Below, piece after piece: positions 1 to 64,000 of a stretch of 64,000 nucleotides of DNA (within the stretch, counting starts at the first letter, position 1; the number at the start of each line of letters is the position of its first letter). Under the pieces are notes generated by a model. It was not told the DNA's origin. It was given only the letters and a program-made list of their open reading frames with translations, and did no database searches. Origin of the DNA: Phycisphaerae bacterium (GTDB lineage: Bacteria > Planctomycetota > Phycisphaerae > UBA1845); the NCBI GenBank assembly GCA_029260165.1, contig JAJDDT010000044.1, positions 62,001 through 126,000 on the forward strand. Reading direction: 5' to 3'. The position numbers were made by a program, and so were the translations under genes.

Positions 1-52
1 GGGAGGTGAGACGGCATTGTATTTGTTGCGCGCGGGAAGTGGGTGATCCGGG

Positions 53-1156
53 TTGCGAATTGCGTTTGTGATTACGGATTTGAAGACGGGTGGGGTGCCT
101 TTGCACTTGGCGCGTGTTGTGCCGCGGGTGCAGGCGGCGGGGTTTGAACCGGTGGTGATTTCGTTGGGACCCATGGGTGAGGTCGGGGAGGAACTTGAGC
201 GGCGGGGGGTTCGGTGTGTTGCGTGTGATGCGGTGGGGGCGTGGGATTTGCGGGCTGTCGCGAAACTTGTCTGGTATCTGCGTCGGTTTCGTCCGGAGGT
301 TGTTCATTCGTTTTTGTTTCATGCCAACGTGGCGTCCCGGTTTGCGGTGTTGTTGGCTGGGGTGTCTTCGCGGCGATTGATCTGTGAGATTCAGACGGTT
401 GAGATCGAGCGACGTTGGCATTTGACGGTGGGGGGGATGACGCATCGGCTGGGGCGTTTGGTTGTGGGGAATTCACCTTCGGTTGTTGAGCATTTGCATC
501 GGCGAGCGCATATTCCGCGATCGCGTTTGCATTGTGTGGCTGGTGGGATTGATGTTGAGGCGTTGGAAAATGGTGCGGATGTCGATTTGAGTGTGCACGG
601 GATTTCGACGGATGAGCCTGTGGTGATGTGGGTGGGGCGGCTGGACCCGGTGAAGGGGCTTGATGAACTGGTGCGTGCCTTCGCGCGGGTTGTTCGGGAG
701 CGGAAGGCGCAGCTGGTCCTGATTGGTGATGGGCCTCTGCGTTCGCATGTTGAGGGTGTTATCGCGCGGCACGGTGTTGGGGATTGTGTTTTTTTGCTGG
801 GGCGTCAGTCGAACGTTGGGGGTTTCGTTCGACGGTGCGATGTGTTTGCGTTTCCGTCGTATACGGAAGGGATGCCCAACGCGTTGTTGGAGGCGATGGC
901 GCTGGGTCGGGCGATCGTGGCGACGGAGGTGGCTGGCTGTCGTGATGTCGTGTCGCATGGTGTCAGCGGACTGCTCGTTCCATCGCGGGATGAAGTTGCG
1001 TTGGCGGATGGGATCGAGCGGTTGCTGGACGATCGGGAACTGGGGTTGCGGATGGGTGTGGCTGCCCGCGAACATTGCCTTGCGCATTTTACGATGGATC
1101 GTTGTGTCGCGCGGTACGTTGACCTGTATCGTGAGGTTGAGGGAACAACCTGCTGA
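53..1156 (+). CDS. GT4-family glycosyltransferase
   Basis: A GT-B fold, family 4 type glycosyltransferase of 367 aa. It should move a sugar from a nucleotide-sugar donor to an envelope acceptor at the cytoplasmic face; donor and acceptor are unknown. The N-terminal acceptor lobe opens with a glycine-rich strand-loop (RIAFVITDLKTGGVP). The donor lobe starts near residue 191 with VGRLDPVKGLDEL and carries the E-x7-E type motif EGMPNALLE near residue 272. The TTG at 53 is the first usable start, because an in-frame TGA lies at 44-46. The gene is G- and T-rich like the dcw genes that follow it. The window starts just upstream, so any operon partner on that side is not visible. Confidence 0.85.
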   Translation: MRIAFVITDLKTGGVPLHLARVVPRVQAAGFEPVVISLGPMGEVGEELERRGVRCVACDAVGAWDLRAVAKLVWYLRRFRPEVVHSFLFHANVASRFAVLLAGVSSRRLICEIQTVEIERRWHLTVGGMTHRLGRLVVGNSPSVVEHLHRRAHIPRSRLHCVAGGIDVEALENGADVDLSVHGISTDEPVVMWVGRLDPVKGLDELVRAFARVVRERKAQLVLIGDGPLRSHVEGVIARHGVGDCVFLLGRQSNVGGFVRRCDVFAFPSYTEGMPNALLEAMALGRAIVATEVAGCRDVVSHGVSGLLVPSRDEVALADGIERLLDDRELGLRMGVAAREHCLAHFTMDRCVARYVDLYREVEGTTC

Positions 1157-1403
1157 CAGGATCGCGTCGGGGGATGGCGGTGGTTCATTTCTCCTGTCCG
1201 GCCTGGATGGGAATCGAGGTAAATAGTGCCGATTTTTTGGGGAAATTTTGTCATGCGCGGGCTGGGGAACCGGGTTGATTGGCGACGGTTGTGCGGTCTG
1301 TGCTGACGGTGCACGACGGGTGGTGGTCGTAAGGAAGGGGTACCCCAACAGATGGGTGCGTGCGCGGGCCGGCAAAAAAGGGGCACGAAGCCCTGGTTTA
1401 TGC
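1157..1403. other. Gene-free spacer before the mra promoter
   Basis: No convincing gene is seen here. A 71-codon open frame at 1248-1463 has low-complexity content and no ribosome site. No strong terminator hairpin follows the glycosyltransferase stop. Confidence 0.5.
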
Positions 1404-1432
1404 TTGCGTTATGGGGGTCGGTGGGCCATAAT
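1404..1432 (+). promoter_or_regulatory. Candidate dcw/mra promoter with MraZ boxes
   Basis: A sigma70-like promoter is visible: TTGCGT at 1404-1409, a 17-bp spacer, and CATAAT at 1427-1432, about 35 bp before the mraZ start. Within it are TGGGG (1412-1416) and TGGGC (1422-1426), exactly 10 bp apart. A third TGGGG at 1452-1456 keeps the same 10-bp phase. MraZ is known to bind TGGGN direct repeats with 5-nt spacers and to repress its own operon, so these are likely autoregulatory boxes. The strand is G-rich, so chance matches are possible. Confidence 0.5.
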
Positions 1433-1466
1433 TCCCCTCGTTCCCCTGAAGTGGGGAGAATGAGCG

Positions 1467-1985
1467 GTGAGAACCTTGAGACGAGTCCCATTTACTGATG
1501 CTTACGTTCGCAACATTGACAGCAAGAACCGGTTGCAGATACCCGCGCAGATGCGGGGTGTTATCAATCCGGAGCTTGACGGCAAGTCGATGTTTCTTGT
1601 CCCCGGCGGGCGGGACAACACGCTTTCATTATACACGGAAGCTTACTTCTGTGAAAAGGCGGCTTCGTTGCGGACCGACGAGCGGGACGATCCGGACGCC
1701 ATTGATTTTGAGCAGATGTTCTTCGGATCGGCGAGCAGAATTGAGCTTGATTCGCAAGGCCGATTGGTTTTGCCGGAGCGTCAGCTTGCGATGGTTGATC
1801 TTGGGACAGAGGTTTATGTGGTTGGCGCGCAGTATCGAATCGATCTGTGGCGGAAGTCGGGCTATGAGGCGTTTATGCAGGATGTGGCATCGCGACGGAG
1901 CGCGTTGCATCGGGTTCTGCGATCGCCTGGGCGTGCGGCACCTTCGTCGGGCGATGTTGGATCGTCCGGTTCGAGGGAATTGTAG
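1467..1985 (+). CDS. mraZ: Transcriptional regulator MraZ
   Basis: MraZ is the DNA-binding autorepressor at the head of dcw clusters. The protein has 172 aa and two SpoVT/AbrB-like halves, each with the expected D-x-x-x-R-[LI] turn: DSKNRLQIP near residue 18 and DSQGRLVLPE near residue 93. A Ser/Arg/Gly-rich tail of about 25 residues makes it a little longer than the usual 140-155 aa. The GTG start at 1467 is preceded by TGGGGAGAATGAGC, which supplies a GGAG-type ribosome site. A promoter with candidate MraZ boxes lies directly upstream. The first gene of the cell-wall cluster follows after an unusually long gap of 394 bp. Confidence 0.95.
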   Translation: MRTLRRVPFTDAYVRNIDSKNRLQIPAQMRGVINPELDGKSMFLVPGGRDNTLSLYTEAYFCEKAASLRTDERDDPDAIDFEQMFFGSASRIELDSQGRLVLPERQLAMVDLGTEVYVVGAQYRIDLWRKSGYEAFMQDVASRRSALHRVLRSPGRAAPSSGDVGSSGSREL

Positions 1986-2379
1986 TGTTTCTGTTGGCGT
2001 CGGCGTGGCGTCGATGGGCATGGCTGGTTGACGGGTGGAAGACGTTGGCAGCTTTGTCAGTGGTGGATTGTTTTGTTTGCAATGTAACACCGTTCGGATG
2101 GTTGAAGTGCAGGGATGCACCGCTGTTCGGAGGCCTGTGGAGCTTTGGTGATGGAGTGCCTGTGGCTGGTGAGGCGCAGAGTGATTACTGCTGACGGACC
2201 TGATGAGAATCGGGCCGGCATCCAGGCGAGAGGGACGTCGCTCGTGTCCGAATCGCCTGAAACATGCGTGCGGTGATTGCTATCCGGCGTGCAGGTGAAT
2301 TGCCATGGCTGGCGCGAGGGATTTTGCGTTGCCACGGATGGTTGACGTACCCTCGTTGGTGTTTTTTGGGTCGGTGTTG
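1986..2379. other. Long spacer between mraZ and rsmH
   Basis: This spacer is unusually long for a dcw cluster, where mraZ and rsmH are normally nearly contiguous. A 69-codon frame starting GTG at 1985 has a GAGGG site upstream, but its Trp/Cys-rich product resembles no known family and I do not call it. No hairpin-plus-T-run terminator is seen. Confidence 0.4.
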
Positions 2380-3300
2380 ATGGATGATGTGCGGCATACG
2401 CCCGTCCTGGTTGCGCCGGTTCTGGAGTTGCTCGACCCGCGACCTGGCGAGATCGTGGTTGATGCGACACTGGGCCTGGCGGGACATGCGTTGCGGTTCA
2501 TCTCTGCGATTGGATCGGAAGGGCAGTTTGTCGGTGTTGACGTTGACGCATTGAATCTCGAGGCGGCTGGTGAGCGGTTGTCCGATGCCCCGTGCAAGGT
2601 GGTCGTGGTTCGGGACAACTTTGCGCGGATTGACGCGGTATTGGACGGAATCGGTTTGCGTGGTGTGGATGTTTTGTTTGCGGACCTTGGCGTGAGTTCG
2701 ACGCAGTTGGACGTGGCGATGCGAGGCTTTTCATTTCAGCAGGATGGTCCTTTGGATATGCGGATGGACGATCGTTCGCCGACGACGGCGGCTGATCTGG
2801 TGAACAGGCTTCGGGAGGCGGAGTTGGCGGACCTTTTTTTCAACAATGCTCAGGAGCGTAAGAGTCGTCGGATTGCTCGTGAGATTTGCCGTGTTCGAAA
2901 AGAGGATCGGATTATGACGACGGGTCGTTTGAGTGAGGTGGTTTGTCGGGCATTGCGGGTGCATCCGAATTCGAGGCGTAGCAGGATTCACCCTGCGACG
3001 CGGGTTTTTCAGGCGTTGCGGATGGCGGTGAATGAGGAATTGTCGGTGTTGGATGTTTTTCTCGAGAAGGCACCGCGTGTGCTGAATGCGGGGGGGCGTG
3101 TTGGGGTGATTTCGTTTCACTCGCTGGAGGATGGGAAGGTGAAATGGGATTTTCGCAAACGGCAGCGTGCAGGCGTTTACGAGATTGTGACGAAGCGCCC
3201 GACGCAGGCGGATGAAGAGGAACGACGGTGCAATCCGCGATCGCGCAGTGCCAAGCTGCGTGTCGCACGTCGCACCGAGGTGGATATGGACGATTGTTAG
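2380..3300 (+). CDS. rsmH: 16S rRNA m4C1402 methyltransferase RsmH
   Basis: RsmH (MraW) is the SAM-dependent N4-methyltransferase acting on C1402 of 16S rRNA in the ribosomal P site. I place the start at the ATG of MDDVRHTPVL, giving 306 aa, the normal family length; an upstream in-frame start at 2305 would add 25 residues not typical of the family. Visible family blocks are the N-terminal RHTPVL, the SAM-binding VDATLGLAGHA, DLGVSSTQLD, the FSFQQDGPLDMRMD block and VISFHSLEDGKVK near the C terminus. The SAM loop reads LGLAGH where most homologues have GxGGH. It sits in the conserved mraZ-rsmH order. Confidence 0.95.
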   Translation: MDDVRHTPVLVAPVLELLDPRPGEIVVDATLGLAGHALRFISAIGSEGQFVGVDVDALNLEAAGERLSDAPCKVVVVRDNFARIDAVLDGIGLRGVDVLFADLGVSSTQLDVAMRGFSFQQDGPLDMRMDDRSPTTAADLVNRLREAELADLFFNNAQERKSRRIAREICRVRKEDRIMTTGRLSEVVCRALRVHPNSRRSRIHPATRVFQALRMAVNEELSVLDVFLEKAPRVLNAGGRVGVISFHSLEDGKVKWDFRKRQRAGVYEIVTKRPTQADEEERRCNPRSRSAKLRVARRTEVDMDDC

Positions 3301-3428
3301 GTCGGCAGGGTGACGGCAGTGCGGTGTTGTGCGGGTCGGATTGAATTGCTTCCATGGATGGTGGCGGTCGGTTTGGGCGTTTTCGTGCGACGCTGGTGCG
3401 GCGGTCTCGAAGAAGGGACGTGGAAGAG

Positions 3429-4601
3429 ATGGCCGTTGAGACGAAGGTCGGGTTGCTGGTCGGTTTGGCGTTTATCGTTTGCTTCGCGGTGATCCTGTCG
3501 AATCGAGGGAGTGGTGACGTGGCTGGTGGGCAGATGGCTTATCATCTTCTTTCCCGCCACGAGTCCGGTGATTCGGATCAGCGGCAACCTGCGGCGGGGT
3601 CGCTTCAGGGTCGTTCGCCGACGAAAACGTCTCCGCGCCGCCATTCTTCACGCGCATCGTCGCGGGCGGCGCCGGGTCCCAATCGGGTTGCGGGGGGGGC
3701 AACGCTGCCTCGACAACGCCCGGCTACCCGGCGGAATGGTCCGGTGACGACACAGAAGCGGACATCGCCGCCGCAGAATCAGCGCGCAGAGTTGCCGCGT
3801 GAAACGACCATGTCTGCGACGCAGGAGCCTTCGCGAGGTCAACCCGTGCAGCGTTCGGGGAACAAGGCGTCGCAGCGGTCGTCACCCAGGCAGCAGAAAC
3901 CCCATACCAACGATTCAGGCGATTCAAAGAACTTCGAAACCATCTTTGGTGACCACGGGTCGGATGCGCCGAAGGAAAAGCCCGCGTTGGCGCAGCGCAA
4001 ATCGAAACAAGGTTCGGCTGGGACGTCGAGTGGATTGGGTACGAAGCCTGTCGCGTTGTCGAAGTCGCAAACCAGGATGCGTGATGGAAGGTCGCGGCGG
4101 AAGGGGGCGGTGCGACAATCGTCGAATGGGGCTACCTATGAAGTACAGAAGAACGACACGTTGTGGAAGATTGCGCGGAAGGCCTATGGTGATTCGAAGC
4201 CCGCGATTGTGGAGGCGATTTTTGAAGCGAACAGGGACACGATGAAATCGAAGGATCATTTGCGTGTTGGTCGCACGCTGAGATTGCCGGATATTGGGGG
4301 GGTGCGCCCGAACGTGACTCGCCCGAAGACGCGTGTGGCGGACCGGACAACCGAGACGAAACGAGGCGACAGGAATTCGCGGAAATCCAATCGTGGTCAT
4401 CGGTATTATCAGATTCAGAAGGGTGATCGTTACACGACGATTGCCGCGAATCTGTTGGGTGACGGCAAGCGTTGGAAAGAGATATTTGAGTTGAACAAGG
4501 ATATTTTTCCCGAGGCTGGCAGCATTCAGTATGGTGTTCGGATTCGCGTTCCCTTAGCAGATACGATCCCGGCAGATACGACTCCGGTTGGCACAAGATG
4601 A
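3429..4601 (+). CDS. Membrane-anchored protein with two LysM domains
   Basis: A 390-aa protein not part of the standard dcw set. From the ATG at 3429 it has a short cytoplasmic start, one TM helix (about residues 7-24), and a roughly 200-residue Ser/Arg/Gln/Pro-rich disordered linker. Two LysM domains follow: one from about residue 237 (YEVQKNDTLWKIARKAYGD) and one from about 325 (YYQIQKGDRYTTIAANLLGD). LysM binds GlcNAc-containing glycans, so I infer a periplasmic peptidoglycan-binding protein tied to septal synthesis by its place between rsmH and ftsL. No catalytic domain is visible. An in-frame ATG at 3354 would add 25 basic residues before the TM; 3429, behind GGAAGAG, makes the better N terminus. 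It overlaps ftsL by 4 bp. Confidence 0.8.
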   Translation: MAVETKVGLLVGLAFIVCFAVILSNRGSGDVAGGQMAYHLLSRHESGDSDQRQPAAGSLQGRSPTKTSPRRHSSRASSRAAPGPNRVAGGATLPRQRPATRRNGPVTTQKRTSPPQNQRAELPRETTMSATQEPSRGQPVQRSGNKASQRSSPRQQKPHTNDSGDSKNFETIFGDHGSDAPKEKPALAQRKSKQGSAGTSSGLGTKPVALSKSQTRMRDGRSRRKGAVRQSSNGATYEVQKNDTLWKIARKAYGDSKPAIVEAIFEANRDTMKSKDHLRVGRTLRLPDIGGVRPNVTRPKTRVADRTTETKRGDRNSRKSNRGHRYYQIQKGDRYTTIAANLLGDGKRWKEIFELNKDIFPEAGSIQYGVRIRVPLADTIPADTTPVGTR

Positions 4602-4882
4602 CGGTGGCGCGTGGGTTGTTTTTGTTGGTGTTGCTTGGTGGTTTGTCGGTGGGTGCGATCGCGCTTCGCACGGACCAGATTCGGACGGCTGCCCATATCG
4701 AGGAGATGCGTCGTGACGTGATACACCTTCGGCGTGAGTCGTGGTCGCTGCAGATGGAGATTGCGCGCCTGCGAACGCCGGACCGGGTGACGGAACGTGT
4801 TGGCCGGTGGGCGCTGAACATTGGTGTGCCTGTTCCGCCGAGTGAGAGGCCTTCTCGCGGGCAGTGGGCGTTGGTTGATTGA
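4598..4882 (+). CDS. ftsL: FtsL-like cell division protein
   Basis: A 94-aa bitopic membrane protein in the ftsL slot just before ftsI. One TM helix spans about residues 4-22. A periplasmic stretch (about 30-62) follows with leucine/isoleucine spacing and charged residues typical of the short FtsL/DivIC coiled coil. It ends with a Pro-rich segment. FtsL pairs with FtsB and FtsQ to activate FtsW-FtsI. Sequence similarity within this family is very weak, so the call rests on size, topology and position. The ATG overlaps the stop of the LysM gene (ATGA), indicating translational coupling. Confidence 0.7.
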   Translation: MTVARGLFLLVLLGGLSVGAIALRTDQIRTAAHIEEMRRDVIHLRRESWSLQMEIARLRTPDRVTERVGRWALNIGVPVPPSERPSRGQWALVD

Positions 4883-4914
4883 GTTTTGGCCTTGGCTTGG
4901 CTGGCGTTTGGGAT

Positions 4915-4948
4915 TCGACTCCCCCACCGCTGAAGCGATGGGCCACCC
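4915..4948 (+). repeat. Half copy of the 82-bp double-hairpin element
   Basis: A single 34-bp half-site lies between ftsL and ftsI and ends GGGCCACCC. Its hairpin stem is CCACCGCT/AGCGATGG instead of the CCACGGCT/AGCCATGG seen in the full copies: both arms changed together, and the same C-A mismatch is kept. Confidence 0.75.
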
Positions 4949-5005
4949 GGTTTTGGGGGCGCGATGGGCCTGGTCGATTGGTGGTATTGCGATGGAGAGT
5001 TAGGC

Positions 5006-6769
5006 ATGGACGTCGATCAGAGTCGCAGGTTGCGAATTTTTGGTGGGGCGATTCTGGTCGCGATGTGTTTTGCGTTCGTCGGGCTGATTGGCAGACTGGT
5101 CTACCTTCACACTTTTGATTCACGCAAACTCACACGTTACGTTCGTTCGCAGCAGATAGGTTATACGATCCTTCCCGGTCGTCGCGGTTGTGTTGTTGAT
5201 CGTCATGGGCGGATGTTGGCTGGTACGCAGAACAAGCCTTCCGTGATGGCGGACCCGTCGATGATGGGTGACATCGGGACGGTGGCGGAGAGGCTTGCTC
5301 CGGTTGTGGGGCTTGATGAAGGGGTATTGCTTGGGGTTTTTCGGAAGAATCAGCATCGACGGTTTTGTCGTGTCAGGCGATTCGTGGAACCGGTTGAGGC
5401 GGATGCGGTTCGTGCGTTGAGCATTGCGGGTGTTTTCGTTCGGGATGAACCGCAGCGTATCTATCCATCGGGCCAGCCCGTTGGTCCTGTTGTTGGTTTT
5501 GTGGGTTTCGAAGGGCGTGGCCTGGAGGGGATTGAGAAGCAGTTTGATGGGCATCTTGGTGCGAAGGATGGCAAGTCGGCGGCGGTGTACGACGGTCGTC
5601 GTAGTCGCAGGCCTATTTGGCTTCGCGATGATCTGAGTTGTCCGCCGAAAGATGGTGGGCATGTGATGCTGACGATCGATCTGGTTGTTCAATCGATTGT
5701 GTATGAGGAAGTTCGCGATGCGGCGGAGTCGTTTGGTGCGCGGTACGCTGTTGGGATCGTGATGGATCCGAACAATGGTGACGTTCTTGCGATGGCGCAG
5801 TTTCCGAGCTACGAGTCATCTTTTTTTGCGGAGGTGAACCCTGGGGTGCGTCGAAATCTTGCGATCACCGATGCGATTGAACCCGGGAGTACGTTCAAGC
5901 CATTTGTTGCGTCAGGTGCGTTGGCGGGTGGGGTGATTGATCCTGGTGAGATGATTGATTGCAGGAACGGGGTTCACTATTTTGGTGGTCAGCGTATTCG
6001 TGATACGAAACCCAAGGGTGCGTTGGATTTTGTTGGGATATTGACCTACAGCAGCAACATCGGGATGGGGTTTGTCGGGGAGCGTATGGGTAATGAGATG
6101 ATCCACGACATTGTCCGTTCGTTTGGATTTGGTCGGCGGACGGGGGTGGGGTTTGCGGGTGAATCGCCTGGTCTTGTTCGGTCTTTGGACACATGGACAA
6201 GTTATTCGACGCATTCGGTGCCGATCGGGCAGGAGTTGGCGGTGACGCCGTTGCAGCTTGTGACGGGGTTTGCGGCGATTGCCAATGGTGGGACGCTGCT
6301 CCGACCTCGGTTGGTTCGTGGACGGATGGATTCGTCGGGGGATGCGGTTGAGATGTGGACTGACCCGGAGCCTGTGCGTCGCGTGTTGCCCGAGGCGGTT
6401 GCGCGGTTTATGCGGGAGCGGGCGTTGGTGCAGGTGGTGAAGGAGGGGGGCGGTCGGCGATCGGCGTTGGATGATTGGCAGGTTTTCGGTAAGACGGGGA
6501 CGGCGGAGGTGGCGTATGACGATCGGGCGGGGTATGAGCCTGATGCGTATATGGGGGCGTATTTGGGTGGTGCACCGGCGAGCGACCCTGCTCTGGTGGC
6601 GGTTGTGATGGTCTACAGGCCTGTGAAGAAGCTGGGGTATTATGGATCGAAGGTGGCTGCCCCTGCGGTGGGTCAGATTTTGAAGCGGTCGTTGAGCTAT
6701 CTTCAGATTCCGGCGGACGTGCCGGCGGACGTTCCTGCGGGTGACGAGTCTGAATGGCCTGCTGCGTGA
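5006..6769 (+). CDS. ftsI: Septal peptidoglycan transpeptidase FtsI (PBP3-like)
   Basis: A class B penicillin-binding protein that cross-links septal peptidoglycan as partner of FtsW. 587 aa from the ATG at 5006, preceded by GGAGAG; the frame is open to 4964, but the N terminus MDVDQSRRLR followed by a single TM helix (about residues 12-33) is typical. The N-terminal dimerisation domain has the usual LPGRRGCVVDRHGRML block. The transpeptidase domain shows the three catalytic motifs: STFK (Ser295), SSN (Ser349) and KTG (Lys496). There is no PASTA domain. Located after ftsL and before murE as in standard dcw order. The C terminus has a short DVPADVPA repeat. Confidence 0.95.
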   Translation: MDVDQSRRLRIFGGAILVAMCFAFVGLIGRLVYLHTFDSRKLTRYVRSQQIGYTILPGRRGCVVDRHGRMLAGTQNKPSVMADPSMMGDIGTVAERLAPVVGLDEGVLLGVFRKNQHRRFCRVRRFVEPVEADAVRALSIAGVFVRDEPQRIYPSGQPVGPVVGFVGFEGRGLEGIEKQFDGHLGAKDGKSAAVYDGRRSRRPIWLRDDLSCPPKDGGHVMLTIDLVVQSIVYEEVRDAAESFGARYAVGIVMDPNNGDVLAMAQFPSYESSFFAEVNPGVRRNLAITDAIEPGSTFKPFVASGALAGGVIDPGEMIDCRNGVHYFGGQRIRDTKPKGALDFVGILTYSSNIGMGFVGERMGNEMIHDIVRSFGFGRRTGVGFAGESPGLVRSLDTWTSYSTHSVPIGQELAVTPLQLVTGFAAIANGGTLLRPRLVRGRMDSSGDAVEMWTDPEPVRRVLPEAVARFMRERALVQVVKEGGGRRSALDDWQVFGKTGTAEVAYDDRAGYEPDAYMGAYLGGAPASDPALVAVVMVYRPVKKLGYYGSKVAAPAVGQILKRSLSYLQIPADVPADVPAGDESEWPAA

Positions 6770-6813
6770 CAGGGTTTGCGCGACGGTTAGAATCAGGGAC
6801 AGGGAGCGGGCGT

Positions 6814-8334
6814 GTGCGGAAAGAGGCAGATCAGATCAGGAAAATGGGTGAGTTGTTGAAGGCGGCGCGGTTGGACGCGGTGGTCGAGGAGTCTGCTGCG
6901 CGCGATGAGAGACTGATTTCCCTTGTGACGTGTGACTCGCGATGTGTGGTGCCCGGGAGTTGTTATGTGGCGGTGCGCGGTGCGCGGGTTAATGGTCATG
7001 CGTTTGTTTCTGATGCGGTGGAGCGTGGTGCGTCGTTGGTTGTCTCGGAGGAGGCGGTTGGGGCGTGCGGGGATGCATTGAATATCAGGGTGAGCGATGC
7101 GCGTTCTGCGTTGGCACGTCTAGCGGCTGCTTATCATGGGTTCGTGGTGGATCGGGACGGGACGCGGGTTTCGTTGGTTGGTGTGACGGGGACCAATGGG
7201 AAGACGACGACAGCGATGCTTGTTCGGTCGATTCTTCGGGCGGCGGGTCATCGCAGCGCGTTGTTGGGGACGGTTGGCTACGACCTGGTTGGTGAGCAGC
7301 GTCGGGCGGAGTGGACGACACCGCCTGCGGAGGTGTTGGCTGAGATGCTGGCGATCGCGCGGGGACATGGTGCGACGCACGCTGTGTTGGAGGTGTCGAG
7401 TCACGCGATGGATCAGCGTCGTTGTGACGGGTTGCGGTTTGACGCGGGGGTTTTTACGAACATTTCCGGTGATCATCTGGATTATCACGGTGATTTCGAG
7501 GCGTATGTTTGTGCGAAAAAGAGGCTGTTTGACGGGTTGGATGCGTCTGCGATGGCTGTTGTGAACGAGGATGATTCGCACAGTGCGGCGATGGTGGCTG
7601 ATTGCAAGGCGCGCGTTTTGCGATTTGGAAAATCGGGGAACGGGGACGTGTCTGTGAGAATTGTGAATGAATCGATCCGCGCGACGGAGTTTGATCTGGC
7701 GATTGAAGGGCGATCGGTTCGGGTGATGCTTCCGCTGGTCGGTCGGTACAACGTTGCGAACGCGGTTGCGGCGGCTGCGGCTGCTCATGGTCTGGGAATC
7801 GAGCCTGGAATTATTCGGGAGGGGCTTGAAACGGTTGACGTGATTCCGGGTCGTCTTCAACGGGTTTCGGCGGGTGATTCGGGCGTTAACGTTTTCGTTG
7901 ATTATGCTCACACGGACGACGCGCTGGTCAACGTTCTGTCGGCGCTCAGACCCTTGACGCGTGGGCGGGTGATTTGCGTGTTTGGTTGTGGGGGTGATCG
8001 CGATCAAACGAAGCGGCCTCGGATGGCGCGTGCGGTTGAGGCGGGGGCGGATGTTGCGATCGTCACGAGTGACAATCCGCGGTTTGAAGACCCCCATGAG
8101 ATTATCGAAGACATCCTTGGTGGGTTTGAAGGTCACGGTGCGTGTCGCGTGATCGTCGAGCCTGATCGTGCCGTGGCGATTGCCGAGGCGTGTCGGATGG
8201 CCGGTGACGATGACACGGTTCTTGTGGCCGGCAAGGGGCATGAGGATTATCAGATTGTTGGGGGCGAGGTTTTTGCGTTTGACGATGTTGCTGCAGCGAC
8301 TCGGGCGTTGGCTTCTGCGAGGAGCGTCGGATGA
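6814..8334 (+). CDS. murE: UDP-MurNAc-tripeptide synthetase MurE (meso-DAP adding)
   Basis: An ATP-dependent Mur ligase adding the third amino acid to UDP-MurNAc-L-Ala-D-Glu in the cytoplasm. I choose GTG 6814 (506 aa) because AGGGAG sits 7 nt upstream; ATG 6844 (MGELLKAARL) is the alternative. Visible are the N-terminal UMAG-binding TCDSRCVVPGSCYVAVRG block, the P-loop GVTGTNGKTTT (Lys130) and the DNPR motif (Asp420-Arg423). DNPR is the signature of meso-diaminopimelate-specific enzymes, so the cell wall should contain meso-DAP. The stop overlaps the murF start by 4 bp. Confidence 0.95.
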   Translation: MRKEADQIRKMGELLKAARLDAVVEESAARDERLISLVTCDSRCVVPGSCYVAVRGARVNGHAFVSDAVERGASLVVSEEAVGACGDALNIRVSDARSALARLAAAYHGFVVDRDGTRVSLVGVTGTNGKTTTAMLVRSILRAAGHRSALLGTVGYDLVGEQRRAEWTTPPAEVLAEMLAIARGHGATHAVLEVSSHAMDQRRCDGLRFDAGVFTNISGDHLDYHGDFEAYVCAKKRLFDGLDASAMAVVNEDDSHSAAMVADCKARVLRFGKSGNGDVSVRIVNESIRATEFDLAIEGRSVRVMLPLVGRYNVANAVAAAAAAHGLGIEPGIIREGLETVDVIPGRLQRVSAGDSGVNVFVDYAHTDDALVNVLSALRPLTRGRVICVFGCGGDRDQTKRPRMARAVEAGADVAIVTSDNPRFEDPHEIIEDILGGFEGHGACRVIVEPDRAVAIAEACRMAGDDDTVLVAGKGHEDYQIVGGEVFAFDDVAAATRALASARSVG

Positions 8335-9713
8335 TCCCGCTGACGCTTGACGAGATTGTTGCGGTCGTTGGTGGGAGGTCAGCCAAGTCGATTGTCCCGG
8401 TCACGGTTAGTGGTGTTTCGATTGACTCGCGTACCTGCGAATCGGGGGATGTCTTTTTTGCGATCAGGGGGGATCGGTTTGATGGTCATGATTTTGTTGA
8501 GGCGGCTCGGGATCGTGGGGCTGTCGGCGCGATCGTTGGTGCGAGTGGGAACGGATCGGAATGGCCCGTTGCGACCGTGGGGGACACGGTGGCTGCGCTT
8601 GGGAAGCTGGCCTGTTTTCATCGCCATCAGCGGACGATGCACGTTATTGCGGTGACCGGTAGTAATGGCAAGACGACCACGAAATCGATGATTCATCATG
8701 TGCTTTCGTCATCGTTGACGGGGCAGGCGTCGGAGAAAAGTTTCAACAACGCGATCGGTGTTCCGCTAACGCTGCTGTCTTCCAATAAGTCGGACGAGTA
8801 CCTGGTGGTTGAAATCGGGACCAACGCGCCGGGTGAGATTGCTCATCTCGGCGAGATGGTGGCTCCGACGATTGGCGTGATTACGTCGATCGGGGCGGCG
8901 CATCTTGAGCGACTTGGGGACATCGACGGGGTTATCCGGGAGAAGGGTAGCCTGATCGACCACATTCGTCCGGGGGGGTGTGCTGTGGTGCCGGCGGATT
9001 GCGACGCGCTGGTTCAACGTGCCCGCAGTCGGGCGGATATTACGGTGGTAACGTTTGGAACTGACGCATGTGCGGATGTGAACGTTTCTGATGTTCGATC
9101 GACGCTTGACTCGGTTCAGTGTCGCATCAACGCCAAACACGAAATCATGCTTCGTACTCCTGGTAGCCACAACGCGATGAACGCGGCGGCTACGTTCGCG
9201 ACGTGTCGGCGACTCAACCTCGAGGCTGATCATGTGGTCAGGACGCTCGAATCGTTCGAATCGCCTGACCTGCGATTGAACATCGTTCGCAGGCCTGGGA
9301 TCACGATCATTGATGACACCTACAACGCCAACCCATCGAGCACGGCGGCTGCGATCGACGTCCTGAATTCGGTCTCCAACACACGTTGCGTTTGTGTGAT
9401 CGGCGACATGCTCGAATTGGGCGAGGGTGCTCGCGCGCATCATGAGGACATTGGCAGGCGTATCGCTGAAACGGGCATTGCGTGTGTCGTCGGGGTAGGG
9501 CGATACGCTGACGCCGTGGTTCGTGGGGCTACGAGGACGTCCAACAAGCTTGAAACGGCGATCTTCAGGGACACCGAGTCAGCCTGTCGGGACCTTGCGA
9601 AATGTTTGCAGGAGCACGACACCGTGTTGATCAAGGGATCGAGGCGTCTCGGTCTTGATAAACTGACGGAGGCGCTTTGCGTCCGATTTGAAGGCAATCC
9701 ACCGAAGGAGTAG
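8331..9713 (+). CDS. murF: UDP-MurNAc-pentapeptide synthetase MurF
   Basis: A Mur ligase adding D-Ala-D-Ala to the UDP-MurNAc-tripeptide. 460 aa, a normal family length. It has the N-terminal SIDSRTCESGDVFFAIRG block, the P-loop GSNGKTTTK (Lys114), the SFNNAIGVPLTLL block specific to MurF, and the C-terminal IDDTYNANPSS block. The ATG start overlaps the murE stop (ATGA), so translation is coupled. MraY follows 6 bp downstream. Confidence 0.96.
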   Translation: MIPLTLDEIVAVVGGRSAKSIVPVTVSGVSIDSRTCESGDVFFAIRGDRFDGHDFVEAARDRGAVGAIVGASGNGSEWPVATVGDTVAALGKLACFHRHQRTMHVIAVTGSNGKTTTKSMIHHVLSSSLTGQASEKSFNNAIGVPLTLLSSNKSDEYLVVEIGTNAPGEIAHLGEMVAPTIGVITSIGAAHLERLGDIDGVIREKGSLIDHIRPGGCAVVPADCDALVQRARSRADITVVTFGTDACADVNVSDVRSTLDSVQCRINAKHEIMLRTPGSHNAMNAAATFATCRRLNLEADHVVRTLESFESPDLRLNIVRRPGITIIDDTYNANPSSTAAAIDVLNSVSNTRCVCVIGDMLELGEGARAHHEDIGRRIAETGIACVVGVGRYADAVVRGATRTSNKLETAIFRDTESACRDLAKCLQEHDTVLIKGSRRLGLDKLTEALCVRFEGNPPKE

Positions 9714-9719
9714 GCCACC

Positions 9720-10865
9720 TTGTTGTATCGTCTTTTTCATGTGTGGCTTGGTGACGCTCATTATGCACATGAGAATCCTCTTTTTCGCGGGGGATGTGCT
9801 GCGCTGTTCTGTTTTGTTCTGGTCCTGGCCATCGGCCCGACGATTATCAGGCAGCTCGTGCGGTTTAAGGTTGGTGACAGGCCGGAGTTTGATCACGCGC
9901 AACTTAACAAACTGAATATTGCCAAGGCGGATGTACCCACAATGGGTGGGTCTCTTATTATGTTGGTTGTATTCATTGGAACGCTCCTATTGGCGGACCC
10001 ATATAATTTTTATGTACAGATGTCTCTGGTGTGTCTCGTCTGGTTGACGGGTGTTGGGGCGGTTGATGACTGGATGAAATTGTCGGCCGGCAAACGTTCG
10101 GGGACGCGTGACGGGTTGCGATTTTGGGAGAAGCTGATATTTCAGTTGGGGCTTGGGGTGCTCCTTGGGTATTTCATTTTCAATCACGGTCAGCACAATC
10201 ACGCCATTGTCGGTTCGCCGGCTGATCCCCGGACGATTGAATCGTACCGCGTATTGATGGTCCCGTTTTACAAAGAGGGCATTTTTCTGGGGATTTACGC
10301 GTTCATGTTTATTACTGTGATGGTCGTGACGTTTACATCCAATGCGGTCAACCTGACCGATGGGATGGATGGTCTCGCTTCGGGTTGTGTCGCGCTCTGT
10401 TCGGGTGTTTTCATGATTCTTGCGTATGTTTCAGGGAACACGGAACTGGCGGGCAAGCTGTTGATTCCATTTGTTCCGAATAGTGCTGAATTGTCGGTTC
10501 TTTGCGGTGCGATCATGGGTTCGAGCCTTGGATTTCTTTGGTACAATTGTCATCCCGCCCGCGTGTTTATGGGTGATACCGGCTCGCTGCCGCTGGGTGG
10601 ATTGATTGGGTATGTTGCGATTGTGACGCGGCAGGAACTCATGCTCTTTATTGTTGGGGGCGTGTTTGTTTTTGAAGCGGTTTCTGTGATGCTGCAGGTT
10701 GCGTGTTTCAAGATGACCCGTGGTAGAAAGCGGTTGTTTCTTGTTGCACCCGTTCATCATCATTTTCATCTGGCCGGATGGAGCGAACCGCAAACGGTGA
10801 TTCGGTTTTGGTTGCTCGGAGCGGTGTTTGCTGTTTTTGCGCTGGCCACGGTGAAACTAAGGTGA
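9720..10865 (+). CDS. mraY: Phospho-MurNAc-pentapeptide transferase MraY
   Basis: An integral membrane enzyme that moves phospho-MurNAc-pentapeptide to undecaprenyl phosphate, forming lipid I. 381 aa with about ten TM segments. Family blocks: VPTMGGSLIM, DDWMKL, NAVNLTDGMDGLA, VFMGDTGSLPLGG and APVHHHFHLAGW (the HHH motif). The start is TTG at 9720 with GGAG at the end of murF about 9 nt upstream. The TGA stop at 10863-10865 forms the first bases of a 13-bp sequence repeated at the start of ftsW. murD, which normally follows mraY, is absent. Confidence 0.96.
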   Translation: MLYRLFHVWLGDAHYAHENPLFRGGCAALFCFVLVLAIGPTIIRQLVRFKVGDRPEFDHAQLNKLNIAKADVPTMGGSLIMLVVFIGTLLLADPYNFYVQMSLVCLVWLTGVGAVDDWMKLSAGKRSGTRDGLRFWEKLIFQLGLGVLLGYFIFNHGQHNHAIVGSPADPRTIESYRVLMVPFYKEGIFLGIYAFMFITVMVVTFTSNAVNLTDGMDGLASGCVALCSGVFMILAYVSGNTELAGKLLIPFVPNSAELSVLCGAIMGSSLGFLWYNCHPARVFMGDTGSLPLGGLIGYVAIVTRQELMLFIVGGVFVFEAVSVMLQVACFKMTRGRKRLFLVAPVHHHFHLAGWSEPQTVIRFWLLGAVFAVFALATVKLR

Positions 10866-11062
10866 CAAACTCATGCTTCGGGACAGAAGGTCTGGCGCAC
10901 CGTCAGCAAATGGGTGGCCCACCTCTTTAGAGGTGGGGGACTCGATTCCTGGTTGGGATTCGACTCCCCCACGGCTAAAGCCATGGGCCACCCGGTCAAT
11001 TGAGGATTGACGAGGTATCGGGTGACAATGGACACGAGACGGTCAGGGATGACAAACTCATG
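10863..11062. other. Insertion flanked by 13-bp direct repeats at the mraY-ftsW junction
   Basis: TGACAAACTCATG occurs at 10863-10875 and again at 11050-11062. The first copy holds the mraY stop codon; the second holds the ftsW ATG. The 174 bp between them carries a full 82-bp double-hairpin element. Removing one repeat and the insert would place the mraY TGA 7 bp from the ftsW ATG, a normal dcw spacing. This looks like an insertion with target-site duplication. I see no clear terminal inverted repeats at the exact ends of the 174 bp. Confidence 0.7.
10912..10993. repeat. 82-bp double-hairpin (REP/BIME-like) element, copy A
   Basis: Two inverted half-sites: GGGTGGCCCACCTCTTTAGA onward on the left, and a right half ending AAAGCCATGGGCCACCC. 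The left hairpin pairs CCCACCTCT with AGAGGTGGG; the right pairs CCCACGGCT with AGCCATGGG (one C-A mismatch). The outer arms GGGTGGCCCA/TGGGCCACCC and the inner GACTCGA/TCGACTC also pair. Length is identical (82 bp) in copies at 18757 and 57978. The shape resembles REP pairs mobilised by Y1 (RAYT) transposases; no such transposase is in the window. Confidence 0.85.
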
Positions 11063-12286
11063 ATACAATCCAGAAAAACTCCCCCCGGAACAACCCCCCA
11101 CGCCACCGTGCTTGTGGTGATCGCGGCTGCTCTGATGACGGTCGGCGTCGTGATGCGTGCGTCGACGGCGGCGGAGCTGGATCAGTCTCTGACGGGGCAT
11201 TTTGCGTGGAACGGTCCGGTGATGAGGCAGCTTTGCTTTGCGATCGCAGGGGTTTGCGTGATGCTCATTTTTTCGCGTATTGACCCCGTCCTGTTTCGCT
11301 GGCGTGGGATTTTCCTGTTTCAGCCGGCGTTTTGGATGTTGCTCGTCGCGATTGGTTTGCTGGTGTGCGTCTGGGTTCCGGGGATCGGGCACGAGAGTCA
11401 CGGTCGGCATCGCTGGATTCATCTGGGACCGGTGGGTTTTCAGCCATCGGAACTTGCCAAATTGACATTGGTCGTCGGGTTGGCTGCGTTTCTGGCTCGG
11501 ACACGGAAGCGGCATGCGAACGAGCCACCGGATATGCTTGTGCCAGCCATTGCGATCGGTTTGCTATGCGTCCTCGTCGGCATCGAGGATTTCGGAACGG
11601 CTGCATTGCTCGCGCTCGTTGGTGCGGGCATGTTGGTGGCGGGTGGTTGTTCATTCAAGGCGATGTTCGCGTGGGTGATTCCCGCTGTCGGTGCGTTTGT
11701 TTATTTATTGCTCGAGCATCCCTATCGGGTGAAACGTCTGTTGACGTTCCTGAACATCTGGAAAGACCCGAAGGGCGACGGATATCACGCGGTGCAGTCC
11801 CTGGCAGCCATTGCGTCGGGTGGATGGGCGGGGCGTGGTCTTGGTGCGGGTATTTCGCGATTCGACTATCTTCCGGAGAGCGCCGCGGATTTCGTGTTTG
11901 CGGTTATCTGCGAGGAGGCTGGCTTTTTCGGCGCTACCGTGGTCATCGGACTCTACATTGCATTTGTCTATTTCGGATTGCGGGTTGTGCGGTCAGCCGT
12001 CAGGAACAATGACCTGTTCCGGGGTCTGATTGCATTCGGGATGACGACGGTCATCGGCTTTCAGGCGTTGATCAACATCGCCGTGGTCACGGTCGTCGCC
12101 CCGACCAAGGGCATCGCGTTGCCGTTGGTTTCCGCGGGCGGAACCGGGCTGCTGAGTTTCAGCGTTGCGGTCGGGCTGATCGCAGCCGTGGATCGTTCCA
12201 CGCGTCGGGCACAGTCCCGAACGGTGGTGGAAGAGGTGGAGGAAGATGAACGTGTGCCTGTTGTCAACGTCGAACCGGTGACATGA
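11060..12286 (+). CDS. ftsW: Lipid II polymerase FtsW (SEDS family)
   Basis: A SEDS-family glycosyltransferase that polymerises septal glycan with FtsI. 408 aa from the ATG at 11060 (MIQSRKTPPG); the frame stays open to 11000, but that upstream part is insertion sequence. About ten TM helices are visible. SEDS blocks include HRWIHLGPVGFQPSELAKL, DYLPESAADFVFAVICEEAGF and the C-terminal GIALPLVSAGGTGLLS. An acidic tail (VVEEVEEDER) follows the last helix. The stop overlaps the murG start by 4 bp. From here on the coding strand is visibly less G-rich than in the genes before it. Confidence 0.94.
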   Translation: MIQSRKTPPGTTPHATVLVVIAAALMTVGVVMRASTAAELDQSLTGHFAWNGPVMRQLCFAIAGVCVMLIFSRIDPVLFRWRGIFLFQPAFWMLLVAIGLLVCVWVPGIGHESHGRHRWIHLGPVGFQPSELAKLTLVVGLAAFLARTRKRHANEPPDMLVPAIAIGLLCVLVGIEDFGTAALLALVGAGMLVAGGCSFKAMFAWVIPAVGAFVYLLLEHPYRVKRLLTFLNIWKDPKGDGYHAVQSLAAIASGGWAGRGLGAGISRFDYLPESAADFVFAVICEEAGFFGATVVIGLYIAFVYFGLRVVRSAVRNNDLFRGLIAFGMTTVIGFQALINIAVVTVVAPTKGIALPLVSAGGTGLLSFSVAVGLIAAVDRSTRRAQSRTVVEEVEEDERVPVVNVEPVT

Positions 12287-13563
12287 ACCCAAAAACAGCG
12301 GAACATCACATCGCGTTTGCGGGCGGGGGTACCGGTGGACACCTTTACCCGATGCTCACACTCGCGATGGAATTCAGGCGTCGTATCGACTGTCGCCTGA
12401 CGTTCCTGACGACCGACCGACCGATCGATCGCGATATTATTGGGGCAACGTTCGGGGATGACCCCGCCGTCGAGATCGTCACGTTGTCCGTCAAGCCGCT
12501 ACCGTCGCGCGTGGGGCAGGTTGTTCCGTTCATCAAGGCATGGCGGGCATCTGTCGGTTTGTGTCGAAACCGTTTCGCGACAGACCCACCTGATTTGATT
12601 ATCGGCAGCGGTGGTTTCGGGAGCGCTCCGCCTATCGTCGCTGCCGGGAAACGGTCTATTGTGACGACGCTGCTCAATCCGGACGCCGTCCCCGGTAAGG
12701 CGAATCGTTTTCTCGCCCGGCGGGTCGACGTCATCTACGTTCAATGGCCTGTAACAGAGCAGCATCTCAGGTCGGGTCGGTGCGTTCTTGCTGCCGGCTG
12801 CCCCGTCAGGCCCGAATTCGCGAGTGCAGATCGTGAGGCGGGTATCGCCCGGTTCAATCTCGATCCGAACCTGAAGACGCTCCTGGTGACCGGTGCATCG
12901 CAGGGTGCTCGTTCGATCAACAATGTTTTCATCGACAATGCCGACAGGTTTGCCGGTTGCAAGGGTTGGCAAATCCTGCATCTGGCTGGTCAGGACGGGG
13001 TGGAAGCCGTCCGCACCACCTACCGGAAACACAATATTTCCGCGGTCGTGGTTGCGTATTCCAACGACATGCCCGACGCATTGGCTGCTGCGGATTTGAT
13101 CGTCAGTCGGGCTGGCGCGTCCACGCTCGCTGAAATCGCCACCGCCAACGTCCCAGCCATCCTCGTGCCATACCCGTACCATCGCGATCGACATCAGTAC
13201 CACAACGCGTGTGTCCTCGAGAAGGCTGATCTGGCGCGAATCGTCGATGACCCGGTTTTGGACGACCGAAATGGTCAGAAACTGATCGACACGGTCGTGA
13301 ACCTCATGGCGGACGATTTCGCACGCATTCGGATGAAACAACAGGATTTGACGCTGTCGAATCGCCACGCATCGGGTATGATCGTCGACGATCTTTTGCG
13401 GAGGTTGGCAGGCAACGAAGCGCGGAGCCTGTCCAGCGTCGCAAAGCGCGGCAACAGCGAATCACCACCCACCGACGACGTCGTTGCCTACACGACGCTG
13501 GCGGGAAATCATCGGCACCGACGCAGCGAGGAGGTCTTGCTGCCGGATGTGCGGACCTTGTGA
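12283..13563 (+). CDS. murG: Lipid II synthase MurG (GlcNAc transferase)
   Basis: A GT28 enzyme adding GlcNAc to lipid I on the inner face of the membrane. 426 aa, against about 355 for the typical enzyme; the extra length is a C-terminal tail of some 60 residues (about 365-426) with no recognisable domain. The N-terminal glycine loop AGGGTGGHLYP, VIGSGGFGSAPPIVAA, VTGASQGARSIN and the donor-site SRAGASTLAEI block are all present. Translationally coupled to ftsW (ATGA overlap). murC starts 19 bp after its stop. Confidence 0.93.
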   Translation: MNPKTAEHHIAFAGGGTGGHLYPMLTLAMEFRRRIDCRLTFLTTDRPIDRDIIGATFGDDPAVEIVTLSVKPLPSRVGQVVPFIKAWRASVGLCRNRFATDPPDLIIGSGGFGSAPPIVAAGKRSIVTTLLNPDAVPGKANRFLARRVDVIYVQWPVTEQHLRSGRCVLAAGCPVRPEFASADREAGIARFNLDPNLKTLLVTGASQGARSINNVFIDNADRFAGCKGWQILHLAGQDGVEAVRTTYRKHNISAVVVAYSNDMPDALAAADLIVSRAGASTLAEIATANVPAILVPYPYHRDRHQYHNACVLEKADLARIVDDPVLDDRNGQKLIDTVVNLMADDFARIRMKQQDLTLSNRHASGMIVDDLLRRLAGNEARSLSSVAKRGNSESPPTDDVVAYTTLAGNHRHRRSEEVLLPDVRTL

Positions 13564-13582
13564 ATGGAAGCGGAGACCTCGC

Positions 13583-15037
13583 ATGGATGCGACCACGATA
13601 CTGCACTCACACGTTCGTTCGACGGGGATCCGACGGACTCGAAAACGTCGGTCTCTTTTTGCCGGGAAGCGTGTCCACCTTATTGGTGTCGGCGGATGCG
13701 GTATGCGGGGTGCGGCTGCTCTGCTTCTCAAACAGGGTGCCATCGTATCCGGTTCTGATCGGGCGGTTTTCGAAGGGCAGGACGATCTGATTGCGTCGGG
13801 CGCGACGATCACGATCGGTCAGCAGGCGGCCAATCTCCCAGCGCATCCCGACATGGTCGTCCACAGTGCGGCTGTTCCGGGTAGCAATCCGGAATTGTCA
13901 GCCGCCCGTGCACGCGGTTGTCGCGTTCTCAAGTACGCCGAGCTGCTTGGCGAGATCATGCGATTTCGAACGGGGATCGCGATCGCGGGCACGCATGGCA
14001 AGAGCACGACGTCCGCGTTGACGACGCACCTGTTCAAATCCGCGGGTCATGACCCGTCTTTTGTAATCGGTGCTCATGTACCGCAACTCGGCGGTGGTTC
14101 CGGTGTGGGGCTTGGCGAGCATTTCATCGTCGAAGCCTGCGAATTCAATCGTTCGTTTCTGCATTTGCGTCCCAGGGCCGCCGCGATTCTCAATATCGAA
14201 GCGGACCATCTTGACTGCTATAGCGGAATCGACCAGATCGTTGAGGCGTTCGGGAATTTCGCCGGGTTGCTGCCTTCGGACGGAATGATTGTCGTGCCGC
14301 ACGGCGATCCGCTCAGCGCAGCCGCGGTCAATGCCACAGGTGCCCGGGTCGAGACGTTCGGATTCGCGCAGGGGGCGACCTGGCGGGCGACCAATTACAT
14401 CGTTGACCGTGGACGTTACACGTTTGATGTGCTGTTCGAGGACACACCGCTGCTGCGGACGTCGCTTTCGATTGCGGGCAGGCACAACGTCACCAACGCG
14501 CTGGCTGCGGCTGCGTTTGCGTGGAATGCGGGCGTGACGCGCGACCAGATCGCAGACGGGTTGGCTTCGTTCCAGGGCGTGCAAAGACGCATGAGCCTTC
14601 GAGGCAGCGCGCGCGGGATCACGGTCGTGGATGACTACGCCCACCATCCCACGGAAGTTCGTGTCACCTTACAAGCCCTTCGCGACCGTTACGCACCCCG
14701 GCGACTCTGGGTCGTTTTTCAGCCCCACCAGCACTCGCGTACACGGATTTTCATGGACGATTTCGCGCGTAGTTTCACCGATGCGGACGAGGTGATTATC
14801 CCGCAGATTTATCGTTCGCGTGATAACGACAGCGACGTCGACGAGGATCGCGCTGCCATGCTCGCAAATCGCATCGAACAGAACAGTCGCAAGGTTCGAT
14901 ACATTCCGGGACTGGACACCATCGCATCGGTCATCGAAAGCGAAGCCGCCGATGGCGATCTTGTCATCACGATGGGCGCAGGAGACGTCTGGAGACTCGC
15001 GGATGATGTGGTCGAACGACTACAAAGACATGCTTGA
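13583..15037 (+). CDS. murC: UDP-MurNAc-L-alanine ligase MurC
   Basis: The first Mur ligase, adding L-Ala to UDP-MurNAc. 484 aa from ATG 13583, with GCGGAG upstream; the frame is open further back into murG. A basic, family-atypical N-terminal extension (about 30 residues, RSTGIRRTRKRR) precedes the normal start of the fold, HLIGVGGCGMRGAAALLL, the UDP-binding loop diagnostic of MurC. The P-loop is AGTHGKSTTS (Lys140), and VVDDYAHHPTEVR and FQPHQHSRT are the C-terminal blocks. MurC rather than MurD, because of the GxGGxGM loop and the HPTE block. Confidence 0.94.
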   Translation: MDATTILHSHVRSTGIRRTRKRRSLFAGKRVHLIGVGGCGMRGAAALLLKQGAIVSGSDRAVFEGQDDLIASGATITIGQQAANLPAHPDMVVHSAAVPGSNPELSAARARGCRVLKYAELLGEIMRFRTGIAIAGTHGKSTTSALTTHLFKSAGHDPSFVIGAHVPQLGGGSGVGLGEHFIVEACEFNRSFLHLRPRAAAILNIEADHLDCYSGIDQIVEAFGNFAGLLPSDGMIVVPHGDPLSAAAVNATGARVETFGFAQGATWRATNYIVDRGRYTFDVLFEDTPLLRTSLSIAGRHNVTNALAAAAFAWNAGVTRDQIADGLASFQGVQRRMSLRGSARGITVVDDYAHHPTEVRVTLQALRDRYAPRRLWVVFQPHQHSRTRIFMDDFARSFTDADEVIIPQIYRSRDNDSDVDEDRAAMLANRIEQNSRKVRYIPGLDTIASVIESEAADGDLVITMGAGDVWRLADDVVERLQRHA

Positions 15038-15881
15038 ATCCAACGTCCCCCTCGCGGACAAGACGTGGTTCAAACTGGGCGGCGACGCCCGCTGGTTGGC
15101 ATGTCCGCGCACTACCGGGGACCTGGCTGACATCTGCAAACGTGCTGCCGGTGATGGTTTGTCCGTTCGCGCGTTGGGACGCGGTGCAAATGTTCTCGTT
15201 CGTGACGACGGTTTCGATGGATTGGTGATCCGCCTGGACGCGCCCTGTTTCAAGACGATTCGCTTCGACGGTGACAAGGTTCACGTCGGTGGCGGTGTTG
15301 ATTTGATGGACCTCGCCCACCAAACCTCTCGGAAAGGACTCGCGGGACTTGACGTGCTCGCGGGTATTCCCGGTTCCGTCGGTGGAGCCATTCGCATGAA
15401 CGCCGGTGGGCGACACGGGCAGATTGGGGATGTTGTTGTCAGCGTGACGCTCGTCGATCTTGACGGACAGACCCAAACCGTCGCGCATGATGCATTGGCG
15501 TTCGACTATCGATCTTCCGCCGTCGGTCGTCGCATTGTTGTCTCAGCCATATTGCAACTACGAAAGGAAGACCCCGAGCTGACACTCGATCGGTTCCATC
15601 GCGTATGGACAGACAAAAAAGCCTCCCAGCCGCTGGCTGAAAAAAGCGCGGGCTGCATCTTCAAGAATCCACCCGGGCACTCCGCCGGAGCCTTGATCGA
15701 TCAGGCGGGTTTGAAGGGAACGCGGGTTGGAAACGCATCGATCTCGGATGTCCACGCCAATTTCATCGTGGCTGACCGTGCGACCAGAAGCAGCGACATC
15801 CTGACGTTGATCGACATCGTGCGCGAAAGGGTTCACGACCGATTCGGGATCGATCTCGAACTGGAAATAGACGTTTGGTAA
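15003..15881 (+). CDS. murB: UDP-N-acetylenolpyruvoylglucosamine reductase MurB
   Basis: An FAD flavoenzyme reducing UDP-GlcNAc-enolpyruvate to UDP-MurNAc with NADPH. 292 aa, starting inside the end of murC (ATG 15003, GGAGA 7 nt upstream; ATGs at 15006 and 15030 are alternatives). Family blocks: KTWFKLGGDARWL, the FAD-binding GRGANVLVRDDGFDGLVI, AGIPGSVGGAIRMNAGG, the substrate-site FDYRSS and SAGCIFKNP, which holds the general-acid position. The compact size and FDYRSS match the type II (short) MurB group. It follows murC, as is common outside gamma-proteobacteria. Confidence 0.94.
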   Translation: MMWSNDYKDMLESNVPLADKTWFKLGGDARWLACPRTTGDLADICKRAAGDGLSVRALGRGANVLVRDDGFDGLVIRLDAPCFKTIRFDGDKVHVGGGVDLMDLAHQTSRKGLAGLDVLAGIPGSVGGAIRMNAGGRHGQIGDVVVSVTLVDLDGQTQTVAHDALAFDYRSSAVGRRIVVSAILQLRKEDPELTLDRFHRVWTDKKASQPLAEKSAGCIFKNPPGHSAGALIDQAGLKGTRVGNASISDVHANFIVADRATRSSDILTLIDIVRERVHDRFGIDLELEIDVW

Positions 15882-15897
15882 CGGAAAGTGCGAAAAA

Positions 15898-16860
15898 ATG
15901 ACGGCTGTCGCGACCAACTTCGCAACAAACATCGACACCAAACCGCGGACGATCATCGTTTTGGCGGGTGGCCCCGGCTGCGAACGCGAGGTCAGCCTCG
16001 AAAGCGGGAAAATGGTGGCCGACGCGCTGGAACGCCTTGGGCATCAAGTGACGATCCGCGACATCAACCCCGGTGATCATTCCGCGCTCGACGAACCCAC
16101 CGACGTTTTTTTTGTTGCTCTGCATGGAACGTTCGGTGAAGACGGACAGGTCCAGCGATTGCTCGAACAACGCAATCTCGTTTATACCGGTTCGGGTCCC
16201 GACGCTTCCGCCCTTGCGATGGACAAGGTGGCAACGAAAAATCGTTGGGTTGAACAAAACATCGCGACCCCTGCGTTTGACGTCGTTTTCAAACAGGGGT
16301 CAGCCTGCAAAATCAAGGCACCCGCCGTCGTCAAGCCAATCAATTCCGGAAGCAGCGTTGACGTGACAATCGCACGGGACGCCGCAACGCTTTCAAACGC
16401 CATGGATGACGTCGCCGACCGATACGGCTCCGCCCTCGTCGAACAATTCGTCGACGGGCTGGAACTGACCGTCAGTATTCTTGACGACCAACCGCTGCAG
16501 CCGATTCAAATTCGCACGAAACGCGGGTTCTACGACTACCAGGCCAAGTACATCGACGACGATACCGAATACCTGCTCGATATTCCGCTTTCCGATGACA
16601 TCCTGAAAGAAATCCAATTGCTCAGCCAACGAGCAGCCAGGATCGTCGGTTGTCGTGATTTCTGTCGTGTCGACTGGATGGTCGACAAACGATCGAAAAC
16701 CCCATACGCCATCGAGATCAACACTATTCCCGGGCTGACGAGTCATTCACTGTTGCCCAAGGCTGCCAACGCGATCGGTATCGGTTTTGAGCAACTTTGT
16801 CAGCGAATCATCGACCTTGCCCTGAAACGCGCTGCCAACGCAAGGGTGGCTGTATCATGA
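15898..16860 (+). CDS. ddl: D-alanine-D-alanine ligase
   Basis: An ATP-grasp ligase making D-Ala-D-Ala, the substrate of MurF. 320 aa. Seen: VLAGGPGCEREVSLESG at the N terminus (homologues usually have GGxSxEREVSL; here the Ser is Gly-Cys), HGTFGEDGQVQRLLE, YTGSGPDASALAMDK, KPINSGSSVDV, and the metal-binding YAIEINTIPGLTSHSLLP. The residue facing D-Ala in the GTFGEDG loop gives no sign of D-lactate specificity, but I cannot settle that by eye. The gene starts 16 bp after murB and overlaps ftsQ by 4 bp. Confidence 0.93.
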   Translation: MTAVATNFATNIDTKPRTIIVLAGGPGCEREVSLESGKMVADALERLGHQVTIRDINPGDHSALDEPTDVFFVALHGTFGEDGQVQRLLEQRNLVYTGSGPDASALAMDKVATKNRWVEQNIATPAFDVVFKQGSACKIKAPAVVKPINSGSSVDVTIARDAATLSNAMDDVADRYGSALVEQFVDGLELTVSILDDQPLQPIQIRTKRGFYDYQAKYIDDDTEYLLDIPLSDDILKEIQLLSQRAARIVGCRDFCRVDWMVDKRSKTPYAIEINTIPGLTSHSLLPKAANAIGIGFEQLCQRIIDLALKRAANARVAVS

Positions 16861-17726
16861 AACTGTTCAGCCCCAAAAAGAGGAGAGGTCGGCGCAAACG
16901 CAGGAAAATCGATCGCGAGTTGCTGCGCGGACGCATCAAGGTCGCTGCCAAATTCATCGTTGTGATTGGGGTGGTGGCTGGTGCGGTTTTCGGTGTCAGC
17001 GTGCTCGATACGCAGGTCAGACTGCATCCGTCCAATCAAATTGCGCCTGCCGTCGTTCTGCTCGATGTCCCCGAGGCGTTTGAATCCCGCATTCGAAACC
17101 TCGTCGATCGCGTGTCCGATCGACCATGGCTGGACGATTCGCTTTGTAGAGACATCGCAACGGAGCTTGACGAATCACCGTGGGTCAGGAGTGTGCATTT
17201 CGTCAGAAGGAATTCGGACGCCACGCTCGAAATCTCCGCCGACTATCGCGATCCTGTCGCCCTCGTTCAGATTGACGGGAATTTCTGCCTCATCGCTGAC
17301 GACGGAATGCGCCTGCCCGGTGATTACCAATACCACCCCGCGTATGTGGTGATTCAGGGGGCAGCCTCACCACCTCCCGCTCCGGGGCAATTCTGGCCTG
17401 GAGACGATATTGTCGTGGCGCTGGACATGATCCGCAGGCTGAAAGACGAACCGTTTTACGACCAGATTACAGGCGTCATTATCAGTAACTTCAACGGTAG
17501 GGAGTCCCGCCACGATCCGCACATCGAGTTGGCGGCTGCACCCTCGGGGTCGCGAATCCTGTGGGGTTCGCCACCGGGACAGGAAATCGAGGAACCAACT
17601 TTTGCACAAAAAGTGGCCATTCTCGCGGAAAATGATCGGATTTGGGGCAGAATCGACGCGAAACGCATTCAAATCGATGTTTCCACCTACCCCGACCGTT
17701 TTGCCACCACCGATACGATACAATGA
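16857..17726 (+). CDS. ftsQ: FtsQ-like cell division protein
   Basis: A 289-aa bitopic protein in the ftsQ position at the end of the dcw run. A very basic cytoplasmic start (KKRRGRRKRRKID) precedes one TM helix (about residues 38-58). A POTRA-type segment follows with LDESPWVRSVHFVRRNSDATLEIS, the usual FtsQ/DivIB look, and a beta domain of about 130 residues. The start overlaps the ddl stop (ATGA). No ftsA or ftsZ follows, which is rare in free-living bacteria but known for planctomycetes. Primary sequence conservation is low; position and topology support the call. Confidence 0.8.
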   Translation: MKLFSPKKRRGRRKRRKIDRELLRGRIKVAAKFIVVIGVVAGAVFGVSVLDTQVRLHPSNQIAPAVVLLDVPEAFESRIRNLVDRVSDRPWLDDSLCRDIATELDESPWVRSVHFVRRNSDATLEISADYRDPVALVQIDGNFCLIADDGMRLPGDYQYHPAYVVIQGAASPPPAPGQFWPGDDIVVALDMIRRLKDEPFYDQITGVIISNFNGRESRHDPHIELAAAPSGSRILWGSPPGQEIEEPTFAQKVAILAENDRIWGRIDAKRIQIDVSTYPDRFATTDTIQ

Positions 17727-17846
17727 TAGTCGGAGTTATGGGGTGTTCATGTCGCCAAAACAGCCTACCATTGATGTTAGGCCGGTGGGGTTTTTCGGGA
17801 AATATTCCGCGAACCGTCGCGAATACCGTCCCGAGGAGATGACTTC

Positions 17847-18698
17847 ATGACCGATTTTTCTCAATTTTTTCAGCAGATCGGAAACGCCGTCGATCAACTC
17901 GTCGGTAAGGACACGACGGTCTCGATCGTGACGATCGCAGCCATCTCCGCGATGGGCACGGGTTTGATCGTCGCAGTCCTCGGTGCCAGGCTTTGGCGAT
18001 TCACGCTCACCGCTGCCTTCATTCTCATCGGAGCCGGGGTGGGTGCGCAGGTGGCATCGTCGTTCAACTGGATGCCCCTCGCCGGGATGGCCATCGGTGC
18101 CGCAGGCATCGGGATGATCGCCTTCAAGCTATACCGTATCTGGGTGGGCATTGCGGCTGCTGCGTTCTTCGCGGTCGCCGCCGGCTCTGCTGTCGGGTAC
18201 CACGACATGGTTCCGCAGTTGAGGCAATTCGGCCCGCCACCCGCGGTGTCGCCGAATCTGACGGCTGGATCGGCGAACGTGGCTGACAACGACGACGAGC
18301 GAATGGCGATGGCCAAACGCTGGTGGTCTCAGCAAGGCCCCGCGCTCGACAACTGGGCACAGGGTTTTTGGGCACAAGCCACGTCACAGAATCAGAATGT
18401 CAAGCGAAACTTTACGATCAGCGCCGCCGCCGCGGGGATATTCGGACTCATCCTCGGTATTTTCTCCGTTCGATTCACGTCCGTTGTGATCACCACCGTC
18501 ACGGGGACCGTTCTGCTTGTGGGGGGGGCGAGCGCGCTGGTCAAAGCTTGGAAACCGGAGATGTTCGATAACGCCTTCCAGCATCCCAACGTTATCGGTA
18601 CCGCGCTCGGTGTTTTTCTGTTGGCTTCCTTCGTTCTTCAAATGCTCCTGACACGGTCCGATAAGCCGGCGAAGTCCGCCCCGGAAGCGTCAGGTTAG
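17847..18698 (+). CDS. Multi-TM membrane protein (DUF4203-like)
   Basis: A 283-aa membrane protein of unknown function occupying the place where ftsA/ftsZ would be expected. It has about six or seven hydrophobic helices rich in Gly/Ala (ILIGAGVGAQVASS, GMAIGAAGIGMIAF, IAAAAFFAVAAGSAVGY), a soluble loop at about 130-180, then helices again. The small-residue helices resemble the TM7S3/TM198 (DUF4203) family, which I suggest only tentatively. ATG 17847 has GAGGAG 8 nt upstream. The TAG stop is the first three bases of a family-2 repeat element. A shorter protein of the same style follows at 18958. Confidence 0.7.
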   Translation: MTDFSQFFQQIGNAVDQLVGKDTTVSIVTIAAISAMGTGLIVAVLGARLWRFTLTAAFILIGAGVGAQVASSFNWMPLAGMAIGAAGIGMIAFKLYRIWVGIAAAAFFAVAAGSAVGYHDMVPQLRQFGPPPAVSPNLTAGSANVADNDDERMAMAKRWWSQQGPALDNWAQGFWAQATSQNQNVKRNFTISAAAAGIFGLILGIFSVRFTSVVITTVTGTVLLVGGASALVKAWKPEMFDNAFQHPNVIGTALGVFLLASFVLQMLLTRSDKPAKSAPEASG

Positions 18699-18742
18699 CG
18701 CCTTCAATTCAGGTAGCGTCACCCCCTGGTGACGGAAAAACC
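18696..18742. repeat. Degenerate left end of the family-2 element
   Basis: TAGCGCCTTCAATTCAG followed by GTAGCGTCACC matches the left end of the 102-104-bp elements at 29229 and 44847 with small deletions. The inner hairpin is GTCACC-CCCT-GGTGAC. Its first TAG is the stop codon of the preceding gene. Confidence 0.65.
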
Positions 18743-18756
18743 AGATGCCCGCCTCT

Positions 18757-18838
18757 GGGTGGCCCACCTCTTTAGAGGTGGGGGACTCGATTTGAGTTCC
18801 GGATTCGACACCCCCACGGCTAAAGCCATGGGCCACCC
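18757..18838. repeat. 82-bp double-hairpin element, copy B
   Basis: Same 82-bp length and orientation as copy A. Both hairpins are identical in the stems; differences lie mainly in the central spacer, plus one change in the inner GACTC arm (GACACC for GACTCC). It sits between the two membrane-protein genes, just after the family-2 fragment. Confidence 0.85.
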
Positions 18839-18957
18839 AACCATCGAACAACGAGTAACGAAGCACTAGTCAAAGACCAACCCCTCGATACGCGATAAGA
18901 AGAGAATGTCCGCAGTTTCTGCGAGACTGCGTCGTCGCCGACACGGGGTAAGAACCA

Positions 18958-19560
18958 ATGCGCTACGTTGTTCTCGATTGGGTTCGTTTCATAGAAAACG
19001 CCGGCAGCTTCTTCGGGCTGATGTTCGTCGCCTTTGGCGCGGTGTTTATGCTCAGTGGATGGCGCCTCGCCAGAATGGCTATGGTCGCGACCTACGCGTT
19101 TATCGGCATCGCCGCGAGTATTGTCTTTGCACCGGGTTTCGCAGGGCCGACGGTTTCCGCCATTGTGGGCGGGGGCATGCTTGCGAGTCTGGGTTACGTC
19201 ATGAAGCAGCACGCAGGACCGGTATTGGCTGGTCTCATCGGTGCGCTTCTTGTCTGGACGATTCTAGGCTCCTCCACTGTTCCCGAACCGACGATCTACA
19301 TCCTGCTTGTTATCGTATTTGTTGTCATTATGGCGACTGCGTTGACCAACCGTGTCGCAACGTCGATCTACCTGACCTCGTTTGTCGGGGGCATGTTCAT
19401 TGCGTCAGGTTTCATCAGCATGATCCTGGGCAGCGCAGCGATGGCCCCACATTTCCGCGCGCTCACCAGATACTCGGTCTTTTATCCGATGCTGATTATC
19501 GTCCCGACCGTTTGCGGTGTCATGCTGCAACTCGGTGACGCCAAAAGCCGGGGCAAATAG
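18958..19560 (+). CDS. Multi-TM membrane protein (DUF4203-like)
   Basis: A 200-aa integral membrane protein of unknown function with about seven helices, e.g. FGLMFVAFGAVFMLSGW, ALLVWTILG, and IYILLVIVFVVIMATAL. Gly-rich small-residue helices and a similar length of hydrophobic core suggest it is a shorter relative of the 17847 gene product; I infer a local duplication or a two-component membrane complex. ATG 18958 is preceded by GGGGTAAGAACCA. The next gene is on the opposite strand and converges with a 5-bp gap. Confidence 0.65.
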   Translation: MRYVVLDWVRFIENAGSFFGLMFVAFGAVFMLSGWRLARMAMVATYAFIGIAASIVFAPGFAGPTVSAIVGGGMLASLGYVMKQHAGPVLAGLIGALLVWTILGSSTVPEPTIYILLVIVFVVIMATALTNRVATSIYLTSFVGGMFIASGFISMILGSAAMAPHFRALTRYSVFYPMLIIVPTVCGVMLQLGDAKSRGK

Positions 19561-19565
19561 GTCGT

Positions 19566-20087
19566 TTATCCAAACCCAAGGCGAGGGGCCGCAACGCTGA
19601 CGACCACCGTCGCGAACATCACGAACGTGAACATCACCTTCAACAATGCCCCGGTGATCTGACCAACCGCAGCAAACACCCCGACCCTGGCCACATGCCC
19701 CATATCATCCCGCGATGACATTTCACCGATCACCGCCCCGACAAAACATCCCAGCGCACCACCAATCAACGTTCCGATAACCGGCAACGGGATCGAAAAC
19801 ACGAACATCCCCAGCATCCCACCCAACAGCGATCCCCACATCGCCCTTTGGCTCGCACCGGAGCGACGCACTGCCACCGCGGTGGCAGCCATTTCCACCA
19901 GCTCCGCCACAACAGCCACAACCGCCAAACCGACGAGCGCGATCCATCCCGGTTCCGTCCAGTCATGTTGCCAGCTATAGACGACAGCCGCTGCGAGAAT
20001 CAACCACGTTCCCGGCAGCCTTGCGAACGAAATCGCGACCGCGAAGAGGCACACAACCAGCAACATGATCATCCAGATCAAATCCAC
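19566..20087 (-). CDS. DUF456 family membrane protein
   Basis: A 173-aa membrane protein of the DUF456 family, function unknown. The diagnostic early block LPGTWLILAAAVVY is present, followed by the acidic AELVEMAATAVAVRRSGAS block and the GSLLGGMLGM and LIGGALGCFVGAVIGE glycine-zipper helices. I use the GTG at 20087, which has GGGAG 6 nt upstream; an in-frame GTG at 20114 would add nine soluble residues. Convergent with the 18958 gene. Divergent from the receiver-domain gene. Confidence 0.8.
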   Translation of the reverse strand: MDLIWMIMLLVVCLFAVAISFARLPGTWLILAAAVVYSWQHDWTEPGWIALVGLAVVAVVAELVEMAATAVAVRRSGASQRAMWGSLLGGMLGMFVFSIPLPVIGTLIGGALGCFVGAVIGEMSSRDDMGHVARVGVFAAVGQITGALLKVMFTFVMFATVVVSVAAPRLGFG

Positions 20088-20196
20088 AGCAAACTCCCGA
20101 TCAGCAAGGTGCACGCGCCCGACACTTGCCCGATGGTCGCGACCCGCCTATCCTCAACCTGTCTGACGAGCCATATCCATCCCAGGAGGTCATCCC

Positions 20197-20574
20197 ATGT
20201 CAGAAACGGAAATCACCACCCGGCCCGTCGCGGCCTACGTTACCGACATGATCTTCGCCTCGAGGATTCGTGCAACCGCACAAGCTGTGGGGCGTCCCCT
20301 CCGCGCGGTGACCACCATGGCTCAGTTGCAAAGCGTTCTCGACCACCAGACGCCCGAGGTCGTTCTGATCGATCTCAGTATCGACGGTCCCCTGCCCATC
20401 GACGCGGTAGCCATCGCCAAGGCTCATGTTTCCAGCCCGCGCGTTGTCGCATTCTGCTCGCATGTGCTGAAAGACCGGATGGAATCCGCCGCTGCCGCAG
20501 GTGCCGACGACGTCTGGCCAAGGTCAAAATTCACGGTTGAGCTGGAAGATCTTTTGGCGTTCCCCAAACCCTGA
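20197..20574 (+). CDS. Stand-alone receiver-like response regulator
   Basis: A 125-aa single receiver-type domain with no output domain. The expected pocket residues can be placed: an acidic residue after beta1 (YVTDMIF), the phosphoacceptor Asp after beta3 (VVLIDLS), a Ser after beta4 (VVAFCSH), and a Lys near beta5 (WPRSKF), though the last lacks the usual K-P pair. I infer a small signalling adaptor for an unknown kinase. A strong AGGAGGT site lies 8-9 nt before ATG 20197. No histidine kinase is in the window. Confidence 0.7.
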   Translation: MSETEITTRPVAAYVTDMIFASRIRATAQAVGRPLRAVTTMAQLQSVLDHQTPEVVLIDLSIDGPLPIDAVAIAKAHVSSPRVVAFCSHVLKDRMESAAAAGADDVWPRSKFTVELEDLLAFPKP

Positions 20575-20657
20575 CCATTTGTTCCTCGCCCTTCGTTCTC
20601 TGTTGTTCTCGTTTGAATTCGCGTATCGGGGGGATTTATTTTCCCGGTCCGTCCCTG

Positions 20658-20685
20658 TTGCGTCCCATAATCCTCCTCCGATAAT
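20658..20685 (+). promoter_or_regulatory. Candidate promoter of serA
   Basis: TTGCGT at 20658-20663, a 16-bp spacer, and GATAAT at 20680-20685, about 80 bp before the serA ATG. Read by eye. Confidence 0.4.
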
Positions 20686-20772
20686 GCACCCGTTGTCGAA
20701 CGTCGATAAATCAATACGACCGACAGTGTATCGAGTGACGACCGTCAAAACGGGGTATTAAGCACGACAGCC

Positions 20773-22374
20773 ATGACACGCATTCTCGTCGCAGACAAAC
20801 TTGCCAACGCAGGAATTGAGAAACTCGAAAACGCCGATGGCGTCACATTCGACGTCAAGACGGGATTGTCGCCGGAGGAACTCGCACGAACGCTGCGCGA
20901 TTACGACGGGATGATCATCCGGTCCGGCGTCAAAATTACCAGCGACAGCCTTGCCGATCCGGGCCGACTCCGTGCGATCGCGCGGGCGGGTGTCGGTGTG
21001 GACAACGTCGATCTCGACGCAGCCACCACCGCGGGCGTGCTCGTCATGAACACGCCTGATGCCAACACGATTTCCACGGCAGAACATACGCTGGCCATCC
21101 TGTTTGCCTTGTTGCGACGTATTCCCGATGCCCACGCGCACGTCCTCGGTGGGCAATGGAAGCGTGGAAATTTCACCGGTCGCCAGCTCGCGGGAAAAAC
21201 TATCGGGATTGTCGGTCTCGGTCGCGTGGGTCGGGCGGTTGCACAGCGTGCCCTTGCCTGCGACATGCACGTCGTTGGCTACGATCCGTTCATCGGTTCG
21301 TCGCACGTCCTGGACGGTGCGGTCAGGATGTACGATTCGTTTGATCAGATGCTGCCGGACGTCGATGCGATCACCCTCCACGCCAAGGTGACCGACGAGA
21401 CCCGTGGGATGGTTGGGTCGGAGCAACTCGCCAAACTCAAAACATCCGCGGTCGTCGTCAACTGTGCGCGGGGTGAATTGATCGACGAACAAGCCCTCGC
21501 TGATGCGTTGAACAGGGAACAAATCAGCGGTGCCGCGATTGACGTCTACAGCAGCGAACCGCCCGAGGGAAACCCGCTGTTGACCGCCCAAAACGTCGTT
21601 CTCACCCCACATCTGGGCGCATCAACGGCTGAAGCGCAACTGGCTGTTGCGGAGGAGGCGGTGGAGGCGTTGCTGGACTATCTTCTTCGCGATGAAATCC
21701 GGTCGGCCGTCAACGTGGTGGGTATGCCCGCGCACATGTCCGAACGGGACCGTGCCTACCTTGACCTGTGTACGCGGATGGCGAATGTCCTGTCGCCGTG
21801 GTGTATCGACGGTATTTCAAGGCTTTGCGTGACGACCAGGGGCGAGTCCATCGAATCGCTGGCGCCGACGCTGACGCGTCAGTCACTGGCGGTCATGCTT
21901 GACCCGCACATCGATACCCGCGTCAATCTGGTCAACGTCGATCCAATCGCGATGCAGCGCGGTATCGACGTTGAGACCGTTACGCGTGGCGGGAAGGGCG
22001 ACCACACCGAAATCGTAACGATCACGATTGACACCCGCGACGGCAGGCACGACATTCAGGGGACAGTGTTTTCAGACGGCAGACCCCGGGTTCTCGCCAT
22101 CGACGGGTACCGCATGGATATGGTCCCGGAAAAGCACCTCGTGCTGATCTTCAACGACGATCGCCCCGGCGTGATTGGTCTGGTTGGAAAAATATTCGGC
22201 GACCACAAGATCAACATCGCCGACATGACGCTCTCAAGACGAGATCGTACCGCCCTGATGCTGCTCAAGCTGGATACCGAGCCCGCCATCGCCTGCCTCG
22301 ACCAATTGCGGGCGAGTGATCCAATTCTTTCGGTGCGCACGACGACGCTTCTTCCGCTGGAATCTGCGTCGTGA
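20773..22374 (+). CDS. serA: D-3-phosphoglycerate dehydrogenase
   Basis: The first enzyme of serine synthesis, oxidising 3-phosphoglycerate with NAD. 533 aa, the long (type I) form. Substrate and NAD domains: IRSGVKITSD, ARAGVGVDNVDLDAAT, the Rossmann loop GIVGLGRVGRAVAQ and the catalytic-region block LTPHLGASTAEAQ. An intervening domain (about 320-450) follows. A C-terminal ACT domain starts near residue 455 with LVLIFNDDRPGVIGLVG, a likely site for serine feedback. Its stop overlaps the ROK kinase GTG start (GTGA), so the two are probably co-translated. Confidence 0.95.
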   Translation: MTRILVADKLANAGIEKLENADGVTFDVKTGLSPEELARTLRDYDGMIIRSGVKITSDSLADPGRLRAIARAGVGVDNVDLDAATTAGVLVMNTPDANTISTAEHTLAILFALLRRIPDAHAHVLGGQWKRGNFTGRQLAGKTIGIVGLGRVGRAVAQRALACDMHVVGYDPFIGSSHVLDGAVRMYDSFDQMLPDVDAITLHAKVTDETRGMVGSEQLAKLKTSAVVVNCARGELIDEQALADALNREQISGAAIDVYSSEPPEGNPLLTAQNVVLTPHLGASTAEAQLAVAEEAVEALLDYLLRDEIRSAVNVVGMPAHMSERDRAYLDLCTRMANVLSPWCIDGISRLCVTTRGESIESLAPTLTRQSLAVMLDPHIDTRVNLVNVDPIAMQRGIDVETVTRGGKGDHTEIVTITIDTRDGRHDIQGTVFSDGRPRVLAIDGYRMDMVPEKHLVLIFNDDRPGVIGLVGKIFGDHKINIADMTLSRRDRTALMLLKLDTEPAIACLDQLRASDPILSVRTTTLLPLESAS

Positions 22375-23306
22375 TTGGCCAGCAGTACATCGGTGTGGAC
22401 ATTGGCGGAACGTCTACCAAGATCGGACTTGTCGACGGACAGCGCGAGCTGCTTGATCACAGCTCGATACCGACGGGTCCCGGAAGAAAACCCGAATCGC
22501 TTGTCGACGACATCGTCACGGCGATCGACCGTCTGACCCGGACGCCACCCGCAGCCATCGGGGTCGGTTGCCCGGGACCGTTAAGCCCGTCTACGGGCAT
22601 CGTTTACAACTCTCCGAACATTCCAGGGTGGGAAAACGTCCCTCTCCGCGACCTTATTTGCGAAAGGATCGGGGTTTCAACGGTCATCGGGAATGACGCA
22701 AACGTGGCTGCACTCGGTCAATACATCGCGCTGCCCGACGATCAGAAAGCCGACCTCGTGCTCCTGACCCTGGGGACCGGCATCGGGTCGGGGACAATTA
22801 TCGACGGGCAGGTTTTCAGCGGTCATCACGAGACCGGTTCGGAGTGGGGCCACTGCATCGTCGAGATCGGTGGCAGACCCTGTCCCTGCGGTCAACGTGG
22901 CTGCCTCGAGCAATATGCCTCCGCGTCTGCCCTCGCGAAAATCGCGACAGAGAGGATCGGGCAGGGGGAATCCTCGTCTCTTGCCGGCAATGTTTCAGCC
23001 GAGTCGATCGTCGAGGCAGTCCGCAACGGTGACGCCCTCGCAGCCGATATCTGGTCCACTGCCTGCCGATACCTCGCCATTGCGATCATCAATATTCAGC
23101 ACGCGATCAATCCCAGATATGTTTTTCTCGGTGGTGGTGTGTCCCTGTCCGGTCAAATTCTTCTGGACAACGTCGTCGGGCATTTCCAGGCGCAGCGGTG
23201 GTCTGCCCACAACGATCAACCAACCGTCCGGCTCGCACCGTTGGCGAACATGGCTGGCATCCTCGGTGCGGCTGCCCTGGCCAGACAACATGTGACGGAC
23301 GATTGA
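22371..23306 (+). CDS. ROK family sugar kinase (glucokinase-like)
   Basis: A 311-aa ROK-family kinase, most likely an ATP-dependent glucokinase. It has the phosphate-binding DIGGTSTKIGLV at residue 9 or so, the catalytic-base region IGNDANVAALGQY, the E-x-G-H sugar site (SEWGHCIVE) and the ROK zinc motif CPCGQRGCLE. There is no N-terminal helix-turn-helix, so it is a kinase rather than a NagC/XylR-type repressor. The GTG start at 22371 overlaps serA by 4 bp. The HDAC-like gene follows 15 bp later on the same strand. Confidence 0.88.
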   Translation: MIGQQYIGVDIGGTSTKIGLVDGQRELLDHSSIPTGPGRKPESLVDDIVTAIDRLTRTPPAAIGVGCPGPLSPSTGIVYNSPNIPGWENVPLRDLICERIGVSTVIGNDANVAALGQYIALPDDQKADLVLLTLGTGIGSGTIIDGQVFSGHHETGSEWGHCIVEIGGRPCPCGQRGCLEQYASASALAKIATERIGQGESSSLAGNVSAESIVEAVRNGDALAADIWSTACRYLAIAIINIQHAINPRYVFLGGGVSLSGQILLDNVVGHFQAQRWSAHNDQPTVRLAPLANMAGILGAAALARQHVTDD

Positions 23307-23321
23307 ACCGGGGAACGTGAG

Positions 23322-24284
23322 ATGGCGACAACCGGACTGGTGATGGATGAATTATTTCAGCAACATGTAACGGGGCCGGGGCATCCGGAGTGTCCGCAGC
23401 GACTGGCGCAGATTCAGGAGGTTCTGACGTCGCGGGGGTTGGCTGATCGGTGCGAGCGTATCGAGCCGAAGCCGATCGATCCGGATTCTGTGTTGCGCAC
23501 GCATACCGGGGAATACGTCGAGAGATTGGCAGGGGCGTGTGCGTCGGGCGAGTCGTTCATCGATACACCGGACAGCGCGATTTGTCGCGCGAGTCATGAG
23601 ATTGCGTCGCTGGCGGCGGGTTCGGTTCTGGAGGCGGTGGATGCGGTGATGGCCAAACGCGTGCGCAACGCGTTTTGTGCGATTCGACCGCCCGGTCATC
23701 ACGCCGAACGCGATCGGTCGATGGGGTTTTGCCTGTTCGCCAACGTCGCCATCGCGGTGGATTGGCTGCGGGAACGGCATGGGATCGGGCGCGTACTGAT
23801 TCTGGATTGGGACGTTCATCACGGCAACGGAACGCAACATGTTCTGGAGGCTGACCCCGAGGCGATGTTCATCAGTATCCACGGTCATCCGGACCACCTC
23901 TATCCGGGAACAGGGTTTGCGGAGGAACGCGGTATCGGGCATGGCGAGGGATTGACATTGAACGTGCCGATGATGCCCGGTGTGGGTGACGATGCCTATC
24001 GCGATGCGTTCGACAGGAACATTCGGCGGGTTTTGGACGGATTCAAGGCGGAATTTATTTTGATCAGCGCCGGTTTTGATGCGCACCGACAGGATCCGTT
24101 GGCGCCGATCAATCTGGAAACGGATTCGTTCGGTTGGATGACGGAGTTGCTGCTGGACGCCGCCGACGGGCATTGCGACGGTCGCGTTGTCAGCGTGCTG
24201 GAAGGCGGATACGACCTCGATTCGCTGGCGGAATCCGTGGCGTTGCACGTTGATTTGCTGCTGTCCCGGACGACGGGGGTATGA
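23322..24284 (+). CDS. Histone deacetylase superfamily amidohydrolase
   Basis: A 320-aa zinc amidohydrolase of the HDAC/AcuC/acetylpolyamine amidohydrolase family; the bacterial substrate may be acetylated protein, polyamine or another amide. Seen: HPECPQRLAQI at the N terminus, the catalytic His pair in RPPGHHAERD, zinc ligands in LDWDVHHGNGTQH and the later Asp of SAGFDAHRQDPL, and the C-terminal LEGGYDLDSL. All catalytic positions appear intact. ATG 23322 is preceded by GGGGAACGTGAG. Convergent with the acetyltransferase gene. Confidence 0.9.
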   Translation: MATTGLVMDELFQQHVTGPGHPECPQRLAQIQEVLTSRGLADRCERIEPKPIDPDSVLRTHTGEYVERLAGACASGESFIDTPDSAICRASHEIASLAAGSVLEAVDAVMAKRVRNAFCAIRPPGHHAERDRSMGFCLFANVAIAVDWLRERHGIGRVLILDWDVHHGNGTQHVLEADPEAMFISIHGHPDHLYPGTGFAEERGIGHGEGLTLNVPMMPGVGDDAYRDAFDRNIRRVLDGFKAEFILISAGFDAHRQDPLAPINLETDSFGWMTELLLDAADGHCDGRVVSVLEGGYDLDSLAESVALHVDLLLSRTTGV

Positions 24285-24309
24285 CGGGTGACACCATCAT
24301 GGCGTCGCG

Positions 24310-25488
24310 TCAAAACTGGTCGCGCATCCATGGGTAGGGGGCGGCAAAAATCGTGTCTGCAAGGGCGGCCTGTTCCGCGGTTGTTTCGATTTTGCCGATG
24401 GTGGCCAATTCAGTTGCGGTGGAAAATCCGGTGTACAGACTGGCGAGGGTGCGGATGTCGAGCTTGAACGATCCGTCGCCGCCGTTTTCGACCGTCGGGG
24501 TTCCGTTGGACAGATTGAGAACGAACCTGCCCGCGTTTTCAGTGAACAAATCGTCGGTGATGTCGAGGTGCAGTCGTCCGTTGGTGGCAGGCGGATAGCC
24601 CCGTTGTTGAAGGGCGGCGGATGCGTCGAGAATGCGAATCATCCAGTGGATGTCGAGCGTGAGCTTGAACGTCAATTCGGGAAACAGCGTCAGAATGGAT
24701 TCGTTTGGACCTGTGGGCAGCAGCACTTCCTGAACCAGCGAGCGGTGATCCGACATGAACGTCAGCAGTCGTTGGGCGGCGGCGGGTGTTGTGTAGGCCA
24801 GGTCGGTGACGATCATTCGCTGGTGGTGCACGTCTTCTGCGCGCTCCTGTCGGTAGTAGATGTGCCCGGTGATTCGACCATTCTCCCGGACGCAGAAACC
24901 GAGGGCGTCCTGGCCTCGTCGGTGTTTGATATGGTTCCACAGATAGTCAATCCGACGTAGCTGACCGTGTCCGCTCGCGGTCCATGTCTGCTGGTTCTCG
25001 CGAATTTCGTTCACGTCAGATTCGATGATCGGACGGATGTCCGCGTCTTTCGCGTTGTGTTCGAATCGGGGAATCGACGCGGTTGGGAGATTCGCAGAGA
25101 ATCGGGAACCCGCCAATTCATAACCAAATTTGCGATAGAGCGTGACGCTGGCGGGAAAAAGGGCGGACAGCGGTGTACCCCGCTCGCGCGCTTCACGCAG
25201 CACGCCGCGCATCATCCTGCCGGCTGCCCCTCGACCGCGCATGTGCGGAGCCACCGCGACAGCGGCGATTCCGTCGGTCGGGACGCACCGCCCCATGAAC
25301 CATTGGCCGAATGGCAGGATAAAAAGCCCGCCTGCGAGATTCCTTTCCTCTCGGACAACGCGGATGTTTTCGTGCGACGCCTTCTGAATGACCAATGCCA
25401 TGTGTTCGGGGTTGACATCAAAGGCTGCGGACTGAGCAGCGGTCAATTGTGGTTCGTCGCGACCCGGGTCGTAGGGCAGGTAATCCAT
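24310..25488 (-). CDS. Eis-like GNAT N-acetyltransferase
   Basis: A 392-aa three-part acetyltransferase of the Eis type. The first GNAT domain has the acetyl-CoA loop VAVAPHMRGRGAAGRMM near residue 80. A second, degenerate GNAT half follows. A C-terminal SCP2-like domain begins at GRLHLDITDDLF. The chain ends in ...MRDQF; in Eis the terminal Phe carboxylate serves as catalytic base, and this protein keeps a terminal Phe. Known Eis enzymes acetylate aminoglycosides, lysines or peptides; the substrate here is unknown. Start ATG 25488; the frame is open 65 codons further, but that part is unlike the family. Confidence 0.85.
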   Translation of the reverse strand: MDYLPYDPGRDEPQLTAAQSAAFDVNPEHMALVIQKASHENIRVVREERNLAGGLFILPFGQWFMGRCVPTDGIAAVAVAPHMRGRGAAGRMMRGVLREARERGTPLSALFPASVTLYRKFGYELAGSRFSANLPTASIPRFEHNAKDADIRPIIESDVNEIRENQQTWTASGHGQLRRIDYLWNHIKHRRGQDALGFCVRENGRITGHIYYRQERAEDVHHQRMIVTDLAYTTPAAAQRLLTFMSDHRSLVQEVLLPTGPNESILTLFPELTFKLTLDIHWMIRILDASAALQQRGYPPATNGRLHLDITDDLFTENAGRFVLNLSNGTPTVENGGDGSFKLDIRTLASLYTGFSTATELATIGKIETTAEQAALADTIFAAPYPWMRDQF

Positions 25489-25664
25489 CGTTCGGCTCCG
25501 CTTGAAGGGGTGTCGGCTCCTAGTGACCAAAATGGGGCCAATCGCCGAGAATATCAAGCGATTTGCCTGTCTTATGTTGTCACGGGCGACTTGTCGGTGG
25601 GTGTGGGTCGAATACAATGGTGGTTTGGCGTGGAATCCTTGAAAGACCAACAGGAGTGACCCCG

Positions 25665-28202
25665 ATGGCGGAGACGCCTGCATCCGGTGAAAGACTGGAG
25701 CCGCTGCATCTCGTGGAGGAGATGCAGGACTCGTATATGACGTACGCGATGAGCGTGATCACAGCTCGCGCGCTGCCCGACGTTCGCGACGGTTTGAAGC
25801 CTTCCCAGCGCCGCATTCTGGTGGCGATGAACGATTTGAATCTCGGGCCTCGATCCGCACATCGAAAATGTGCGAAGGTGGCTGGCGATACGTCGGGCAA
25901 TTATCACCCGCATGGCGAGCAGGTGATCTACCCCACGCTGGTTCGTATGGGACAGGCGTGGAACATGCGCTACACGTTGGTCGACGGACAGGGGAATTTC
26001 GGATCGGTCGATGGCGATCCGCCGGCGGCGATGCGATACACCGAGGCGCGTTTGCATGCCCATGCGACGGAAATGCTCACCGATCTCGAATACGAGACGG
26101 TTGATCGCGTGCCCAACTACGATGGCACGCGCACCGAGCCAACGGTGTTGCCGAGCAGGTTTCCGAATCTGATGGTGAACGGTTGTTCGGGGATCGCGGT
26201 GGGGATGGCCACCAACATGCCGCCGCACAATTTGACGGAGATTTGCGAGGGGATCGTCAGGATCATCGACAATCCCGACTGTACGGTCGAGGAGTTGTTG
26301 CAGGTGGTTCCCGCTCCGGATTTTCCGACGGGTGGTCTGCTTTGCGGTCGAAAAGGAGTGGTCGACGCCTACAGAACCGGACGTGGTTCGATCACGATTC
26401 GCGGAAAACTGCACGTTGAAACCGCCAGGAATGGCCGGCAGACGATTGTGATTACTGAGCTGCCGTATCAGGTATTGCGTTGCACGATCACCGAGCGAAT
26501 CGCCAACGCGGTCAAGGGCGGCACGATTCGCGACGTGGCTGCGGTGAACGATGCCTCGGATCGCAAAAACCCGGTGCGGATTGAAATCGATTTGAAACGC
26601 GACGCCAACGAGGACGTCGTGATCAATCAGCTATACCGATTTACGCCGCTGCAATCGAACTTTTCAATCAGCAACACCGCGTTGGTCAACGGTCAGCCGC
26701 AGATTCTGACGCTCAAACGGATGATGGAGCTGTACGTCGATCACCGAAAGGACGTCATCCGTCGGCGGACGCAGTTTTTGCTGCGTCGAGCGCAACAACG
26801 GGCACATGTTTTGGAAGCGCTGATCCTCGCCGTCGGTGATATCGACGCGATCATCGAACTGATCAAAACGTCGTCGTCGCCGGAAGAAGCCAAGAGTCGC
26901 CTGATGGCCCGCGAGCTGACCCTGATGGAATCGAGCACGCTCCGGAGCCTGTTGCCCGAAAGGTTTGTGACACGTTATTCAACATCCCCTCACCATCTGA
27001 CCGACAAGCAGGCGCAGGCGATTCTGACCATGCAGTTGCAGCGACTGACCGGTCTGGAGATCGAGAAACTGGCCCGTGATTACAGCAGGCTGGTCGAGGA
27101 AATCATCGACTTTGAAATGATCCTGGGCGACGAAAAACGCGTGCTCGACATCATTCGCGAGGACGTGTTCGAGATGCGCGACAAGCACGGCGACAAACGG
27201 CGCACCGAGATCGTCGACGCGATCGGCGAGTTCACCGTCGAGGAACTGATCCCCGACGAGCAGGTCGTCGTCACGTTGTCCCGCGAGGGTTACATCAAAC
27301 GCACCCTGATGGATACCTACCGAACGCAGGGGCGTGGCGGTCGCGGGATCCGCGGTGGGGAGACCAAGGAAGGCGATTTCATCGAGCACCTTTTCAGCGC
27401 CAACACGCACGATTATCTGCTGGTCTTCACCAATCGTGGACGGGTCTATTGGCTTCGGGTGTACGATTTGCCATCGCTCACGCGCACGTCGCGAGGCCGA
27501 TCGCTTGCGAATCTGGTGCAGATGCAGCCGAATGAGTCGCACCGCGCGGTACTACCGGTCCGCGAATTCGAGGAATCGTTCATCTTCTTCGCGACGGCCA
27601 ACGGCATCGTGAAAAAGACGCCGACGAACGCATTCAGCCGACCGCGAGCCAACGGAATCATCGCGCTGGGTCTCGACGACGAGGACGAACTGGTCAACGT
27701 CGCGGTCACCGACGGTGAGAGCGAAATCGTCATGGGGTCGCAAAACGGGATGGCCATCCGGTTCAACGAGGGCGACGTGCGTGCGATGGGCAGGACGGCT
27801 CGCGGCGTGCGCGGAATGTCCCTGGAAGCCGGCGACCAGATCGTTGAAATGGCCGCGATCAAGACCGGTGCGTCCATCCTGACCGTCTGCGAGAATGGTT
27901 ACGGCAAGCGGACCAGTGTCGAGGAATATCGGTTGACCAAACGCGGCGCCAAGGGCGTGATCAACATCAAGACAACCGATCGCAACGGAAAGGTCGTCGC
28001 GGTCAAGGCCGTCGAGGACGACGACGAATTGATGATGATCACCGATGATGGAATCATGTTGCGAACAGATTTGTCGAATGTCCGCGAAATCGGCAGGGCA
28101 ACGCAGGGCGTCAGACTGATTCGTCTGGACGAGGGTGGCAAGGTGGTCGCCGTCGCCCGGATCGTTCATGAGGGCGACGAAGAGAGCGAAGACGACGGTT
28201 AA
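25665..28202 (+). CDS. gyrA: DNA gyrase subunit A
   Basis: The breakage-reunion subunit of gyrase. 845 aa from ATG 25665, behind AGGAG with an 8-nt gap. The N-terminal domain includes SYMTYAMSVITARALPDVRDGLKP as consecutive blocks, and the catalytic Tyr is Tyr125 in AAMRYTEARL. A GyrA box, QGRGGRG, starts at Gln555 and marks the DNA-wrapping C-terminal beta-pinwheel, so gyrase rather than Topo IV ParC. The quinolone-resistance region near residues 84-90 reads DTSGNYHPHGE, i.e. with Asn where many Gram-negatives have Ser-Ala-Val. gyrB is not in the window. Confidence 0.94.
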   Translation: MAETPASGERLEPLHLVEEMQDSYMTYAMSVITARALPDVRDGLKPSQRRILVAMNDLNLGPRSAHRKCAKVAGDTSGNYHPHGEQVIYPTLVRMGQAWNMRYTLVDGQGNFGSVDGDPPAAMRYTEARLHAHATEMLTDLEYETVDRVPNYDGTRTEPTVLPSRFPNLMVNGCSGIAVGMATNMPPHNLTEICEGIVRIIDNPDCTVEELLQVVPAPDFPTGGLLCGRKGVVDAYRTGRGSITIRGKLHVETARNGRQTIVITELPYQVLRCTITERIANAVKGGTIRDVAAVNDASDRKNPVRIEIDLKRDANEDVVINQLYRFTPLQSNFSISNTALVNGQPQILTLKRMMELYVDHRKDVIRRRTQFLLRRAQQRAHVLEALILAVGDIDAIIELIKTSSSPEEAKSRLMARELTLMESSTLRSLLPERFVTRYSTSPHHLTDKQAQAILTMQLQRLTGLEIEKLARDYSRLVEEIIDFEMILGDEKRVLDIIREDVFEMRDKHGDKRRTEIVDAIGEFTVEELIPDEQVVVTLSREGYIKRTLMDTYRTQGRGGRGIRGGETKEGDFIEHLFSANTHDYLLVFTNRGRVYWLRVYDLPSLTRTSRGRSLANLVQMQPNESHRAVLPVREFEESFIFFATANGIVKKTPTNAFSRPRANGIIALGLDDEDELVNVAVTDGESEIVMGSQNGMAIRFNEGDVRAMGRTARGVRGMSLEAGDQIVEMAAIKTGASILTVCENGYGKRTSVEEYRLTKRGAKGVINIKTTDRNGKVVAVKAVEDDDELMMITDDGIMLRTDLSNVREIGRATQGVRLIRLDEGGKVVAVARIVHEGDEESEDDG

Positions 28203-28330
28203 GTCGAGTCAGGTCCGATAATTGGCGATATTTCCGTTGGCGGACGCCCGGTGCCGTGCGACAATGGCAACCGGTTGGCGGTCGGGCGTGTATCAGGAAT
28301 CGTTGGATTGGTCCGATTCGGGAGGAATTG

Positions 28331-29218
28331 ATGAGAAAACGAGCGATGACGTTGTTGGTGGTGTTGGTGGCGGCGACGGGTGCGTCGGCTCAATTTGTCG
28401 ACGACGGAGCCGGTCCGGGTCAGAACGCGGGTCGTCCTGGTTTTCGCTCTCCTGGTATTCTCGTGCAGAATGGAATCGTCGCATTCAATCAGGGTTCCGA
28501 CATCACCGAACCGGAAGAAAACGATCCGGACCTTCGCCTCGAAATCATCAACGAATTCTTTCGCAATATATTTGCCCAACTGAACATCCTGATCAATCTG
28601 TTGCCGAATCTGATCAACCCCGATCCGACGGCTCCGATTGGTGGTGGTGGCGGTGGGGGGATTGATCAGATCGTGATGACCGAGGTCGCGCACAACGGCA
28701 CCGTCGTATTCGTCGAATTGCTCAACCTGAGCGGTGTGGAGACAAGACTTAACGGATTCCGGTTCTCCGACGGTGATGCGGTCAGTCCGCCCTTACCGCA
28801 GATCGAGCTTGATCGCGACGATTCGATCGTGGTGCAGTTGGGCGGCGAGACGCAGAGTACGTTTGCTGACTTCATCGTTGGTTTCCGTGTGCAGTCGTTG
28901 GCAACCGGTGAGCTTGCCTTGTACAATTTTGACGGCGTGGAGGGCGGCACTTTTCCCATCGACGACGACAATTTCATCATCGACTACATTCAGTGGAACA
29001 ACGACCCAACCGATGATCGCGACCCGCCGTTGGAGGCGGTGGCAACGCAGGCGAATCTCTGGATCAGCGTGGACACGATTCCATCTTCGCTGACGTCCAG
29101 TTCGTTCCGATTGGCTGGGGATGCGGAGCGTCGCGACGGCACTCGTTCAGGTGATATCACAATTGTCCCGTTCGCCGAGAACACGCTCGGAACGCCCGAG
29201 AGTCAACTTTCGCGTTAG
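28331..29218 (+). CDS. Secreted protein with lamin-tail-like domain
   Basis: A 295-aa exported protein. Signal peptide: MRKRAMTLLVVLVAATGASA, with cleavage likely after the second ASA-type alanine. A Gln/Asn-rich acidic stretch and a run of glycines (IGGGGGGG) follow. From about residue 115, IVMTEVAHNGTVVFVELLN and LNGFRFSDGD fit the lamin-tail domain (LTD) of bacterial surface and nuclease proteins. No nuclease domain or PEP-CTERM tail is seen. The ATG is preceded by a perfect GGAGG. A family-2 element begins 10 bp after the stop. Confidence 0.75.
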   Translation: MRKRAMTLLVVLVAATGASAQFVDDGAGPGQNAGRPGFRSPGILVQNGIVAFNQGSDITEPEENDPDLRLEIINEFFRNIFAQLNILINLLPNLINPDPTAPIGGGGGGGIDQIVMTEVAHNGTVVFVELLNLSGVETRLNGFRFSDGDAVSPPLPQIELDRDDSIVVQLGGETQSTFADFIVGFRVQSLATGELALYNFDGVEGGTFPIDDDNFIIDYIQWNNDPTDDRDPPLEAVATQANLWISVDTIPSSLTSSSFRLAGDAERRDGTRSGDITIVPFAENTLGTPESQLSR

Positions 29219-29228
29219 AACAGGATTC

Positions 29229-29330
29229 TGAGCGTTCCCAATCCTAATGTAGCGTCACCCCTCGCGGGTGACGGGAAAACCAGAAGGTGTCGGGAGCCAA
29301 TCACGCTACGCCTGGCTTGAAACCGCTCTA
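29229..29330. repeat. Family-2 element, full copy (102 bp)
   Basis: Left end TGAGCGTTCCCAATCCTAAT, central hairpin GTCACCC-CTCGC-GGGTGAC followed by GGGAAAACC, and right end ...GAAACCGCTCTA. Read from the right, the end is TAGAGCGGTTTC, similar to the left end. The CTA at 29328-29330 is the minus-strand TAG stop codon of the kinase gene. Confidence 0.75.
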
Positions 29331-31724
29331 ACCGTCCTGTTTTTGCAGGCTTAGCGATTTTCGCAGGCAGGCGAGGGCTTCGTCGGACTCACCCTTGAGT
29401 TCAAACGCGCGCGCCTTCTGCTCCCAGGCAGCCGCTTCGGTGTGCAGGCTTTTGTGCTGTCGAGCGACCTCGATGCGCTTGTCAATTACCGCAAATGCCC
29501 CATCAACGTCACCGCGTTTCAATCGCAGTTCAGCCAACTGTTCGTACGCCGCCGATTGCCCGTTCCAGAAGTCCGTGGGCGTAAACGCCTCGATGGCTTG
29601 ACGCAAATGTTGATCCGCCTTCGCGGGCTTGCGCATGTGCACGAAACAGGTTCCGATGTGCGTGTGGCAGATACCAACCTGCACCGGGTCATTCATTTCG
29701 CACGACCACTGCAACGCCTTGAGGAAGAACTCCTGAGCATCGCGATATCGCCCGATCTTCATCGCAACGTGCCCGCGACCGTTGTACGACGAAATCAGGG
29801 ACGCCGTCGCACCGATCGAGAGCTTGATGTTGATCGCGTCCTCGAAAGCGCGGTCCGCGTCGGTGAACCGTTCCATCTTCGACAGGACAAACCCCAGATT
29901 GTTACAATTCTTGGCCAACTGCGGAAGGATGTTCAATCGCCGACCGAGTTCGCCTGCTTTCTGAAGCAGTTCCAGCGCCTTGGCATAGTCGCCCTTGTAG
30001 TAAAACATCACGCCAAAATTGGCAGACACTTCCATCTGTCGATAGGGATCATCCCGGGCGAGTTCTTCGAGGCGTGGATGTTCAGTGAGCGCTTCATCGT
30101 GCTTGCCGATCCGCGACAGACAGACACCAACCATGCTGAGCAGCTCGAACGAGTCGGAACTTGTCTCAAGGCCTTCGCGACAGAGCACGACGGCGTCGGC
30201 GTGGCGACCATTGGCGAAGGCGATTTTCGCGTCGGCGTAACACCGCCTGGCGCTCTCATCCATACCATCCGAATGTTGACCATCGGCCGACGGATGTGTC
30301 GTGTGTCCCAGCGCTTCACCCACGTCGTGAACGAGTTGCCCCTGCAACTCAATAATATCCGACAGCGGTCCGTGACAGGTCGCCAATGGTTTCCCGCCCG
30401 GGTGATCAATGTCGAATCGTGAGGCGGTGATCTTCACCCGCGTGCCAGCCACCTGATACGTCCCCTTGACCACGATCGCGGCTCCGGTGCGTCGGGCGGC
30501 GTCGATGATGGCGGCAAGGGTCACCTCGACCCCGGGATCGGTGTACATGCGTCCGATCAACCCCAACACCTCGAGACGGTCGACCACCTGTGTTCCCTCG
30601 GTGGCGATCAGGCCGTTTTGAATTTCGTCCGCGACGGCGTTGCCGATCCATTCATGCTTCCTGTCACCGGACAGGTTGGTGAACGGCAGGATGGCAAGAC
30701 CCTTCGGCGTGCCCACCCCCGCCATCGCCAGCTTGCTCGAGGTCGATGCAGATGAGCCAAGCCAGTCGGCCAGGTCGTCCGCCAGATCGTCCGCGTCGTC
30801 ATATCGATGCTTCGGGTCGGGTGCGAGGCATTTCTCCACGATCTGCCGCAACCAGCGGGGGATCGGCGGAAACGTCTCATCAGGCCAACTGATCGGAACG
30901 TCCGAACTTGCGGGCGTCAGGTAGTCGAGCGGACCGCTCCCCTGCTTCGGAGGGCTGCCCACAAGAAGGTGGAATAACGTTGCCCCGAGCGAATAAATGT
31001 CCGATCGTTCGTCGATGGGGTTGCCCGAAAGCTGCTCGGGGGCCATGTACTGCGGCGTGCCAGGTCCGAACGGACCGTCGCAAACACCCGCTTCGCGAAG
31101 GATCGTGACCAATCCAAGGTCGGATATCTTGACGTTGCCGTCAGCCCCGAGCATCAGGTTGCTCGGCTTGATGTCCCGGTGAAGCAATTGCTCGCGATGA
31201 ATCGCAGCCAAGCCGCGAGCTGCCTGTTGACCGAGCGTCGCCACCTGCATCCAGTGCAACGGACCGTTCTGCTGCACGAGGGCGAACAGATTCGCACCGT
31301 CAACGTACTCCATCACGAAATACCATTGGTCCCCCGCCCGGTCGCAGTCGTGCACACGCGCGACGTGGGGGTGCTTGATGCGAAAACCCGCCTTCGCCTC
31401 ATCCCGAAACTTTCGGCTTGCGTCATCAAACCTGATCTCCGGATGCATCGAGAGCAGCTTGATAACACACGGTTCGTCGAGAATGCAATGGCGCGCGAGA
31501 TACACCCGCGTCGGACCGTGGGTCTGCAACGTTGTGACCAGCCTGTACCGTTCAACCGGGATCGCTGCCTGGTCTTTCTCAGGTGGGATTTCCGGGATAC
31601 GCGCGTTGGCGGGGAACACGAATCCGCACTCGGCGCACTTCCAAAAGGACTGCGCGAGCTGGAATATTCCGTCGACGGCGCTTCCGCAATGAGGGCAGGT
31701 GGTTCGTGGATTCCCGGCGATCAA
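29328..31724 (-). CDS. Ser/Thr protein kinase with zinc ribbon, TolB-like and TPR regions
   Basis: A 798-aa Hanks-type kinase. An N-terminal CPHC...CAEC zinc ribbon occupies about residues 10-36. The kinase domain (about 58-325) has the VIK lysine, HRDIKPSNL near residue 182, DLG in place of DFG, and GTPQYMAPEQ. A TolB/FlgO-like region (about 340-465) begins ILPFTNLSGDRKHEWIG, a block seen in adenylate-cyclase-like and kinase fusions. At least six TPR-like helices fill 490-790. No TM helix is visible, so it is probably cytoplasmic. The TTG start at 31724 has GGAGCG upstream. It follows an XRE regulator gene by 15 bp in one likely operon. The stop codon lies in a family-2 repeat. Confidence 0.88.
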   Translation of the reverse strand: MIAGNPRTTCPHCGSAVDGIFQLAQSFWKCAECGFVFPANARIPEIPPEKDQAAIPVERYRLVTTLQTHGPTRVYLARHCILDEPCVIKLLSMHPEIRFDDASRKFRDEAKAGFRIKHPHVARVHDCDRAGDQWYFVMEYVDGANLFALVQQNGPLHWMQVATLGQQAARGLAAIHREQLLHRDIKPSNLMLGADGNVKISDLGLVTILREAGVCDGPFGPGTPQYMAPEQLSGNPIDERSDIYSLGATLFHLLVGSPPKQGSGPLDYLTPASSDVPISWPDETFPPIPRWLRQIVEKCLAPDPKHRYDDADDLADDLADWLGSSASTSSKLAMAGVGTPKGLAILPFTNLSGDRKHEWIGNAVADEIQNGLIATEGTQVVDRLEVLGLIGRMYTDPGVEVTLAAIIDAARRTGAAIVVKGTYQVAGTRVKITASRFDIDHPGGKPLATCHGPLSDIIELQGQLVHDVGEALGHTTHPSADGQHSDGMDESARRCYADAKIAFANGRHADAVVLCREGLETSSDSFELLSMVGVCLSRIGKHDEALTEHPRLEELARDDPYRQMEVSANFGVMFYYKGDYAKALELLQKAGELGRRLNILPQLAKNCNNLGFVLSKMERFTDADRAFEDAINIKLSIGATASLISSYNGRGHVAMKIGRYRDAQEFFLKALQWSCEMNDPVQVGICHTHIGTCFVHMRKPAKADQHLRQAIEAFTPTDFWNGQSAAYEQLAELRLKRGDVDGAFAVIDKRIEVARQHKSLHTEAAAWEQKARAFELKGESDEALACLRKSLSLQKQDG

Positions 31725-31739
31725 AACGGCGCTCCGGCG

Positions 31740-32612
31740 TTACAGCGGCATCTGTTTGGTCGATTCACGGCGACCCGGCTTGAGCGACTCCTTCAGCTCG
31801 AGCAACAGATTCCATCCCTGCGTTTTGGGCAGGTGATACCAAAACACCGAAGCCTCCAGCGGATTTTCAAACGTCCGTGTTTCCGCACGGCAATACAGCA
31901 GCGGCATCACGTCGCTCCACGAAACGTCTTCTGTCTCGACCCACAGAAGGGCATGCGCCCGTGCAAGCATTGGCAGCGTTCTTGAAACCGCGTAGCCAAT
32001 CACGCGGTCCGAGGGGTCTTGCAAATGGGGCTTGAGCGTGTTGGACCATCGAAGAGCGCGGACAAGCTCTTCAGGGAGCACATCGGTCGTGCCCTGGATG
32101 TTGGCCAGATGTGCATCATCGCCAGAAGCCACACGATCAGCCGGGAAAACATACCGGAGGCTTACATCCTTCCCGTCCACCAGCGACGCAAGGTGCTCCA
32201 CCAGCGAAAGGTCGTTTTCCTCCGGAAATTCACGATTCGAGATGCACCAGAGCTTGGCACGTCGAAGCCAGCCGGAACGGTCGATGTGGCTGAACAGTTG
32301 CGGCAGCGTCTGAATCGCAAGGCCCACAGGTTGAACATCGCGAATCCGACGGGGCAGCCCCCAGTCGTTGGCATCAGTCCCTGCGGTGCTCTCCTGGAGC
32401 ATCTTGTCGACCGTGATTCCCATCGCGTCGGCCAGTCGTTCCAGATCACGACGTGTTATCCGAGCTTTTCCCGTTTCAACCTCGCTCAGGAATTTCCCCG
32501 AGCGGGCGATGATTTTCGCAAGCTGAACCTGCGTAATTCCCGCACTCAGGCGGTTTCGGCGGATTACATTACCAATCTGCGCCTGTGAAAGATTTTGAAT
32601 TTTGTCCGTCAC
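31740..32612 (-). CDS. XRE-family transcriptional regulator
   Basis: A 290-aa protein with an N-terminal Cro/CI helix-turn-helix (about residues 13-68: IGNVIRRNRLSAGITQVQLAK, SGKFLSEVETGKARIT). The C-terminal 220 residues match no family I recognise. They contain WLRRAKLWCISNREFPEE and RYVFPADR, suggestive of a sensor domain. It precedes the Ser/Thr kinase by 15 bp on the same strand, so the pair may form a signalling unit. An inverted repeat 67-95 bp upstream is a candidate self-operator. Confidence 0.85.
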   Translation of the reverse strand: MTDKIQNLSQAQIGNVIRRNRLSAGITQVQLAKIIARSGKFLSEVETGKARITRRDLERLADAMGITVDKMLQESTAGTDANDWGLPRRIRDVQPVGLAIQTLPQLFSHIDRSGWLRRAKLWCISNREFPEENDLSLVEHLASLVDGKDVSLRYVFPADRVASGDDAHLANIQGTTDVLPEELVRALRWSNTLKPHLQDPSDRVIGYAVSRTLPMLARAHALLWVETEDVSWSDVMPLLYCRAETRTFENPLEASVFWYHLPKTQGWNLLLELKESLKPGRRESTKQMPL

Positions 32613-32678
32613 CTTGTCGCTACCCTTCCCACGTTGTTCGAATCATACGACCGCTTCATCTTATCCTATTTAGCAGCT

Positions 32679-32707
32679 TGGGTCACGCTATTATTCAGGT
32701 TGACCCA
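32679..32707. promoter_or_regulatory. Inverted repeat upstream of the XRE gene (candidate operator)
   Basis: TGGGTCA (32679-32685) and TGACCCA (32701-32707) form perfect 7-bp arms 15 bp apart, about 1.5-2 helical turns centre to centre. This fits a dimeric regulator site, plausibly bound by the XRE protein encoded just downstream on the minus strand. Confidence 0.45.
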
Positions 32708-32808
32708 GGTCTTTGTAACGACCCGTATTACCGAGTCTCCCCATAGCTCCTATGTCTCGTAAGTGCCGTATGCATCGCAAGTTATGTGATTTTTTACGGC
32801 TTTTTTTG

Positions 32809-32837
32809 TTGACCACCCGTTCAACGGTTGGTAGTCT
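32809..32837 (+). promoter_or_regulatory. Candidate sigma70 promoter facing right
   Basis: TTGACC (32809-32814), 17-bp spacer, TAGTCT (32832-32837). The spacer holds the small palindrome CCGTTCAACGG. It lies 340 bp before a 37-codon frame, so it may drive a long leader or a small RNA. Confidence 0.35.
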
Positions 32838-33179
32838 GCGCTCGTTTTTATCGGACAGAACCAACGAAGCCAGGCCCGAATTTCTTGCGGGCGGGCGCGT
32901 TTTCCGCACCGTTTGATGTTTACTCCGCGGCAGGTGGTTTGCCGTGGGGGTTGTGCGGATCGAGGTGCCGCGGGTCGGACGCTTGTGCGGGCTGCGTCCG
33001 GTGCCCCTGTTGGCATCAACGGCCAGCGATATGGGTGTACTTGAGCGAAAGTAACACTCGATTTTCTGAGGGTTGGCCGCGATTGGGTTCTGCGAAATAC
33101 GGGTCCGGGAATCAGTGAACTGTGCGCGCTGTTTTTCGGACGATGCTCTCCACGCACGCAGTTCTGGAAGGATGTTTCA

Positions 33180-33293
33180 ATGGAATCTTTGATTATAGCG
33201 CTGTCGGACATGGCGATGGATCTTTCGCGTTTCGTGTTTGACCCGGACCTGGGTGACTTTGTTCTGAAGTTCATCGATGAAATCATGATTTAA
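33180..33293 (+). CDS. Possible 37-aa small protein
   Basis: ATG 33180 opens a 37-codon frame (MESLIIALSDMAMDL start, ending DEIMI) with GGAAGGA about 7 nt upstream. The product is acidic and amphipathic, with hydrophobic residues spaced as in a helix. No family is recognised. It converges with, and overlaps by 11 bp, the minus-strand gene ending at 33283. Either or both may be real; the ribosome site is the main support here. Confidence 0.35.
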   Translation: MESLIIALSDMAMDLSRFVFDPDLGDFVLKFIDEIMI

Positions 33294-33762
33294 GGGGAAA
33301 AGCGATGCATATCGAAGAAATCGATACAATTTCAGATCTCTCTTTCGTTTCCTGATTGGCGTTCGAGTCAACCAGTTTGAAGCGTTGATGCGGCAGGCTC
33401 TGCTCCGATTGTGAGTATCGGGTGGGTTGCGCGGTTTGTGCCGACTCTGTGGGTACTAGGCCGTCGGCTTCCTGATCTGCTTTCGGGGCGTTGTCCTCGT
33501 CGGCATTGATGAGCATCTCGATGTAGCCGCAGAGTGCGAACAATCGGGCCAACTCGTGAACCATCTCGTTCACCTGGTTTCCGTCGTTTCGACAGGTCAG
33601 TTTGTCCAGTCTGCCTCTGACGAAACTTACCCTCGCGTGGCTGAGGTATACCCGCAATTCGAGACCGGTACCGCCCGAAGTGGCACCGTAATGACAGGCG
33701 TAGCCATGCTTCTTCGCCCAGTCGATCACCAGCCTGTCCACAAAAGATTGAAAAGTCACCAT
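33283..33762 (-). CDS. Hypothetical protein, 159 aa
   Basis: A 159-aa soluble protein with no recognised family. The first 95 residues read like a folded domain (FVDRLVIDWAKKHGYACHYGATSGGTGLELRVYL as consecutive pieces, then NQVNEMVHELARLFALCGYIEML). The rest is Gln/Ser/Glu-rich and probably disordered. The ATG at 33762 has only a weak GGxGG-like site upstream. A terminator-like hairpin on the same strand lies about 120 bp upstream (33880-33898). Isolated, with no operon partner. Confidence 0.55.
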   Translation of the reverse strand: MVTFQSFVDRLVIDWAKKHGYACHYGATSGGTGLELRVYLSHARVSFVRGRLDKLTCRNDGNQVNEMVHELARLFALCGYIEMLINADEDNAPKADQEADGLVPTESAQTAQPTRYSQSEQSLPHQRFKLVDSNANQETKERSEIVSISSICIAFPLKS

Positions 33763-34350
33763 CCTGAATTTACCCCCATTCGCCGGTCAGGCTTGTCGTT
33801 CGTTTCAAGCGGCGAAGCCACTCTGACACCCGCCCCATGTGCAGGATAATCGGCTTGGTTTCATTGTCGAATCGAGCCGAAAAACCCGCCCAGGCGGGGG
33901 TAAACGTGTCATGTAATGGTAAGCGGCTTACCTTGTTGTGGGCAGCGACGAGTCTCGACTGAGGTGCTGAATGATTTTAGCCTGAGGTGTTGGCTGGACC
34001 GGAAACCGGAGCGGAGCATTCGTTTACCGAGCGGTGCGCGGAGGCGAACGGTTGGGGCGTTTTGCAGATCGAAGAAAAAGTATTTTTACGCTAGCTGGTG
34101 TGGGTATTGACTTATTGGGACGTCGTTGTTTCAGCCCGCACAGGCCAGGGACGTCGCCGTTGGGGCGTGGGGTCGGAATTGACAGGCTTGTCGCGTGCTC
34201 CCGAGATGGGACGGGCAAGTATGGGAGATTTGAAATGGCTGTCTTGACGGTGAAGCTGGACAATGTGTTCCGGGGGTTGAATTCGAGTGCGGCGTAAAGT
34301 GTCACTGATCGGGAATCTGCGTTTTTCCGTCAGAATTCCGAGAAAAGGGG
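33763..34350. other. Non-coding region with palindromes
   Basis: No supported gene. It holds a perfect 15-bp palindrome GGTAAGCGGCTTACC at 33918-33932 (7-bp arms), the minus-strand terminator-like hairpin at 33880, CCGGAAACCGG near 33996, and a 20-codon frame at 34234 behind GGGAG that I do not call. Composition is less GC-rich than the flanking genes. Confidence 0.4.
33880..33898 (-). terminator. Terminator-like hairpin on the minus strand
   Basis: Read on the minus strand: CCCGCC, a 2-nt loop, GGCGGG, then five Ts. The 6-bp all-GC stem is short-looped. No clear minus-strand gene ends just before it. Confidence 0.4.
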
Positions 34351-34380
34351 TTGAAACCGGGTCCGGGGGTGTGGTACTAT
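34351..34380 (+). promoter_or_regulatory. Promoter of the PEP-CTERM gene or its leader RNA
   Basis: TTGAAA at 34351-34356, 18-bp spacer, TACTAT at 34375-34380. Transcription would start near 34387, 187 nt before the ATG at 34574, leaving a long leader. Confidence 0.5.
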
Positions 34381-34458
34381 TTGCGGAGACGAGAGGTGGG
34401 TGATTAAGGGTTGGGAGACCTTTGGTTGCTCAGCGTTGAGAATTTGAAGTGAATTGAG

Positions 34459-34502
34459 AGAGAGCGACGATCCTGTATTGGCAGGGCGTGCTCTCTTTTT
34501 TT
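34459..34502 (+). terminator. Intrinsic terminator inside the PEP-CTERM gene leader
   Basis: AGAGAGC-ACG pairs with CGT-GCTCTCT (one bulged G), with an inner CCTG/CAGG pair, followed by seven Ts at 34496-34502. It lies between the promoter at 34351 and the gene at 34574. It could end a small RNA of about 115 nt or act as an attenuator controlling the gene. Confidence 0.65.
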
Positions 34503-34573
34503 GTGAACGAATCAAGAACGGGTCTGCTCTAACTCAGGCCCATGTGAACGAGAAGGAAATGGAGGAGGCTGAT

Positions 34574-35110
34574 ATGCTGAAGAAAGCTTGTTTGTCCGTG
34601 GTTGCGATGGGGTTGATGGCCTCGTTCGGTTTCGCGGACGTGTTGCTCAACTACGAGCCGACAGAGTTGACCGAGGGTGTGACGACCGACATCGTGTTGA
34701 GTCTGACAGGTAACGATGGTTTTAGCGATGTGACGAGTGCGGTCATTTTGTCCTATGGACAGGGTGAGCTTGACGCTCTTGGCATCGATGGTTTTGCGTG
34801 GGACGGTTCGCCGGACTTCGACAACAATTCCCTGTGGTTCGTCGATCCTGCTCTGCCTGCGCCGTCCGCCGTGTCGTTTGGTGGGACTCTGCCCGTCGTT
34901 GCGGGTGAGTTGACACCTGTCGCGACCCTGACGGCGACGCCGGGTACGTTGGGCACGTTTTCACTCGACGCCAACGCGGTCGTCGGTGATGCAAACGCCG
35001 CACCGCTGGACGTCAAGAGCGGTCCTCAGGCGTTCCAGGTTGTTCCTGAGCCTGCCAGCCTGGGCCTGTTGGCCATGGGTGCTTTGGCTGCCATCCGTCG
35101 TCGTCGCTAA
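34574..35110 (+). CDS. Secreted PEP-CTERM protein
   Basis: A 178-aa exported protein. Signal peptide: MLKKACLSVVAMGLMASFGFA. The middle is an acidic beta-rich region of cohesin-like appearance (VLLNYEPTELTEG, DIVLSLTGNDG, SLDANAVVGDANAAPL). The C terminus is a full PEP-CTERM sorting signal: VPEPAS, a hydrophobic helix LGLLAMGALAAI, and RRRR. Such proteins are processed by an exosortase and placed at the cell surface or in extracellular matrix. ATG 34574 has GGAGGAGG about 6-10 nt upstream. The gene has its own promoter, leader terminator and end terminator. No exosortase gene is in the window. Confidence 0.88.
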   Translation: MLKKACLSVVAMGLMASFGFADVLLNYEPTELTEGVTTDIVLSLTGNDGFSDVTSAVILSYGQGELDALGIDGFAWDGSPDFDNNSLWFVDPALPAPSAVSFGGTLPVVAGELTPVATLTATPGTLGTFSLDANAVVGDANAAPLDVKSGPQAFQVVPEPASLGLLAMGALAAIRRRR

Positions 35111-35146
35111 GCGATTGACTGACAACTGAATTTTTTTGCCTCCAAC

Positions 35147-35176
35147 AGGCCGTCCGATTATTCGGGCGGCCTTTTT
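35147..35176 (+). terminator. Intrinsic terminator of the PEP-CTERM gene
   Basis: GGCCGTCCGA pairs with TCGGGCGGCC (one G-T pair), a 10-bp stem with a TTAT loop, followed by six Ts. It lies about 37 bp after the stop codon. Confidence 0.85.
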
Positions 35177-35366
35177 TAATTTCCCGATTGGAGCATTCCC
35201 GGACGTGCGGTCCTGAAGTGTTGTAACGCGATGGTGACGTAGTGGTGCACAGCACCGGATCGATGCGTACGACCGATAAAAGCATGTTATCGGGCGGGTC
35301 TCAATTTCATTTGCATTATGTGCCAATTGAGGCGGCTGGCTTGACGATATTTGGTGGGGAACAGGT

Positions 35367-36515
35367 ATGGGTACGCCGGAGCGGAAGGAATGTCCCGCCT
35401 GGCTTGAACACCTTGGAGCTCCGATGGCTTCGATTTTTGAGAAGATCTGGAACCGGCTGTTTGGTGCGTCGTCGGCTGAGCAGTCTGCGGACGGTCATGC
35501 TCACGAGAGTGGCGGCGTCGCGACATTGTCGGAATCCGTCGGCGATTCGCCTCGATCGGAATCGTCATCGTCGGTGGCTGACACCGACAGGGACGGTTCC
35601 TCATCCGGTGAGCACTGGTGGCAGGTTGACGGCGTGGGTGAGACGTCGCTGGTGGTTCCTCCCCGGCCTGAGCTGGAAGGGGTCGCGGTGGCGATGGAGA
35701 ACATCCTCGTCAACCAGTTGGACGGCCATGACCTTGCGTTGCCTCCATTGCCGGAGGTGGCGGAGGGGGTTTTGCGGCAGATGCGTTCATCGGACTATCG
35801 TGTGGACAAGATTGCAGACGCCATCGGTGGTGATCCGGTGATTTCGGCGGCGGTTTTGCGCATGTCGAATTCACCGATTTACGGTGGTGTGTCAAAAATC
35901 ACGTCGTTGACGGCGGCGGTTGCGCGGATCGGTGCGAATGCGCTCAAGACGCTCATGATGCATCAGTCGTTGCGGGCGGCGGTGTTTCGCAAGAAGGGGA
36001 AGGATCCGCAGCTTGGTCAGATGGTGTGGCAACGTGCGGTTGCGGGAGCGCACATCATGCGCGGGTTGTGTCGCTTCACGCATGTGGATGAGGAGGAGGC
36101 GTTTCTGATCGGGCTGATGCACGACATCGGAAACGTGATCGTTCTGCGCGAGGTTCAGAAGCAGGAGACGATGCTTCAGTATGTGATCGACGTGCCTACG
36201 TTTGACTATCTGTGCGATGAGTGTCACCAGGAGTTTGGTGAGCTGATCGCCGAGGCGTGGCAACTGCCGGACGAGTTGACGACGCTTATTGCGGACCATC
36301 ACCGCGAGCCTGATGATGACGATCCCCTGCGTGTGCAGCGTTATCAGCTTCAGCTCACGGACATGATTCTCTCACTTCTTTCGTATTCGCCGCGGATTGA
36401 GTACAACCTTCCCGGGTCAAACGCGGCGCGGGAGCTTGGACTCTCGGCCAACGATGAGTTCGTGGTCTATCTCGATCGGTTGCCCTCCGATCTGGATTCC
36501 TCCATGCAACTCTAG
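35367..36515 (+). CDS. HDOD domain signalling protein
   Basis: A 382-aa protein with a Ser/Glu-rich N-terminal third and an HDOD domain from about residue 125 to 330 (LPPLPEVAEGVLRQM, IADAIGGDPVISAAVLRMSNSP, LMHDIGNVIVL). HDOD proteins are regulators in motility, DNA-damage or c-di-GMP signalling and usually lack phosphohydrolase activity; here the HD pair is present as HDIGN. ATG 35367 follows GGGGA. ATG 35424 (MASIFEKIWNRLFG), behind GGAG, is an equally good start and gives 363 aa. The TAG stop is the first three bases of a family-2 repeat end. Confidence 0.85.
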   Translation: MGTPERKECPAWLEHLGAPMASIFEKIWNRLFGASSAEQSADGHAHESGGVATLSESVGDSPRSESSSSVADTDRDGSSSGEHWWQVDGVGETSLVVPPRPELEGVAVAMENILVNQLDGHDLALPPLPEVAEGVLRQMRSSDYRVDKIADAIGGDPVISAAVLRMSNSPIYGGVSKITSLTAAVARIGANALKTLMMHQSLRAAVFRKKGKDPQLGQMVWQRAVAGAHIMRGLCRFTHVDEEEAFLIGLMHDIGNVIVLREVQKQETMLQYVIDVPTFDYLCDECHQEFGELIAEAWQLPDELTTLIADHHREPDDDDPLRVQRYQLQLTDMILSLLSYSPRIEYNLPGSNAARELGLSANDEFVVYLDRLPSDLDSSMQL

Positions 36516-36545
36516 AGCGGTTTCATTGCAATTGTAGCGGTCAGG
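36513..36545. repeat. Single end of the family-2 element
   Basis: TAGAGCGGTTTCATTGCAAT followed by TGTAGCGGTCAGG matches the right end (read inverted) of the copy at 44847-44950 at most positions. Its TAG is the stop codon of the HDOD gene, and it ends only a few bases before the aceK start. Confidence 0.7.
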
Positions 36546-36549
36546 ATTG

Positions 36550-38310
36550 ATGGCGAGCGATGACAGGACAATTGTTCGCGAGATAGCCCATCGCATTTTC
36601 GGTGGAATGCAGCGGTATTTCGCCGAGTTTTCTGATATCACGAAGCGGTCGCGGGTGTGTTATCTGGATCGCGACTGGGCTGGTTTGCAGGCTGATGCGG
36701 CTGAGCGACTGGACCTGCACGGGCAGATCGTGCGGTGCGTCGTGGCTGACGTGCGCGATAAACTCGGGGACAGGGTGGCTGAGAAGCTGCTCTGGCCGTC
36801 GATCAAGGTTGCCTACATTGAGATGATCGTGGACGCGGCGACACGTCGGCAGGCGGAGTCGTTTTTCAATTCGGTGAGTCGGCGGATATTCTCGACGGTG
36901 GGGGTGAATCCGGATATCGAGTTTGTCGAGTCGTGTTGCGGCGAGCCGTCGATGGAGGAGGACCCGGATTTGCTTCGATCGTTTGCGTTCGGGGATGATT
37001 CGGTGGGGACGGATCGTGATTGGGCGTTGGTGCTGCGTCGGATGATGGAATTCTATTGCGGCGATGCGCGGTTCGCGGATTTGGAGCGCGATCTTGAACT
37101 GGCTGACGCCGAGCTGAATCGTCGGCTGACCCTCAGATGGGGTCGCTATTCGATTGATTCTGTGGAAATGGCAGATGCCATGTTTTTCCGGGGTCGGCGT
37201 GCGTATCTGGTGGGTCGGATCGCATCGTCGGTAGAGGTGCTGCCGTTCGTGATTGTCCTGGTTCATCGTGAGCAGGGCGTGTCCATCGATGCGGTGCTGG
37301 TTGATGAGAACGAAGCCAGCATCATTTTCAGCTTCACGCGCTCCTATCTGCATGTTGATGTTGCGCATCCCGACGCGTTGATTGCGTTTCTCAAATCCAT
37401 CATGCCGCTCAAGCCGTTGGCGGAACTGTATACCGCCATCGGGTTCAACAAACATGGCAAGACCGAGCTGTATCGCGACGTGCTCAACCACCTGAGTCAG
37501 TCGAGCGAGAAGTTTGTCTATGCACGGGGTGACACGGGATTGGTGATGATCGTGTTCACGCTTCCGTCTTACGATGTCGTGTTCAAGGTGATTCGTGACA
37601 AGCCTCTTCCGCCAAAGACGATGACCCGGCGAGACGTGCGAACCAAGTATCAGCTCGTTTTCAAGCATGACCGCGCGGGTCGGCTTGTTGATGCGCAGGA
37701 ATTCGAGCATCTTGAATTCGCGTTGGACCGATTCTCCGACGCGTTGTTGGAAGAGCTACGGACGTCGGCGTCCGAGAGCATTTCCATTTCAGGCGGTTAC
37801 GTTGATCTGAAACACGTTTACACCGAGCGACGGATCACTCCGCTGAATTTGTATTTGCGTGAGGAGCCGATCGATCGCGCGTTGGCAGCCGTGACCGACT
37901 ATGGTCAGGCGATCAAGGATCTTGCGTTCAGCAACATCTTCCCGGGTGATCTGCTGCTCAAGAATTTCGGTGTGACACGCCATGGCCGGGTGATTTTCTA
38001 TGACTATGACGAGCTGTGTCTGCTGACGTCGTGCCATTTTCGCAAGATGCCGGTCGCGCGGGATTACGATGAGGAGATGAGTGCCGAGCCGTGGTTTTAT
38101 GTGGCTGACAACGATATTTTTCCCGAGGAATTCCCGAGTTTTCTGTGTTTGCGGGGCGTGATTGGTGAGCATTTCGACAAGGTGCACGGGGATTTGTTCA
38201 CCCCCGGGTATTGGCGGGAAATTCAGCAACGGCACCTGGCTGAGGAAATCATCGAGATTTGCCCTTATCCATTCCATCGACGACTCCATCCGGAGTTGGC
38301 GGGGCTGTAG
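36550..38310 (+). CDS. aceK: Isocitrate dehydrogenase kinase/phosphatase AceK
   Basis: A bifunctional enzyme that phosphorylates and dephosphorylates isocitrate dehydrogenase, switching flux to the glyoxylate bypass. 586 aa, the usual length. Recognised by the N-terminal regulatory half and kinase-half blocks such as FKVIRDKPLPPKTMTRRDVRTKY, YTERRITPLNLYL, KDLAFSNIFPGDLLLKNFGV and HGRVIFYDYDELCLL. The ATP-site Lys sits in the FKVIRDK block. It is normally linked to aceB and aceA, but neither is nearby. ATG 36550 is used; a TTG directly before it also fits. It begins right after a family-2 repeat end, so no clean promoter of its own is obvious. Confidence 0.93.
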   Translation: MASDDRTIVREIAHRIFGGMQRYFAEFSDITKRSRVCYLDRDWAGLQADAAERLDLHGQIVRCVVADVRDKLGDRVAEKLLWPSIKVAYIEMIVDAATRRQAESFFNSVSRRIFSTVGVNPDIEFVESCCGEPSMEEDPDLLRSFAFGDDSVGTDRDWALVLRRMMEFYCGDARFADLERDLELADAELNRRLTLRWGRYSIDSVEMADAMFFRGRRAYLVGRIASSVEVLPFVIVLVHREQGVSIDAVLVDENEASIIFSFTRSYLHVDVAHPDALIAFLKSIMPLKPLAELYTAIGFNKHGKTELYRDVLNHLSQSSEKFVYARGDTGLVMIVFTLPSYDVVFKVIRDKPLPPKTMTRRDVRTKYQLVFKHDRAGRLVDAQEFEHLEFALDRFSDALLEELRTSASESISISGGYVDLKHVYTERRITPLNLYLREEPIDRALAAVTDYGQAIKDLAFSNIFPGDLLLKNFGVTRHGRVIFYDYDELCLLTSCHFRKMPVARDYDEEMSAEPWFYVADNDIFPEEFPSFLCLRGVIGEHFDKVHGDLFTPGYWREIQQRHLAEEIIEICPYPFHRRLHPELAGL

Positions 38311-38417
38311 GGACTGACAGTGTGGGCAGGGTCGATCGCGACGATGCGGAGTCCTGTTCGATACCGGGAATTGTACGCTCATTTGAGCAAATAGCCTGCC
38401 GCAACCTTGCGTTCGGT

Positions 38418-38426
38418 TGTTACAAT
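38418..38426 (+). promoter_or_regulatory. Extended -10 promoter candidate
   Basis: TGT followed by TACAAT (38421-38426) is an extended -10 element 44 bp before the ATG of the STN-type gene. No good -35 is seen. Confidence 0.35.
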
Positions 38427-38469
38427 ACCGGGAGCGGTTTGTGCGGGATTTTGATCGAGGGTTTAAGTG

Positions 38470-39267
38470 ATGAAGCAAATAATCGGCGTGTTGTTGCTGG
38501 TGCTTGTGTCTTTTGCGACGGCAGGCGATGGCGGGGCGGTTCGTCATCTTCGCAAGGTGTGTACAGTTTCGCCGGTGAAGCAATTGCTCGATACACGCGT
38601 GCGGCAGGTGTCGTGGGACGAGACGCCTTTGGAGGATGTGATCGCGTGGATGCGGAAGCTGTCGCCGAAAGATGCTCGCGTCAATATATTGCCTCGTTGG
38701 TCTGCATTGAGGGACGAGGGTGTGGACAAGGAATCACCGATTACACTTGAAATGCACGACGCGACGGTCGCGTCTGTCCTGACGGAGGTGTTGGATCAGC
38801 TTTCGGGGGCGGACCCGTTGACCTACATCGGGCGTGGCAGGCGTCTTCGGATTACGACACGTTCGGATGTGCGGAAACGGTTGACGACCGAGATGTACGA
38901 TGTGGCGGAGGTGCTTGCTCAGGCGCGGGCGAATGAGATCAATCCGCAGTTTTTCGTGGGTCAATCGGTTACGTTTGTGCAGGTTACGGTGACGCGCGCG
39001 GGGGTTGGGGTTCAACCGCAACAGCTTGACGTGGGTAGTTCGTTCTTTACCAACGCACCGCAGCAGGGTCAGCAGGATGATGACGACGCGGACGATGTCA
39101 TGTTTGAAGAGGATTTGATCGACTGGATTCGGACGACCGTTGAGCCTGACACATGGCGGGTCAATGGTGGCGAGGGAACGCTTGCGATTCTCGATGGCGT
39201 GCTGACGGTGCGTAACTCCGCCGACGTTCATGCGCTGCTCGGTGGTCGGTATTATCTCAATCCCTGA
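38470..39267 (+). CDS. Secreted STN-like domain protein
   Basis: A 265-aa exported protein with signal peptide MKQIIGVLLLVLVSFATAGD. An STN-like (secretin/TonB short N-terminal) segment follows: VSWDETPLEDVIAWMRKL, ITLEMHDATVASVLTEVLDQL and LTYIGRGRRLRITT. A second half contains a Gln/Asp-rich loop (QQGQQDDDDADD) and ends DGVLTVRNSADVHALL, a block typical of secretin-associated repeats. No secretin pore domain is seen. A related protein is encoded at 55694. ATG 38470 is preceded by GAGGG. Confidence 0.7.
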   Translation: MKQIIGVLLLVLVSFATAGDGGAVRHLRKVCTVSPVKQLLDTRVRQVSWDETPLEDVIAWMRKLSPKDARVNILPRWSALRDEGVDKESPITLEMHDATVASVLTEVLDQLSGADPLTYIGRGRRLRITTRSDVRKRLTTEMYDVAEVLAQARANEINPQFFVGQSVTFVQVTVTRAGVGVQPQQLDVGSSFFTNAPQQGQQDDDDADDVMFEEDLIDWIRTTVEPDTWRVNGGEGTLAILDGVLTVRNSADVHALLGGRYYLNP

Positions 39268-39298
39268 AAAGAGCAGGACCGTTGGACAGGTTACGTCG

Positions 39299-40417
39299 TC
39301 ATAGGGACGCGATCACATGCTCGATTTGTTCGTCGGTCATTTCCGCGTAGATCGGCAGCGACAGGCACGTGGCGGCGAATGATTCTGCGTTTGGGAATTT
39401 CCCTCGCGGTTGGTCGAGCCACGAATAGGCGGGGAGCAGGTGAATCGGCGCGGGATAGTGCAACCCTGCACCGACACCGGTTGCGTTGAGGTTTGCGAGT
39501 CGTTCGTCGCGATCGGCACATCGAACGACGTACAGGTGATAAACGTGCGTGTTTCCATCGACGCAGGGGGTGATGGCGACGTCCGATCGAAATGCCCATG
39601 CCTCCGCGTATCGATCCGCGATGCGCCTTCTTGATTCGTTCCATGCGTTGAGGTGATTTAACTTGACGCTCAGGACGGCGGCTTGTAGCGAGTCGAGTCG
39701 GCTGTTGAATCCGAATTCGACGTGGTGGTATTTTCGCGGTGCGCCGTAGTTTCCGAGCATGCGGACGCGTTCTGCCAACCTTGCGTCGTTTGTCGTGATG
39801 GCGCCACCGTCGCCATAGGCACCGAGGTTTTTCCCGGGATAGAAGCTGAAAGCTGCGATGTCTCCCAGCGAGCCGGCAGGGCGACCACGATATTGGGCAC
39901 CGTGGGCCTGGGCGGCGTCCTCGATGACGGACAACCCGTGCTGCTTCGCGATGGTGTTGACGGCGTCCATGTTCGCGCATTGGCCGTAGAGATGGACCGC
40001 GATGATGGCTTTGGTCCCGGGTGTGATGGCGGATTCGATTTGTGCGACGTCGATCAACGACGTGTTGGGATCGACGTCGACCAACACCGGGATACCGCCG
40101 GCCATGCAAACACCCGCCGCCGTTGCGACGAAGGTGTTGGCTGGGATGATGACCTCGTCGCCGGGTCCGACGCCGACCGCCCGACAGGCGAGGTGCAGCG
40201 CGTCCGTTCCGCTCGCAACGCCGACGCATTGCTGAACGCCGCAAAATGATGCAAACGCCCGTTCAAACGTCGCCACCTGCGGCCCCTGAATGTACTGACA
40301 CGACGCGACGCATTGTTGGACGGCGTCGTTGACCTCGTCGGCGATTGAATCGAACTGGGCTTTCAGATCGACCATGGGAACGTTCGTTTGCGATGCTGAT
40401 GTATTGGCCGTCGTCAT
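39299..40417 (-). CDS. DegT/DnrJ/EryC1-type sugar aminotransferase
   Basis: A PLP-dependent aminotransferase acting on keto-sugars linked to a nucleotide. 372 aa. Family blocks: the N-terminal VPMVDLKAQFDSI, SGTDALHLACRAVGVGPGDEVI, HLYGQCANMD, VIEDAAQAHGA and the PLP-Lys motif FYPGKNLGAYGDGG. It closes a minus-strand cluster with GT2, methyltransferase and Gfo/Idh oxidoreductase genes. A WbpB-type oxidoreductase plus a WbpE-type aminotransferase would install an amino group at C3 of a UDP-sugar; that pairing is inferred from context. Confidence 0.92.
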   Translation of the reverse strand: MTTANTSASQTNVPMVDLKAQFDSIADEVNDAVQQCVASCQYIQGPQVATFERAFASFCGVQQCVGVASGTDALHLACRAVGVGPGDEVIIPANTFVATAAGVCMAGGIPVLVDVDPNTSLIDVAQIESAITPGTKAIIAVHLYGQCANMDAVNTIAKQHGLSVIEDAAQAHGAQYRGRPAGSLGDIAAFSFYPGKNLGAYGDGGAITTNDARLAERVRMLGNYGAPRKYHHVEFGFNSRLDSLQAAVLSVKLNHLNAWNESRRRIADRYAEAWAFRSDVAITPCVDGNTHVYHLYVVRCADRDERLANLNATGVGAGLHYPAPIHLLPAYSWLDQPRGKFPNAESFAATCLSLPIYAEMTDEQIEHVIASL

Positions 40418-40444
40418 GTTCTGTCGTCCTTGTGGTGGGGGGGG

Positions 40445-41173
40445 TTATTTTCTGATCCCCAGCCCGAGCAGGAAAATCGGTCGGAGTATGTTCCACCAAC
40501 CAATCACCGGCATCATTTTGGTATTGCCTGTTTCCCTGGGGGGATAGATTTTTGTGCATGAGACTTCTGTGTGGCTGAACCCCAGTTTGATGGCTTTGTA
40601 GAGCAGATAGACCTCCATGCCGTAGTTGTCGAGCCACGGTTGATCGAGTTTGATTCCCGGATCATCGAGCAGGTGCCTGGTGACCGCGCGGAACCCGTTG
40701 GTACTCTCGGTCAGTCGTTTGCCGACGAGCCGGCTGAGAAGCCACGGGTGCATCATCGTCGCCCACCTGCGATATCCCGGCATGTCCCCGCCGGCAGTGC
40801 CACCCGGCAGGTATCGTGAACCCATCACAAAATCGCATCCATCGTCGCAGATCGGATCGAGAAGATGGGGGATTTCCTTCGGCTCGTCCTTGTTGTTGCC
40901 CGCGACGGTGACGAGAACATCCGCGCCGAGTCTGATTCCCTCGCGATAGCCCGTTCCGATCGCCTTGCCGACACCGCCGCGGGTTGGCATCTGAATCAGA
41001 TGGGCACCGCGCTTGGCGGCGATATTGGCGGTGTCGTCGGTGGAGGCGTCATCGACGACAATCGTCCAGTCCACGCCGACGTCGGCTTCAAGGATGCGCC
41101 GAACGACAGTGCCGATCTTCTGTTCCTCGTTGAAGGCGGGAACGACTGCGGCGATTTTGTGTCCTCTATACAT
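40445..41173 (-). CDS. GT2 family glycosyltransferase (dolichyl-P-mannose synthase-like)
   Basis: A 242-aa inverting GT-A glycosyltransferase. It has AAVVPAFNEEQKIGTVV at the N terminus, DDASTDDTANIA for nucleotide binding, and GNNKDEP in the region of the second acidic motif. The size, and the MGSRYLPGG and STNGFRAV blocks, match polyprenyl-phosphate mannose/glucose synthases, which load sugars on a lipid carrier. The membrane GT39-like protein encoded at 43242 would be a natural user of such a lipid-linked sugar. Second-to-last gene of the minus-strand cluster. Confidence 0.88.
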   Translation of the reverse strand: MYRGHKIAAVVPAFNEEQKIGTVVRRILEADVGVDWTIVVDDASTDDTANIAAKRGAHLIQMPTRGGVGKAIGTGYREGIRLGADVLVTVAGNNKDEPKEIPHLLDPICDDGCDFVMGSRYLPGGTAGGDMPGYRRWATMMHPWLLSRLVGKRLTESTNGFRAVTRHLLDDPGIKLDQPWLDNYGMEVYLLYKAIKLGFSHTEVSCTKIYPPRETGNTKMMPVIGWWNILRPIFLLGLGIRK

Positions 41174-41197
41174 GGGTTCGTGTCTGCGGGTTCGGTT

Positions 41198-41995
41198 CTA
41201 TTTCTTCCTGAATACGAACAGAACCTGATGGCTGCAGCCATCGTAGTCCGGTGTTTTCTCCGCGATTTTTGCGGCCACCTCGTTGATCTTCGCGTCGAAC
41301 GAAGGCTCCTCCGGTGCGACCATCAGTGGGTGCACCACTTTCGATAGAAATCCGTACATGCCAAACCGAATCGTCTCGACCAGTTCGAGTTGATCCTCCA
41401 CCCCGGCGATAAACGACGGTTCGTCGATGTAGGTGTTGTGCCAATGGACCTTCAGTTTATCGAGACCGTGTACCACTCGATGCTTGTTGGTTCGCTCGTG
41501 CCCCTGCAATGTCACCTCAGCCAACAGGAACAGCTCGCCGGACCTGAGTGTTCGACCCGCTTCGAGCGCTGCCTGAACCTGTTCGTTGCGATCGGGAATG
41601 TTGATCAGGCATCGTTGCATGATGACGCGCGAGAATTGTCCATCGTCGAAGGGCAGATCGCGAGCGTCCGCCACTTCAAACGAAAGCTTTTTGCATCCAC
41701 TCGGCTTGTCGGAAATGCGTTGTTTCGCGCCGGCGATCATTTCAGGCGAGAAGTCAGCTCCAATAATCGATTCGACCCGTTCGGCGAATGAAAGCGTCGC
41801 AATTCCGTTGCCACACCCGATGTCGAGGACGTGGTCGCTGTTTCGCAGGAATCGGCTGATCGTTGCAATTTCGAGTTTGTGATAATGGTGGTCGCGAATG
41901 GTGGCCGAGCGATCCAGGCCCTTTTCGTTCGCTTTTTTCTGCCAATAGTCGAAGACAACGTCGTCGGTAATTTCAGGTTGAACGCAGGTGGACAT
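41198..41995 (-). CDS. SAM-dependent methyltransferase
   Basis: A 265-aa class I methyltransferase. Motif I is VLDIGCGNGIATL, with ADFSPEMIAGA and DARDLPFDDGQF downstream. Weak similarity to sugar or lipid O-methyltransferases; substrate unknown. ATG 41995 has AAAGGAG upstream. It lies between the GT2 and Gfo/Idh genes, so a sugar or glycan substrate is likely. Confidence 0.82.
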   Translation of the reverse strand: MSTCVQPEITDDVVFDYWQKKANEKGLDRSATIRDHHYHKLEIATISRFLRNSDHVLDIGCGNGIATLSFAERVESIIGADFSPEMIAGAKQRISDKPSGCKKLSFEVADARDLPFDDGQFSRVIMQRCLINIPDRNEQVQAALEAGRTLRSGELFLLAEVTLQGHERTNKHRVVHGLDKLKVHWHNTYIDEPSFIAGVEDQLELVETIRFGMYGFLSKVVHPLMVAPEEPSFDAKINEVAAKIAEKTPDYDGCSHQVLFVFRKK

Positions 41996-42025
41996 TCTCT
42001 GCTCTCCTTTGAAAATTTGTTCTCT

Positions 42026-43090
42026 CTACGCTGACGAGACAGTCATCGGCTCATGTTCATGCGAGCCAACGGGACATGTTGCACCGTTTTCGCGCATTGA
42101 TTGACACGCCGCCTCGAGTACCTGTGCTACACTCACCCCGTCCAGATAGTCAGGCCCCAACGATTTGCCGCTCAGGATCGAATCGCGAAACGCGGTGGCC
42201 TGGTTGACCAACGGCTCGACGCGGTGAAATGCGGGAATGTGCACGTCTCCGCTGCGGAGCAAATACTGGAATTCGCCGTACGAGTCGTAATAAGGCTCCT
42301 CGGCGACGCCCTTGTCGAAGATGCGCAGGGTGTCGAACGGATTGACGTCGTCCCAGTGCGCCATCTTTCGGTCGCCGATAACGGTCAGCGTTCGCACTTT
42401 CCGAGGGTTCAGCCAACTGACGTGGATGTGTCCCAACGTTCCATCGGGGTATTCCAGTGTGGCAAAACAGACGTCCTCGATGTTTTGTTGGGTGATGCAC
42501 CTGCCCGTTGCGCTCACGCGCACGGGTTTCGCATCCAACAGGAAGTTAAAAATACTGATGTCATGTGTTGCAAGGTCATACAACGCGTTCACGTCGCCGC
42601 GGATCGGACCGAGGTTCGTGCGGACCGCGTCGAGATAGTGCACCCTGCCAAGAGTTTCCGTAGCGATCAGATCGCGAAGTTTGCGTATGCCGTTATTAAA
42701 GAGAAAAACGTGACCCACCATCAGAATGAGGTTGAGACGCTCCGCCAACTTGCCAAGGTCGAGCGCGTTTGCGGGGTTTGTGCAGATCGGTTTTTCGACG
42801 AGTACATGTTTGCCTGCCTGAAGACATTCCTTCGCGATGGCTGCATGTGTCGCGGTCGGTGTGCAGATGATGACGGCGTCGATGTCGTCGTTTTCGAGTA
42901 GATCGTGATGATCCGTTGTTGTCGCGATTTGTGGAAATCGCTGTTTCACTCGCGCGAGGCGATCGGTGCTCAGGTCCGCGCAGGCGACAACGTCGCAGTC
43001 TCCAAGCTCCGAAAAGACGCGAATATGATTGGGCCCCCAATGGCCACAACCGATCACGCCGATACTGATTCGCCGAGAGTTATCGGACAT
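42026..43090 (-). CDS. Gfo/Idh/MocA family sugar oxidoreductase
   Basis: A 354-aa NAD(P)-dependent oxidoreductase. It has the Rossmann start IGVIGCGHWGPNHIRVF, PTATHAAIAKECLQAGKHV and the catalytic-Lys block VEKPICTNPANA. The whole two-domain fold appears intact. It is likely the first gene of the minus-strand cluster and may oxidise a nucleotide sugar to the keto form used by the aminotransferase at 39299. It diverges from the GT39-like gene with a 150-bp gap that could hold promoters both ways. Confidence 0.9.
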   Translation of the reverse strand: MSDNSRRISIGVIGCGHWGPNHIRVFSELGDCDVVACADLSTDRLARVKQRFPQIATTTDHHDLLENDDIDAVIICTPTATHAAIAKECLQAGKHVLVEKPICTNPANALDLGKLAERLNLILMVGHVFLFNNGIRKLRDLIATETLGRVHYLDAVRTNLGPIRGDVNALYDLATHDISIFNFLLDAKPVRVSATGRCITQQNIEDVCFATLEYPDGTLGHIHVSWLNPRKVRTLTVIGDRKMAHWDDVNPFDTLRIFDKGVAEEPYYDSYGEFQYLLRSGDVHIPAFHRVEPLVNQATAFRDSILSGKSLGPDYLDGVSVAQVLEAACQSMRENGATCPVGSHEHEPMTVSSA

Positions 43091-43241
43091 TCACGCCTGC
43101 CTCCTGAACAACCGCGGCGAGCCTCGCGCGGTGGCGGCGTCGTATCAACGCCAAGTGCGTGGAATATCGGAATCGCGCATGGGGCGGTGCAGTTGATTAT
43201 CGGAAACTCCAGGTGCGACGACCGATGACCGATAACCACGG

Positions 43242-44849
43242 ATGGAACCATCGACACCACTCCTGCGGGATTCGGACACCATTGTTGCGGAATCCGGAGT
43301 CAATGTGCCCGCAACGCGCGCGACCAGAGTGTGGTTGCTGCTGCCGCTGATCCTCCTGTTGGCGGTCTGGCTTCGGTTTGCTGATTTGGGAACCGCGTCG
43401 TTGTCGCACGACGAAGCCTGGCGTGCCAACTGGACACATCATGGGTCCGTCGGGCAGGCTCGAAGGTTTCCACCGCTACAGTGGGTGCTGCTTCGCACGG
43501 TGCAATCGACCGTTGGCCGGGGCGAGTTTGCGTTGCGATTGCCCAACGCCGTCGCGGGTGTTTTGGCTGTCGTCGTCGTATGCTCGTTCGTGGTTCAACA
43601 TGGTGGTCCGTCCGTCGCATTGATCGCCGCCGCACTGGTCACCTGCCACCCTGTCCTCATTCACCATGCTCGAAACGACAAGGTTTTTGGTCTGGAGGTG
43701 CTGATCTGTCCCCTGCTGCTGTGGTTGGGTTACGAAGCCTACGCGCGCATGTCGAGGCCAAGTATCTGGCGGTTCGCGCTGATCGGTGTTCTGGGTTTGG
43801 GGCTGACATTTTCGTCGGCCTTCATTATCGCGGGTTGGTCGCCGCTTCTGCTTTGGCAGTGGATCAGAAAACGTCGACAACCGGACGATCTGTCGCGGCA
43901 TGTCGTGGCTGCGGGACTCTTGCTGACCTTGTCAGGTATTGCGTGGGTCGTGTGGCTGATCGGTTGTCCATTCCGTGAGATGATGACGGATTATTTCGCG
44001 ACCCAGGAGGTCAGTTGGCCGACGTCGTACCACGCGGTTGATTTAATGAAATGGATGGCTGTCAGCAGCGTTGGAATAGCCAAGTTCGTGTTGGCTGTCG
44101 ATGCGGAGTGGCCACCGATCAGTTGGTGTATTGCGACGACGCAGGTCATCGCTATAACCGCGGCGATGGGACTACTCTGGAAGCGTCACAAGCCTTTTTG
44201 TGTGGTTATCCTGATTGTATTGTTACAGGTTTTCGTCGCCGGCGCGACGAGGTATTGGCCTGTCGGGCGCATCCGCACGATGACGTTTCTCGTACCCATC
44301 GCGATGATGGTTGTGGCATTGGGGTCAGGTGAGATCGTGCGACGATGGCGATGGTCGCCTCCGACGATTGCCATCCTGCTGCTGGCTGTTGTGACGCCGG
44401 GATTGCAGGCAGTGTCCGGAGCATTCGGTCGGCCCGAACCACGCGAGCACATCCGTCCGGTGTTTGAGTATGTACAAGCGCGGGCCGAATCGAACGATGC
44501 GATTTTTGCGTACTACGGTGCCAGCGACGCCGTCGAATACTACGGCAACCTGACAACGGCAGTGCGCGACCACGACGCGCCGGGATTACCCTTCACCGGC
44601 AGGATGAACTGGTCGGGTCTGAAACTCCCGGTGTTTGTCCAGCCGAACACCGATCGCGGTGATTTGCAGGCGTTCATGATTCGGTTCGACGACTGGATTG
44701 TGCAACATCGACGGGTCTGGATCGTTTTCGCGCATTCCTGGCAGACAGAAGTTGATCAGTGGGTTGACGAGTTGAAAAAGACGTACGAGCAGATTGATCT
44801 TGCAACGACCCACGACTGCTCCGCACATCTGTTCGTCCTTCGCGATTAG
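43242..44849 (+). CDS. GT39/PMT-like membrane glycosyltransferase
   Basis: A 535-aa polytopic protein of the ArnT/PMT (GT-C) type, which takes sugars from a polyprenyl-phosphate donor at the outer face of the membrane. Early TM helix LLLPLILLLAVWLRF is followed by LSHDEAWR, the Asp-Glu pair of the first external loop seen in GT-C enzymes. About ten TM helices follow, then a soluble C-terminal domain (about 400-535). The TAG stop is formed by the first bases of a family-2 repeat. It diverges from the sugar cluster and probably works with it. Confidence 0.82.
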   Translation: MEPSTPLLRDSDTIVAESGVNVPATRATRVWLLLPLILLLAVWLRFADLGTASLSHDEAWRANWTHHGSVGQARRFPPLQWVLLRTVQSTVGRGEFALRLPNAVAGVLAVVVVCSFVVQHGGPSVALIAAALVTCHPVLIHHARNDKVFGLEVLICPLLLWLGYEAYARMSRPSIWRFALIGVLGLGLTFSSAFIIAGWSPLLLWQWIRKRRQPDDLSRHVVAAGLLLTLSGIAWVVWLIGCPFREMMTDYFATQEVSWPTSYHAVDLMKWMAVSSVGIAKFVLAVDAEWPPISWCIATTQVIAITAAMGLLWKRHKPFCVVILIVLLQVFVAGATRYWPVGRIRTMTFLVPIAMMVVALGSGEIVRRWRWSPPTIAILLLAVVTPGLQAVSGAFGRPEPREHIRPVFEYVQARAESNDAIFAYYGASDAVEYYGNLTTAVRDHDAPGLPFTGRMNWSGLKLPVFVQPNTDRGDLQAFMIRFDDWIVQHRRVWIVFAHSWQTEVDQWVDELKKTYEQIDLATTHDCSAHLFVLRD

Positions 44850-44950
44850 AGCGTTCCCAATCCTGATGTAGCGTCACCCCTTGTGGGTGACGGGAAAACC
44901 GAACCACGCGAGTTTGCCCTGACCGCTACACTCGCAATGAAACCACTCCA
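44847..44950. repeat. Family-2 element, full copy (104 bp)
   Basis: Left end TAGAGCGTTCCCAATCCTGA, central hairpin GTCACCC-CTTGT-GGGTGAC then GGGAAAACC, right end CCTGACCGCTACACTCGCAA followed by TGAAACCACTCCA. The two ends are imperfect inverted repeats (TAGAGCG/TGGAGTG). TAG 44847-44849 is the stop codon of the GT39-like gene. It lies between two convergent genes. Confidence 0.78.
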
Positions 44951-44959
44951 GCGTTGAAT

Positions 44960-45622
44960 TCAGCGTGCGAGGTCGTTTGCGCGTGCGCGTTCCAGACGTT
45001 GATGGATGTCCCTGGCGCGAGCTTCGATTGCCGGAAAATCACGATCGCGCATCAACGCGGGATCGAACAGGGGTCGAACGAATCCGACACCCGTTGCACC
45101 GGCGCGTAACACCTCCACGAAGTTGTCCACCGTAATCCCAGCCGTTGGAAAGATGTTCAGAAACGGCAGCGGCCCCAAAACCGACCGAACGAAGTCAGCC
45201 GTATTAGCATGTGCGGGGAAGAGCTTGACGAAGTCAGCACCGGCGCGATGAGCCTGGGTCATTTCCGTTGGCGTGAACGTGCCCGGGATCACGACGACAC
45301 CAAGCTCGTTGGCGGTCGCGATGACTTGCGGATCACAAATCGGCGAAACAAGGAATCGCGCCCCCGCGTCGACTGCGTGGCGAGCCTGTTCGGACGTCAT
45401 GACCGTACCTGCGCCGACGAGCAGTGCGGTATCGTCGGCAAACTCCGCGATCAACGCCATCGCCCGAGGTGTCGTCAGCGTGAATTCGACCGTACGAAAC
45501 CCGCCCTGAACAGCCGCTCGCATCGCGTCTCGGGCAAGCCCCTCGTCGTTCGTCCGGACGATGGCACTGATTTGAAGTGCTCGAATGCGGCTGGCCGTCT
45601 CCTGTCTCGTCGCGTGGGTCAT
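44960..45622 (-). CDS. KDPG/KHG-type aldolase
   Basis: A class I aldolase of about 220 aa cleaving 2-keto-3-deoxy-6-phosphogluconate or a related 2-keto acid to pyruvate plus aldehyde. Seen: RTVEFTLTTPRA with the catalytic Glu, GAGTVMTSEQA, and the Schiff-base Lys in DFVKLFPA. ATG 45622 (MTHATRQETA) is the normal-length start; the frame remains open 14 codons upstream. No edd or other Entner-Doudoroff genes are nearby, so the true substrate is open. Confidence 0.87.
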   Translation of the reverse strand: MTHATRQETASRIRALQISAIVRTNDEGLARDAMRAAVQGGFRTVEFTLTTPRAMALIAEFADDTALLVGAGTVMTSEQARHAVDAGARFLVSPICDPQVIATANELGVVVIPGTFTPTEMTQAHRAGADFVKLFPAHANTADFVRSVLGPLPFLNIFPTAGITVDNFVEVLRAGATGVGFVRPLFDPALMRDRDFPAIEARARDIHQRLERARANDLAR

Positions 45623-45664
45623 GGGCGAGATGATAGATGGTGGTTGGCGTCCTTGCGAGCGCAT

Positions 45665-45945
45665 CGATGCAAGTCGAAGATCATTCGGAGGACGATCGGA
45701 GGACGATTTGTGTCATGTCGCCAATGGTGACTCGGGTGATCCAATGCGATGGCGGGGAATAGGGTGTGCGATGGTTGGGAAAAAGAGGCGCAAGAAAAAA
45801 CACCCCTCGAGCTCTCTCTCTCAGGGTGCCTGTGAACGATTCCCGTCGCCGGAGGAGACTGGCTCCGGGAACAGGGTCATGATGTCAAATTTGGCAGTCA
45901 GTGTCAAGGAAAAAGTGCCGTTTGCGTGATATCCGGTCCGATATG
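45665..45945. other. Non-coding spacer upstream of the ketosynthase-like gene
   Basis: No gene seen. On the minus strand CACCCT/GGGTG form a weak hairpin followed by six Ts (45795-45828), a possible terminator. A purine-rich direct repeat (CGGAGGACGAT twice, near 45686-45706) is visible. Confidence 0.35.
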
Positions 45946-45954
45946 TGCGATAAT
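45946..45954 (+). promoter_or_regulatory. Extended -10 promoter candidate
   Basis: TGC followed by GATAAT (45949-45954), an extended -10 element 53 bp before the start of the ketosynthase-like gene. Confidence 0.4.
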
Positions 45955-46006
45955 ACCCAGCATGCTGAATGTAACGTGTTGTCATATTGGTGTTTAGGAA
46001 CAAACC

Positions 46007-46867
46007 ATGAGCGGGCCGACGAAAATCCTGGTGGCGGGCTGTGGAATGACGACGCCGTGGGCAACGGGTGTGGGACGTGACATCCTCGCGGGTCGTTCCC
46101 GTGGGACTCGAGATACAACCCAACCGTTTGACGTCGTTTCCGAGGAATGTCGCGACCGTTATCCGGACCTTGGGGCTGAACTGAAGCGCGACAAAGGTGC
46201 GTGGATGACCGCCGTCGCGATTCGCCATGCGCTCGAAGACGCGGGAATCTCGTTGACAGATTTCGACCCGCAGCGGGTCGGGCTTGCGTTGGGAAGTGCG
46301 TTTGCGGGGCAGCTCGGTATGATCGCGTTCGCCGAGGAGGTGCGCGATCAGTCGCCGCGATTCGTCAGCCCCATCAATTTTCCCAAGACCGTTGGAAACT
46401 ATGTGGCCGGTGCGATGGCGAGGGCGTTCAAATTCACCGGTCCCAACGTGACGGTCGCATCGGGAGCGGCGTCGGGGTTGGCGGCGATTGCGTGCGCATG
46501 TGGTGTGCTCGCTGATCGGGACGCGGACGTGATGATCGCCGGTGGCTACGACCTGCTGTCCGAAGCGCTTGTCCGTGGGATGTCGGAAAAACACCCGTAC
46601 GCGGAGGGGGCGTGTACGTATGTGTTGCTGCGTGAAAGCGATCCGAACGTGAAAACGTGTCGTGGTCGGATCGTCGAATGGTCTGATATGCGTGGCGACG
46701 GGAAGGAGAAGAACGCCGTTGAAACCGTCGGATACGCGTTCGCAGCCGAGACCGCCGTGCGACTTATCTGTTCACTCGAAACCGCGACGCCGGGAAATCC
46801 CGCGATCGTTTCCGCGACGGATCAACCGTCGTCGACAAGGCTCATCGTCGAATCGTCGGACGATTAG
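46007..46867 (+). CDS. Truncated, Cys-less beta-ketoacyl synthase-like protein
   Basis: A 286-aa protein matching only the N-terminal half of a thiolase-fold ketosynthase. VAGCGMTTPWATGVGRD, VGLALGSAFAGQLGMIAF and GPNVTVASGAASGLAAIACA align with KS blocks. The nucleophile position reads Ala where active enzymes have Cys (STACASG type), and the C-terminal half with the catalytic His residues is absent. It is therefore not a condensing enzyme by itself; it may be a chain-length or scaffold partner. It lies on the opposite strand beside the ElbD-like lipid operon. ATG 46007 has AGGAACAAACC upstream. The stop overlaps the convergent 46864 gene by 4 bp. Confidence 0.75.
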   Translation: MSGPTKILVAGCGMTTPWATGVGRDILAGRSRGTRDTTQPFDVVSEECRDRYPDLGAELKRDKGAWMTAVAIRHALEDAGISLTDFDPQRVGLALGSAFAGQLGMIAFAEEVRDQSPRFVSPINFPKTVGNYVAGAMARAFKFTGPNVTVASGAASGLAAIACACGVLADRDADVMIAGGYDLLSEALVRGMSEKHPYAEGACTYVLLRESDPNVKTCRGRIVEWSDMRGDGKEKNAVETVGYAFAAETAVRLICSLETATPGNPAIVSATDQPSSTRLIVESSDD

Positions 46868-47148
46868 GTGTTCCACACGGGCCGGGTTGACGCCGCAAAC
46901 CGTACCTGCGTGAACAGATACCGCCAACGTGCGTACAGGGTGCGAAGTTTGACAAGCGACTCGCGGGGGATGCGGTCCTCGAATCGCGACGAATAGGTTT
47001 GCACCAATAAATCGTTCCAACCAGCCAACGATGCGAGATTGAGCCTCGATCGGCCAACGGTTGAATTCAGAATCTCGAAGGCTTCACTGGTGATCGCATC
47101 CAGCTCGTGCTTGAGATGGTTCACCGATTCGGTCGTATGTTTCGTCAT
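46864..47148 (-). CDS. Small conserved-looking helical protein
   Basis: A 94-aa soluble protein, predicted largely helical (VNHLKHELDAITSEAFEILN, then LVKLRTLYARWRYLFTQVRF). No family recognised. The ATG at 47148 has AAGGAG about 9 nt upstream, good evidence of translation. It is the last gene of the minus-strand lipid operon or a separate unit: a half copy of the 82-bp element sits in the 160-bp gap from the lipid kinase. It converges with and overlaps the ketosynthase-like gene. Confidence 0.6.
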   Translation of the reverse strand: MTKHTTESVNHLKHELDAITSEAFEILNSTVGRSRLNLASLAGWNDLLVQTYSSRFEDRIPRESLVKLRTLYARWRYLFTQVRFAASTRPVWNT

Positions 47149-47166
47149 GAAAACGTGCTCCTTATC

Positions 47167-47200
47167 GGGTGGCCCATGGCTTCAGCCGTGGGGGAGTCGA
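47167..47200. repeat. Half copy of the 82-bp double-hairpin element
   Basis: GGGTGGCCCATGGCTTCAGC and following bases to GAGTCGA, a single 34-bp half-site. The hairpin GGC-TTC-AGCC keeps pairing with a changed loop. Confidence 0.75.
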
Positions 47201-47308
47201 ATCATCGTCCGCGATCGGCTCAAACAACGCGAGTCCATGGTGCATCACCATTCGACTATCCCATCGCGAAAGGCGGCGGCCCCGCGGCCGCTCCCTGGAT
47301 TTATCACG

Positions 47309-48232
47309 TTAACCGTTCGGCTGAAAAACCCGAATCGCGTTCGGGACAATATCGATCATCGCCGGCAATCGTCCGACCAACTCGCCATCCGCCCAAATCT
47401 CCTCAGCCGCCGCATTGTCGGTGTCCACCGGTTCAATCGTCAGCGAGCGGGTTCGGTGCATTTGAACCTGAGGCAATCTCGTGTGTGCGGCTGACAACAC
47501 ACGCGGAATCAACGTCATAATCTTGTACTTCGCGATGGCAGACACCAGGCAGATGTCAAACACCCCGTCGGTCGGATCCGCATCCGGTGCGATCCGCAGC
47601 GCCCCACCATAACACGCGGTGTTGGCTGTGGACAGCATGAACACCGGTCCTTCATAGTCCCCAAAATCGCCCGATACTTTCAGCCGCGGTGTTCGGTAGC
47701 GCAGGAGCACCTGCATCGCCCCGTAAATGTAGGAGAGCGTGCCGCGCAGCGGCATGGTCATGTCGTTGACATACCTCGTGACGACGGCGTCGAATCCGAC
47801 CGCGGCGATGGAGCAGAAATAGCGATCACCGATCCTGCCAAGGTCCACCGGACGAGGGATTCCGGAGAGCAGGGCAGCCGAGATGCTCGCGTAGGCAGCC
47901 TTGATACCAAGCGCCCGTGCGAAATCATTGCACCGTCCCGACGGTGCCAACCCCAACACCGCACGGTCGCTCCCGCAGTGCATGATCGCGTTGGCGGCTT
48001 GTTGAATCGTCCCGTCGCCGCCGCACGCCACCACCCCAATCGGATCGTCGGCCGTTGCAGCGGACACCGCCTCGGTGACCAGCCGTTCCGCATCACCTGG
48101 CGCCTGGGTCGGACGGATGTCGCAGGACAGCTTACGATCGCGCAACGCGTCGCGAATCCGCGTCGCCAGTCGCAACGCCTTGCCTTTACCCGCCGTTGGA
48201 TTGCACACCACAATGTATGAACGAGGATTCAT
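47309..48232 (-). CDS. Diacylglycerol/lipid kinase (YegS/DgkB-like)
   Basis: A 307-aa lipid kinase of the DAGK catalytic family. It begins YIVVCNPTAGKGKA and has the nucleotide-binding VVACGGDGTIQQAANAI and LGLAPSGRCNDFARAL, where most members have GTxNDFAR. The C-terminal beta-sandwich includes MLSTANTACYGGALRIAPDA. It likely phosphorylates a diacyl- or alkylglycerol. It sits 18 bp after the zinc dehydrogenase in the ElbD-like operon, which supports a lipid substrate. Confidence 0.88.
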   Translation of the reverse strand: MNPRSYIVVCNPTAGKGKALRLATRIRDALRDRKLSCDIRPTQAPGDAERLVTEAVSAATADDPIGVVACGGDGTIQQAANAIMHCGSDRAVLGLAPSGRCNDFARALGIKAAYASISAALLSGIPRPVDLGRIGDRYFCSIAAVGFDAVVTRYVNDMTMPLRGTLSYIYGAMQVLLRYRTPRLKVSGDFGDYEGPVFMLSTANTACYGGALRIAPDADPTDGVFDICLVSAIAKYKIMTLIPRVLSAAHTRLPQVQMHRTRSLTIEPVDTDNAAAEEIWADGELVGRLPAMIDIVPNAIRVFQPNG

Positions 48233-48250
48233 CGATGTCGGCCCGTTCCG

Positions 48251-49540
48251 CTAAATCCGAAAGACCGTTTTGACATGCCCGCTTTGTCCCGTGAAAAGGG
48301 ACGCTCGCACGCCGTCGCGAAATCGTTCCAACGGAAACGGATCACTCAACAGCGGTGTCAACTTGCTACCACAAACCTCCAGCATCCGAAGCGCCAACGC
48401 ACAGGAGTGCATTGTGCCAGCCTCTGACACCGGGGTCGCTCCGGTCGTTTCCATACCATAGGCGTAGGCTGCCTTCAGCGTCAGCTCCTTGAACCAGATG
48501 GCTGTCCAGTCGATGTTTGAAGGAATCCCGGGCATTCCCAGGAGCACCATCGTCCCGCCACCGGTCGTGAATCGCACCGCGTCATCGATGCTCTGCGACG
48601 AACCGATGCAATCGAAAGACACATCCGCACCCCCGATCACGGTCGGCTTGCCGATCTCGGGATAATGCAACTCCGCCTCAAGCTCCTTTGCCCACGTCGC
48701 ATACCCGGTTTTCGCATCACGCCCGGAAACGGGCGACAGGAGCACCTCCGCGCCGAGTCGCGTCGCATGCTCGCGTTGATGCTCATACTTGGCCACCGCG
48801 ACGATTCGCGATTTGCATCCAAACCCCCGCAACGCCGCGATTGTCAACAACCCGATCGAACCGCATCCGATCACCAACACCGTATCGCAATCGCGAGGCA
48901 ACGCACGCAAAACACCGTGCACAACGCACGCTAGAGGTTCGGTCAGGACTGCGGCCTCGTCCGACACGCCATCCGGCACAAAATGAAGCTGACTGCGATG
49001 GGCGACAAAGCCGTCCGACCACGCACCGCCGGTATCGCGACAATACCCCGTTTGAATACCGGCTGACAGACACCCACGCGTGACGTTCGCGCACAACCCG
49101 TTTTGCCCGCGGGCACACGCATCACAGAGCGGCTCAATCCCGCGAACCACGCACCCGAGCGCGGGTTCCAGAATCACCCGATCACCGACCGACATCGTCG
49201 CCAGCGCGTCACGATCCTCAAACGCTGACACCCCGCCACCAACCTCCGCCACCGTCCCGACGACCTCATGTCCAAAGACAAACGGCGAGGAGGTCAGCGG
49301 TGAAAAATACGGACTGCCCTTCGAGCAGATCACGCTCAGGTCGGAACCGCAGACACCCGCCAGCGTCGGCTTGATCCGAATCCACTCGTCCCCCGGCAAC
49401 GCCTGCTCCGCAATATCCACCAGCCTGGCTGTCTGCAACGCGCGCAGAGACCCGGTCGCCCAGCGCGCCGCTCGCCTCGGACCCGCCAGCTTCATCACCG
49501 CATATCGCGGAATACTCTTCTCAAAAACGACCGCCCTCAT
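48251..49540 (-). CDS. Zinc-binding alcohol dehydrogenase family protein
   Basis: A 429-aa medium-chain dehydrogenase. The catalytic zinc site is AGVCGSDLSVI and GHEVVGTVAEVG. A structural-zinc-type Cys cluster is visible (LCDACARGQNGLCANVTRG). The NAD(P) Rossmann loop is VIGCGSIGLLTIAAL. It is longer than the usual 340-380 aa because of an N-terminal extension of some 45 residues. The stop/start overlap with the HAD gene (ATGA at 49537-49540) shows coupling. In the myxobacterial elb locus a dehydrogenase also neighbours ElbD, which I recall rather than checked. Role: probably reduction or oxidation of a lipid-linked intermediate. Confidence 0.85.
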   Translation of the reverse strand: MRAVVFEKSIPRYAVMKLAGPRRAARWATGSLRALQTARLVDIAEQALPGDEWIRIKPTLAGVCGSDLSVICSKGSPYFSPLTSSPFVFGHEVVGTVAEVGGGVSAFEDRDALATMSVGDRVILEPALGCVVRGIEPLCDACARGQNGLCANVTRGCLSAGIQTGYCRDTGGAWSDGFVAHRSQLHFVPDGVSDEAAVLTEPLACVVHGVLRALPRDCDTVLVIGCGSIGLLTIAALRGFGCKSRIVAVAKYEHQREHATRLGAEVLLSPVSGRDAKTGYATWAKELEAELHYPEIGKPTVIGGADVSFDCIGSSQSIDDAVRFTTGGGTMVLLGMPGIPSNIDWTAIWFKELTLKAAYAYGMETTGATPVSEAGTMHSCALALRMLEVCGSKLTPLLSDPFPLERFRDGVRASLFTGQSGHVKTVFRI

Positions 49541-50310
49541 GATCCTGATTCAACGTTTTTCCAGATGACCTGTTTCCAACCACGCTCCGCTGCGATTTTT
49601 TTCAATTCCGCATCACCATTCACCACCACCGGATGTCCGACCGACCCGAGCATCGGCACGTCGGCCACGCTGTCACCGTACGCATAACTGCACGTCAGGT
49701 CGATCCCGTGCGTTTGGGCATAATCCCGCATCTGAACAGCCTTCTCCTCGTCACCGATCGGAACGCCATCCAACGCTCCGGTGAAAACACCATCACGCTC
49801 GATCAACGTCCGCGCCACCACACCAATGCGATCACCCCCATCACGATGCGCATCGTCGTCAATCAGTTCAGACAAAAACCGCGCCAACGGTGCGATGATA
49901 AAATCAATCGATCCCGTGACAAGCACGACACGCCGACCGGCACGCAGGTGTTCACCCACGCATCTGGCAGCCTCACAAAACAGGTGCGGTTCAAGCAATT
50001 CATCAAAACACGCGTCGGCAGCGCCCTTCACCAGGAACGCATCCAACCCGGCATAATTACGGTAAAATGCGACGTTCATACGCGAGCGGTTTACCCGATC
50101 AAGTATCAGATATCGCACGCACCGCAACCAGAACAGCCTCTTCCACAACGGAAAAAACGCGACGCGGATTCCCCCAGCCTGTCTCGACAAATATTCGCGG
50201 AAATAGACGTATTGATGCACGATGTGCGTCGAAACCAACGTCCCGTCAACGTCGAAGAACGCAGCCGATCGCGATTCGGTTGTCGTATCCTCCGCGGAAT
50301 CAATTGGCAT
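49537..50310 (-). CDS. HAD-IB family phosphatase
   Basis: A 257-aa HAD-superfamily phosphatase of subfamily IB (SerB-like). Motif I is AAFFDVDGTLV, motif II is LVTGSIDF, and motif III/IV is YGDSVADVPML. A cap of helices lies between. Such proteins fused or linked to PlsC acyltransferases act on phospholipid intermediates, e.g. removal of phosphate from lysophosphatidic or phosphatidic acid; here the gene overlaps the ElbD-like acyltransferase gene by 11 bp. ATG 50310 gives the compact form; the frame extends 16 codons upstream. Confidence 0.87.
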   Translation of the reverse strand: MPIDSAEDTTTESRSAAFFDVDGTLVSTHIVHQYVYFREYLSRQAGGIRVAFFPLWKRLFWLRCVRYLILDRVNRSRMNVAFYRNYAGLDAFLVKGAADACFDELLEPHLFCEAARCVGEHLRAGRRVVLVTGSIDFIIAPLARFLSELIDDDAHRDGGDRIGVVARTLIERDGVFTGALDGVPIGDEEKAVQMRDYAQTHGIDLTCSYAYGDSVADVPMLGSVGHPVVVNGDAELKKIAAERGWKQVIWKNVESGS

Positions 50311-53300
50311 GACTCGCCCGTCGCGATCGCCCCAGCGACTCCACCGCCGACTGAACAATTGCGGTCAGTTCCTTATACGCAGCATATCGCGACTCAAAAT
50401 CAGGCAATGATTCGCGGTCCATCGGATGAATCGCCTCACCGATACTGATGCGAATCAATCCCGGGCGAATCAGTCGCCCACCCTTCGGAAGAAGATCAAA
50501 CGAATTGTGAATATGAACCGGAACGATCGGCACGCCCGCCTGCACCGCCAACAATGCCACACCGATCTTGAAGGGCTGAATCTCACCGGTCACCGACCGC
50601 GTCCCTTCCGGGAATATCAACATCGGATTCCCCGCCGTCAACGTCACACCGCACAGTCGCAATCCCTCAACACCGTCCGCCGCACGGTCAAACGGAATCG
50701 TGTCGCAAATATCACCGAAAAACATCGACTTCAATCGCGTATTGAAGAAATAATCCTTCGCCCCCGCGATGTAACAACGACGGCCTGTCTTCCGCAACGC
50801 TCTGTTCATCGCCGAAAGCACCGCGCCCGAATCCAGATGCGATGAATGGTTGGCCGCCAGGACAAACGCACCCTTCCTGGGGACCTGCTCCAATCCATGC
50901 GCCTCCACGCGAATGTAACTGTTAAACAGCACACCAATCCCGCCACGAACCACCCACCGTACAGGTACCAACGGAATCGGTGTCTTTCCATTCGCACCCG
51001 CCCGCTTGCTCAGCCCGGATAAAACCCGGCGCGGTGATCGACTTTTCCTGCCAGCCACACCAACCGGCGCACGGTTGCCGACAAGAGCGAACAGATCGCT
51101 CACCCGACCGACACGAACCGCCACCTCATCATTCAGCGCAACCCCATACTGCTCCTCAACCTCGCTGAGCAGCTCGATTTTCATCAAACTGTCAATACCC
51201 AGGTCCAGCAGCAAATTGTCCTCGCCGCGAATTTCATGAGGCTCACGCTTGACGAGCTTCGCAACGGTCTCCCGAACCCATTGTTCGTTCGGAAGGCTCA
51301 CGTTATCCAGCGGCGTATCATGCAGCGCAGCCTTGCTCGTCCGCGACGCACTCGGGCGACGCTCCGGACGCTCCTGATCCAGCAGGCGACGCATCACCTC
51401 CGGACGCTTCACCTTCAAGCTCGTCGTTCTTGGCAAATCCTCCGTCCAGAAATGCGTGTTCTGAATCCGCTGATAACTGGGGATTCGCTGACTGATCCGC
51501 GCGATCCTGTCCCGCACACCCGACTCCACCGCCGAACGATCGCTCTCCGCCACACCGTCCAGGTCCAGCACGATCACCGCATGCACCGATTCACCAATGC
51601 CGTCCGAATTCGGCATCCCCAATACGCACATCTCCTTAACATCCGACAACCCGGTGTAGTGCGCAGCCACCTCATCCGGATAAACATTTTTGCCCGCCGC
51701 CGTGATGATCACGTCTTTTGTTCTGCCGGTGACGTAAACAAAACCCATCGCGTCACGCTTGCAAAGGTCCCCCGTCTTGAACCAACCATCCACGATCACG
51801 TCGGCCGTCGCCTTTTCATTTTTGTAATAACCCGCCATCACGTTCGGACCGCAGACCCACAATTCCCCGACCCCGTTTTCGTCCTGATTGCGAATGTCCA
51901 GATCGATTTCCGGCAATGGCAACCCGACCGAACCCGCCTTCGGTCCACCCGCGGGATTGACCGTCACCACAGGCGTCGTTTCCGTCAACCCATACCCTTC
52001 ATACACGGGAAATCCGAGCCTTCTGAACCCGTGAAACAACGACGCGGGCAGGGCGGAACCACCGCAGACAAACATGCGCAATCGCCCACCGAACCTCTTG
52101 TGCACCGCGCCAAACAACGTCCGCCCCATCGCCACACTGCTCCGGTCGCTCAACCATCCCAACAGCCTGAACATCATTCGCGTCGCCCGACCGGATTGCT
52201 CGACGCTGCGTGTGATACCATCGTGAAACATGCTCAACAGCTTCGGCACGACCATCATGATCGTCGTTCCCGTCGCCTGCATCGTCGAAATAATCTCAGG
52301 CCCCGTCAGTTGCTCAATATAGGTCACCGTGGACGCATACGAAATCGGCACCAGAAAACCGCCCGTAAACTCAAAAACGTGGTGCATCGGTAGAACGGAC
52401 AGAAACTGGTCATCCGCCTGCACCGGTTGGGCATGTACCAGCGATCGCGCGTTCGACAGGAAATTTCGATGACGCAGCATCACACCCTTTGGCGCCACCG
52501 TTGTCCCGGACGTAAACACGATCGAGGCTATATCCTCACCCGATACGGTCACAGGAGCCGGACCCGGGTCACGGCTCGTCCCCGGCGGGGGAACAAACGT
52601 TGCGTCCATCACAGCCATTGGCAGTGGATTCGCCCCGTTTCGTTCGGCGATCGCATCTCGAATTCCGTCGATCTCCTTCGACCCGACGCACATCAGCTTG
52701 ACATCCGCAAACCGAGCCATCTCCACAACGTCCGCCGGCAATATCTGCCGATCGATCGGCACGACCGTCAACCCGCTTCGCATCGCAGCCAGATAGGTCA
52801 ATCCCCATTCCGGGCAGTTTTCGCAGCAGATCGCGATATGGTCGCCCTCGATCAACCCATATTCCTCATACCGCCGTGCAATCGTCGCCGTCGTCGCCAA
52901 CGCCTCACCATAGGTGTACCGAATCCAGCGATTCCCACGCCTGACCTGCAACGCAATCCGCGACGGGTAGGCCTTGGCAGCGCTCTCGAAAACCTCGAAA
53001 ATCGTCTCACCACGCAACGAAGCCAATACCCTCATCGGCGACGGGGCATCAGGCGACTCGTCTTCCACGGCTTGTTCCGCCGCCAGCATCGGAGCCTCCA
53101 GCTCCATACCCGCCCCCAGCACGAAATGACGAACCCCCGGAACATGCCGGTGAACGACGTACTCATGCCAGTCGATCCGCTCAACATCGAACGGGAACAA
53201 CGCCTGATCCTCCGGCGACATCCGCTCGAACACCGCACGCAACCTGTCATCCCGATACCGACAATCCAAATGCGTATACGGAGCGTAAATCTTCACAAAA

Positions 53301-54628
53301 TAGAGCAACTGGGCTATCTGGGCTTCCGAGGACGCCAGCTTCCTGCGATAACCGTTTGCGAGATTGGTAGATTTCAGGAACGACCGTAGTTTTTGCACCC
53401 GCGCCTGACGCTTTTCCCACCGTTTGACAAACTGATCTTTCAAAACCGTACGCATCGTCGTCACCCGGATGGGACGACCAGCCTCATCGCGCATCGGACG
53501 ACGTCGAAACGCCTCGCGCACCCCGTCCGTAATCAGCCGGATGCGCATCGGATTCCGACACCCCGACCCACACTGGAATATTTCCAGGCTTCGCGACTTC
53601 CTGCCCGCAGGCAGCGTCGCGATCATGGCGTTCGCAACAAAATCCACCGGAATCAGATCCAGCGCGATGTCCGGGTCCGCCGGGAATTCCTTCAATTTCC
53701 CCCGACCGAACGCCAGAATCAGCGGGTCCGCCATCCGCAAACCGTCGATCCACCCCGGCGCAGGTTCATCGTAGCTGCCCTCGATGATCGCCGGTCTGAA
53801 AAGAACCAACGGCACGTCACCTCGATCCCGCGCCACGAATTGCTCAGCCAACCACTTCGTAAACGTGTAGGTATCGTTCCAACCGTTTCGGGCGGAATAG
53901 TCCATCCCAAGATCGATCAGCCTTTTGCGCAAACTCCCGCCGTTGGTGGCGCAGTCTTTCTCGACCCTTGCCACCTCTTCGTGTAGTTCTTTCAGGGTTC
54001 CATCCAGACTGAACGACCCGTTGGATTCGCTACCACCGTTTTCTTGCGATTCAATATACGAACCAACGGTATGCCCGGCGGGCAGCAATGTTTCCGGAAT
54101 ATCGCCTGTTTGCACGCCGCTGACGTAGCACGTCGAAACATGCAGAAAAGGCACATTTCCGCAGTCCCCGGCGAACCGCAGCAGTCGGCGGGGCCCCTCG
54201 ATATTCAACGCCAACGCCATGTCCAGTCGTTCATCGAACGTCACCGTGGCAGCACTGTTGACGACGAGGGACACCTTCGAGGCCAACTCGCGGTACGCAG
54301 ATTCATCAAGCCCGAATCGGTCCAGCGTCAGATCCCCGGAGATGACGGTCACGCGTTCGGCGATCTTTTCATCGAATCCCGGTCCCCACGCAGCCCGCAG
54401 GCGATCGAATGCGTTTCCGCCGAAAACCTCCCGTCGAGCGCGATGTTCCGCACCAACCCCATCCCCACGCGGACGAATCAGCAGGAAAAGCTGACCGATT
54501 TCGGGAACCGCGCGCAGCAGCTTCTCGACGAACACCTTCGCCAGAAACCCCGTTGATCCGGTGACAAAGATCGATTCGCCAGCCAATCGGTCGGCGATGC
54601 GCTGCTCGTTTTGTTCGGTGCTTGTCAC
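50300..54628 (-). CDS. ElbD-like fusion: acyl reductase, AMP-ligase, carrier, PlsC acyltransferase
   Basis: A 1442-aa multi-enzyme. Residues 1-480: NAD-binding fatty-acyl reductase of the male-sterility type, with FVTGSTGFLAKVF and the catalytic Tyr/Lys in YTFTKWLAE near 254. Residues 540-1090: AMP-forming acyl ligase with IVFTSGTTVAPKG, GYGLTETTP, and the terminal Lys region DVIITAAGKNVYPDE. Residues 1110-1190: carrier domain with LGIDSLMKIE, whose Ser (about 1146) takes phosphopantetheine. Residues 1215-1442: PlsC/LPLAT acyltransferase with NHSSHLD and FPEGTRS. This order matches, as I recall it, ElbD, the multifunctional ether-lipid enzyme of myxobacteria. All active-site motifs look intact. 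A fatty acid would be activated, loaded, reduced to an alcohol or aldehyde, and joined to glycerol-phosphate. Other option: wax-ester or unusual glycerolipid synthesis. Confidence 0.88.
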   Translation of the reverse strand: MTSTEQNEQRIADRLAGESIFVTGSTGFLAKVFVEKLLRAVPEIGQLFLLIRPRGDGVGAEHRARREVFGGNAFDRLRAAWGPGFDEKIAERVTVISGDLTLDRFGLDESAYRELASKVSLVVNSAATVTFDERLDMALALNIEGPRRLLRFAGDCGNVPFLHVSTCYVSGVQTGDIPETLLPAGHTVGSYIESQENGGSESNGSFSLDGTLKELHEEVARVEKDCATNGGSLRKRLIDLGMDYSARNGWNDTYTFTKWLAEQFVARDRGDVPLVLFRPAIIEGSYDEPAPGWIDGLRMADPLILAFGRGKLKEFPADPDIALDLIPVDFVANAMIATLPAGRKSRSLEIFQCGSGCRNPMRIRLITDGVREAFRRRPMRDEAGRPIRVTTMRTVLKDQFVKRWEKRQARVQKLRSFLKSTNLANGYRRKLASSEAQIAQLLYFVKIYAPYTHLDCRYRDDRLRAVFERMSPEDQALFPFDVERIDWHEYVVHRHVPGVRHFVLGAGMELEAPMLAAEQAVEDESPDAPSPMRVLASLRGETIFEVFESAAKAYPSRIALQVRRGNRWIRYTYGEALATTATIARRYEEYGLIEGDHIAICCENCPEWGLTYLAAMRSGLTVVPIDRQILPADVVEMARFADVKLMCVGSKEIDGIRDAIAERNGANPLPMAVMDATFVPPPGTSRDPGPAPVTVSGEDIASIVFTSGTTVAPKGVMLRHRNFLSNARSLVHAQPVQADDQFLSVLPMHHVFEFTGGFLVPISYASTVTYIEQLTGPEIISTMQATGTTIMMVVPKLLSMFHDGITRSVEQSGRATRMMFRLLGWLSDRSSVAMGRTLFGAVHKRFGGRLRMFVCGGSALPASLFHGFRRLGFPVYEGYGLTETTPVVTVNPAGGPKAGSVGLPLPEIDLDIRNQDENGVGELWVCGPNVMAGYYKNEKATADVIVDGWFKTGDLCKRDAMGFVYVTGRTKDVIITAAGKNVYPDEVAAHYTGLSDVKEMCVLGMPNSDGIGESVHAVIVLDLDGVAESDRSAVESGVRDRIARISQRIPSYQRIQNTHFWTEDLPRTTSLKVKRPEVMRRLLDQERPERRPSASRTSKAALHDTPLDNVSLPNEQWVRETVAKLVKREPHEIRGEDNLLLDLGIDSLMKIELLSEVEEQYGVALNDEVAVRVGRVSDLFALVGNRAPVGVAGRKSRSPRRVLSGLSKRAGANGKTPIPLVPVRWVVRGGIGVLFNSYIRVEAHGLEQVPRKGAFVLAANHSSHLDSGAVLSAMNRALRKTGRRCYIAGAKDYFFNTRLKSMFFGDICDTIPFDRAADGVEGLRLCGVTLTAGNPMLIFPEGTRSVTGEIQPFKIGVALLAVQAGVPIVPVHIHNSFDLLPKGGRLIRPGLIRISIGEAIHPMDRESLPDFESRYAAYKELTAIVQSAVESLGRSRRASHAN

Positions 54629-54737
54629 AAATGCTCCCGATCACGCGGTGGCGGGGACCCAATCGACCGACCCGCGAACGACGACCCCTCACTGTTGCCA
54701 GGTGTCGTCCGGCAGGCAGACCGCCCCACAGCACCTC

Positions 54738-54764
54738 ATGTTAAACATTGTTCGCAATTGTCAA
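54738..54764 (-). promoter_or_regulatory. Candidate promoter of the ElbD-like operon
   Basis: On the minus strand: TTGACA (54764-54759), a 15-bp spacer, TAACAT (54743-54738). The spacer is short but the -35 is perfect. The 11-bp palindrome ATGTTAAACAT (54738-54748) overlaps the -10 and could be an operator. Confidence 0.4.
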
Positions 54765-54870
54765 GCAGTCGGCGCGTCAAAGGTTGCGTGTTTTTGCCGG
54801 TCAAGTGAAACTCCCGGCTGTCGATGCCCTCGGGATGGACATTGCCACCGGATCGACGCGGAGAATGACC

Positions 54871-55692
54871 ATGACCAATCGCACCGTCCAAATCGGAAAA
54901 ATCATCATCGGACCCGGGAATCCCCTTGCCCTCATCGCAGGCCCCTGTGTGATAGAATCCCGCGACCACACCCTCAGAATCGCCGACGCCATTGCGAGAA
55001 TCTGCCGATCGATCGATTTTCCGTTCGCTTTCAAAGCCAGCTACGACAAGGCCAACCGCTCCAGTATCAACAGTTTTCGCGGTCCGGGTCTCGAAAAAGG
55101 GTTGGCCATCCTCGCCGAGATCAAAAATGAGCTGAATTTGCCCGTCGTCTCCGATATTCATTTACCCGAACAGGCCTCCCCGGCTGCGGCTGTCCTCGAC
55201 TGCCTGCAAATACCCGCGTTTTTGTGTCGCCAGACCGATCTTCTCGTTGCGGCGGGGAATACTGGAACGTGCGTTAATGTTAAAAAAGGTCAATTCATGT
55301 CGCCCGAGCAGATGCGGCAAGCCGTTGACAAGATCGATTCGACCGGAAATCGCAACATCGCGCTGACCGAGCGTGGGACGTTTTTCGGGTACAACCGGTT
55401 GGTCAACGACATGACCAGCCTTGCGTTGATGCGGGAATGGGCACCGGTCGTTTTCGACGCAACCCACAGTTGTCAGTTTCCAGGTGGTGGCGGGACCGAA
55501 ACGACGGGACAAAGCCATTTCAGCCCGTTGCTCGCGAGATCCGCGGTGGCTGCGGGTTGCGACGCACTGTTTATCGAGGTCCACAACGACCCGCCCAACG
55601 CTTTCAGTGACGCTGCAACGGTATTGCCGCTGGATGAACTTGAGGGGGTGCTCACGACGTGCAAACGCGTCGCGGACGCGGTCGCGGGATAG
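54871..55692 (+). CDS. kdsA: Kdo-8-phosphate synthase KdsA (Cys, metal-dependent type)
   Basis: An aldolase joining phosphoenolpyruvate and arabinose 5-phosphate to Kdo 8-phosphate, for LPS inner core; implies an outer membrane with Kdo. 273 aa from ATG 54871, behind GGAGA with a 6-nt gap; upstream frame extends 41 codons without family features. Blocks: ALIAGPCVIESRDH, AFKASYDKANRSS, PVVSDIHLPEQA, RQTDLLVAA, CVNVKKGQFMSPEQM. GPCVIES has Cys at the position that is Asn in the E. coli enzyme; this Cys marks the class II, metal-dependent group. It diverges from the lipid operon and ends 1 bp from the convergent STN gene. Confidence 0.93.
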   Translation: MTNRTVQIGKIIIGPGNPLALIAGPCVIESRDHTLRIADAIARICRSIDFPFAFKASYDKANRSSINSFRGPGLEKGLAILAEIKNELNLPVVSDIHLPEQASPAAAVLDCLQIPAFLCRQTDLLVAAGNTGTCVNVKKGQFMSPEQMRQAVDKIDSTGNRNIALTERGTFFGYNRLVNDMTSLALMREWAPVVFDATHSCQFPGGGGTETTGQSHFSPLLARSAVAAGCDALFIEVHNDPPNAFSDAATVLPLDELEGVLTTCKRVADAVAG

Positions 55693-55693
55693 A

Positions 55694-56758
55694 TCAAGGT
55701 TTTTCGGTCGGTTTGTCGTCACCCGCTGTCTCAGTCAGTTTTTGGGCCAGTTTTTGAAGCAACGCCCTGGTCTCCGCGTCGAGCTGACTTTCGCGAACGA
55801 TGACCTCACCGCGACCATCGGGCAGTTGGATTCGCGCGACGATCGGGTCGTTTTCGTCGGTATTGGCGTGGTTGTTGGGTCTTGCCATGGTCGTGGGCAG
55901 GTAGAGAATCACGCCGTCCTTTTCAACGCGATATTTCAGGCCGGCGGCTCCGGTGATCGTGTCAAGACCGTCGCGCAAATCGGCATTTCTCACGATGACG
56001 GAGAAATGGTCGCGAACTTCTGTGGGGAGTCGATCGAGCGTCCCCGGTTCAAATGAAATCGAAATGTCCGCTTTTTGGGCGAATTCAGCGACCACAGCTG
56101 AAAACCGCCGCTGCTCGGCGCGAATCGAAATCAACCGATCGAGCGCGTGTCTGGTCTTGTTTTCGATGATGATTTCCGTGTTTCGCGGATACCACGTCCA
56201 ACCGTATCCCGTGCAGGCGATGGCCAGAACATCCTCGACGGTCCCCGCGCCGGCGTGGTTCATGGCGTCGCGGAGTTTCGTCGCGGCGCGCGGGTCATGC
56301 ACGCGAAACTGCAGATGCTTGTCGATTCGTCGCGTCACGAGCTGCCCGCCATCCCATTGCGTCGTTGACAGCCATTTGAGCGTGTTCAGCTCGTTCCATG
56401 ACGCCCGCCTACCGATGTTGGACAAACCTGTCGCGGGGACGATTTCGATGCGTTCGTTGGCGACGCGGTAGGTCATCCCGATTGGTCTCAGCATCTCGCG
56501 TAGTCCGATTTTCAGCGGCACGTTCGGAATGTGCAGGGTGAGTTTGGTGTTCGGGCCTTTCGGAAGAAGGGCGAGATGTTCGGGGGCGATGTAAATCCCC
56601 ACTTGTGTTTTGGCGGCGATTTGTTCAAAGACCTCGGGAAGCGACTGGTTGTTGACGGTCATTTCGAGCGGTTGATCGAGTGCGGCGCGAACGTCCGCGT
56701 CGGTCAGACTCGGGCTGACAGTCAGGGCGAAAAGTAGTCCAAAGGCGAGTTGCATCAT
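55694..56758 (-). CDS. Secreted STN/secretin-like repeat protein
   Basis: A 354-aa exported protein with signal peptide MMQLAFGLLFALTVSPSLT. At least two STN-like segments are visible: MTVNNQSLPEVFEQIAAKT...PLKIGLREMLRPIGMTY, and FSAVVAEFAQKADISISFEPG...LRDGLDTITGAAGLKY. The C terminus is Gln/Lys-rich. No pore domain. It is the third gene behind the ECF sigma and anti-sigma genes (10-bp gap), so it may be a target or partner of that pair. A shorter relative is encoded at 38470. Confidence 0.72.
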   Translation of the reverse strand: MMQLAFGLLFALTVSPSLTDADVRAALDQPLEMTVNNQSLPEVFEQIAAKTQVGIYIAPEHLALLPKGPNTKLTLHIPNVPLKIGLREMLRPIGMTYRVANERIEIVPATGLSNIGRRASWNELNTLKWLSTTQWDGGQLVTRRIDKHLQFRVHDPRAATKLRDAMNHAGAGTVEDVLAIACTGYGWTWYPRNTEIIIENKTRHALDRLISIRAEQRRFSAVVAEFAQKADISISFEPGTLDRLPTEVRDHFSVIVRNADLRDGLDTITGAAGLKYRVEKDGVILYLPTTMARPNNHANTDENDPIVARIQLPDGRGEVIVRESQLDAETRALLQKLAQKLTETAGDDKPTEKP

Positions 56759-56768
56759 TCAGTCGTCC

Positions 56769-57314
56769 TCATCTGCCCGGAATGGCGTCCTCAAATTCCG
56801 GCCAACGCACCTGCGTGCCGACCGCAGCCATCGCGATGGACGGCGCCAACTCTTCGGGGGCTGACGCGTCCGTCTGATCGAACGAAATCTCGATGGTCCC
56901 GGCGGCTGGACTGGTTGGCTGGGCGTAAACGACCTCGATGTTGAAGGCTGATTCCGTCGATGTTGGCGATTTTTGGGTGATAATGAACACGAACGCAACC
57001 GTGGCGGCGACCGCAAGGGGTGTCAAAATGCGGAGGATTCGGCGCGGTCCGTGATGGTCGATCGTTTTCGATCCCGCGAGACAGCCTTCGCGAATCGTCC
57101 GGGTGAATCGTTCCCAATCCACCTCCGGCAGCTCGGTCGCCCAATCCTGAATTGCCCGGTTGGTGTTCCGGTACTCCGTCAACACGTCTGCCAGCGATGG
57201 ATCAGCCTCGATGGCGTTGTCGAGCTGTCGTTGCTCGTCGTCGCTCAACGATCCGTCGATCGCCTTGCTCAGCAGGAATTCAATTTGTTCGTTTTGATCG
57301 GTCGAACCCATCAT
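56769..57314 (-). CDS. Membrane-bound anti-sigma factor
   Basis: A 181-aa bitopic protein. The cytoplasmic part has an anti-sigma-type helical start (LLSKAIDGSLSDDEQRQLDNAIEADPSLADVLTEY in consecutive pieces) without a HxxxCxxC zinc motif. One TM helix lies at about 95-113 (LAVAATVAFVFIITQ). A short periplasmic tail of about 65 residues follows. It overlaps the ECF sigma gene by 4 bp, the usual arrangement for a cognate pair. It probably holds the sigma factor at the membrane until an envelope signal arrives. Confidence 0.8.
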   Translation of the reverse strand: MMGSTDQNEQIEFLLSKAIDGSLSDDEQRQLDNAIEADPSLADVLTEYRNTNRAIQDWATELPEVDWERFTRTIREGCLAGSKTIDHHGPRRILRILTPLAVAATVAFVFIITQKSPTSTESAFNIEVVYAQPTSPAAGTIEISFDQTDASAPEELAPSIAMAAVGTQVRWPEFEDAIPGR

Positions 57315-57895
57315 TCACCCGCGATTTTGGTCAACGCTTCCTTAACGGCTTTTCTTGCCTGAAACACGTTCCATTTTACCAGTTCCACCGAACAGTTGAG
57401 CATGTCAGCCACCTCCCGTTGGGGCAGTCCCTCGATGCTGAACAGGATCAAGGCCAACCGCTGTCGTTCCGGCAGCGCGTCGATGGTTCGGTCGACCACG
57501 GTTCGTAGTTCGTCATCGGAATGACGATCGGACCGATGCGCAGGCTCGACGACATCATCGGACCCGTCAAGTGGGACGGACGGGCGTCTCGCGCGACGGG
57601 CGTTCAGGGCGAGGTTGGAGACGATTTTCAGCAACCAGGAACCGAAACGCGCGTCGTCCGACAGTTGGTCGAGCTTTGCAAAGGCGCGAAGAAAACCCTC
57701 CTGAGAGACGTCCGCAGCGTCCTCAATATTTCCCAGGATCCGATAAGCCACCGACACCGCCCGCCGTTGATATCGACGCACCAGCGCGTCAAAGGCGTCT
57801 CCGTCGCCTTTTCGTGCCAACGCAACCAACGGACGGTCATCCGGAGGCGACGAAATTTTCGAGTTGCTGTCGTCCACATCCGTCCTGTCAGACAC
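57311..57895 (-). CDS. ECF-type RNA polymerase sigma factor
   Basis: A 194-aa ECF (sigma-E-like) sigma factor. Region 2: FDALVRRYQRRAVSVAYRILGN followed by DVSQEGFLRAFAKLDQL. Region 4: LPERQRLALILFSIEGLPQREVADMLNCSVELVKWNVFQARKAVKEAL in consecutive pieces, the helix-turn-helix. The linker is acidic. First gene of a three-gene minus-strand unit with the anti-sigma factor and an STN protein. I did not find an obvious self-type promoter upstream because the spacer is filled by repeat elements. Confidence 0.92.
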   Translation of the reverse strand: MSDRTDVDDSNSKISSPPDDRPLVALARKGDGDAFDALVRRYQRRAVSVAYRILGNIEDAADVSQEGFLRAFAKLDQLSDDARFGSWLLKIVSNLALNARRARRPSVPLDGSDDVVEPAHRSDRHSDDELRTVVDRTIDALPERQRLALILFSIEGLPQREVADMLNCSVELVKWNVFQARKAVKEALTKIAGE

Positions 57896-57977
57896 GCGTC
57901 AGCCCCGTTGGTTAGGGATCATGTGGGCGTTCGTTTTCCACCCGCCGTGGTGTTTCGTTACTCGTCGATTGACGGTT

Positions 57978-58059
57978 GGGTGGCCCATGGCTTTAGCCGT
58001 GGGGGAGTCGATTTCGAACCGGCAATCGAGTCCCCCACCTCTAAAGAGGTGGGCCACCC
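57978..58059. repeat. 82-bp double-hairpin element, copy C (inverted)
   Basis: Same 82-bp design in the opposite orientation to copies A and B: the GGCTTTAGCC hairpin half comes first and the CTCTAAAGAG half second. The right edge GGGCCACCCATAAAAG runs into a tandem repeat array. Confidence 0.85.
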
Positions 58060-58132
58060 ATAAAAGCGGCCACCCATAAAAGCGGCCACCCATAAAAACG
58101 GGCACCCGTCCAAAGGGGGCACCCATAAAAGC
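58052..58132. repeat. 16-bp tandem repeat array
   Basis: Five units of the form GGCCACCCATAAAAGC: 58052-58067, 58068-58083, 58084-58099, a diverged one at 58100-58115, and a 17-bp one at 58116-58132. The first unit is shared with the end of the 82-bp element, so the array seems to have grown from that edge. Confidence 0.8.
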
Positions 58133-58263
58133 GCCCCCCTTGTGCTGATGATGTGTCAAACCATCCGTCATGACGCACCACAGGTTTTAGCGTATCGGAA
58201 CCGGAGTGCCAGCAGGGGGCTTCCTTGCCCAAACGGGGCGATCGTTCTTAGAATTTGGCCACC

Positions 58264-59136
58264 ATGGATGTGGCTGGGACGGTTGGAGAACTACGGTTGG
58301 CACTGACGGACGCGCGTTCGTCGGGAAGGACGGTCGGATTTGTGCCGACGATGGGGGCGTTGCATGTTGGGCACCGGTCTCTGATCGAGTCGGCCAGGCG
58401 GGCGTCCGACGTGGTGGTCGTCAGCATTTTCGTCAATCCGACGCAGTTTGGTCCGGGCGAGGATTTCGGGGCGTATCCGCGTCAGGTTGAAGCGGATCTG
58501 GGGGTGTGTCGCGAATTGGGGGTTGATGTCGTATTTCTGCCTTCGGTTGACGAGGTGTACCCGGACGGTTGGGGGACTGTTGTTGGGGTTCCGGAGTTGT
58601 CGGGGGTGTTGTGCGGGGCGTCGCGGGCGGGGCATTTTGACGGTGTGGCGACGGTTGTGGCGAGACTTTTCGGGTTGGTTCGGTCCGATCTTGCGTTTTT
58701 CGGTGAGAAGGATTTTCAGCAGCTCAGGATTATCGAGCGGATGTCGCGGGACCTTGCGTTGGGCGTGCGGATTGTTCGCTGCGAAACGGTTCGCGAGTCG
58801 GGCGGGTTGGCTGTTTCGAGTCGCAACAGTTATCTGAGCGAGTCGGAACGGAAGCGGGCTGCGTCGCTGTACCGTGCGATGAGGTCCGCCGTCGATGCGA
58901 TTCGACGTGGTGAGCGTGACAGTTCGGTGCTGGTTGAGCGGATGCGTGCCGAGATTTCATCGGCGGGTGATTGCGACAGTGAATGCGATGTTGAGTACGT
59001 CAGCATTGTTGATTCGGATACGCTGCGATCGTTGGAAACGGTGACGGAAAACGCCAGGATATGCGTGGCTGCCCGAGTCGGCGGGGTACGTTTGATCGAC
59101 AACGTTGCGGTGGACGATGCTGTTGCGACGCGATAG
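58264..59136 (+). CDS. panC: Pantothenate synthetase PanC
   Basis: ATP-dependent condensation of pantoate with beta-alanine, the last step of vitamin B5 synthesis. 290 aa from ATG 58264. Blocks: FVPTMGALHVGHRSLI (the HxGH ATP motif), SIFVNPTQFGPGEDF, FGEKDFQQLRII, and VRESGGLAVSSRNSYLS. The other pan genes are not nearby. lgt starts 47 bp downstream, so the two may be one transcript. Codon use is G- and T-rich on this strand, as in the first 10 kb. Confidence 0.94.
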   Translation: MDVAGTVGELRLALTDARSSGRTVGFVPTMGALHVGHRSLIESARRASDVVVVSIFVNPTQFGPGEDFGAYPRQVEADLGVCRELGVDVVFLPSVDEVYPDGWGTVVGVPELSGVLCGASRAGHFDGVATVVARLFGLVRSDLAFFGEKDFQQLRIIERMSRDLALGVRIVRCETVRESGGLAVSSRNSYLSESERKRAASLYRAMRSAVDAIRRGERDSSVLVERMRAEISSAGDCDSECDVEYVSIVDSDTLRSLETVTENARICVAARVGGVRLIDNVAVDDAVATR

Positions 59137-59183
59137 CATATCCGCCTTTGGTGGCGGGAAACGCGAGTCTTAGCGAGAGATGC

Positions 59184-60395
59184 ATGCACCCTGAATTATG
59201 GACGATGCCTGGAACGGGTTGGACGCTGAAGAGCTACGGCTTCATGTTGACGGTCGGTTTTCTGAGCGCTGTGTACATGGCGATGCGCCGTGCTCAGAAG
59301 GTCAAATGCGATCCGGACATCGTTCTGAATTGCGCGTTCATTTCGCTGGTGGCCGGTATTCTTGGTTCGCGTCTGTTCTTCGTCGTTCACTACTGGGACG
59401 AGCAGTTCGCTGCCTTGCCGAATCCCTGGTTGCAGGTTTTTGATCTCACGCGCGGTGGGTTGGAATTTATTGGTGGTCTGATTCCCGCGATGATTTTTGT
59501 TCCGCTGTATCTGTTGCTGAAGAAACAGTCGATCCGCGTTTATCTGGATATTCTGGCCGTATCGACGATGTGGGCGTTGGGGGTTGCCCGTCTTGGATGT
59601 TTCCTGAATGGTTGCTGCTTTGGGGGTGTTTGTACGGACCTGCAGGGACATCCTCAGCATGCGGCAGCGGTTGAGTTTCCGTTTTCGAGTCCGGCCTCCT
59701 TTTCGCAATGGGAGAATCGTCAACTGACGTTGCCGGCGGAGTTGATCAGCGATGCGGTGAACGACACGCGCGCGGGAAACGTTTTTGAAGCGATGCCGTT
59801 GGGGCGGGATTCTGTGGCGGTGACACCGGAAGCGTTCAGCCAGGATGAGCGGAGGTTTGAGGAAATTGCCGAGAGGTTTGAGGTCAACAAAAAGCTCGAA
59901 CCCAATTCGCCCGCGACCAAAGCGCTTGGGCAGCAGGTCGCCGACGCGAAGAAGAAGGCGGAAGCAAGCCGGAAAGCGCATCTGTTCCTGAGGCAGTCGC
60001 TACGCTATCCGTCTCGCGAAGATCCGTCACACACCATGACGATGACGGAGTTGTCGCGATTGGCTGCTCAGTATCCGGCGAAATGGGTTCAGCCAACGCA
60101 GTTGTATTCGTCTGCCAATGGTATTTTGCTGTCGATTTTCCTTGGGCGAATCTTTTTTCGACGCAAGCGTCACGGCCTCGTTTTCGGATTGATGATGCTC
60201 ACCTATCCGGTGGCTCGATTTTCGCTCGAGTTGATCCGCGCGGACAATCCGCTCGATACGTTCGGACTGACGGTGTCACAGGGCGTGGGTATCGGCATGT
60301 TCCTTGCGGGGTGTGTTTATCTTTTTGTTCTGTACCGGTTTTGCCCCGAAAGATCACCCGCGGCGGTGCCCTTCGTTCCGCCTGAGGACGAGTGA
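59184..60395 (+). CDS. lgt: Prolipoprotein diacylglyceryl transferase with a large insert
   Basis: Transfers diacylglycerol from phosphatidylglycerol to the lipobox Cys of prolipoproteins. 403 aa, against about 260-300 for most Lgt. Core blocks are present: SYGFMLTVGFL, GSRLFFVVHYWDE, DLTRGGLEFIGGLIPAM, and the signature ALGVARLGCFLNGCCFGG. About 120 residues (roughly 155-285), charged and partly coiled-coil (FEEIAERFEVNKK, DAKKKAEASRKAH), are inserted before KWVQPTQLYSS. The C-terminal helices carry the ARFSLELIRADNP block with the catalytic-region Arg/Glu. ATG 59184 begins MHPELWTMPG. Translation upstream is open but antisense-like. Confidence 0.9.
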   Translation: MHPELWTMPGTGWTLKSYGFMLTVGFLSAVYMAMRRAQKVKCDPDIVLNCAFISLVAGILGSRLFFVVHYWDEQFAALPNPWLQVFDLTRGGLEFIGGLIPAMIFVPLYLLLKKQSIRVYLDILAVSTMWALGVARLGCFLNGCCFGGVCTDLQGHPQHAAAVEFPFSSPASFSQWENRQLTLPAELISDAVNDTRAGNVFEAMPLGRDSVAVTPEAFSQDERRFEEIAERFEVNKKLEPNSPATKALGQQVADAKKKAEASRKAHLFLRQSLRYPSREDPSHTMTMTELSRLAAQYPAKWVQPTQLYSSANGILLSIFLGRIFFRRKRHGLVFGLMMLTYPVARFSLELIRADNPLDTFGLTVSQGVGIGMFLAGCVYLFVLYRFCPERSPAAVPFVPPEDE

Positions 60396-60516
60396 TTTTC
60401 GACAACAGGTCAGGGGTGGTTTCTCTGCATCGGTGGTGGTTTGGGTATCTGTGTCAAACAGAGGCCTTTCCTGTTTTGCCTATCTTAAAGCGTGGTTGCT
60501 GTTTTTCATATTTAGC

Positions 60517-60544
60517 TTGATTTTGTCGTGGTCGTGTTTAGCAT
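60517..60544 (+). promoter_or_regulatory. Candidate promoter of the Cys-rich repeat gene
   Basis: TTGATT (60517-60522), 16-bp spacer, TAGCAT (60539-60544), about 100 bp before the ATG at 60646. Confidence 0.3.
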
Positions 60545-60645
60545 GGCGCAGGTGGGTCACATGGGTTAGCGGTGTCGTTTGGGCAGTTTTCCGGACGGAA
60601 ACGCCCGTGTTGGTCGTTGGGTTTCGATTGGAAAAGGAGTGATTT

Positions 60646-62016
60646 ATGAAACGCAGAGTGGTCGCGTGCGTGGTGGCGGTTTTTGTCGCGTCGGGTGTGG
60701 CGGAAGGTCAGATTCAGACTCAGTTGGGGCACCTGACGCCGGCTGTCGCGATTGAATTGTCGCGTTGTTGCGACTTGAATGACATGCCGGGGACGAACGG
60801 GAATCCGGCGTGTTTCGAGGGAGCGTCCTGTTGCGCCAATGGGAAGTGGCGGTGCAATGACGCGGGCGGGCAGTCAACCTGTCGGCGGCGTGGAGCGGTT
60901 TGTGATTGCTGCGATCCGAACGAAATGCCGGGTGCCAACGGGAATCCTTTTTGCTTTGAAGGGGCGACGTGTTGCGCGGACGGGAGGTGGCGGTGCAATG
61001 GTGCTTCCGGTCAGTCGACGTGTCAGCGTGGTGATGTTTGTTCCTGCTGCGAGCCGAATGACGCGCCGGGGGTGAATGGCAACCCGTTGTGTTTTGAAGG
61101 GGCGACGTGCTGTGCCAATGGAACATGGGCGTGCAACAACGGAGGCGCTCAGTCAACGTGTAGTCGCGATGGAGAAGCGTGCGATTGTTGTGATCCGAAC
61201 GACATGCCGGGCGTGAATGGTAATCCGTTTTGTTTTGAAGGTGCGACGTGTTGCTCGAATGGTCAGTGGGCGTGCAACAATGGTTCGTTGCAGTCCACCT
61301 GCTCTGAAGATGGGGAGGCTTGTCACTGTTGCAGTCCCAATGATGAGCCGGGCGTGAATGGCAATCCATTCTGCTTTGAAGGTGCGACCTGTTGTGCTGA
61401 TGGCACATGGCAGTGCAACGACGCGGGTGCCGGTTCGACCTGTGGCCAGGACGGCTTCGTTTGTGCGTGTTGCGATCCGGATGAAAAACCGGGGAACAAC
61501 TGCAATCCGAATTGTTTTGAAGGTGCGACCTGCTGCTCGAATGGCCGATGGGCCTGCAACAATGGTCCGGGCAATTCGACCTGTGCTGAGGACGGGGATG
61601 AGTGCACCTGTTGTGATCCGCTTGAGGAACCGTGCACGAATGGCAATCCCTGCTGTTTTGAGGGCGCGACGTGTTGTGCGAATGGAAATTGGCAGTGCAA
61701 CGATCATGCGACCAACTCAACGTGTCTTGTTGATGGTGAGCGATGCGGGCAGGTTTGCGGTGGTATCGCGGGCATCCCGTGTCCTGACGGCGAATTCTGC
61801 AAACTGGACCAGGGCAATTGCTGCTGCGACTTCCAGGGTGTGTGTACGTCGTTCCCGTCGAGCTGTCCACTCGAGTTGGATGTGGTTTGTGGCTGCGACG
61901 GAAGGTCGTACCGAAACGCGTGTTTCGCCGCTCGTTCCGGGGCGTCGGTCAGTCATTGCGGTCGATGCCTGATATCGGTTGAACCCATTGACGCGGTTGG
62001 CGTGGTGCTTCCGTAG
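60646..62016 (+). CDS. Secreted Cys-rich seven-repeat protein with Kazal-like domain
   Basis: A 456-aa exported protein with signal peptide MKRRVVACVVAVFVASGVA. Residues about 43-370 are seven tandem repeats of 45-48 aa, each with CC at the start and the pattern CFEGATCC-NG-W-CN...STC. Repeats 2-7 carry about eight cysteines each, so many disulfides are likely. The last 85 residues hold a Kazal-type block, VVCGCDGRSYRNACFAARSG, typical of serine protease inhibitors. No family is recognised for the repeats. ATG has AAGGAG upstream, and a strong terminator follows. Confidence 0.8.
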   Translation: MKRRVVACVVAVFVASGVAEGQIQTQLGHLTPAVAIELSRCCDLNDMPGTNGNPACFEGASCCANGKWRCNDAGGQSTCRRRGAVCDCCDPNEMPGANGNPFCFEGATCCADGRWRCNGASGQSTCQRGDVCSCCEPNDAPGVNGNPLCFEGATCCANGTWACNNGGAQSTCSRDGEACDCCDPNDMPGVNGNPFCFEGATCCSNGQWACNNGSLQSTCSEDGEACHCCSPNDEPGVNGNPFCFEGATCCADGTWQCNDAGAGSTCGQDGFVCACCDPDEKPGNNCNPNCFEGATCCSNGRWACNNGPGNSTCAEDGDECTCCDPLEEPCTNGNPCCFEGATCCANGNWQCNDHATNSTCLVDGERCGQVCGGIAGIPCPDGEFCKLDQGNCCCDFQGVCTSFPSSCPLELDVVCGCDGRSYRNACFAARSGASVSHCGRCLISVEPIDAVGVVLP

Positions 62017-62050
62017 GGCCACGCGAATTTAGCGTTGAAAAAAGAACAGT

Positions 62051-62090
62051 CCGACCGACCCTGTCATCATGCAGGGTCGGTCGGTTTTTT
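62051..62090. terminator. Strong bidirectional terminator
   Basis: A perfect 13-bp stem (CCGACCGACCCTG/CAGGGTCGGTCGG) with an 8-nt loop, six Ts on the plus strand and a run of six As before a GAACAGT on the other side. It separates the Cys-rich gene from convergent prfB. Confidence 0.9.
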
Positions 62091-62105
62091 GTTGAACGTC
62101 CGTGA

Positions 62106-63231
62106 TTATGAATCGGCGGCGGTGTGTTGCCTGGTTGCACGGCGGCGAAGCTCGGCGTCGATGAATGCCTGAATGTCGCCGTCGAGCACGCCCGTTGAGT
62201 CGTGCGTTACATATCCGTTTCGAGCGTCTTTCACGCGTTGTTCCGGGTAGAGGAAGTAGCTGCGAATGGAATTCCCCCAACTGATCTGGCCCTTTTCGCT
62301 GTAGAATTTTGAAAGCTCCGCATCGCGTTTGGCCTGTTCAAACTGGAACAGCCGGGCGACAAGCATCTTTTTGGCCGAGGCGCGATTTTTGTGCTGCGAT
62401 CGCTCGTTTTGACACTGGGCTACCGCTCCGGTTGCGAGGTGTGTGAGGCGGACCGCCGAGTCCGTTTTGTTGACATGCTGTCCACCGGCACCGCTTGCGC
62501 GGTAGGTGTCCTCGCGGACCTCCTTGTCCCAGTCGACGTCAATCTCGATGTCGCCGATGTCCGGTTGCACGTCGACCGATGCGAAACTCGTCTCGCGTTT
62601 TCCCTGGGCGCTGAACGGTGAAATGCGGACGAGTCGATGCACCCCCATTTCGCACGACAGATAACCGTAGGCGTGCTGCCCCTTGACGAGCAGACTGCAC
62701 GACTGGATGCCGGCTTCCTCGCCATCGCGTCGCGACAGTTGTTCGGCGGTGAATCCGTTGCGCTCGAAAAAGCGCAAATACATGCGGAACAACATTTCCG
62801 CCCAGTCGCACGCATCCGCGCCACCGGTCCCCGCCTGTATGTTGAAGTAGCAATCGCGAGTGTCATGCGGACCGGAAAGCAACGCGAGCATTTCCAGCCG
62901 ATCGACGATCTTTGCGAATTCAGTGACCCCGTGTGACAGCTCATCGAGGATGGACGCGTCCTCCTCGTCGGCCAGCATTTCGAGCATGGCTTCAATATCC
63001 TCGCTGCGTTTTCGGAGTTCCTCGACCGGATCGATGATCGCCCTGACGCGCTTGAGCGCAGCCACGGTCGCCTGCGCGGATTCCTGATTGTTCCAGAAAT
63101 CGGGCCTGGCCATCTCGGTGTCGAGGACTTTTAGTTCAGCCAGCTTGTTTTCATAGTCAAAGAGAGTCCCGGATGCTGATGATCCGAGCGGAAAGGTCGT
63201 GGAAGGTGTTCTTGTGCTCTTCAATCGTCAT
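62106..63231 (-). CDS. prfB: Peptide chain release factor 2, with programmed +1 frameshift
   Basis: RF2 reads UGA and UAA and releases the finished peptide. The gene is in two frames. Frame 1 starts at ATG 63231 (MTIEEHKNTFHDLSARIISI, 24 codons) and ends CTT TGA at 63162-63157. Slipping +1 at CTT T reads GAC TAT GAA and continues as DYENKLAEL for 350 codons to 62106. This matches the conserved CUU UGA C site of bacterial prfB, which senses RF2 level. Later blocks: ASGAGGQHVNKTDSAVRLTH with the GGQ catalytic motif. The stem before the site, CCGGGA, is a weak internal ribosome-site mimic compared with E. coli AGGGGG. The tripeptide SPF (RISPFSAQGKR), which recognises the stop codon, is present. 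Confidence 0.95.
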
Positions 63232-63303
63232 GTCGTGGCTCCATCCTGTGGTGGCGGCAAGGTTACCAGTGAGTCGCGAAGCGGGCAAGGTGGTGGTTTG
63301 GGG

Positions 63304-63333
63304 TTGATTTTCAGATTTCCATCGTGGTACAAA
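63304..63333 (+). promoter_or_regulatory. Candidate promoter of the FG-GAP gene
   Basis: TTGATT (63304-63309), 18-bp spacer, TACAAA (63328-63333), 29 bp before the ATG, in the divergent gap with prfB. Confidence 0.35.
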
Positions 63334-63361
63334 TATGAGTGAGCCGTCAGTGAGGTAATTC

Positions 63362-64000
63362 ATGCGACGATTGGGCCGCGTTGTGTTTGTGTGGAGTTTT
63401 CCGGCTGCCGCTTGTTTGGCGGGGGACTCCGGTGGCGGCGGTTCCGTTTACGATTCCGTGGTGCCCAGCCGTTTCGCGCAGGATTGCGAGGCGCACCTGA
63501 TTCAGCCCTCCATGGATGAGATGCCCTGTCCGGATTCTGCGTCTCGTCAGGATCATGCGGGCGGGATTGCCATAGAGTGCCTGAACGCACCGAATCTGCT
63601 TGACCGGATGATCGTGGACACGAATGCTGACAACGTGAACTCGGTGTTTGCGGCGGACATGGACGGCGACGGTGACACCGATTTTCTGTCAGCGTCAATC
63701 AATGACGACACTATCGCGTGGTATCAAAACAACGGCGGCGTTTCGCCGACCTTCACGAAACGCGTCATTTCAAATACCGCCAACTCCGCGCGAAGCGTGT
63801 TCGCAGCCGACGTCAACGGCGATGGGGATATGGACGCGCTGTCCGCGTCGGCGTTGGATGGCACCATTGCGTGGTACGAGAACTCGGGCGAGTCGCCGCC
63901 AACCTTTGTTCGACATGTGATCAATTCGGAGGCACCGTTTGCGCGATCCGTATTCGCGATTGATCTCGACGGCGATCTGGATGTTGATGTTTTGTCCGCG
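63362..64000 (+). CDS. FG-GAP/VCBS repeat secreted protein (3' truncated by window)
   Basis: An exported protein starting at ATG 63362 (MRRLGRVVFVWSFPAAACLA), with GAGG 7 nt upstream; it runs off the window after 213 codons. The signal peptide ends PAAAC, so it may be lipidated on Cys18, though the lipobox is not ideal. From about residue 85 there are FG-GAP-type repeats of about 45 aa: VFAADMDGDGDTDFLSASI, VFAADVNGDGDMDALSASA, VFAIDLDGDLDVDVLSA, each with a Ca-binding DxDGDGD loop and a following IAWYQNNGG. Such beta-propellers are common in planctomycete surface proteins. Full length unknown. Confidence 0.85.
   Translation, partial: MRRLGRVVFVWSFPAAACLAGDSGGGGSVYDSVVPSRFAQDCEAHLIQPSMDEMPCPDSASRQDHAGGIAIECLNAPNLLDRMIVDTNADNVNSVFAADMDGDGDTDFLSASINDDTIAWYQNNGGVSPTFTKRVISNTANSARSVFAADVNGDGDMDALSASALDGTIAWYENSGESPPTFVRHVINSEAPFARSVFAIDLDGDLDVDVLSA

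Follow-up and report, generated by a model that had tools for sequence, protein, structure and literature searches.

The absence of FtsZ from planctomycetes has already been described (PMC6952346, PMC10632474, PMC12283558), and it is not new here. According to the parts of the published accounts that were available (PMC5147048, PMC12283558, PMC10632474, PMC6952346), most other division genes are retained in Phycisphaerae, whose division resembles binary fission, and in Planctopirus limnophila most genes of the dcw cluster, ftsQ included, are nonessential. For the question of how planctomycetes manage division without FtsZ, the locus described here provides a short and concrete list of candidates, two membrane protein genes directly after ftsQ that we call M1 and M2. 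In the accessible literature, mostly outside subscription journals, on TMEM198/DUF4203, the division of Phycisphaerae, FtsZ in Planctomycetota, and gene order, we found no description of such a pair.

The locus lies in a 64,000-nucleotide stretch of DNA (the window) from a Phycisphaerae genome of 4.43 Mb, which is assembled in 119 contigs with an estimated completeness of 100% and 1.7% contamination. Among named relatives, the nearest is a "Phycisphaerae bacterium" MAG with a 72% identical Ddl, and others include "Phycisphaerales bacterium UBA1845." One record titled Alphaproteobacteria bacterium (L120) carries a Phycisphaerae-type dcw cluster, and its title looks wrong. In the window, all genes of the cluster are on the plus strand, in the order mraW, ftsL, ftsI, murE, murF, mraY, ftsW, murG, murC, murB, ddl, and ftsQ, followed by M1 and M2 in the same direction. 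Pfam matches identify mraW (rsmH; 2305 to 3300; Methyltransf_5, E = 1.6e-90), ftsI (5006 to 6769; Transpeptidase, E = 6.8e-62, and PBP_dimer), ftsW (11108 to 12286; FTSW_RODA_SPOVE, E = 3.8e-88), and ddl (15898 to 16860; Dala_Dala_lig_C, E = 1.2e-43), with the starts of ftsI and ftsW taken from gene calls. The ftsL-like gene (4598 to 4882; 94 aa) is named from its place immediately 5' of ftsI and a weak DivIC match (E = 0.067). We take five further genes to be murE, murF, mraY, murG, and murB from their sequence and order; their homologs occur in the same order in relatives. The start of ftsQ (16857 to 17726), the final canonical division gene of the cluster, overlaps the stop of ddl as ATGA. 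M1 (17847 to 18698; 283 aa) and M2 (18958 to 19560; 200 aa) come next, and the 3' neighbor of M2 is a DUF456 gene on the opposite strand. An earlier note, made from the letters of this DNA, had described a cluster that keeps ftsL, ftsI, ftsW, and ftsQ and ends at ftsQ, after which come two genes for proteins with multiple transmembrane segments. Gene calls and all-helical, polytopic AlphaFold2 models bore out this description, as did Pfam for ftsI and ftsW, place and profile for ftsQ, and place for ftsL.

The name ftsQ rests on place and on a profile (A3) instead of a Pfam match. When 28 ftsQ members were scanned against the FtsQ/DivIB and POTRA families of Pfam, five touched FtsQ_DivIB_C weakly, at best with E = 0.01. 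The profile matched 94 of the 100 genomes sampled from the order and, in planctomycetes that keep ftsA (G214, G117, and G184), picked out the gene directly 5' of ftsA. By profile, the gene at 16857 to 17726 appears to be the counterpart of the one that lies between ddl and ftsA in these relatives. The ftsA of G184 was identified by reading open frames, and the ftsZ of G184 and G117 from an open frame together with a PF00091 match.

Neither ftsA nor ftsZ follows ftsQ in the window, and what the earlier note had seen at the locus extends to the whole genome. Specifically, a search with Tubulin/FtsZ (PF00091) that was positive in 13 of 14 control genomes gave no match at E ≤ 10 anywhere in the window's genome. 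FtsZ was matched in only 1 of the 100 order genomes (G384), where a canonical-looking gene (L167, 1252 to 2337) sits on a 3.8-kb contig of a genome with 8% contamination; it is probably a foreign contaminant. Similarly, no order genome, the window's included, had an FtsA match (TIGR01174) over the cut-off, and the weak matches below it in 99 of the 100 are probably MreB, PilM, and DnaK-like proteins. M1 and M2, as helical membrane proteins in the AlphaFold2 models, are themselves without a tubulin GTPase domain. The suggestion that septal synthesis proceeds without FtsZ, as known for planctomycetes, fits the literature on the phylum.

Across 294 genomes of the phylum, PF00091 was matched at E ≤ 0.01 in 9, of which 6 were over the cut-off. 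Three of the 294 (G184, G214, and G117) retain ftsA after ftsQ. In G184 (L141, 4108 to 7466) and G214 (L142, 1819 to 5128), ftsQ, ftsA, and ftsZ are contiguous inside the dcw cluster, and in G117 (L143 and L144) ftsQ and ftsA are together, with ftsZ on another contig; the ftsZ genes of all three genomes are divergent. These genomes qualify the published claim, as worded in the available part of PMC10632474, that all planctomycetes lost ftsZ. They also support the view that M1-M2 stands at the former place of ftsA-ftsZ. Separately, a single FtsZ/TubZ-like protein, about 440 aa long, occurs in one genus of the class (L145, 5738 to 7060; L146, 6210 to 7529; and L106, from G225), encoded away from ftsQ in the stretches examined. 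The protein of L145 scores 49.9 bits against TIGR00065, for which the cut-off is 295, and has a weak match to a TubZ C terminus.

M1 and M2 are Gly/Ala-rich, polytopic proteins, each with seven membrane helices as judged from the AlphaFold2 models, which are confident (pLDDT 85 and pTM 0.69 for M1; pLDDT 89 and pTM 0.78 for M2). Their profiles align over the full length (hhalign probability 98, E = 1.5e-13), which makes them paralogs and gives the earlier remark that they are of the same style a basis in homology. M1 carries an insertion of roughly 60 residues, placed between helices 4 and 5, that is absent from M2. With helix borders set by hand from the models, loop charges over the alignments placed linking loops 1, 3, and 5 and the C terminus inside, so that the N terminus and the insertion of M1 are predicted to be outside, in the periplasm. 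Both genes are under purifying selection: comparison with a genome of the same genus gave a dN of 0.318 and a dS of 1.8 for M1 and a dN of 0.239 and a dS of 1.17 for M2, values that, with dS near saturation, indicate the kind of selection and not a rate. Outside the genus, identity of M1 to the window's copy is 15 to 32%. An internal duplication was dropped as an explanation of either protein, given the hhalign probabilities of 5.1 (M1) and 1.5 (M2) between N and C halves. Foldseek against the PDB returned nothing at E ≤ 0.001 for M1 or M2, and a sequence search of solved structures with the M2 and FtsQ profiles returned nothing useful. The best VIA-align hits, for M1 (Z 7.4 over 70 residues, rmsd 2.8) and for M2 (a sodium-calcium exchanger; Z 7.5 over 83 residues, rmsd 3.5), were set aside as within the background stated for the tool. 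In NCBIfam, M1 had no family and M2 had only a PEP_CTERM match below the cut-off. M1 and M2 are small all-helical membrane domains, neither cytoskeletal nor nucleotide binding.

A relationship to a described family emerged from profile comparisons. The window's proteins do not reach the cut-off of 29.2 bits for the TM7S3/TM198-like domain (PF13886), M1 having no match at E ≤ 1 and M2 scoring 11.6 bits (E = 0.23). At E ≤ 1, the domain was matched by 11 of 32 M1 relatives (best E = 6.7e-5) and 16 of 29 M2 relatives (best E = 1.9e-6). We also compared profiles with an alignment (A4) of nine planctomycete stretches that a PF13886 search had returned above its cut-off; a tenth, L158, was omitted as truncated. 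The M2 profile (A2) matched A4 over its full length at 99.3% (E = 7e-21) and the M1 profile (A1) did so at 97.5% (E = 5.5e-12), against 1.2% for the control, mraY. These comparisons make both M1 and M2 distant relatives of the TM7S3/TM198-like domain.

The linkage of M1 to ftsQ is real and order-wide. Among 100 genomes of the order with at least 80% completeness, an M1 profile built from 32 sequences matched 98, and 94 had both M1 and ftsQ. In 80 of these 94, M1 follows ftsQ directly and in the same direction, with a median gap of 141 bp, so that the conservation on which the earlier note had made its idea depend does hold among these relatives. By family, adjacency was found in 36 of 42 genomes of f1, 3 of 3 of f2, 21 of 21 of f4, 8 of 10 of f5, and 12 of 16 of f8, and in neither of the single genomes of f3 and f6. 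Four of the 14 exceptions have ftsQ at a contig end, where adjacency is undecidable (G030, G033, G052, and G389), and another has the two genes 2.5 kb apart (G401). The others appear truly separated, namely, G029, G039, G046, and G391, which belong to one genus, and G049, G057, G068, G395, and G397. M1 lies outside the dcw cluster in genus g29 and some other members of the order; in g29, ftsQ and M1 are on different contigs, well inside them.

Among 80 relatives, single-sequence queries detected M1 in 69 and M2 in 56, and a query of this kind did not detect M2 in family f8. In 40 stretches fetched from 36 relatives, 41 with the window, gene calls placed M1 after ftsQ in 31, as ftsQ-M1-M2 in 25 and as ftsQ-M1 without M2 in 6. 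One of the other ten (L083) has both genes by tblastn, missed by the gene caller, and nine hold no ftsQ. Of 30 stretches, 16 continue after the block with a gene on the same strand and 14 with one on the opposite strand, and this gene is mostly not shared. In 10 of the 30 it is, judging by its sequence, presumably a sugar-isomerase-like gene, which means that the edge of the block is not perfectly sharp and that synteny may be partly passive. At positions +2 and +3, at most 2 of 30 stretches share a gene. A terminator-like hairpin lies after M2 in 8 of 26 stretches. The window has a hairpin with a T-run between ftsQ and M1, which a separate tool scan of the region did not list; it was set aside as a terminator rule because only 3 of 31 stretches have one there. 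The gap between M1 and M2 is 259 bp in the window versus 75 bp in a genome of the same genus. Inserted between M1 and M2, at 18756 to 18860, is a copy of a dispersed palindromic repeat, about 105 bp long, that has about 40 main copies in the genome (82 to 100% identical over most of their length) and occurs in the window again at about 10911 to 10993 and 57956 to 58060.

Outside the order, the association looks different. The M1 profile matched 31 of 294 phylum genomes, the window's among them. M1 was linked to ftsQ in none of 26 comparable genomes outside the order, that is, 30 minus one in which ftsQ was not found (G196) and three for which its place was not listed (G264, G271, and G284); it was on another contig or, in G353, 0.7 Mb away. 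Furthermore, M1 is unmatched in 255 of the 285 phylum genomes that lack an FtsZ match, which means that M1-M2 is no general solution to the loss of FtsZ. We fetched 11 M1-profile loci from other orders of the class (L133 to L140, L147, L149, and L150). The tandem pair was called in five (L134, L136, L138, L139, and L149), and one or no gene was called in the remaining six, partly owing to a limit of the gene caller. The scanned neighbors at these loci included a divergent chorismate mutase/prephenate dehydratase of the phenylalanine pathway (L136, L139, and L149), EPSP synthase, glycerol-3-phosphate dehydrogenase, a photolyase, and a sodium/calcium exchanger; no division gene was among them.

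In sister orders, a polytopic-looking protein of 203 to 306 aa follows ftsQ in 5 of the 10 stretches sampled from L123 to L132 (L123, 5165 to 6085; L124, 5151 to 5813; L125, 5350 to 5961; L126, 5710 to 6357; and L129, 8553 to 9401). The five proteins are mutually alike, weakly so for L126 and L129; the three that were scanned had no Pfam match, and greA came next in the two stretches scanned. None of the five showed similarity to M1 or M2, and homology was rejected. In both groups the position after ftsQ thus appears to be taken by a membrane protein, with unrelated ones in different orders.

Our preferred reading, in which we place about half of our confidence, is that M1-M2 is a TM198-like envelope membrane module that was recruited into the dcw operon of this order after the loss of ftsA-ftsZ. 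The order's cluster has lost both genes, and the tandem pair fills the slot after ftsQ. M1 and M2 would form a hetero-oligomeric module of the inner membrane, with the N terminus out and the extra segment of M1 in the periplasm, and would be made together with the septal wall enzymes from the dcw operon. The most likely job of such a module would be homeostasis of the envelope or membrane while the wall grows and the cell divides; it would be a recruited accessory and not a force-generating replacement for FtsZ. This reading is supported by the adjacency in 80 of 94 genomes, by the rarity of a hairpin between ftsQ and M1, by a mostly unshared gene after the block, by the paralogy of M1 and M2 and their relation to the TM198-like domain, by the absence of FtsZ and FtsA, and by the loop charges. 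It is weakened by the position of the pair away from ftsQ outside the order, in three loci beside chorismate mutase/prephenate dehydratase, by M1 being out of the cluster in g29 and some other members of the order, by the sugar-isomerase-like gene after the block in 10 of 30 stretches, and by the missing M2 in 6 of 31 stretches and, with a single-sequence query, in family f8. M1-M2 may have a direct role in division.

Some of the same observations suit passive hitchhiking, in which M1-M2 landed after ftsQ in the ancestor of the order and was kept there by slow rearrangement, with a function unrelated to wall or division. The pair is more widespread than the linkage, its neighbors elsewhere are metabolic, and 10 of 30 stretches have the sugar-isomerase-like gene next to the block. 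Nevertheless, we regard this explanation as somewhat unlikely: adjacency is retained in 80 of 94 genomes despite the low identity of M1 outside the genus, and next to nothing is shared at positions +2 and +3 after the block. Alternatively, M1-M2 could be a working part of the divisome that binds FtsQ through the periplasmic segment of M1, recruits or times FtsW-FtsI, and does the linking job of FtsA-FtsZ. The pair occupies exactly the ftsA-ftsZ slot, as judged from the ftsQ-ftsA-ftsZ order of planctomycetes that keep these genes; its place is conserved across families f1, f2, f4, f5, and f8; and the insertion found only in M1 is predicted to share its side of the membrane with the ectodomain of FtsQ. 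We consider such a part unlikely given that other orders show no linkage of the pair to division genes, that most genomes without an FtsZ match are also without M1, and that the genes of g29 lie well inside different contigs. The broader proposal of the earlier note, that these proteins could belong to a substitute machinery, is weakly supported. It is possible, and both checks that the note asked for came out in its favor, with no ftsZ elsewhere in the genome and the linkage kept; as a general claim it meets more evidence against than for, the pair being unlinked in all 26 comparable genomes outside the order, missing from 255 of 285 phylum genomes without an FtsZ match, and not cytoskeletal, and sister orders having an unrelated membrane protein after ftsQ. 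Bolder, and a long shot, is the idea that the order rebuilt an FtsQ-linked start of septation around a TM198-like M1-M2 heteromer, and sister orders did so independently with the other post-ftsQ membrane protein, yielding a cytoskeleton-free, membrane-based divisome. Finally, an artifact, with ftsA-ftsZ in a gap between the 119 contigs or M1 and M2 as frames that are not genes, has virtually no chance of being right and is refuted by a search in which 99 of 100 order genomes gave no ftsZ match, and by conserved M1 and M2 sequences with dN well below dS, in an assembly that is estimated as complete and a contig that is continuous through the locus.

Our study carries a caution that gene position alone can mislead, as sister orders carry the same pair apart from their division genes; M1 and M2 are candidates in the ftsA-ftsZ slot and not a shown replacement. 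The locus resembles FtsZ-less division as described for Phycisphaerae (PMC6952346, PMC10632474, PMC12283558) in having no FtsZ or FtsA while keeping ftsI, ftsW, and ftsQ, and it differs in that the available parts of these accounts do not mention genes 3' of ftsQ or a membrane pair. Both proteins share a full-length profile match with the TM7S3/TM198-like domain (PF13886), from which they are set apart by scores below the Pfam cut-off, by their arrangement as tandem paralogs, by the insertion in M1, and by their tie to ftsQ. Compared with the ftsQ-ftsA-ftsZ end of the dcw cluster, M1-M2 takes the same position after ddl-ftsQ on the same strand, whereas in place of an actin-like and a tubulin-like protein the window encodes two membrane proteins.

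Follow-up and report, generated by a model that had tools for sequence, protein, structure and literature searches.

Bacterial ether lipids, whose producers are uncertain, are widely used as environmental biomarkers. One described system is the elb operon of M. xanthus (MIBiG BGC0000871; PMC9131029), which has a probable role in alkyl-ether lipid synthesis and includes genes for a FAR–ACS–ACP–acyltransferase protein (ElbD), a HAD phosphatase (ElbB), ElbC, which has no assigned function, and the SDR proteins ElbA and ElbE, of which ElbE is important for ether lipids in that organism. Further elbD-like gene cluster families are found in sponge Acidobacteriota and Poribacteria; these families have the same core architecture and are flanked by hydrolases or dehydratases and by oxidoreductases (PMC9426513). 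ElbD-like genes in Planctomycetota MAGs were counted earlier (PMC11868695), and ElbD homologues are carried by Pontiella, which nevertheless showed no ether lipids (PMC11868695). PlsA/PlsR and Ger, for which a part in bacterial ether-lipid formation has been either proposed or demonstrated (PMC8788747, PMC10087280, PMC11868695), are also linked to this lipid class, but are unrelated BcrAD/DUF2229 proteins.

A second family that proved relevant is that of lactate racemase, LarA. The structures 9q2u, 9q3k and 9q3j (LarA_Bw and LarA_Sp) represent an orphan LarA subfamily with a single catalytic histidine, which has tentatively been placed in carbohydrate metabolism from its gene context (PMC12611868). 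For LarA proteins lacking the residue equivalent to His174, another hydride-mediated reaction rather than inversion has been suggested (PMC7583248). Among the papers searched, none brings up lactate racemase together with ether lipids.

Organization and conservation of the locus

The locus described here lies in a 64,000-nucleotide stretch of DNA from a Phycisphaerae bacterium (GCA_029260165.1, JAJDDT010000044.1:62001–126000), referred to in the following as the window. The unit, on the minus strand at positions 54628–47309, reads as one block of four genes. The first encodes an ElbD-type multidomain protein of 1442 residues (50300–54628, GTG start) and is followed by genes for a HAD-IB phosphatase of the ElbB-like class (49537–50310, ATG start), a Zn-dependent medium-chain dehydrogenase of the polyol/threonine type (ZnDH; 48251–49540) and a YegS/DAGK-type lipid kinase (47309–48232). 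The ATG of the phosphatase gene sits 11 bp inside the 3' end of the ElbD gene, the ZnDH start overlaps the end of the phosphatase gene by 4 bp (ATGA), and a gap of 18 bp separates ZnDH from the lipid kinase. The original prediction, made from the sequence alone, had described these genes as an ElbD-like ether-lipid operon in a planctomycete-type genome. Its gene positions, both overlaps and the gap were all correct when checked on the sequence, confirming the observation. The planctomycete assignment also held, as the closest named genomes are Phycisphaerae MAGs, one of them 81% identical. One scan of genome contigs gave matches in planctomycetes only.

Of the 36 genomes of the window's family, 29 encode an ElbD-like protein, which is either full-length or, where a contig ends, split into pieces. 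When gene order was mapped in other planctomycetes, the HAD–ZnDH–kinase arrangement recurred across genera: within one Phycisphaerae family, about 27 genomes have the phosphatase and ZnDH genes directly 3' of the ElbD gene and about 25 have the lipid kinase at the ElbD locus, and the overlapping HAD/ZnDH junction was seen at 20 of 24 measured loci. Because it recurs to this extent, the ElbD–HAD–ZnDH–kinase order is far beyond chance. The lipid kinase, proposed as an addition to the known locus, is thus real and conserved. In about 14 relatives, there is also a separate PlsC gene just upstream of the ElbD gene.

As in M. xanthus, a HAD phosphatase of the ElbB class lies beside elbD. In contrast, ZnDH stands where the M. 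xanthus operon has SDR genes, and neither the window nor the ElbD relatives examined have an SDR/epimerase gene of the ElbE type at this locus. The accessory set therefore differs: instead of the SDRs, the window has ZnDH and a lipid kinase, to which relatives add LarA and a separate PlsC gene. The sponge families belong to other phyla, and the available sections of the report on them mention neither a LarA nor a kinase partner. While the ElbD architecture and its occurrence in planctomycete MAGs were already known, the ZnDH, lipid kinase and LarA accessory genes are what sets the present system apart. In these respects the original interpretation was correct about the ElbD architecture, the planctomycete origin and the added kinase, but the resemblance to the myxobacterial locus does not extend to the accessory genes.

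The ElbD-type protein and its operon partners

Pfam analysis of the 1442-residue protein gave, in order, NAD_binding_4 (residues 22–335), Sterile (FAR_C; 441–504), AMP-binding (547–935), AMP-binding_C (987–1072), PP-binding (1116–1180) and Acyltransferase/PlsC (1240–1373). A FAR1-like reductase, an acyl ligase, a carrier and an AGPAT-like acyltransferase are thus fused in the order published for ElbD (Q1DC43 in M. xanthus; PMC9131029, PMC9426513), as the original prediction had proposed. Residues 11–507 align with the solved fatty acyl-CoA reductase 7eoz (E = 2e-83), and the reductase half amounts to a complete fatty-acyl reductase. In an alignment of 17 homologues, with 48–82% identity to the window's protein, Y254/K258, S707–K714, K1072, S1147, H1261xxxxD1266 and PEGTR (1340–1344) were invariant, and none of the four domains has lost its catalytic residues.

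The three partners are similarly well preserved, with catalytic residues at least 95% conserved. The phosphatase matched PF12710 (E = 1e-26) and scored above the cut-off for TIGR01490; its residues D36, D38, T148, K206, D229 and D233, numbered from an upstream TTG, were at least 95% conserved in 24 loci. ZnDH, with domains PF08240 and PF00107, has ketose reductase 1e3j and xylitol dehydrogenase 7y9p as its nearest solved structures, and C64, H91 and E92 are conserved together with the structural cysteines C130, C139, C142 and C150. The lipid kinase (PF00781 and PF19279; TIGR00147 above cut-off) matched DgkB, 2qv7, with an E-value of 2e-23, and its GGDG motif was kept in 19 loci.

Genes flanking the operon

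Two genes next to the unit had also been proposed as additions to the known locus. One, at 46007–46867 on the plus strand, encodes a ketosynthase-like protein that has only the N half of the ketoacyl-synt domain. We rejected it as an operon member because it is convergent with the unit, because the active-site Cys is replaced throughout the family (all 12 aligned sequences), and because the family is also present in ElbD-less relatives (G007 and G026); it is missing from several ElbD genomes.

The other gene (46864–47148, minus strand) encodes a helical protein of 94 residues, p94, with no assigned function. Here, the proposal holds only for the window's own subclade, where p94 homologues occur at the same place in four further genomes (G001, G021, G030 and G015). 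In other ElbD genomes the homologues are C-terminal domains of unlinked proteins of about 200 residues, and p94 was consequently not accepted as a general component of the operon. An AF2 model of p94 had a confident helical fold (pLDDT 86), with no significant fold match in the PDB.

A LarA-like protein is associated with the ElbD operon

In 17 relatives, the ElbD operon contains a gene for a protein of about 530 residues with a lactate-racemase N-terminal domain (Lar_N), located either between ZnDH and the kinase or directly after ZnDH, and ahead of the kinase wherever the contig extends that far. An 18th genome (G016) has a protein of the same type encoded on another contig. The window's own genome (G000) has no LarA gene at the operon, but a divergent, unlinked homologue at positions 22664–24181 of contig C50, which explains why the partner was invisible to the reader of the window. 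The operonic and unlinked types are about 36% identical and fall into two distinct, long-stemmed clades in a phylogenetic tree.

All 29 ElbD genomes of the family have a LarA-like protein, exactly one each, compared to none of the seven ElbD-less members (Fisher, 1e-7). In a class-wide sample of 198 genomes, it was present in 11 of 11 genomes with ElbD and in 0 of 187 without. The unlinked type accounts for 12 of 30 ElbD genomes. The two types never coexist in one genome, and at least eight switches between them are required on the ElbD tree. One switch separates the sister genomes G029 and G216, which belong to one genus and have 90% DNA identity: G216 has no LarA after ZnDH and carries the unlinked type on another contig. 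We saw no ElbD genome of high completeness that lacked both types. That the types replace each other while one is always present argues that the ElbD pathway requires LarA of one type or the other.

Three residues did not vary among 18 aligned sequences, namely the pincer lysine (K206), the histidine that binds nickel (H222) and the first of the catalytic histidines (H131), which together with the Lar_N domain places the protein in the LarA superfamily. The second catalytic histidine (His174 in L. plantarum LarA) is absent from both types in the alignment, where the corresponding segment is shortened, and for this reason we refer to the protein as LarA-like and make no claim of racemase activity. 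The nearest solved structures to the operonic type are 9q2u and 9q3k (profile E = 3e-61) and 9q3j (2e-47), while L. plantarum LarA gave 2e-15. The same pincer lysine, nickel-ligand histidine and first catalytic histidine are found in the single-His subfamily (PMC12611868) and the His174-less groups (PMC7583248), but here the segment bearing the His or Asn is shortened and the genes lie in a lipid operon rather than among glycolysis or sugar genes. An AF2 model from a two-row alignment reached a pLDDT of 35. For the NPN cofactor, G000 encodes LarC (E = 5e-154) and LarE (above cut-off); these occur in almost all relatives, so that their presence is permissive only.

Other ether-lipid genes

PlsA/Ger-type proteins, which combine BcrAD_BadFG and DUF2229 domains, occur mostly in ElbD-less relatives, and no DUF2229 protein was found in G000. 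Among 36 relatives, DUF2229 was present in one of 20 ElbD genomes versus 14 of 16 without ElbD (Fisher, 4e-7, for a sample that is not phylogenetically independent). The two are thus nearly mutually exclusive, as expected if one lipid class can be reached either through ElbD or through PlsA/Ger. To our knowledge, not all DUF2229 proteins are proven ether-lipid enzymes. AGPS was not found in the window's genome, which is 100% complete; the sole match to FAD-oxidase_C (PF02913) was a 960-residue FAD/4Fe-4S fusion protein.

Proposed pathway and alternatives

Direct support from the sequences exists for the ElbD domain order, the intact active sites, the conserved operon, the obligate co-occurrence with LarA and the near exclusion of PlsA/Ger-type proteins. 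From these, we think that the locus is probably a planctomycete-specific, ElbD-type operon for alkyl-ether glycerolipids, in which the phosphatase, ZnDH, LarA and the kinase would remodel the glycerol backbone, and we infer that the organism carrying it makes ether lipids.

We infer the following product and sequence of reactions. The ligase of ElbD would activate a fatty acid with ATP to acyl-AMP and load it onto the carrier domain, the FAR domain would reduce the acyl group to a fatty alcohol (or aldehyde), and the PlsC domain would transfer an acyl group to a glycerol acceptor. The HAD enzyme would remove the phosphate from the glycerolipid, after which ZnDH and the LarA-family nickel-pincer enzyme, with its one catalytic histidine, would oxidize and reduce the exposed backbone carbon by hydride transfer, around the formation of the ether bond. 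Finally, the lipid kinase would re-phosphorylate the alkyl(acyl)glycerol, returning it to normal phospholipid synthesis. That the operon encodes both a phosphatase and a lipid kinase suggests that the key step acts on a de-phosphorylated glycerolipid, which is later re-phosphorylated.

In a more specific and distinctly more tentative version, hydride transfer by the single-His LarA, an NPN enzyme, would be required for the ElbD-dependent ether bond, with ElbD supplying activated acyl and alkyl chains, while the phosphatase, ZnDH and kinase would uncover the glycerol and cap it again. The exact reactions proposed for LarA and the dehydrogenase are the weakest point of the scheme, and we regard them as rather doubtful. 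The known chemistry of the operon's protein families alone does not explain formation of the C–O–C bond, leaving the enzyme for this step unassigned, as is likewise the case for M. xanthus ElbD (PMC9131029). It also counts against the scheme that the window's own LarA is outside the operon, that the locus has no counterpart of the SDR ElbE and that Pontiella, with its ElbD homologues, showed no ether lipids (PMC11868695).

A competing explanation, which we consider unlikely but the most serious of the alternatives, is that the operon makes some other lipid derived from fatty alcohol, such as an alcohol-containing or wax-like ester, or a polyol lipid not built on glycerol; FAR would then make the alcohol and PlsC the ester, while ZnDH, LarA and the kinase acted on a sugar-like or polyol backbone. 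ElbD homologues are no guarantee of ether lipids (PMC11868695), ZnDH is closest to ketose reductase and to xylitol and threonine dehydrogenases, and the solved single-His LarA proteins have been linked to carbohydrate metabolism (PMC12611868). The known ether-forming enzyme, AGPS, is moreover absent from the operon and, as far as tested, from the genome. However, the protein has the same domain order as ElbD, for which genetic work has shown a requirement in ether-lipid formation (PMC9131029), the PlsC and DAGK partners are of the glycerolipid type, and ElbD and the PlsA/Ger-type genes nearly exclude each other, all of which favor an ether glycerolipid. The absence of an AGPS-sized FAD-oxidase_C protein from the complete genome makes it very unlikely that the ether bond is made by an AGPS-like route as in mammals, with ElbD supplying only fatty alcohol and acyl groups. 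Such a division of labor has precedent, since both in mammals and in the MXAN_1676 operon of M. xanthus AGPS is partnered by a FAR1-like reductase and an acyltransferase (PMC9131029), but ElbD of M. xanthus works without AGPS (PMC9131029), and this route is already disfavored.

The other question is whether LarA has anything to do with the operon. The plain co-occurrence with ElbD is weaker evidence than it looks, because the ElbD genomes fall largely into a single clade, with the ElbD-less members of the family grouping with outgroups on a LarC tree, and because the p94 family, most of whose members are unlinked, has the same distribution. Part of the co-occurrence is clade inheritance, and LarA might have been retained jointly by common descent, its insertion in the operon being incidental; the sizeable share of ElbD genomes with the unlinked type fits this reading. 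Nevertheless, we consider it improbable, as two deeply diverged types have swapped repeatedly on the ElbD tree, even between sister genomes, with exactly one always present. The connection of LarA to an ether-lipid operon thus rests on adjacency and repeated replacement rather than on plain co-occurrence.

The presence of LarA in the ElbD operon connects bacterial ether-lipid synthesis with an orphan subfamily of nickel-cofactor enzymes, a link of potential importance, and provides the first strong genomic partner for the single-catalytic-His LarA homologues, for which there was earlier only the tentative carbohydrate link. Should LarA indeed be required for the ether bond, this would give the NPN cofactor its first role in lipids and the subfamily its first pathway. 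The link also offers a fresh approach to the way in which bacteria form ether bonds. The question of the ElbD ether bond and that of the function of single-His LarA are now joined in one test, for which the planctomycete version offers a compact, translationally coupled set of genes that could be moved to a laboratory host.

Related genes outside the ElbD operon

Several weaker candidates were rejected. Class-wide weak matches to ElbD in four genomes (G069, G074, G145 and G065) were acyl ligases, one with ACP–PlsC, and the operon was absent. Plasmids were considered as a source of the operon, but the best match was a FAR-less AMP-ligase/ACP/PlsC protein from Rubrobacter radiotolerans, with the other partners absent; no close LarA was found on the plasmids searched and no LarA relative in viral contigs. 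Two ElbD-less relatives, G004 and G034, have a separate cluster that encodes a HAD–FAR fusion, a FAR/SDR protein, two acyl ligases, an enoyl-CoA hydratase, a lipid kinase and PlsC, which are much the same parts as in the ElbD operon, but unfused.

Distribution of ElbD and PlsA/Ger-type proteins

Among 36 relatives of the window's genome, within the order, ElbD (the fusion protein, 1442 aa in the window) and PlsA/Ger-type BcrAD+DUF2229 proteins were nearly mutually exclusive, which suggests a non-orthologous replacement of the ether-lipid route between the two.

G004 (L055, 3496–14607) and G034 (L056), two ElbD-less genomes of one genus, carry a cluster of similar but unfused functions: a HAD-FAR fusion, an FAR/SDR protein, a polysaccharide pyruvyl transferase-like protein, two acyl ligases, an enoyl-CoA hydratase, a DAGK-type kinase and PlsC. 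Both the Lar_N-domain LarA homologue and DUF2229 are absent from G004. An ElbD-like ligase-ACP-PlsC protein without the FAR domain is encoded on Rubrobacter radiotolerans plasmid NZ_CP007515.1 (L148, 12001–14595), where the other ElbD-operon partners were not found with it.

Genes flanking the ElbD operon

A KDO-8-phosphate synthase gene (54748–55692, + strand) is divergent from the operon and occupies the same place in G001, G021, G030 and G020. The 94-aa protein (46864–47148) corresponds to the C-terminal domain of ≈200-aa proteins (L104–L123), the shared domain terminating in TRPxWN; in about 12 relatives, the gene for the longer homologue follows one for a cyclase/prenyltransferase-repeat-like protein. 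The short Cys-less ketosynthase-like family (46007–46867; L068–L078) is common across the window's Phycisphaerae family, including its ElbD-less genomes.
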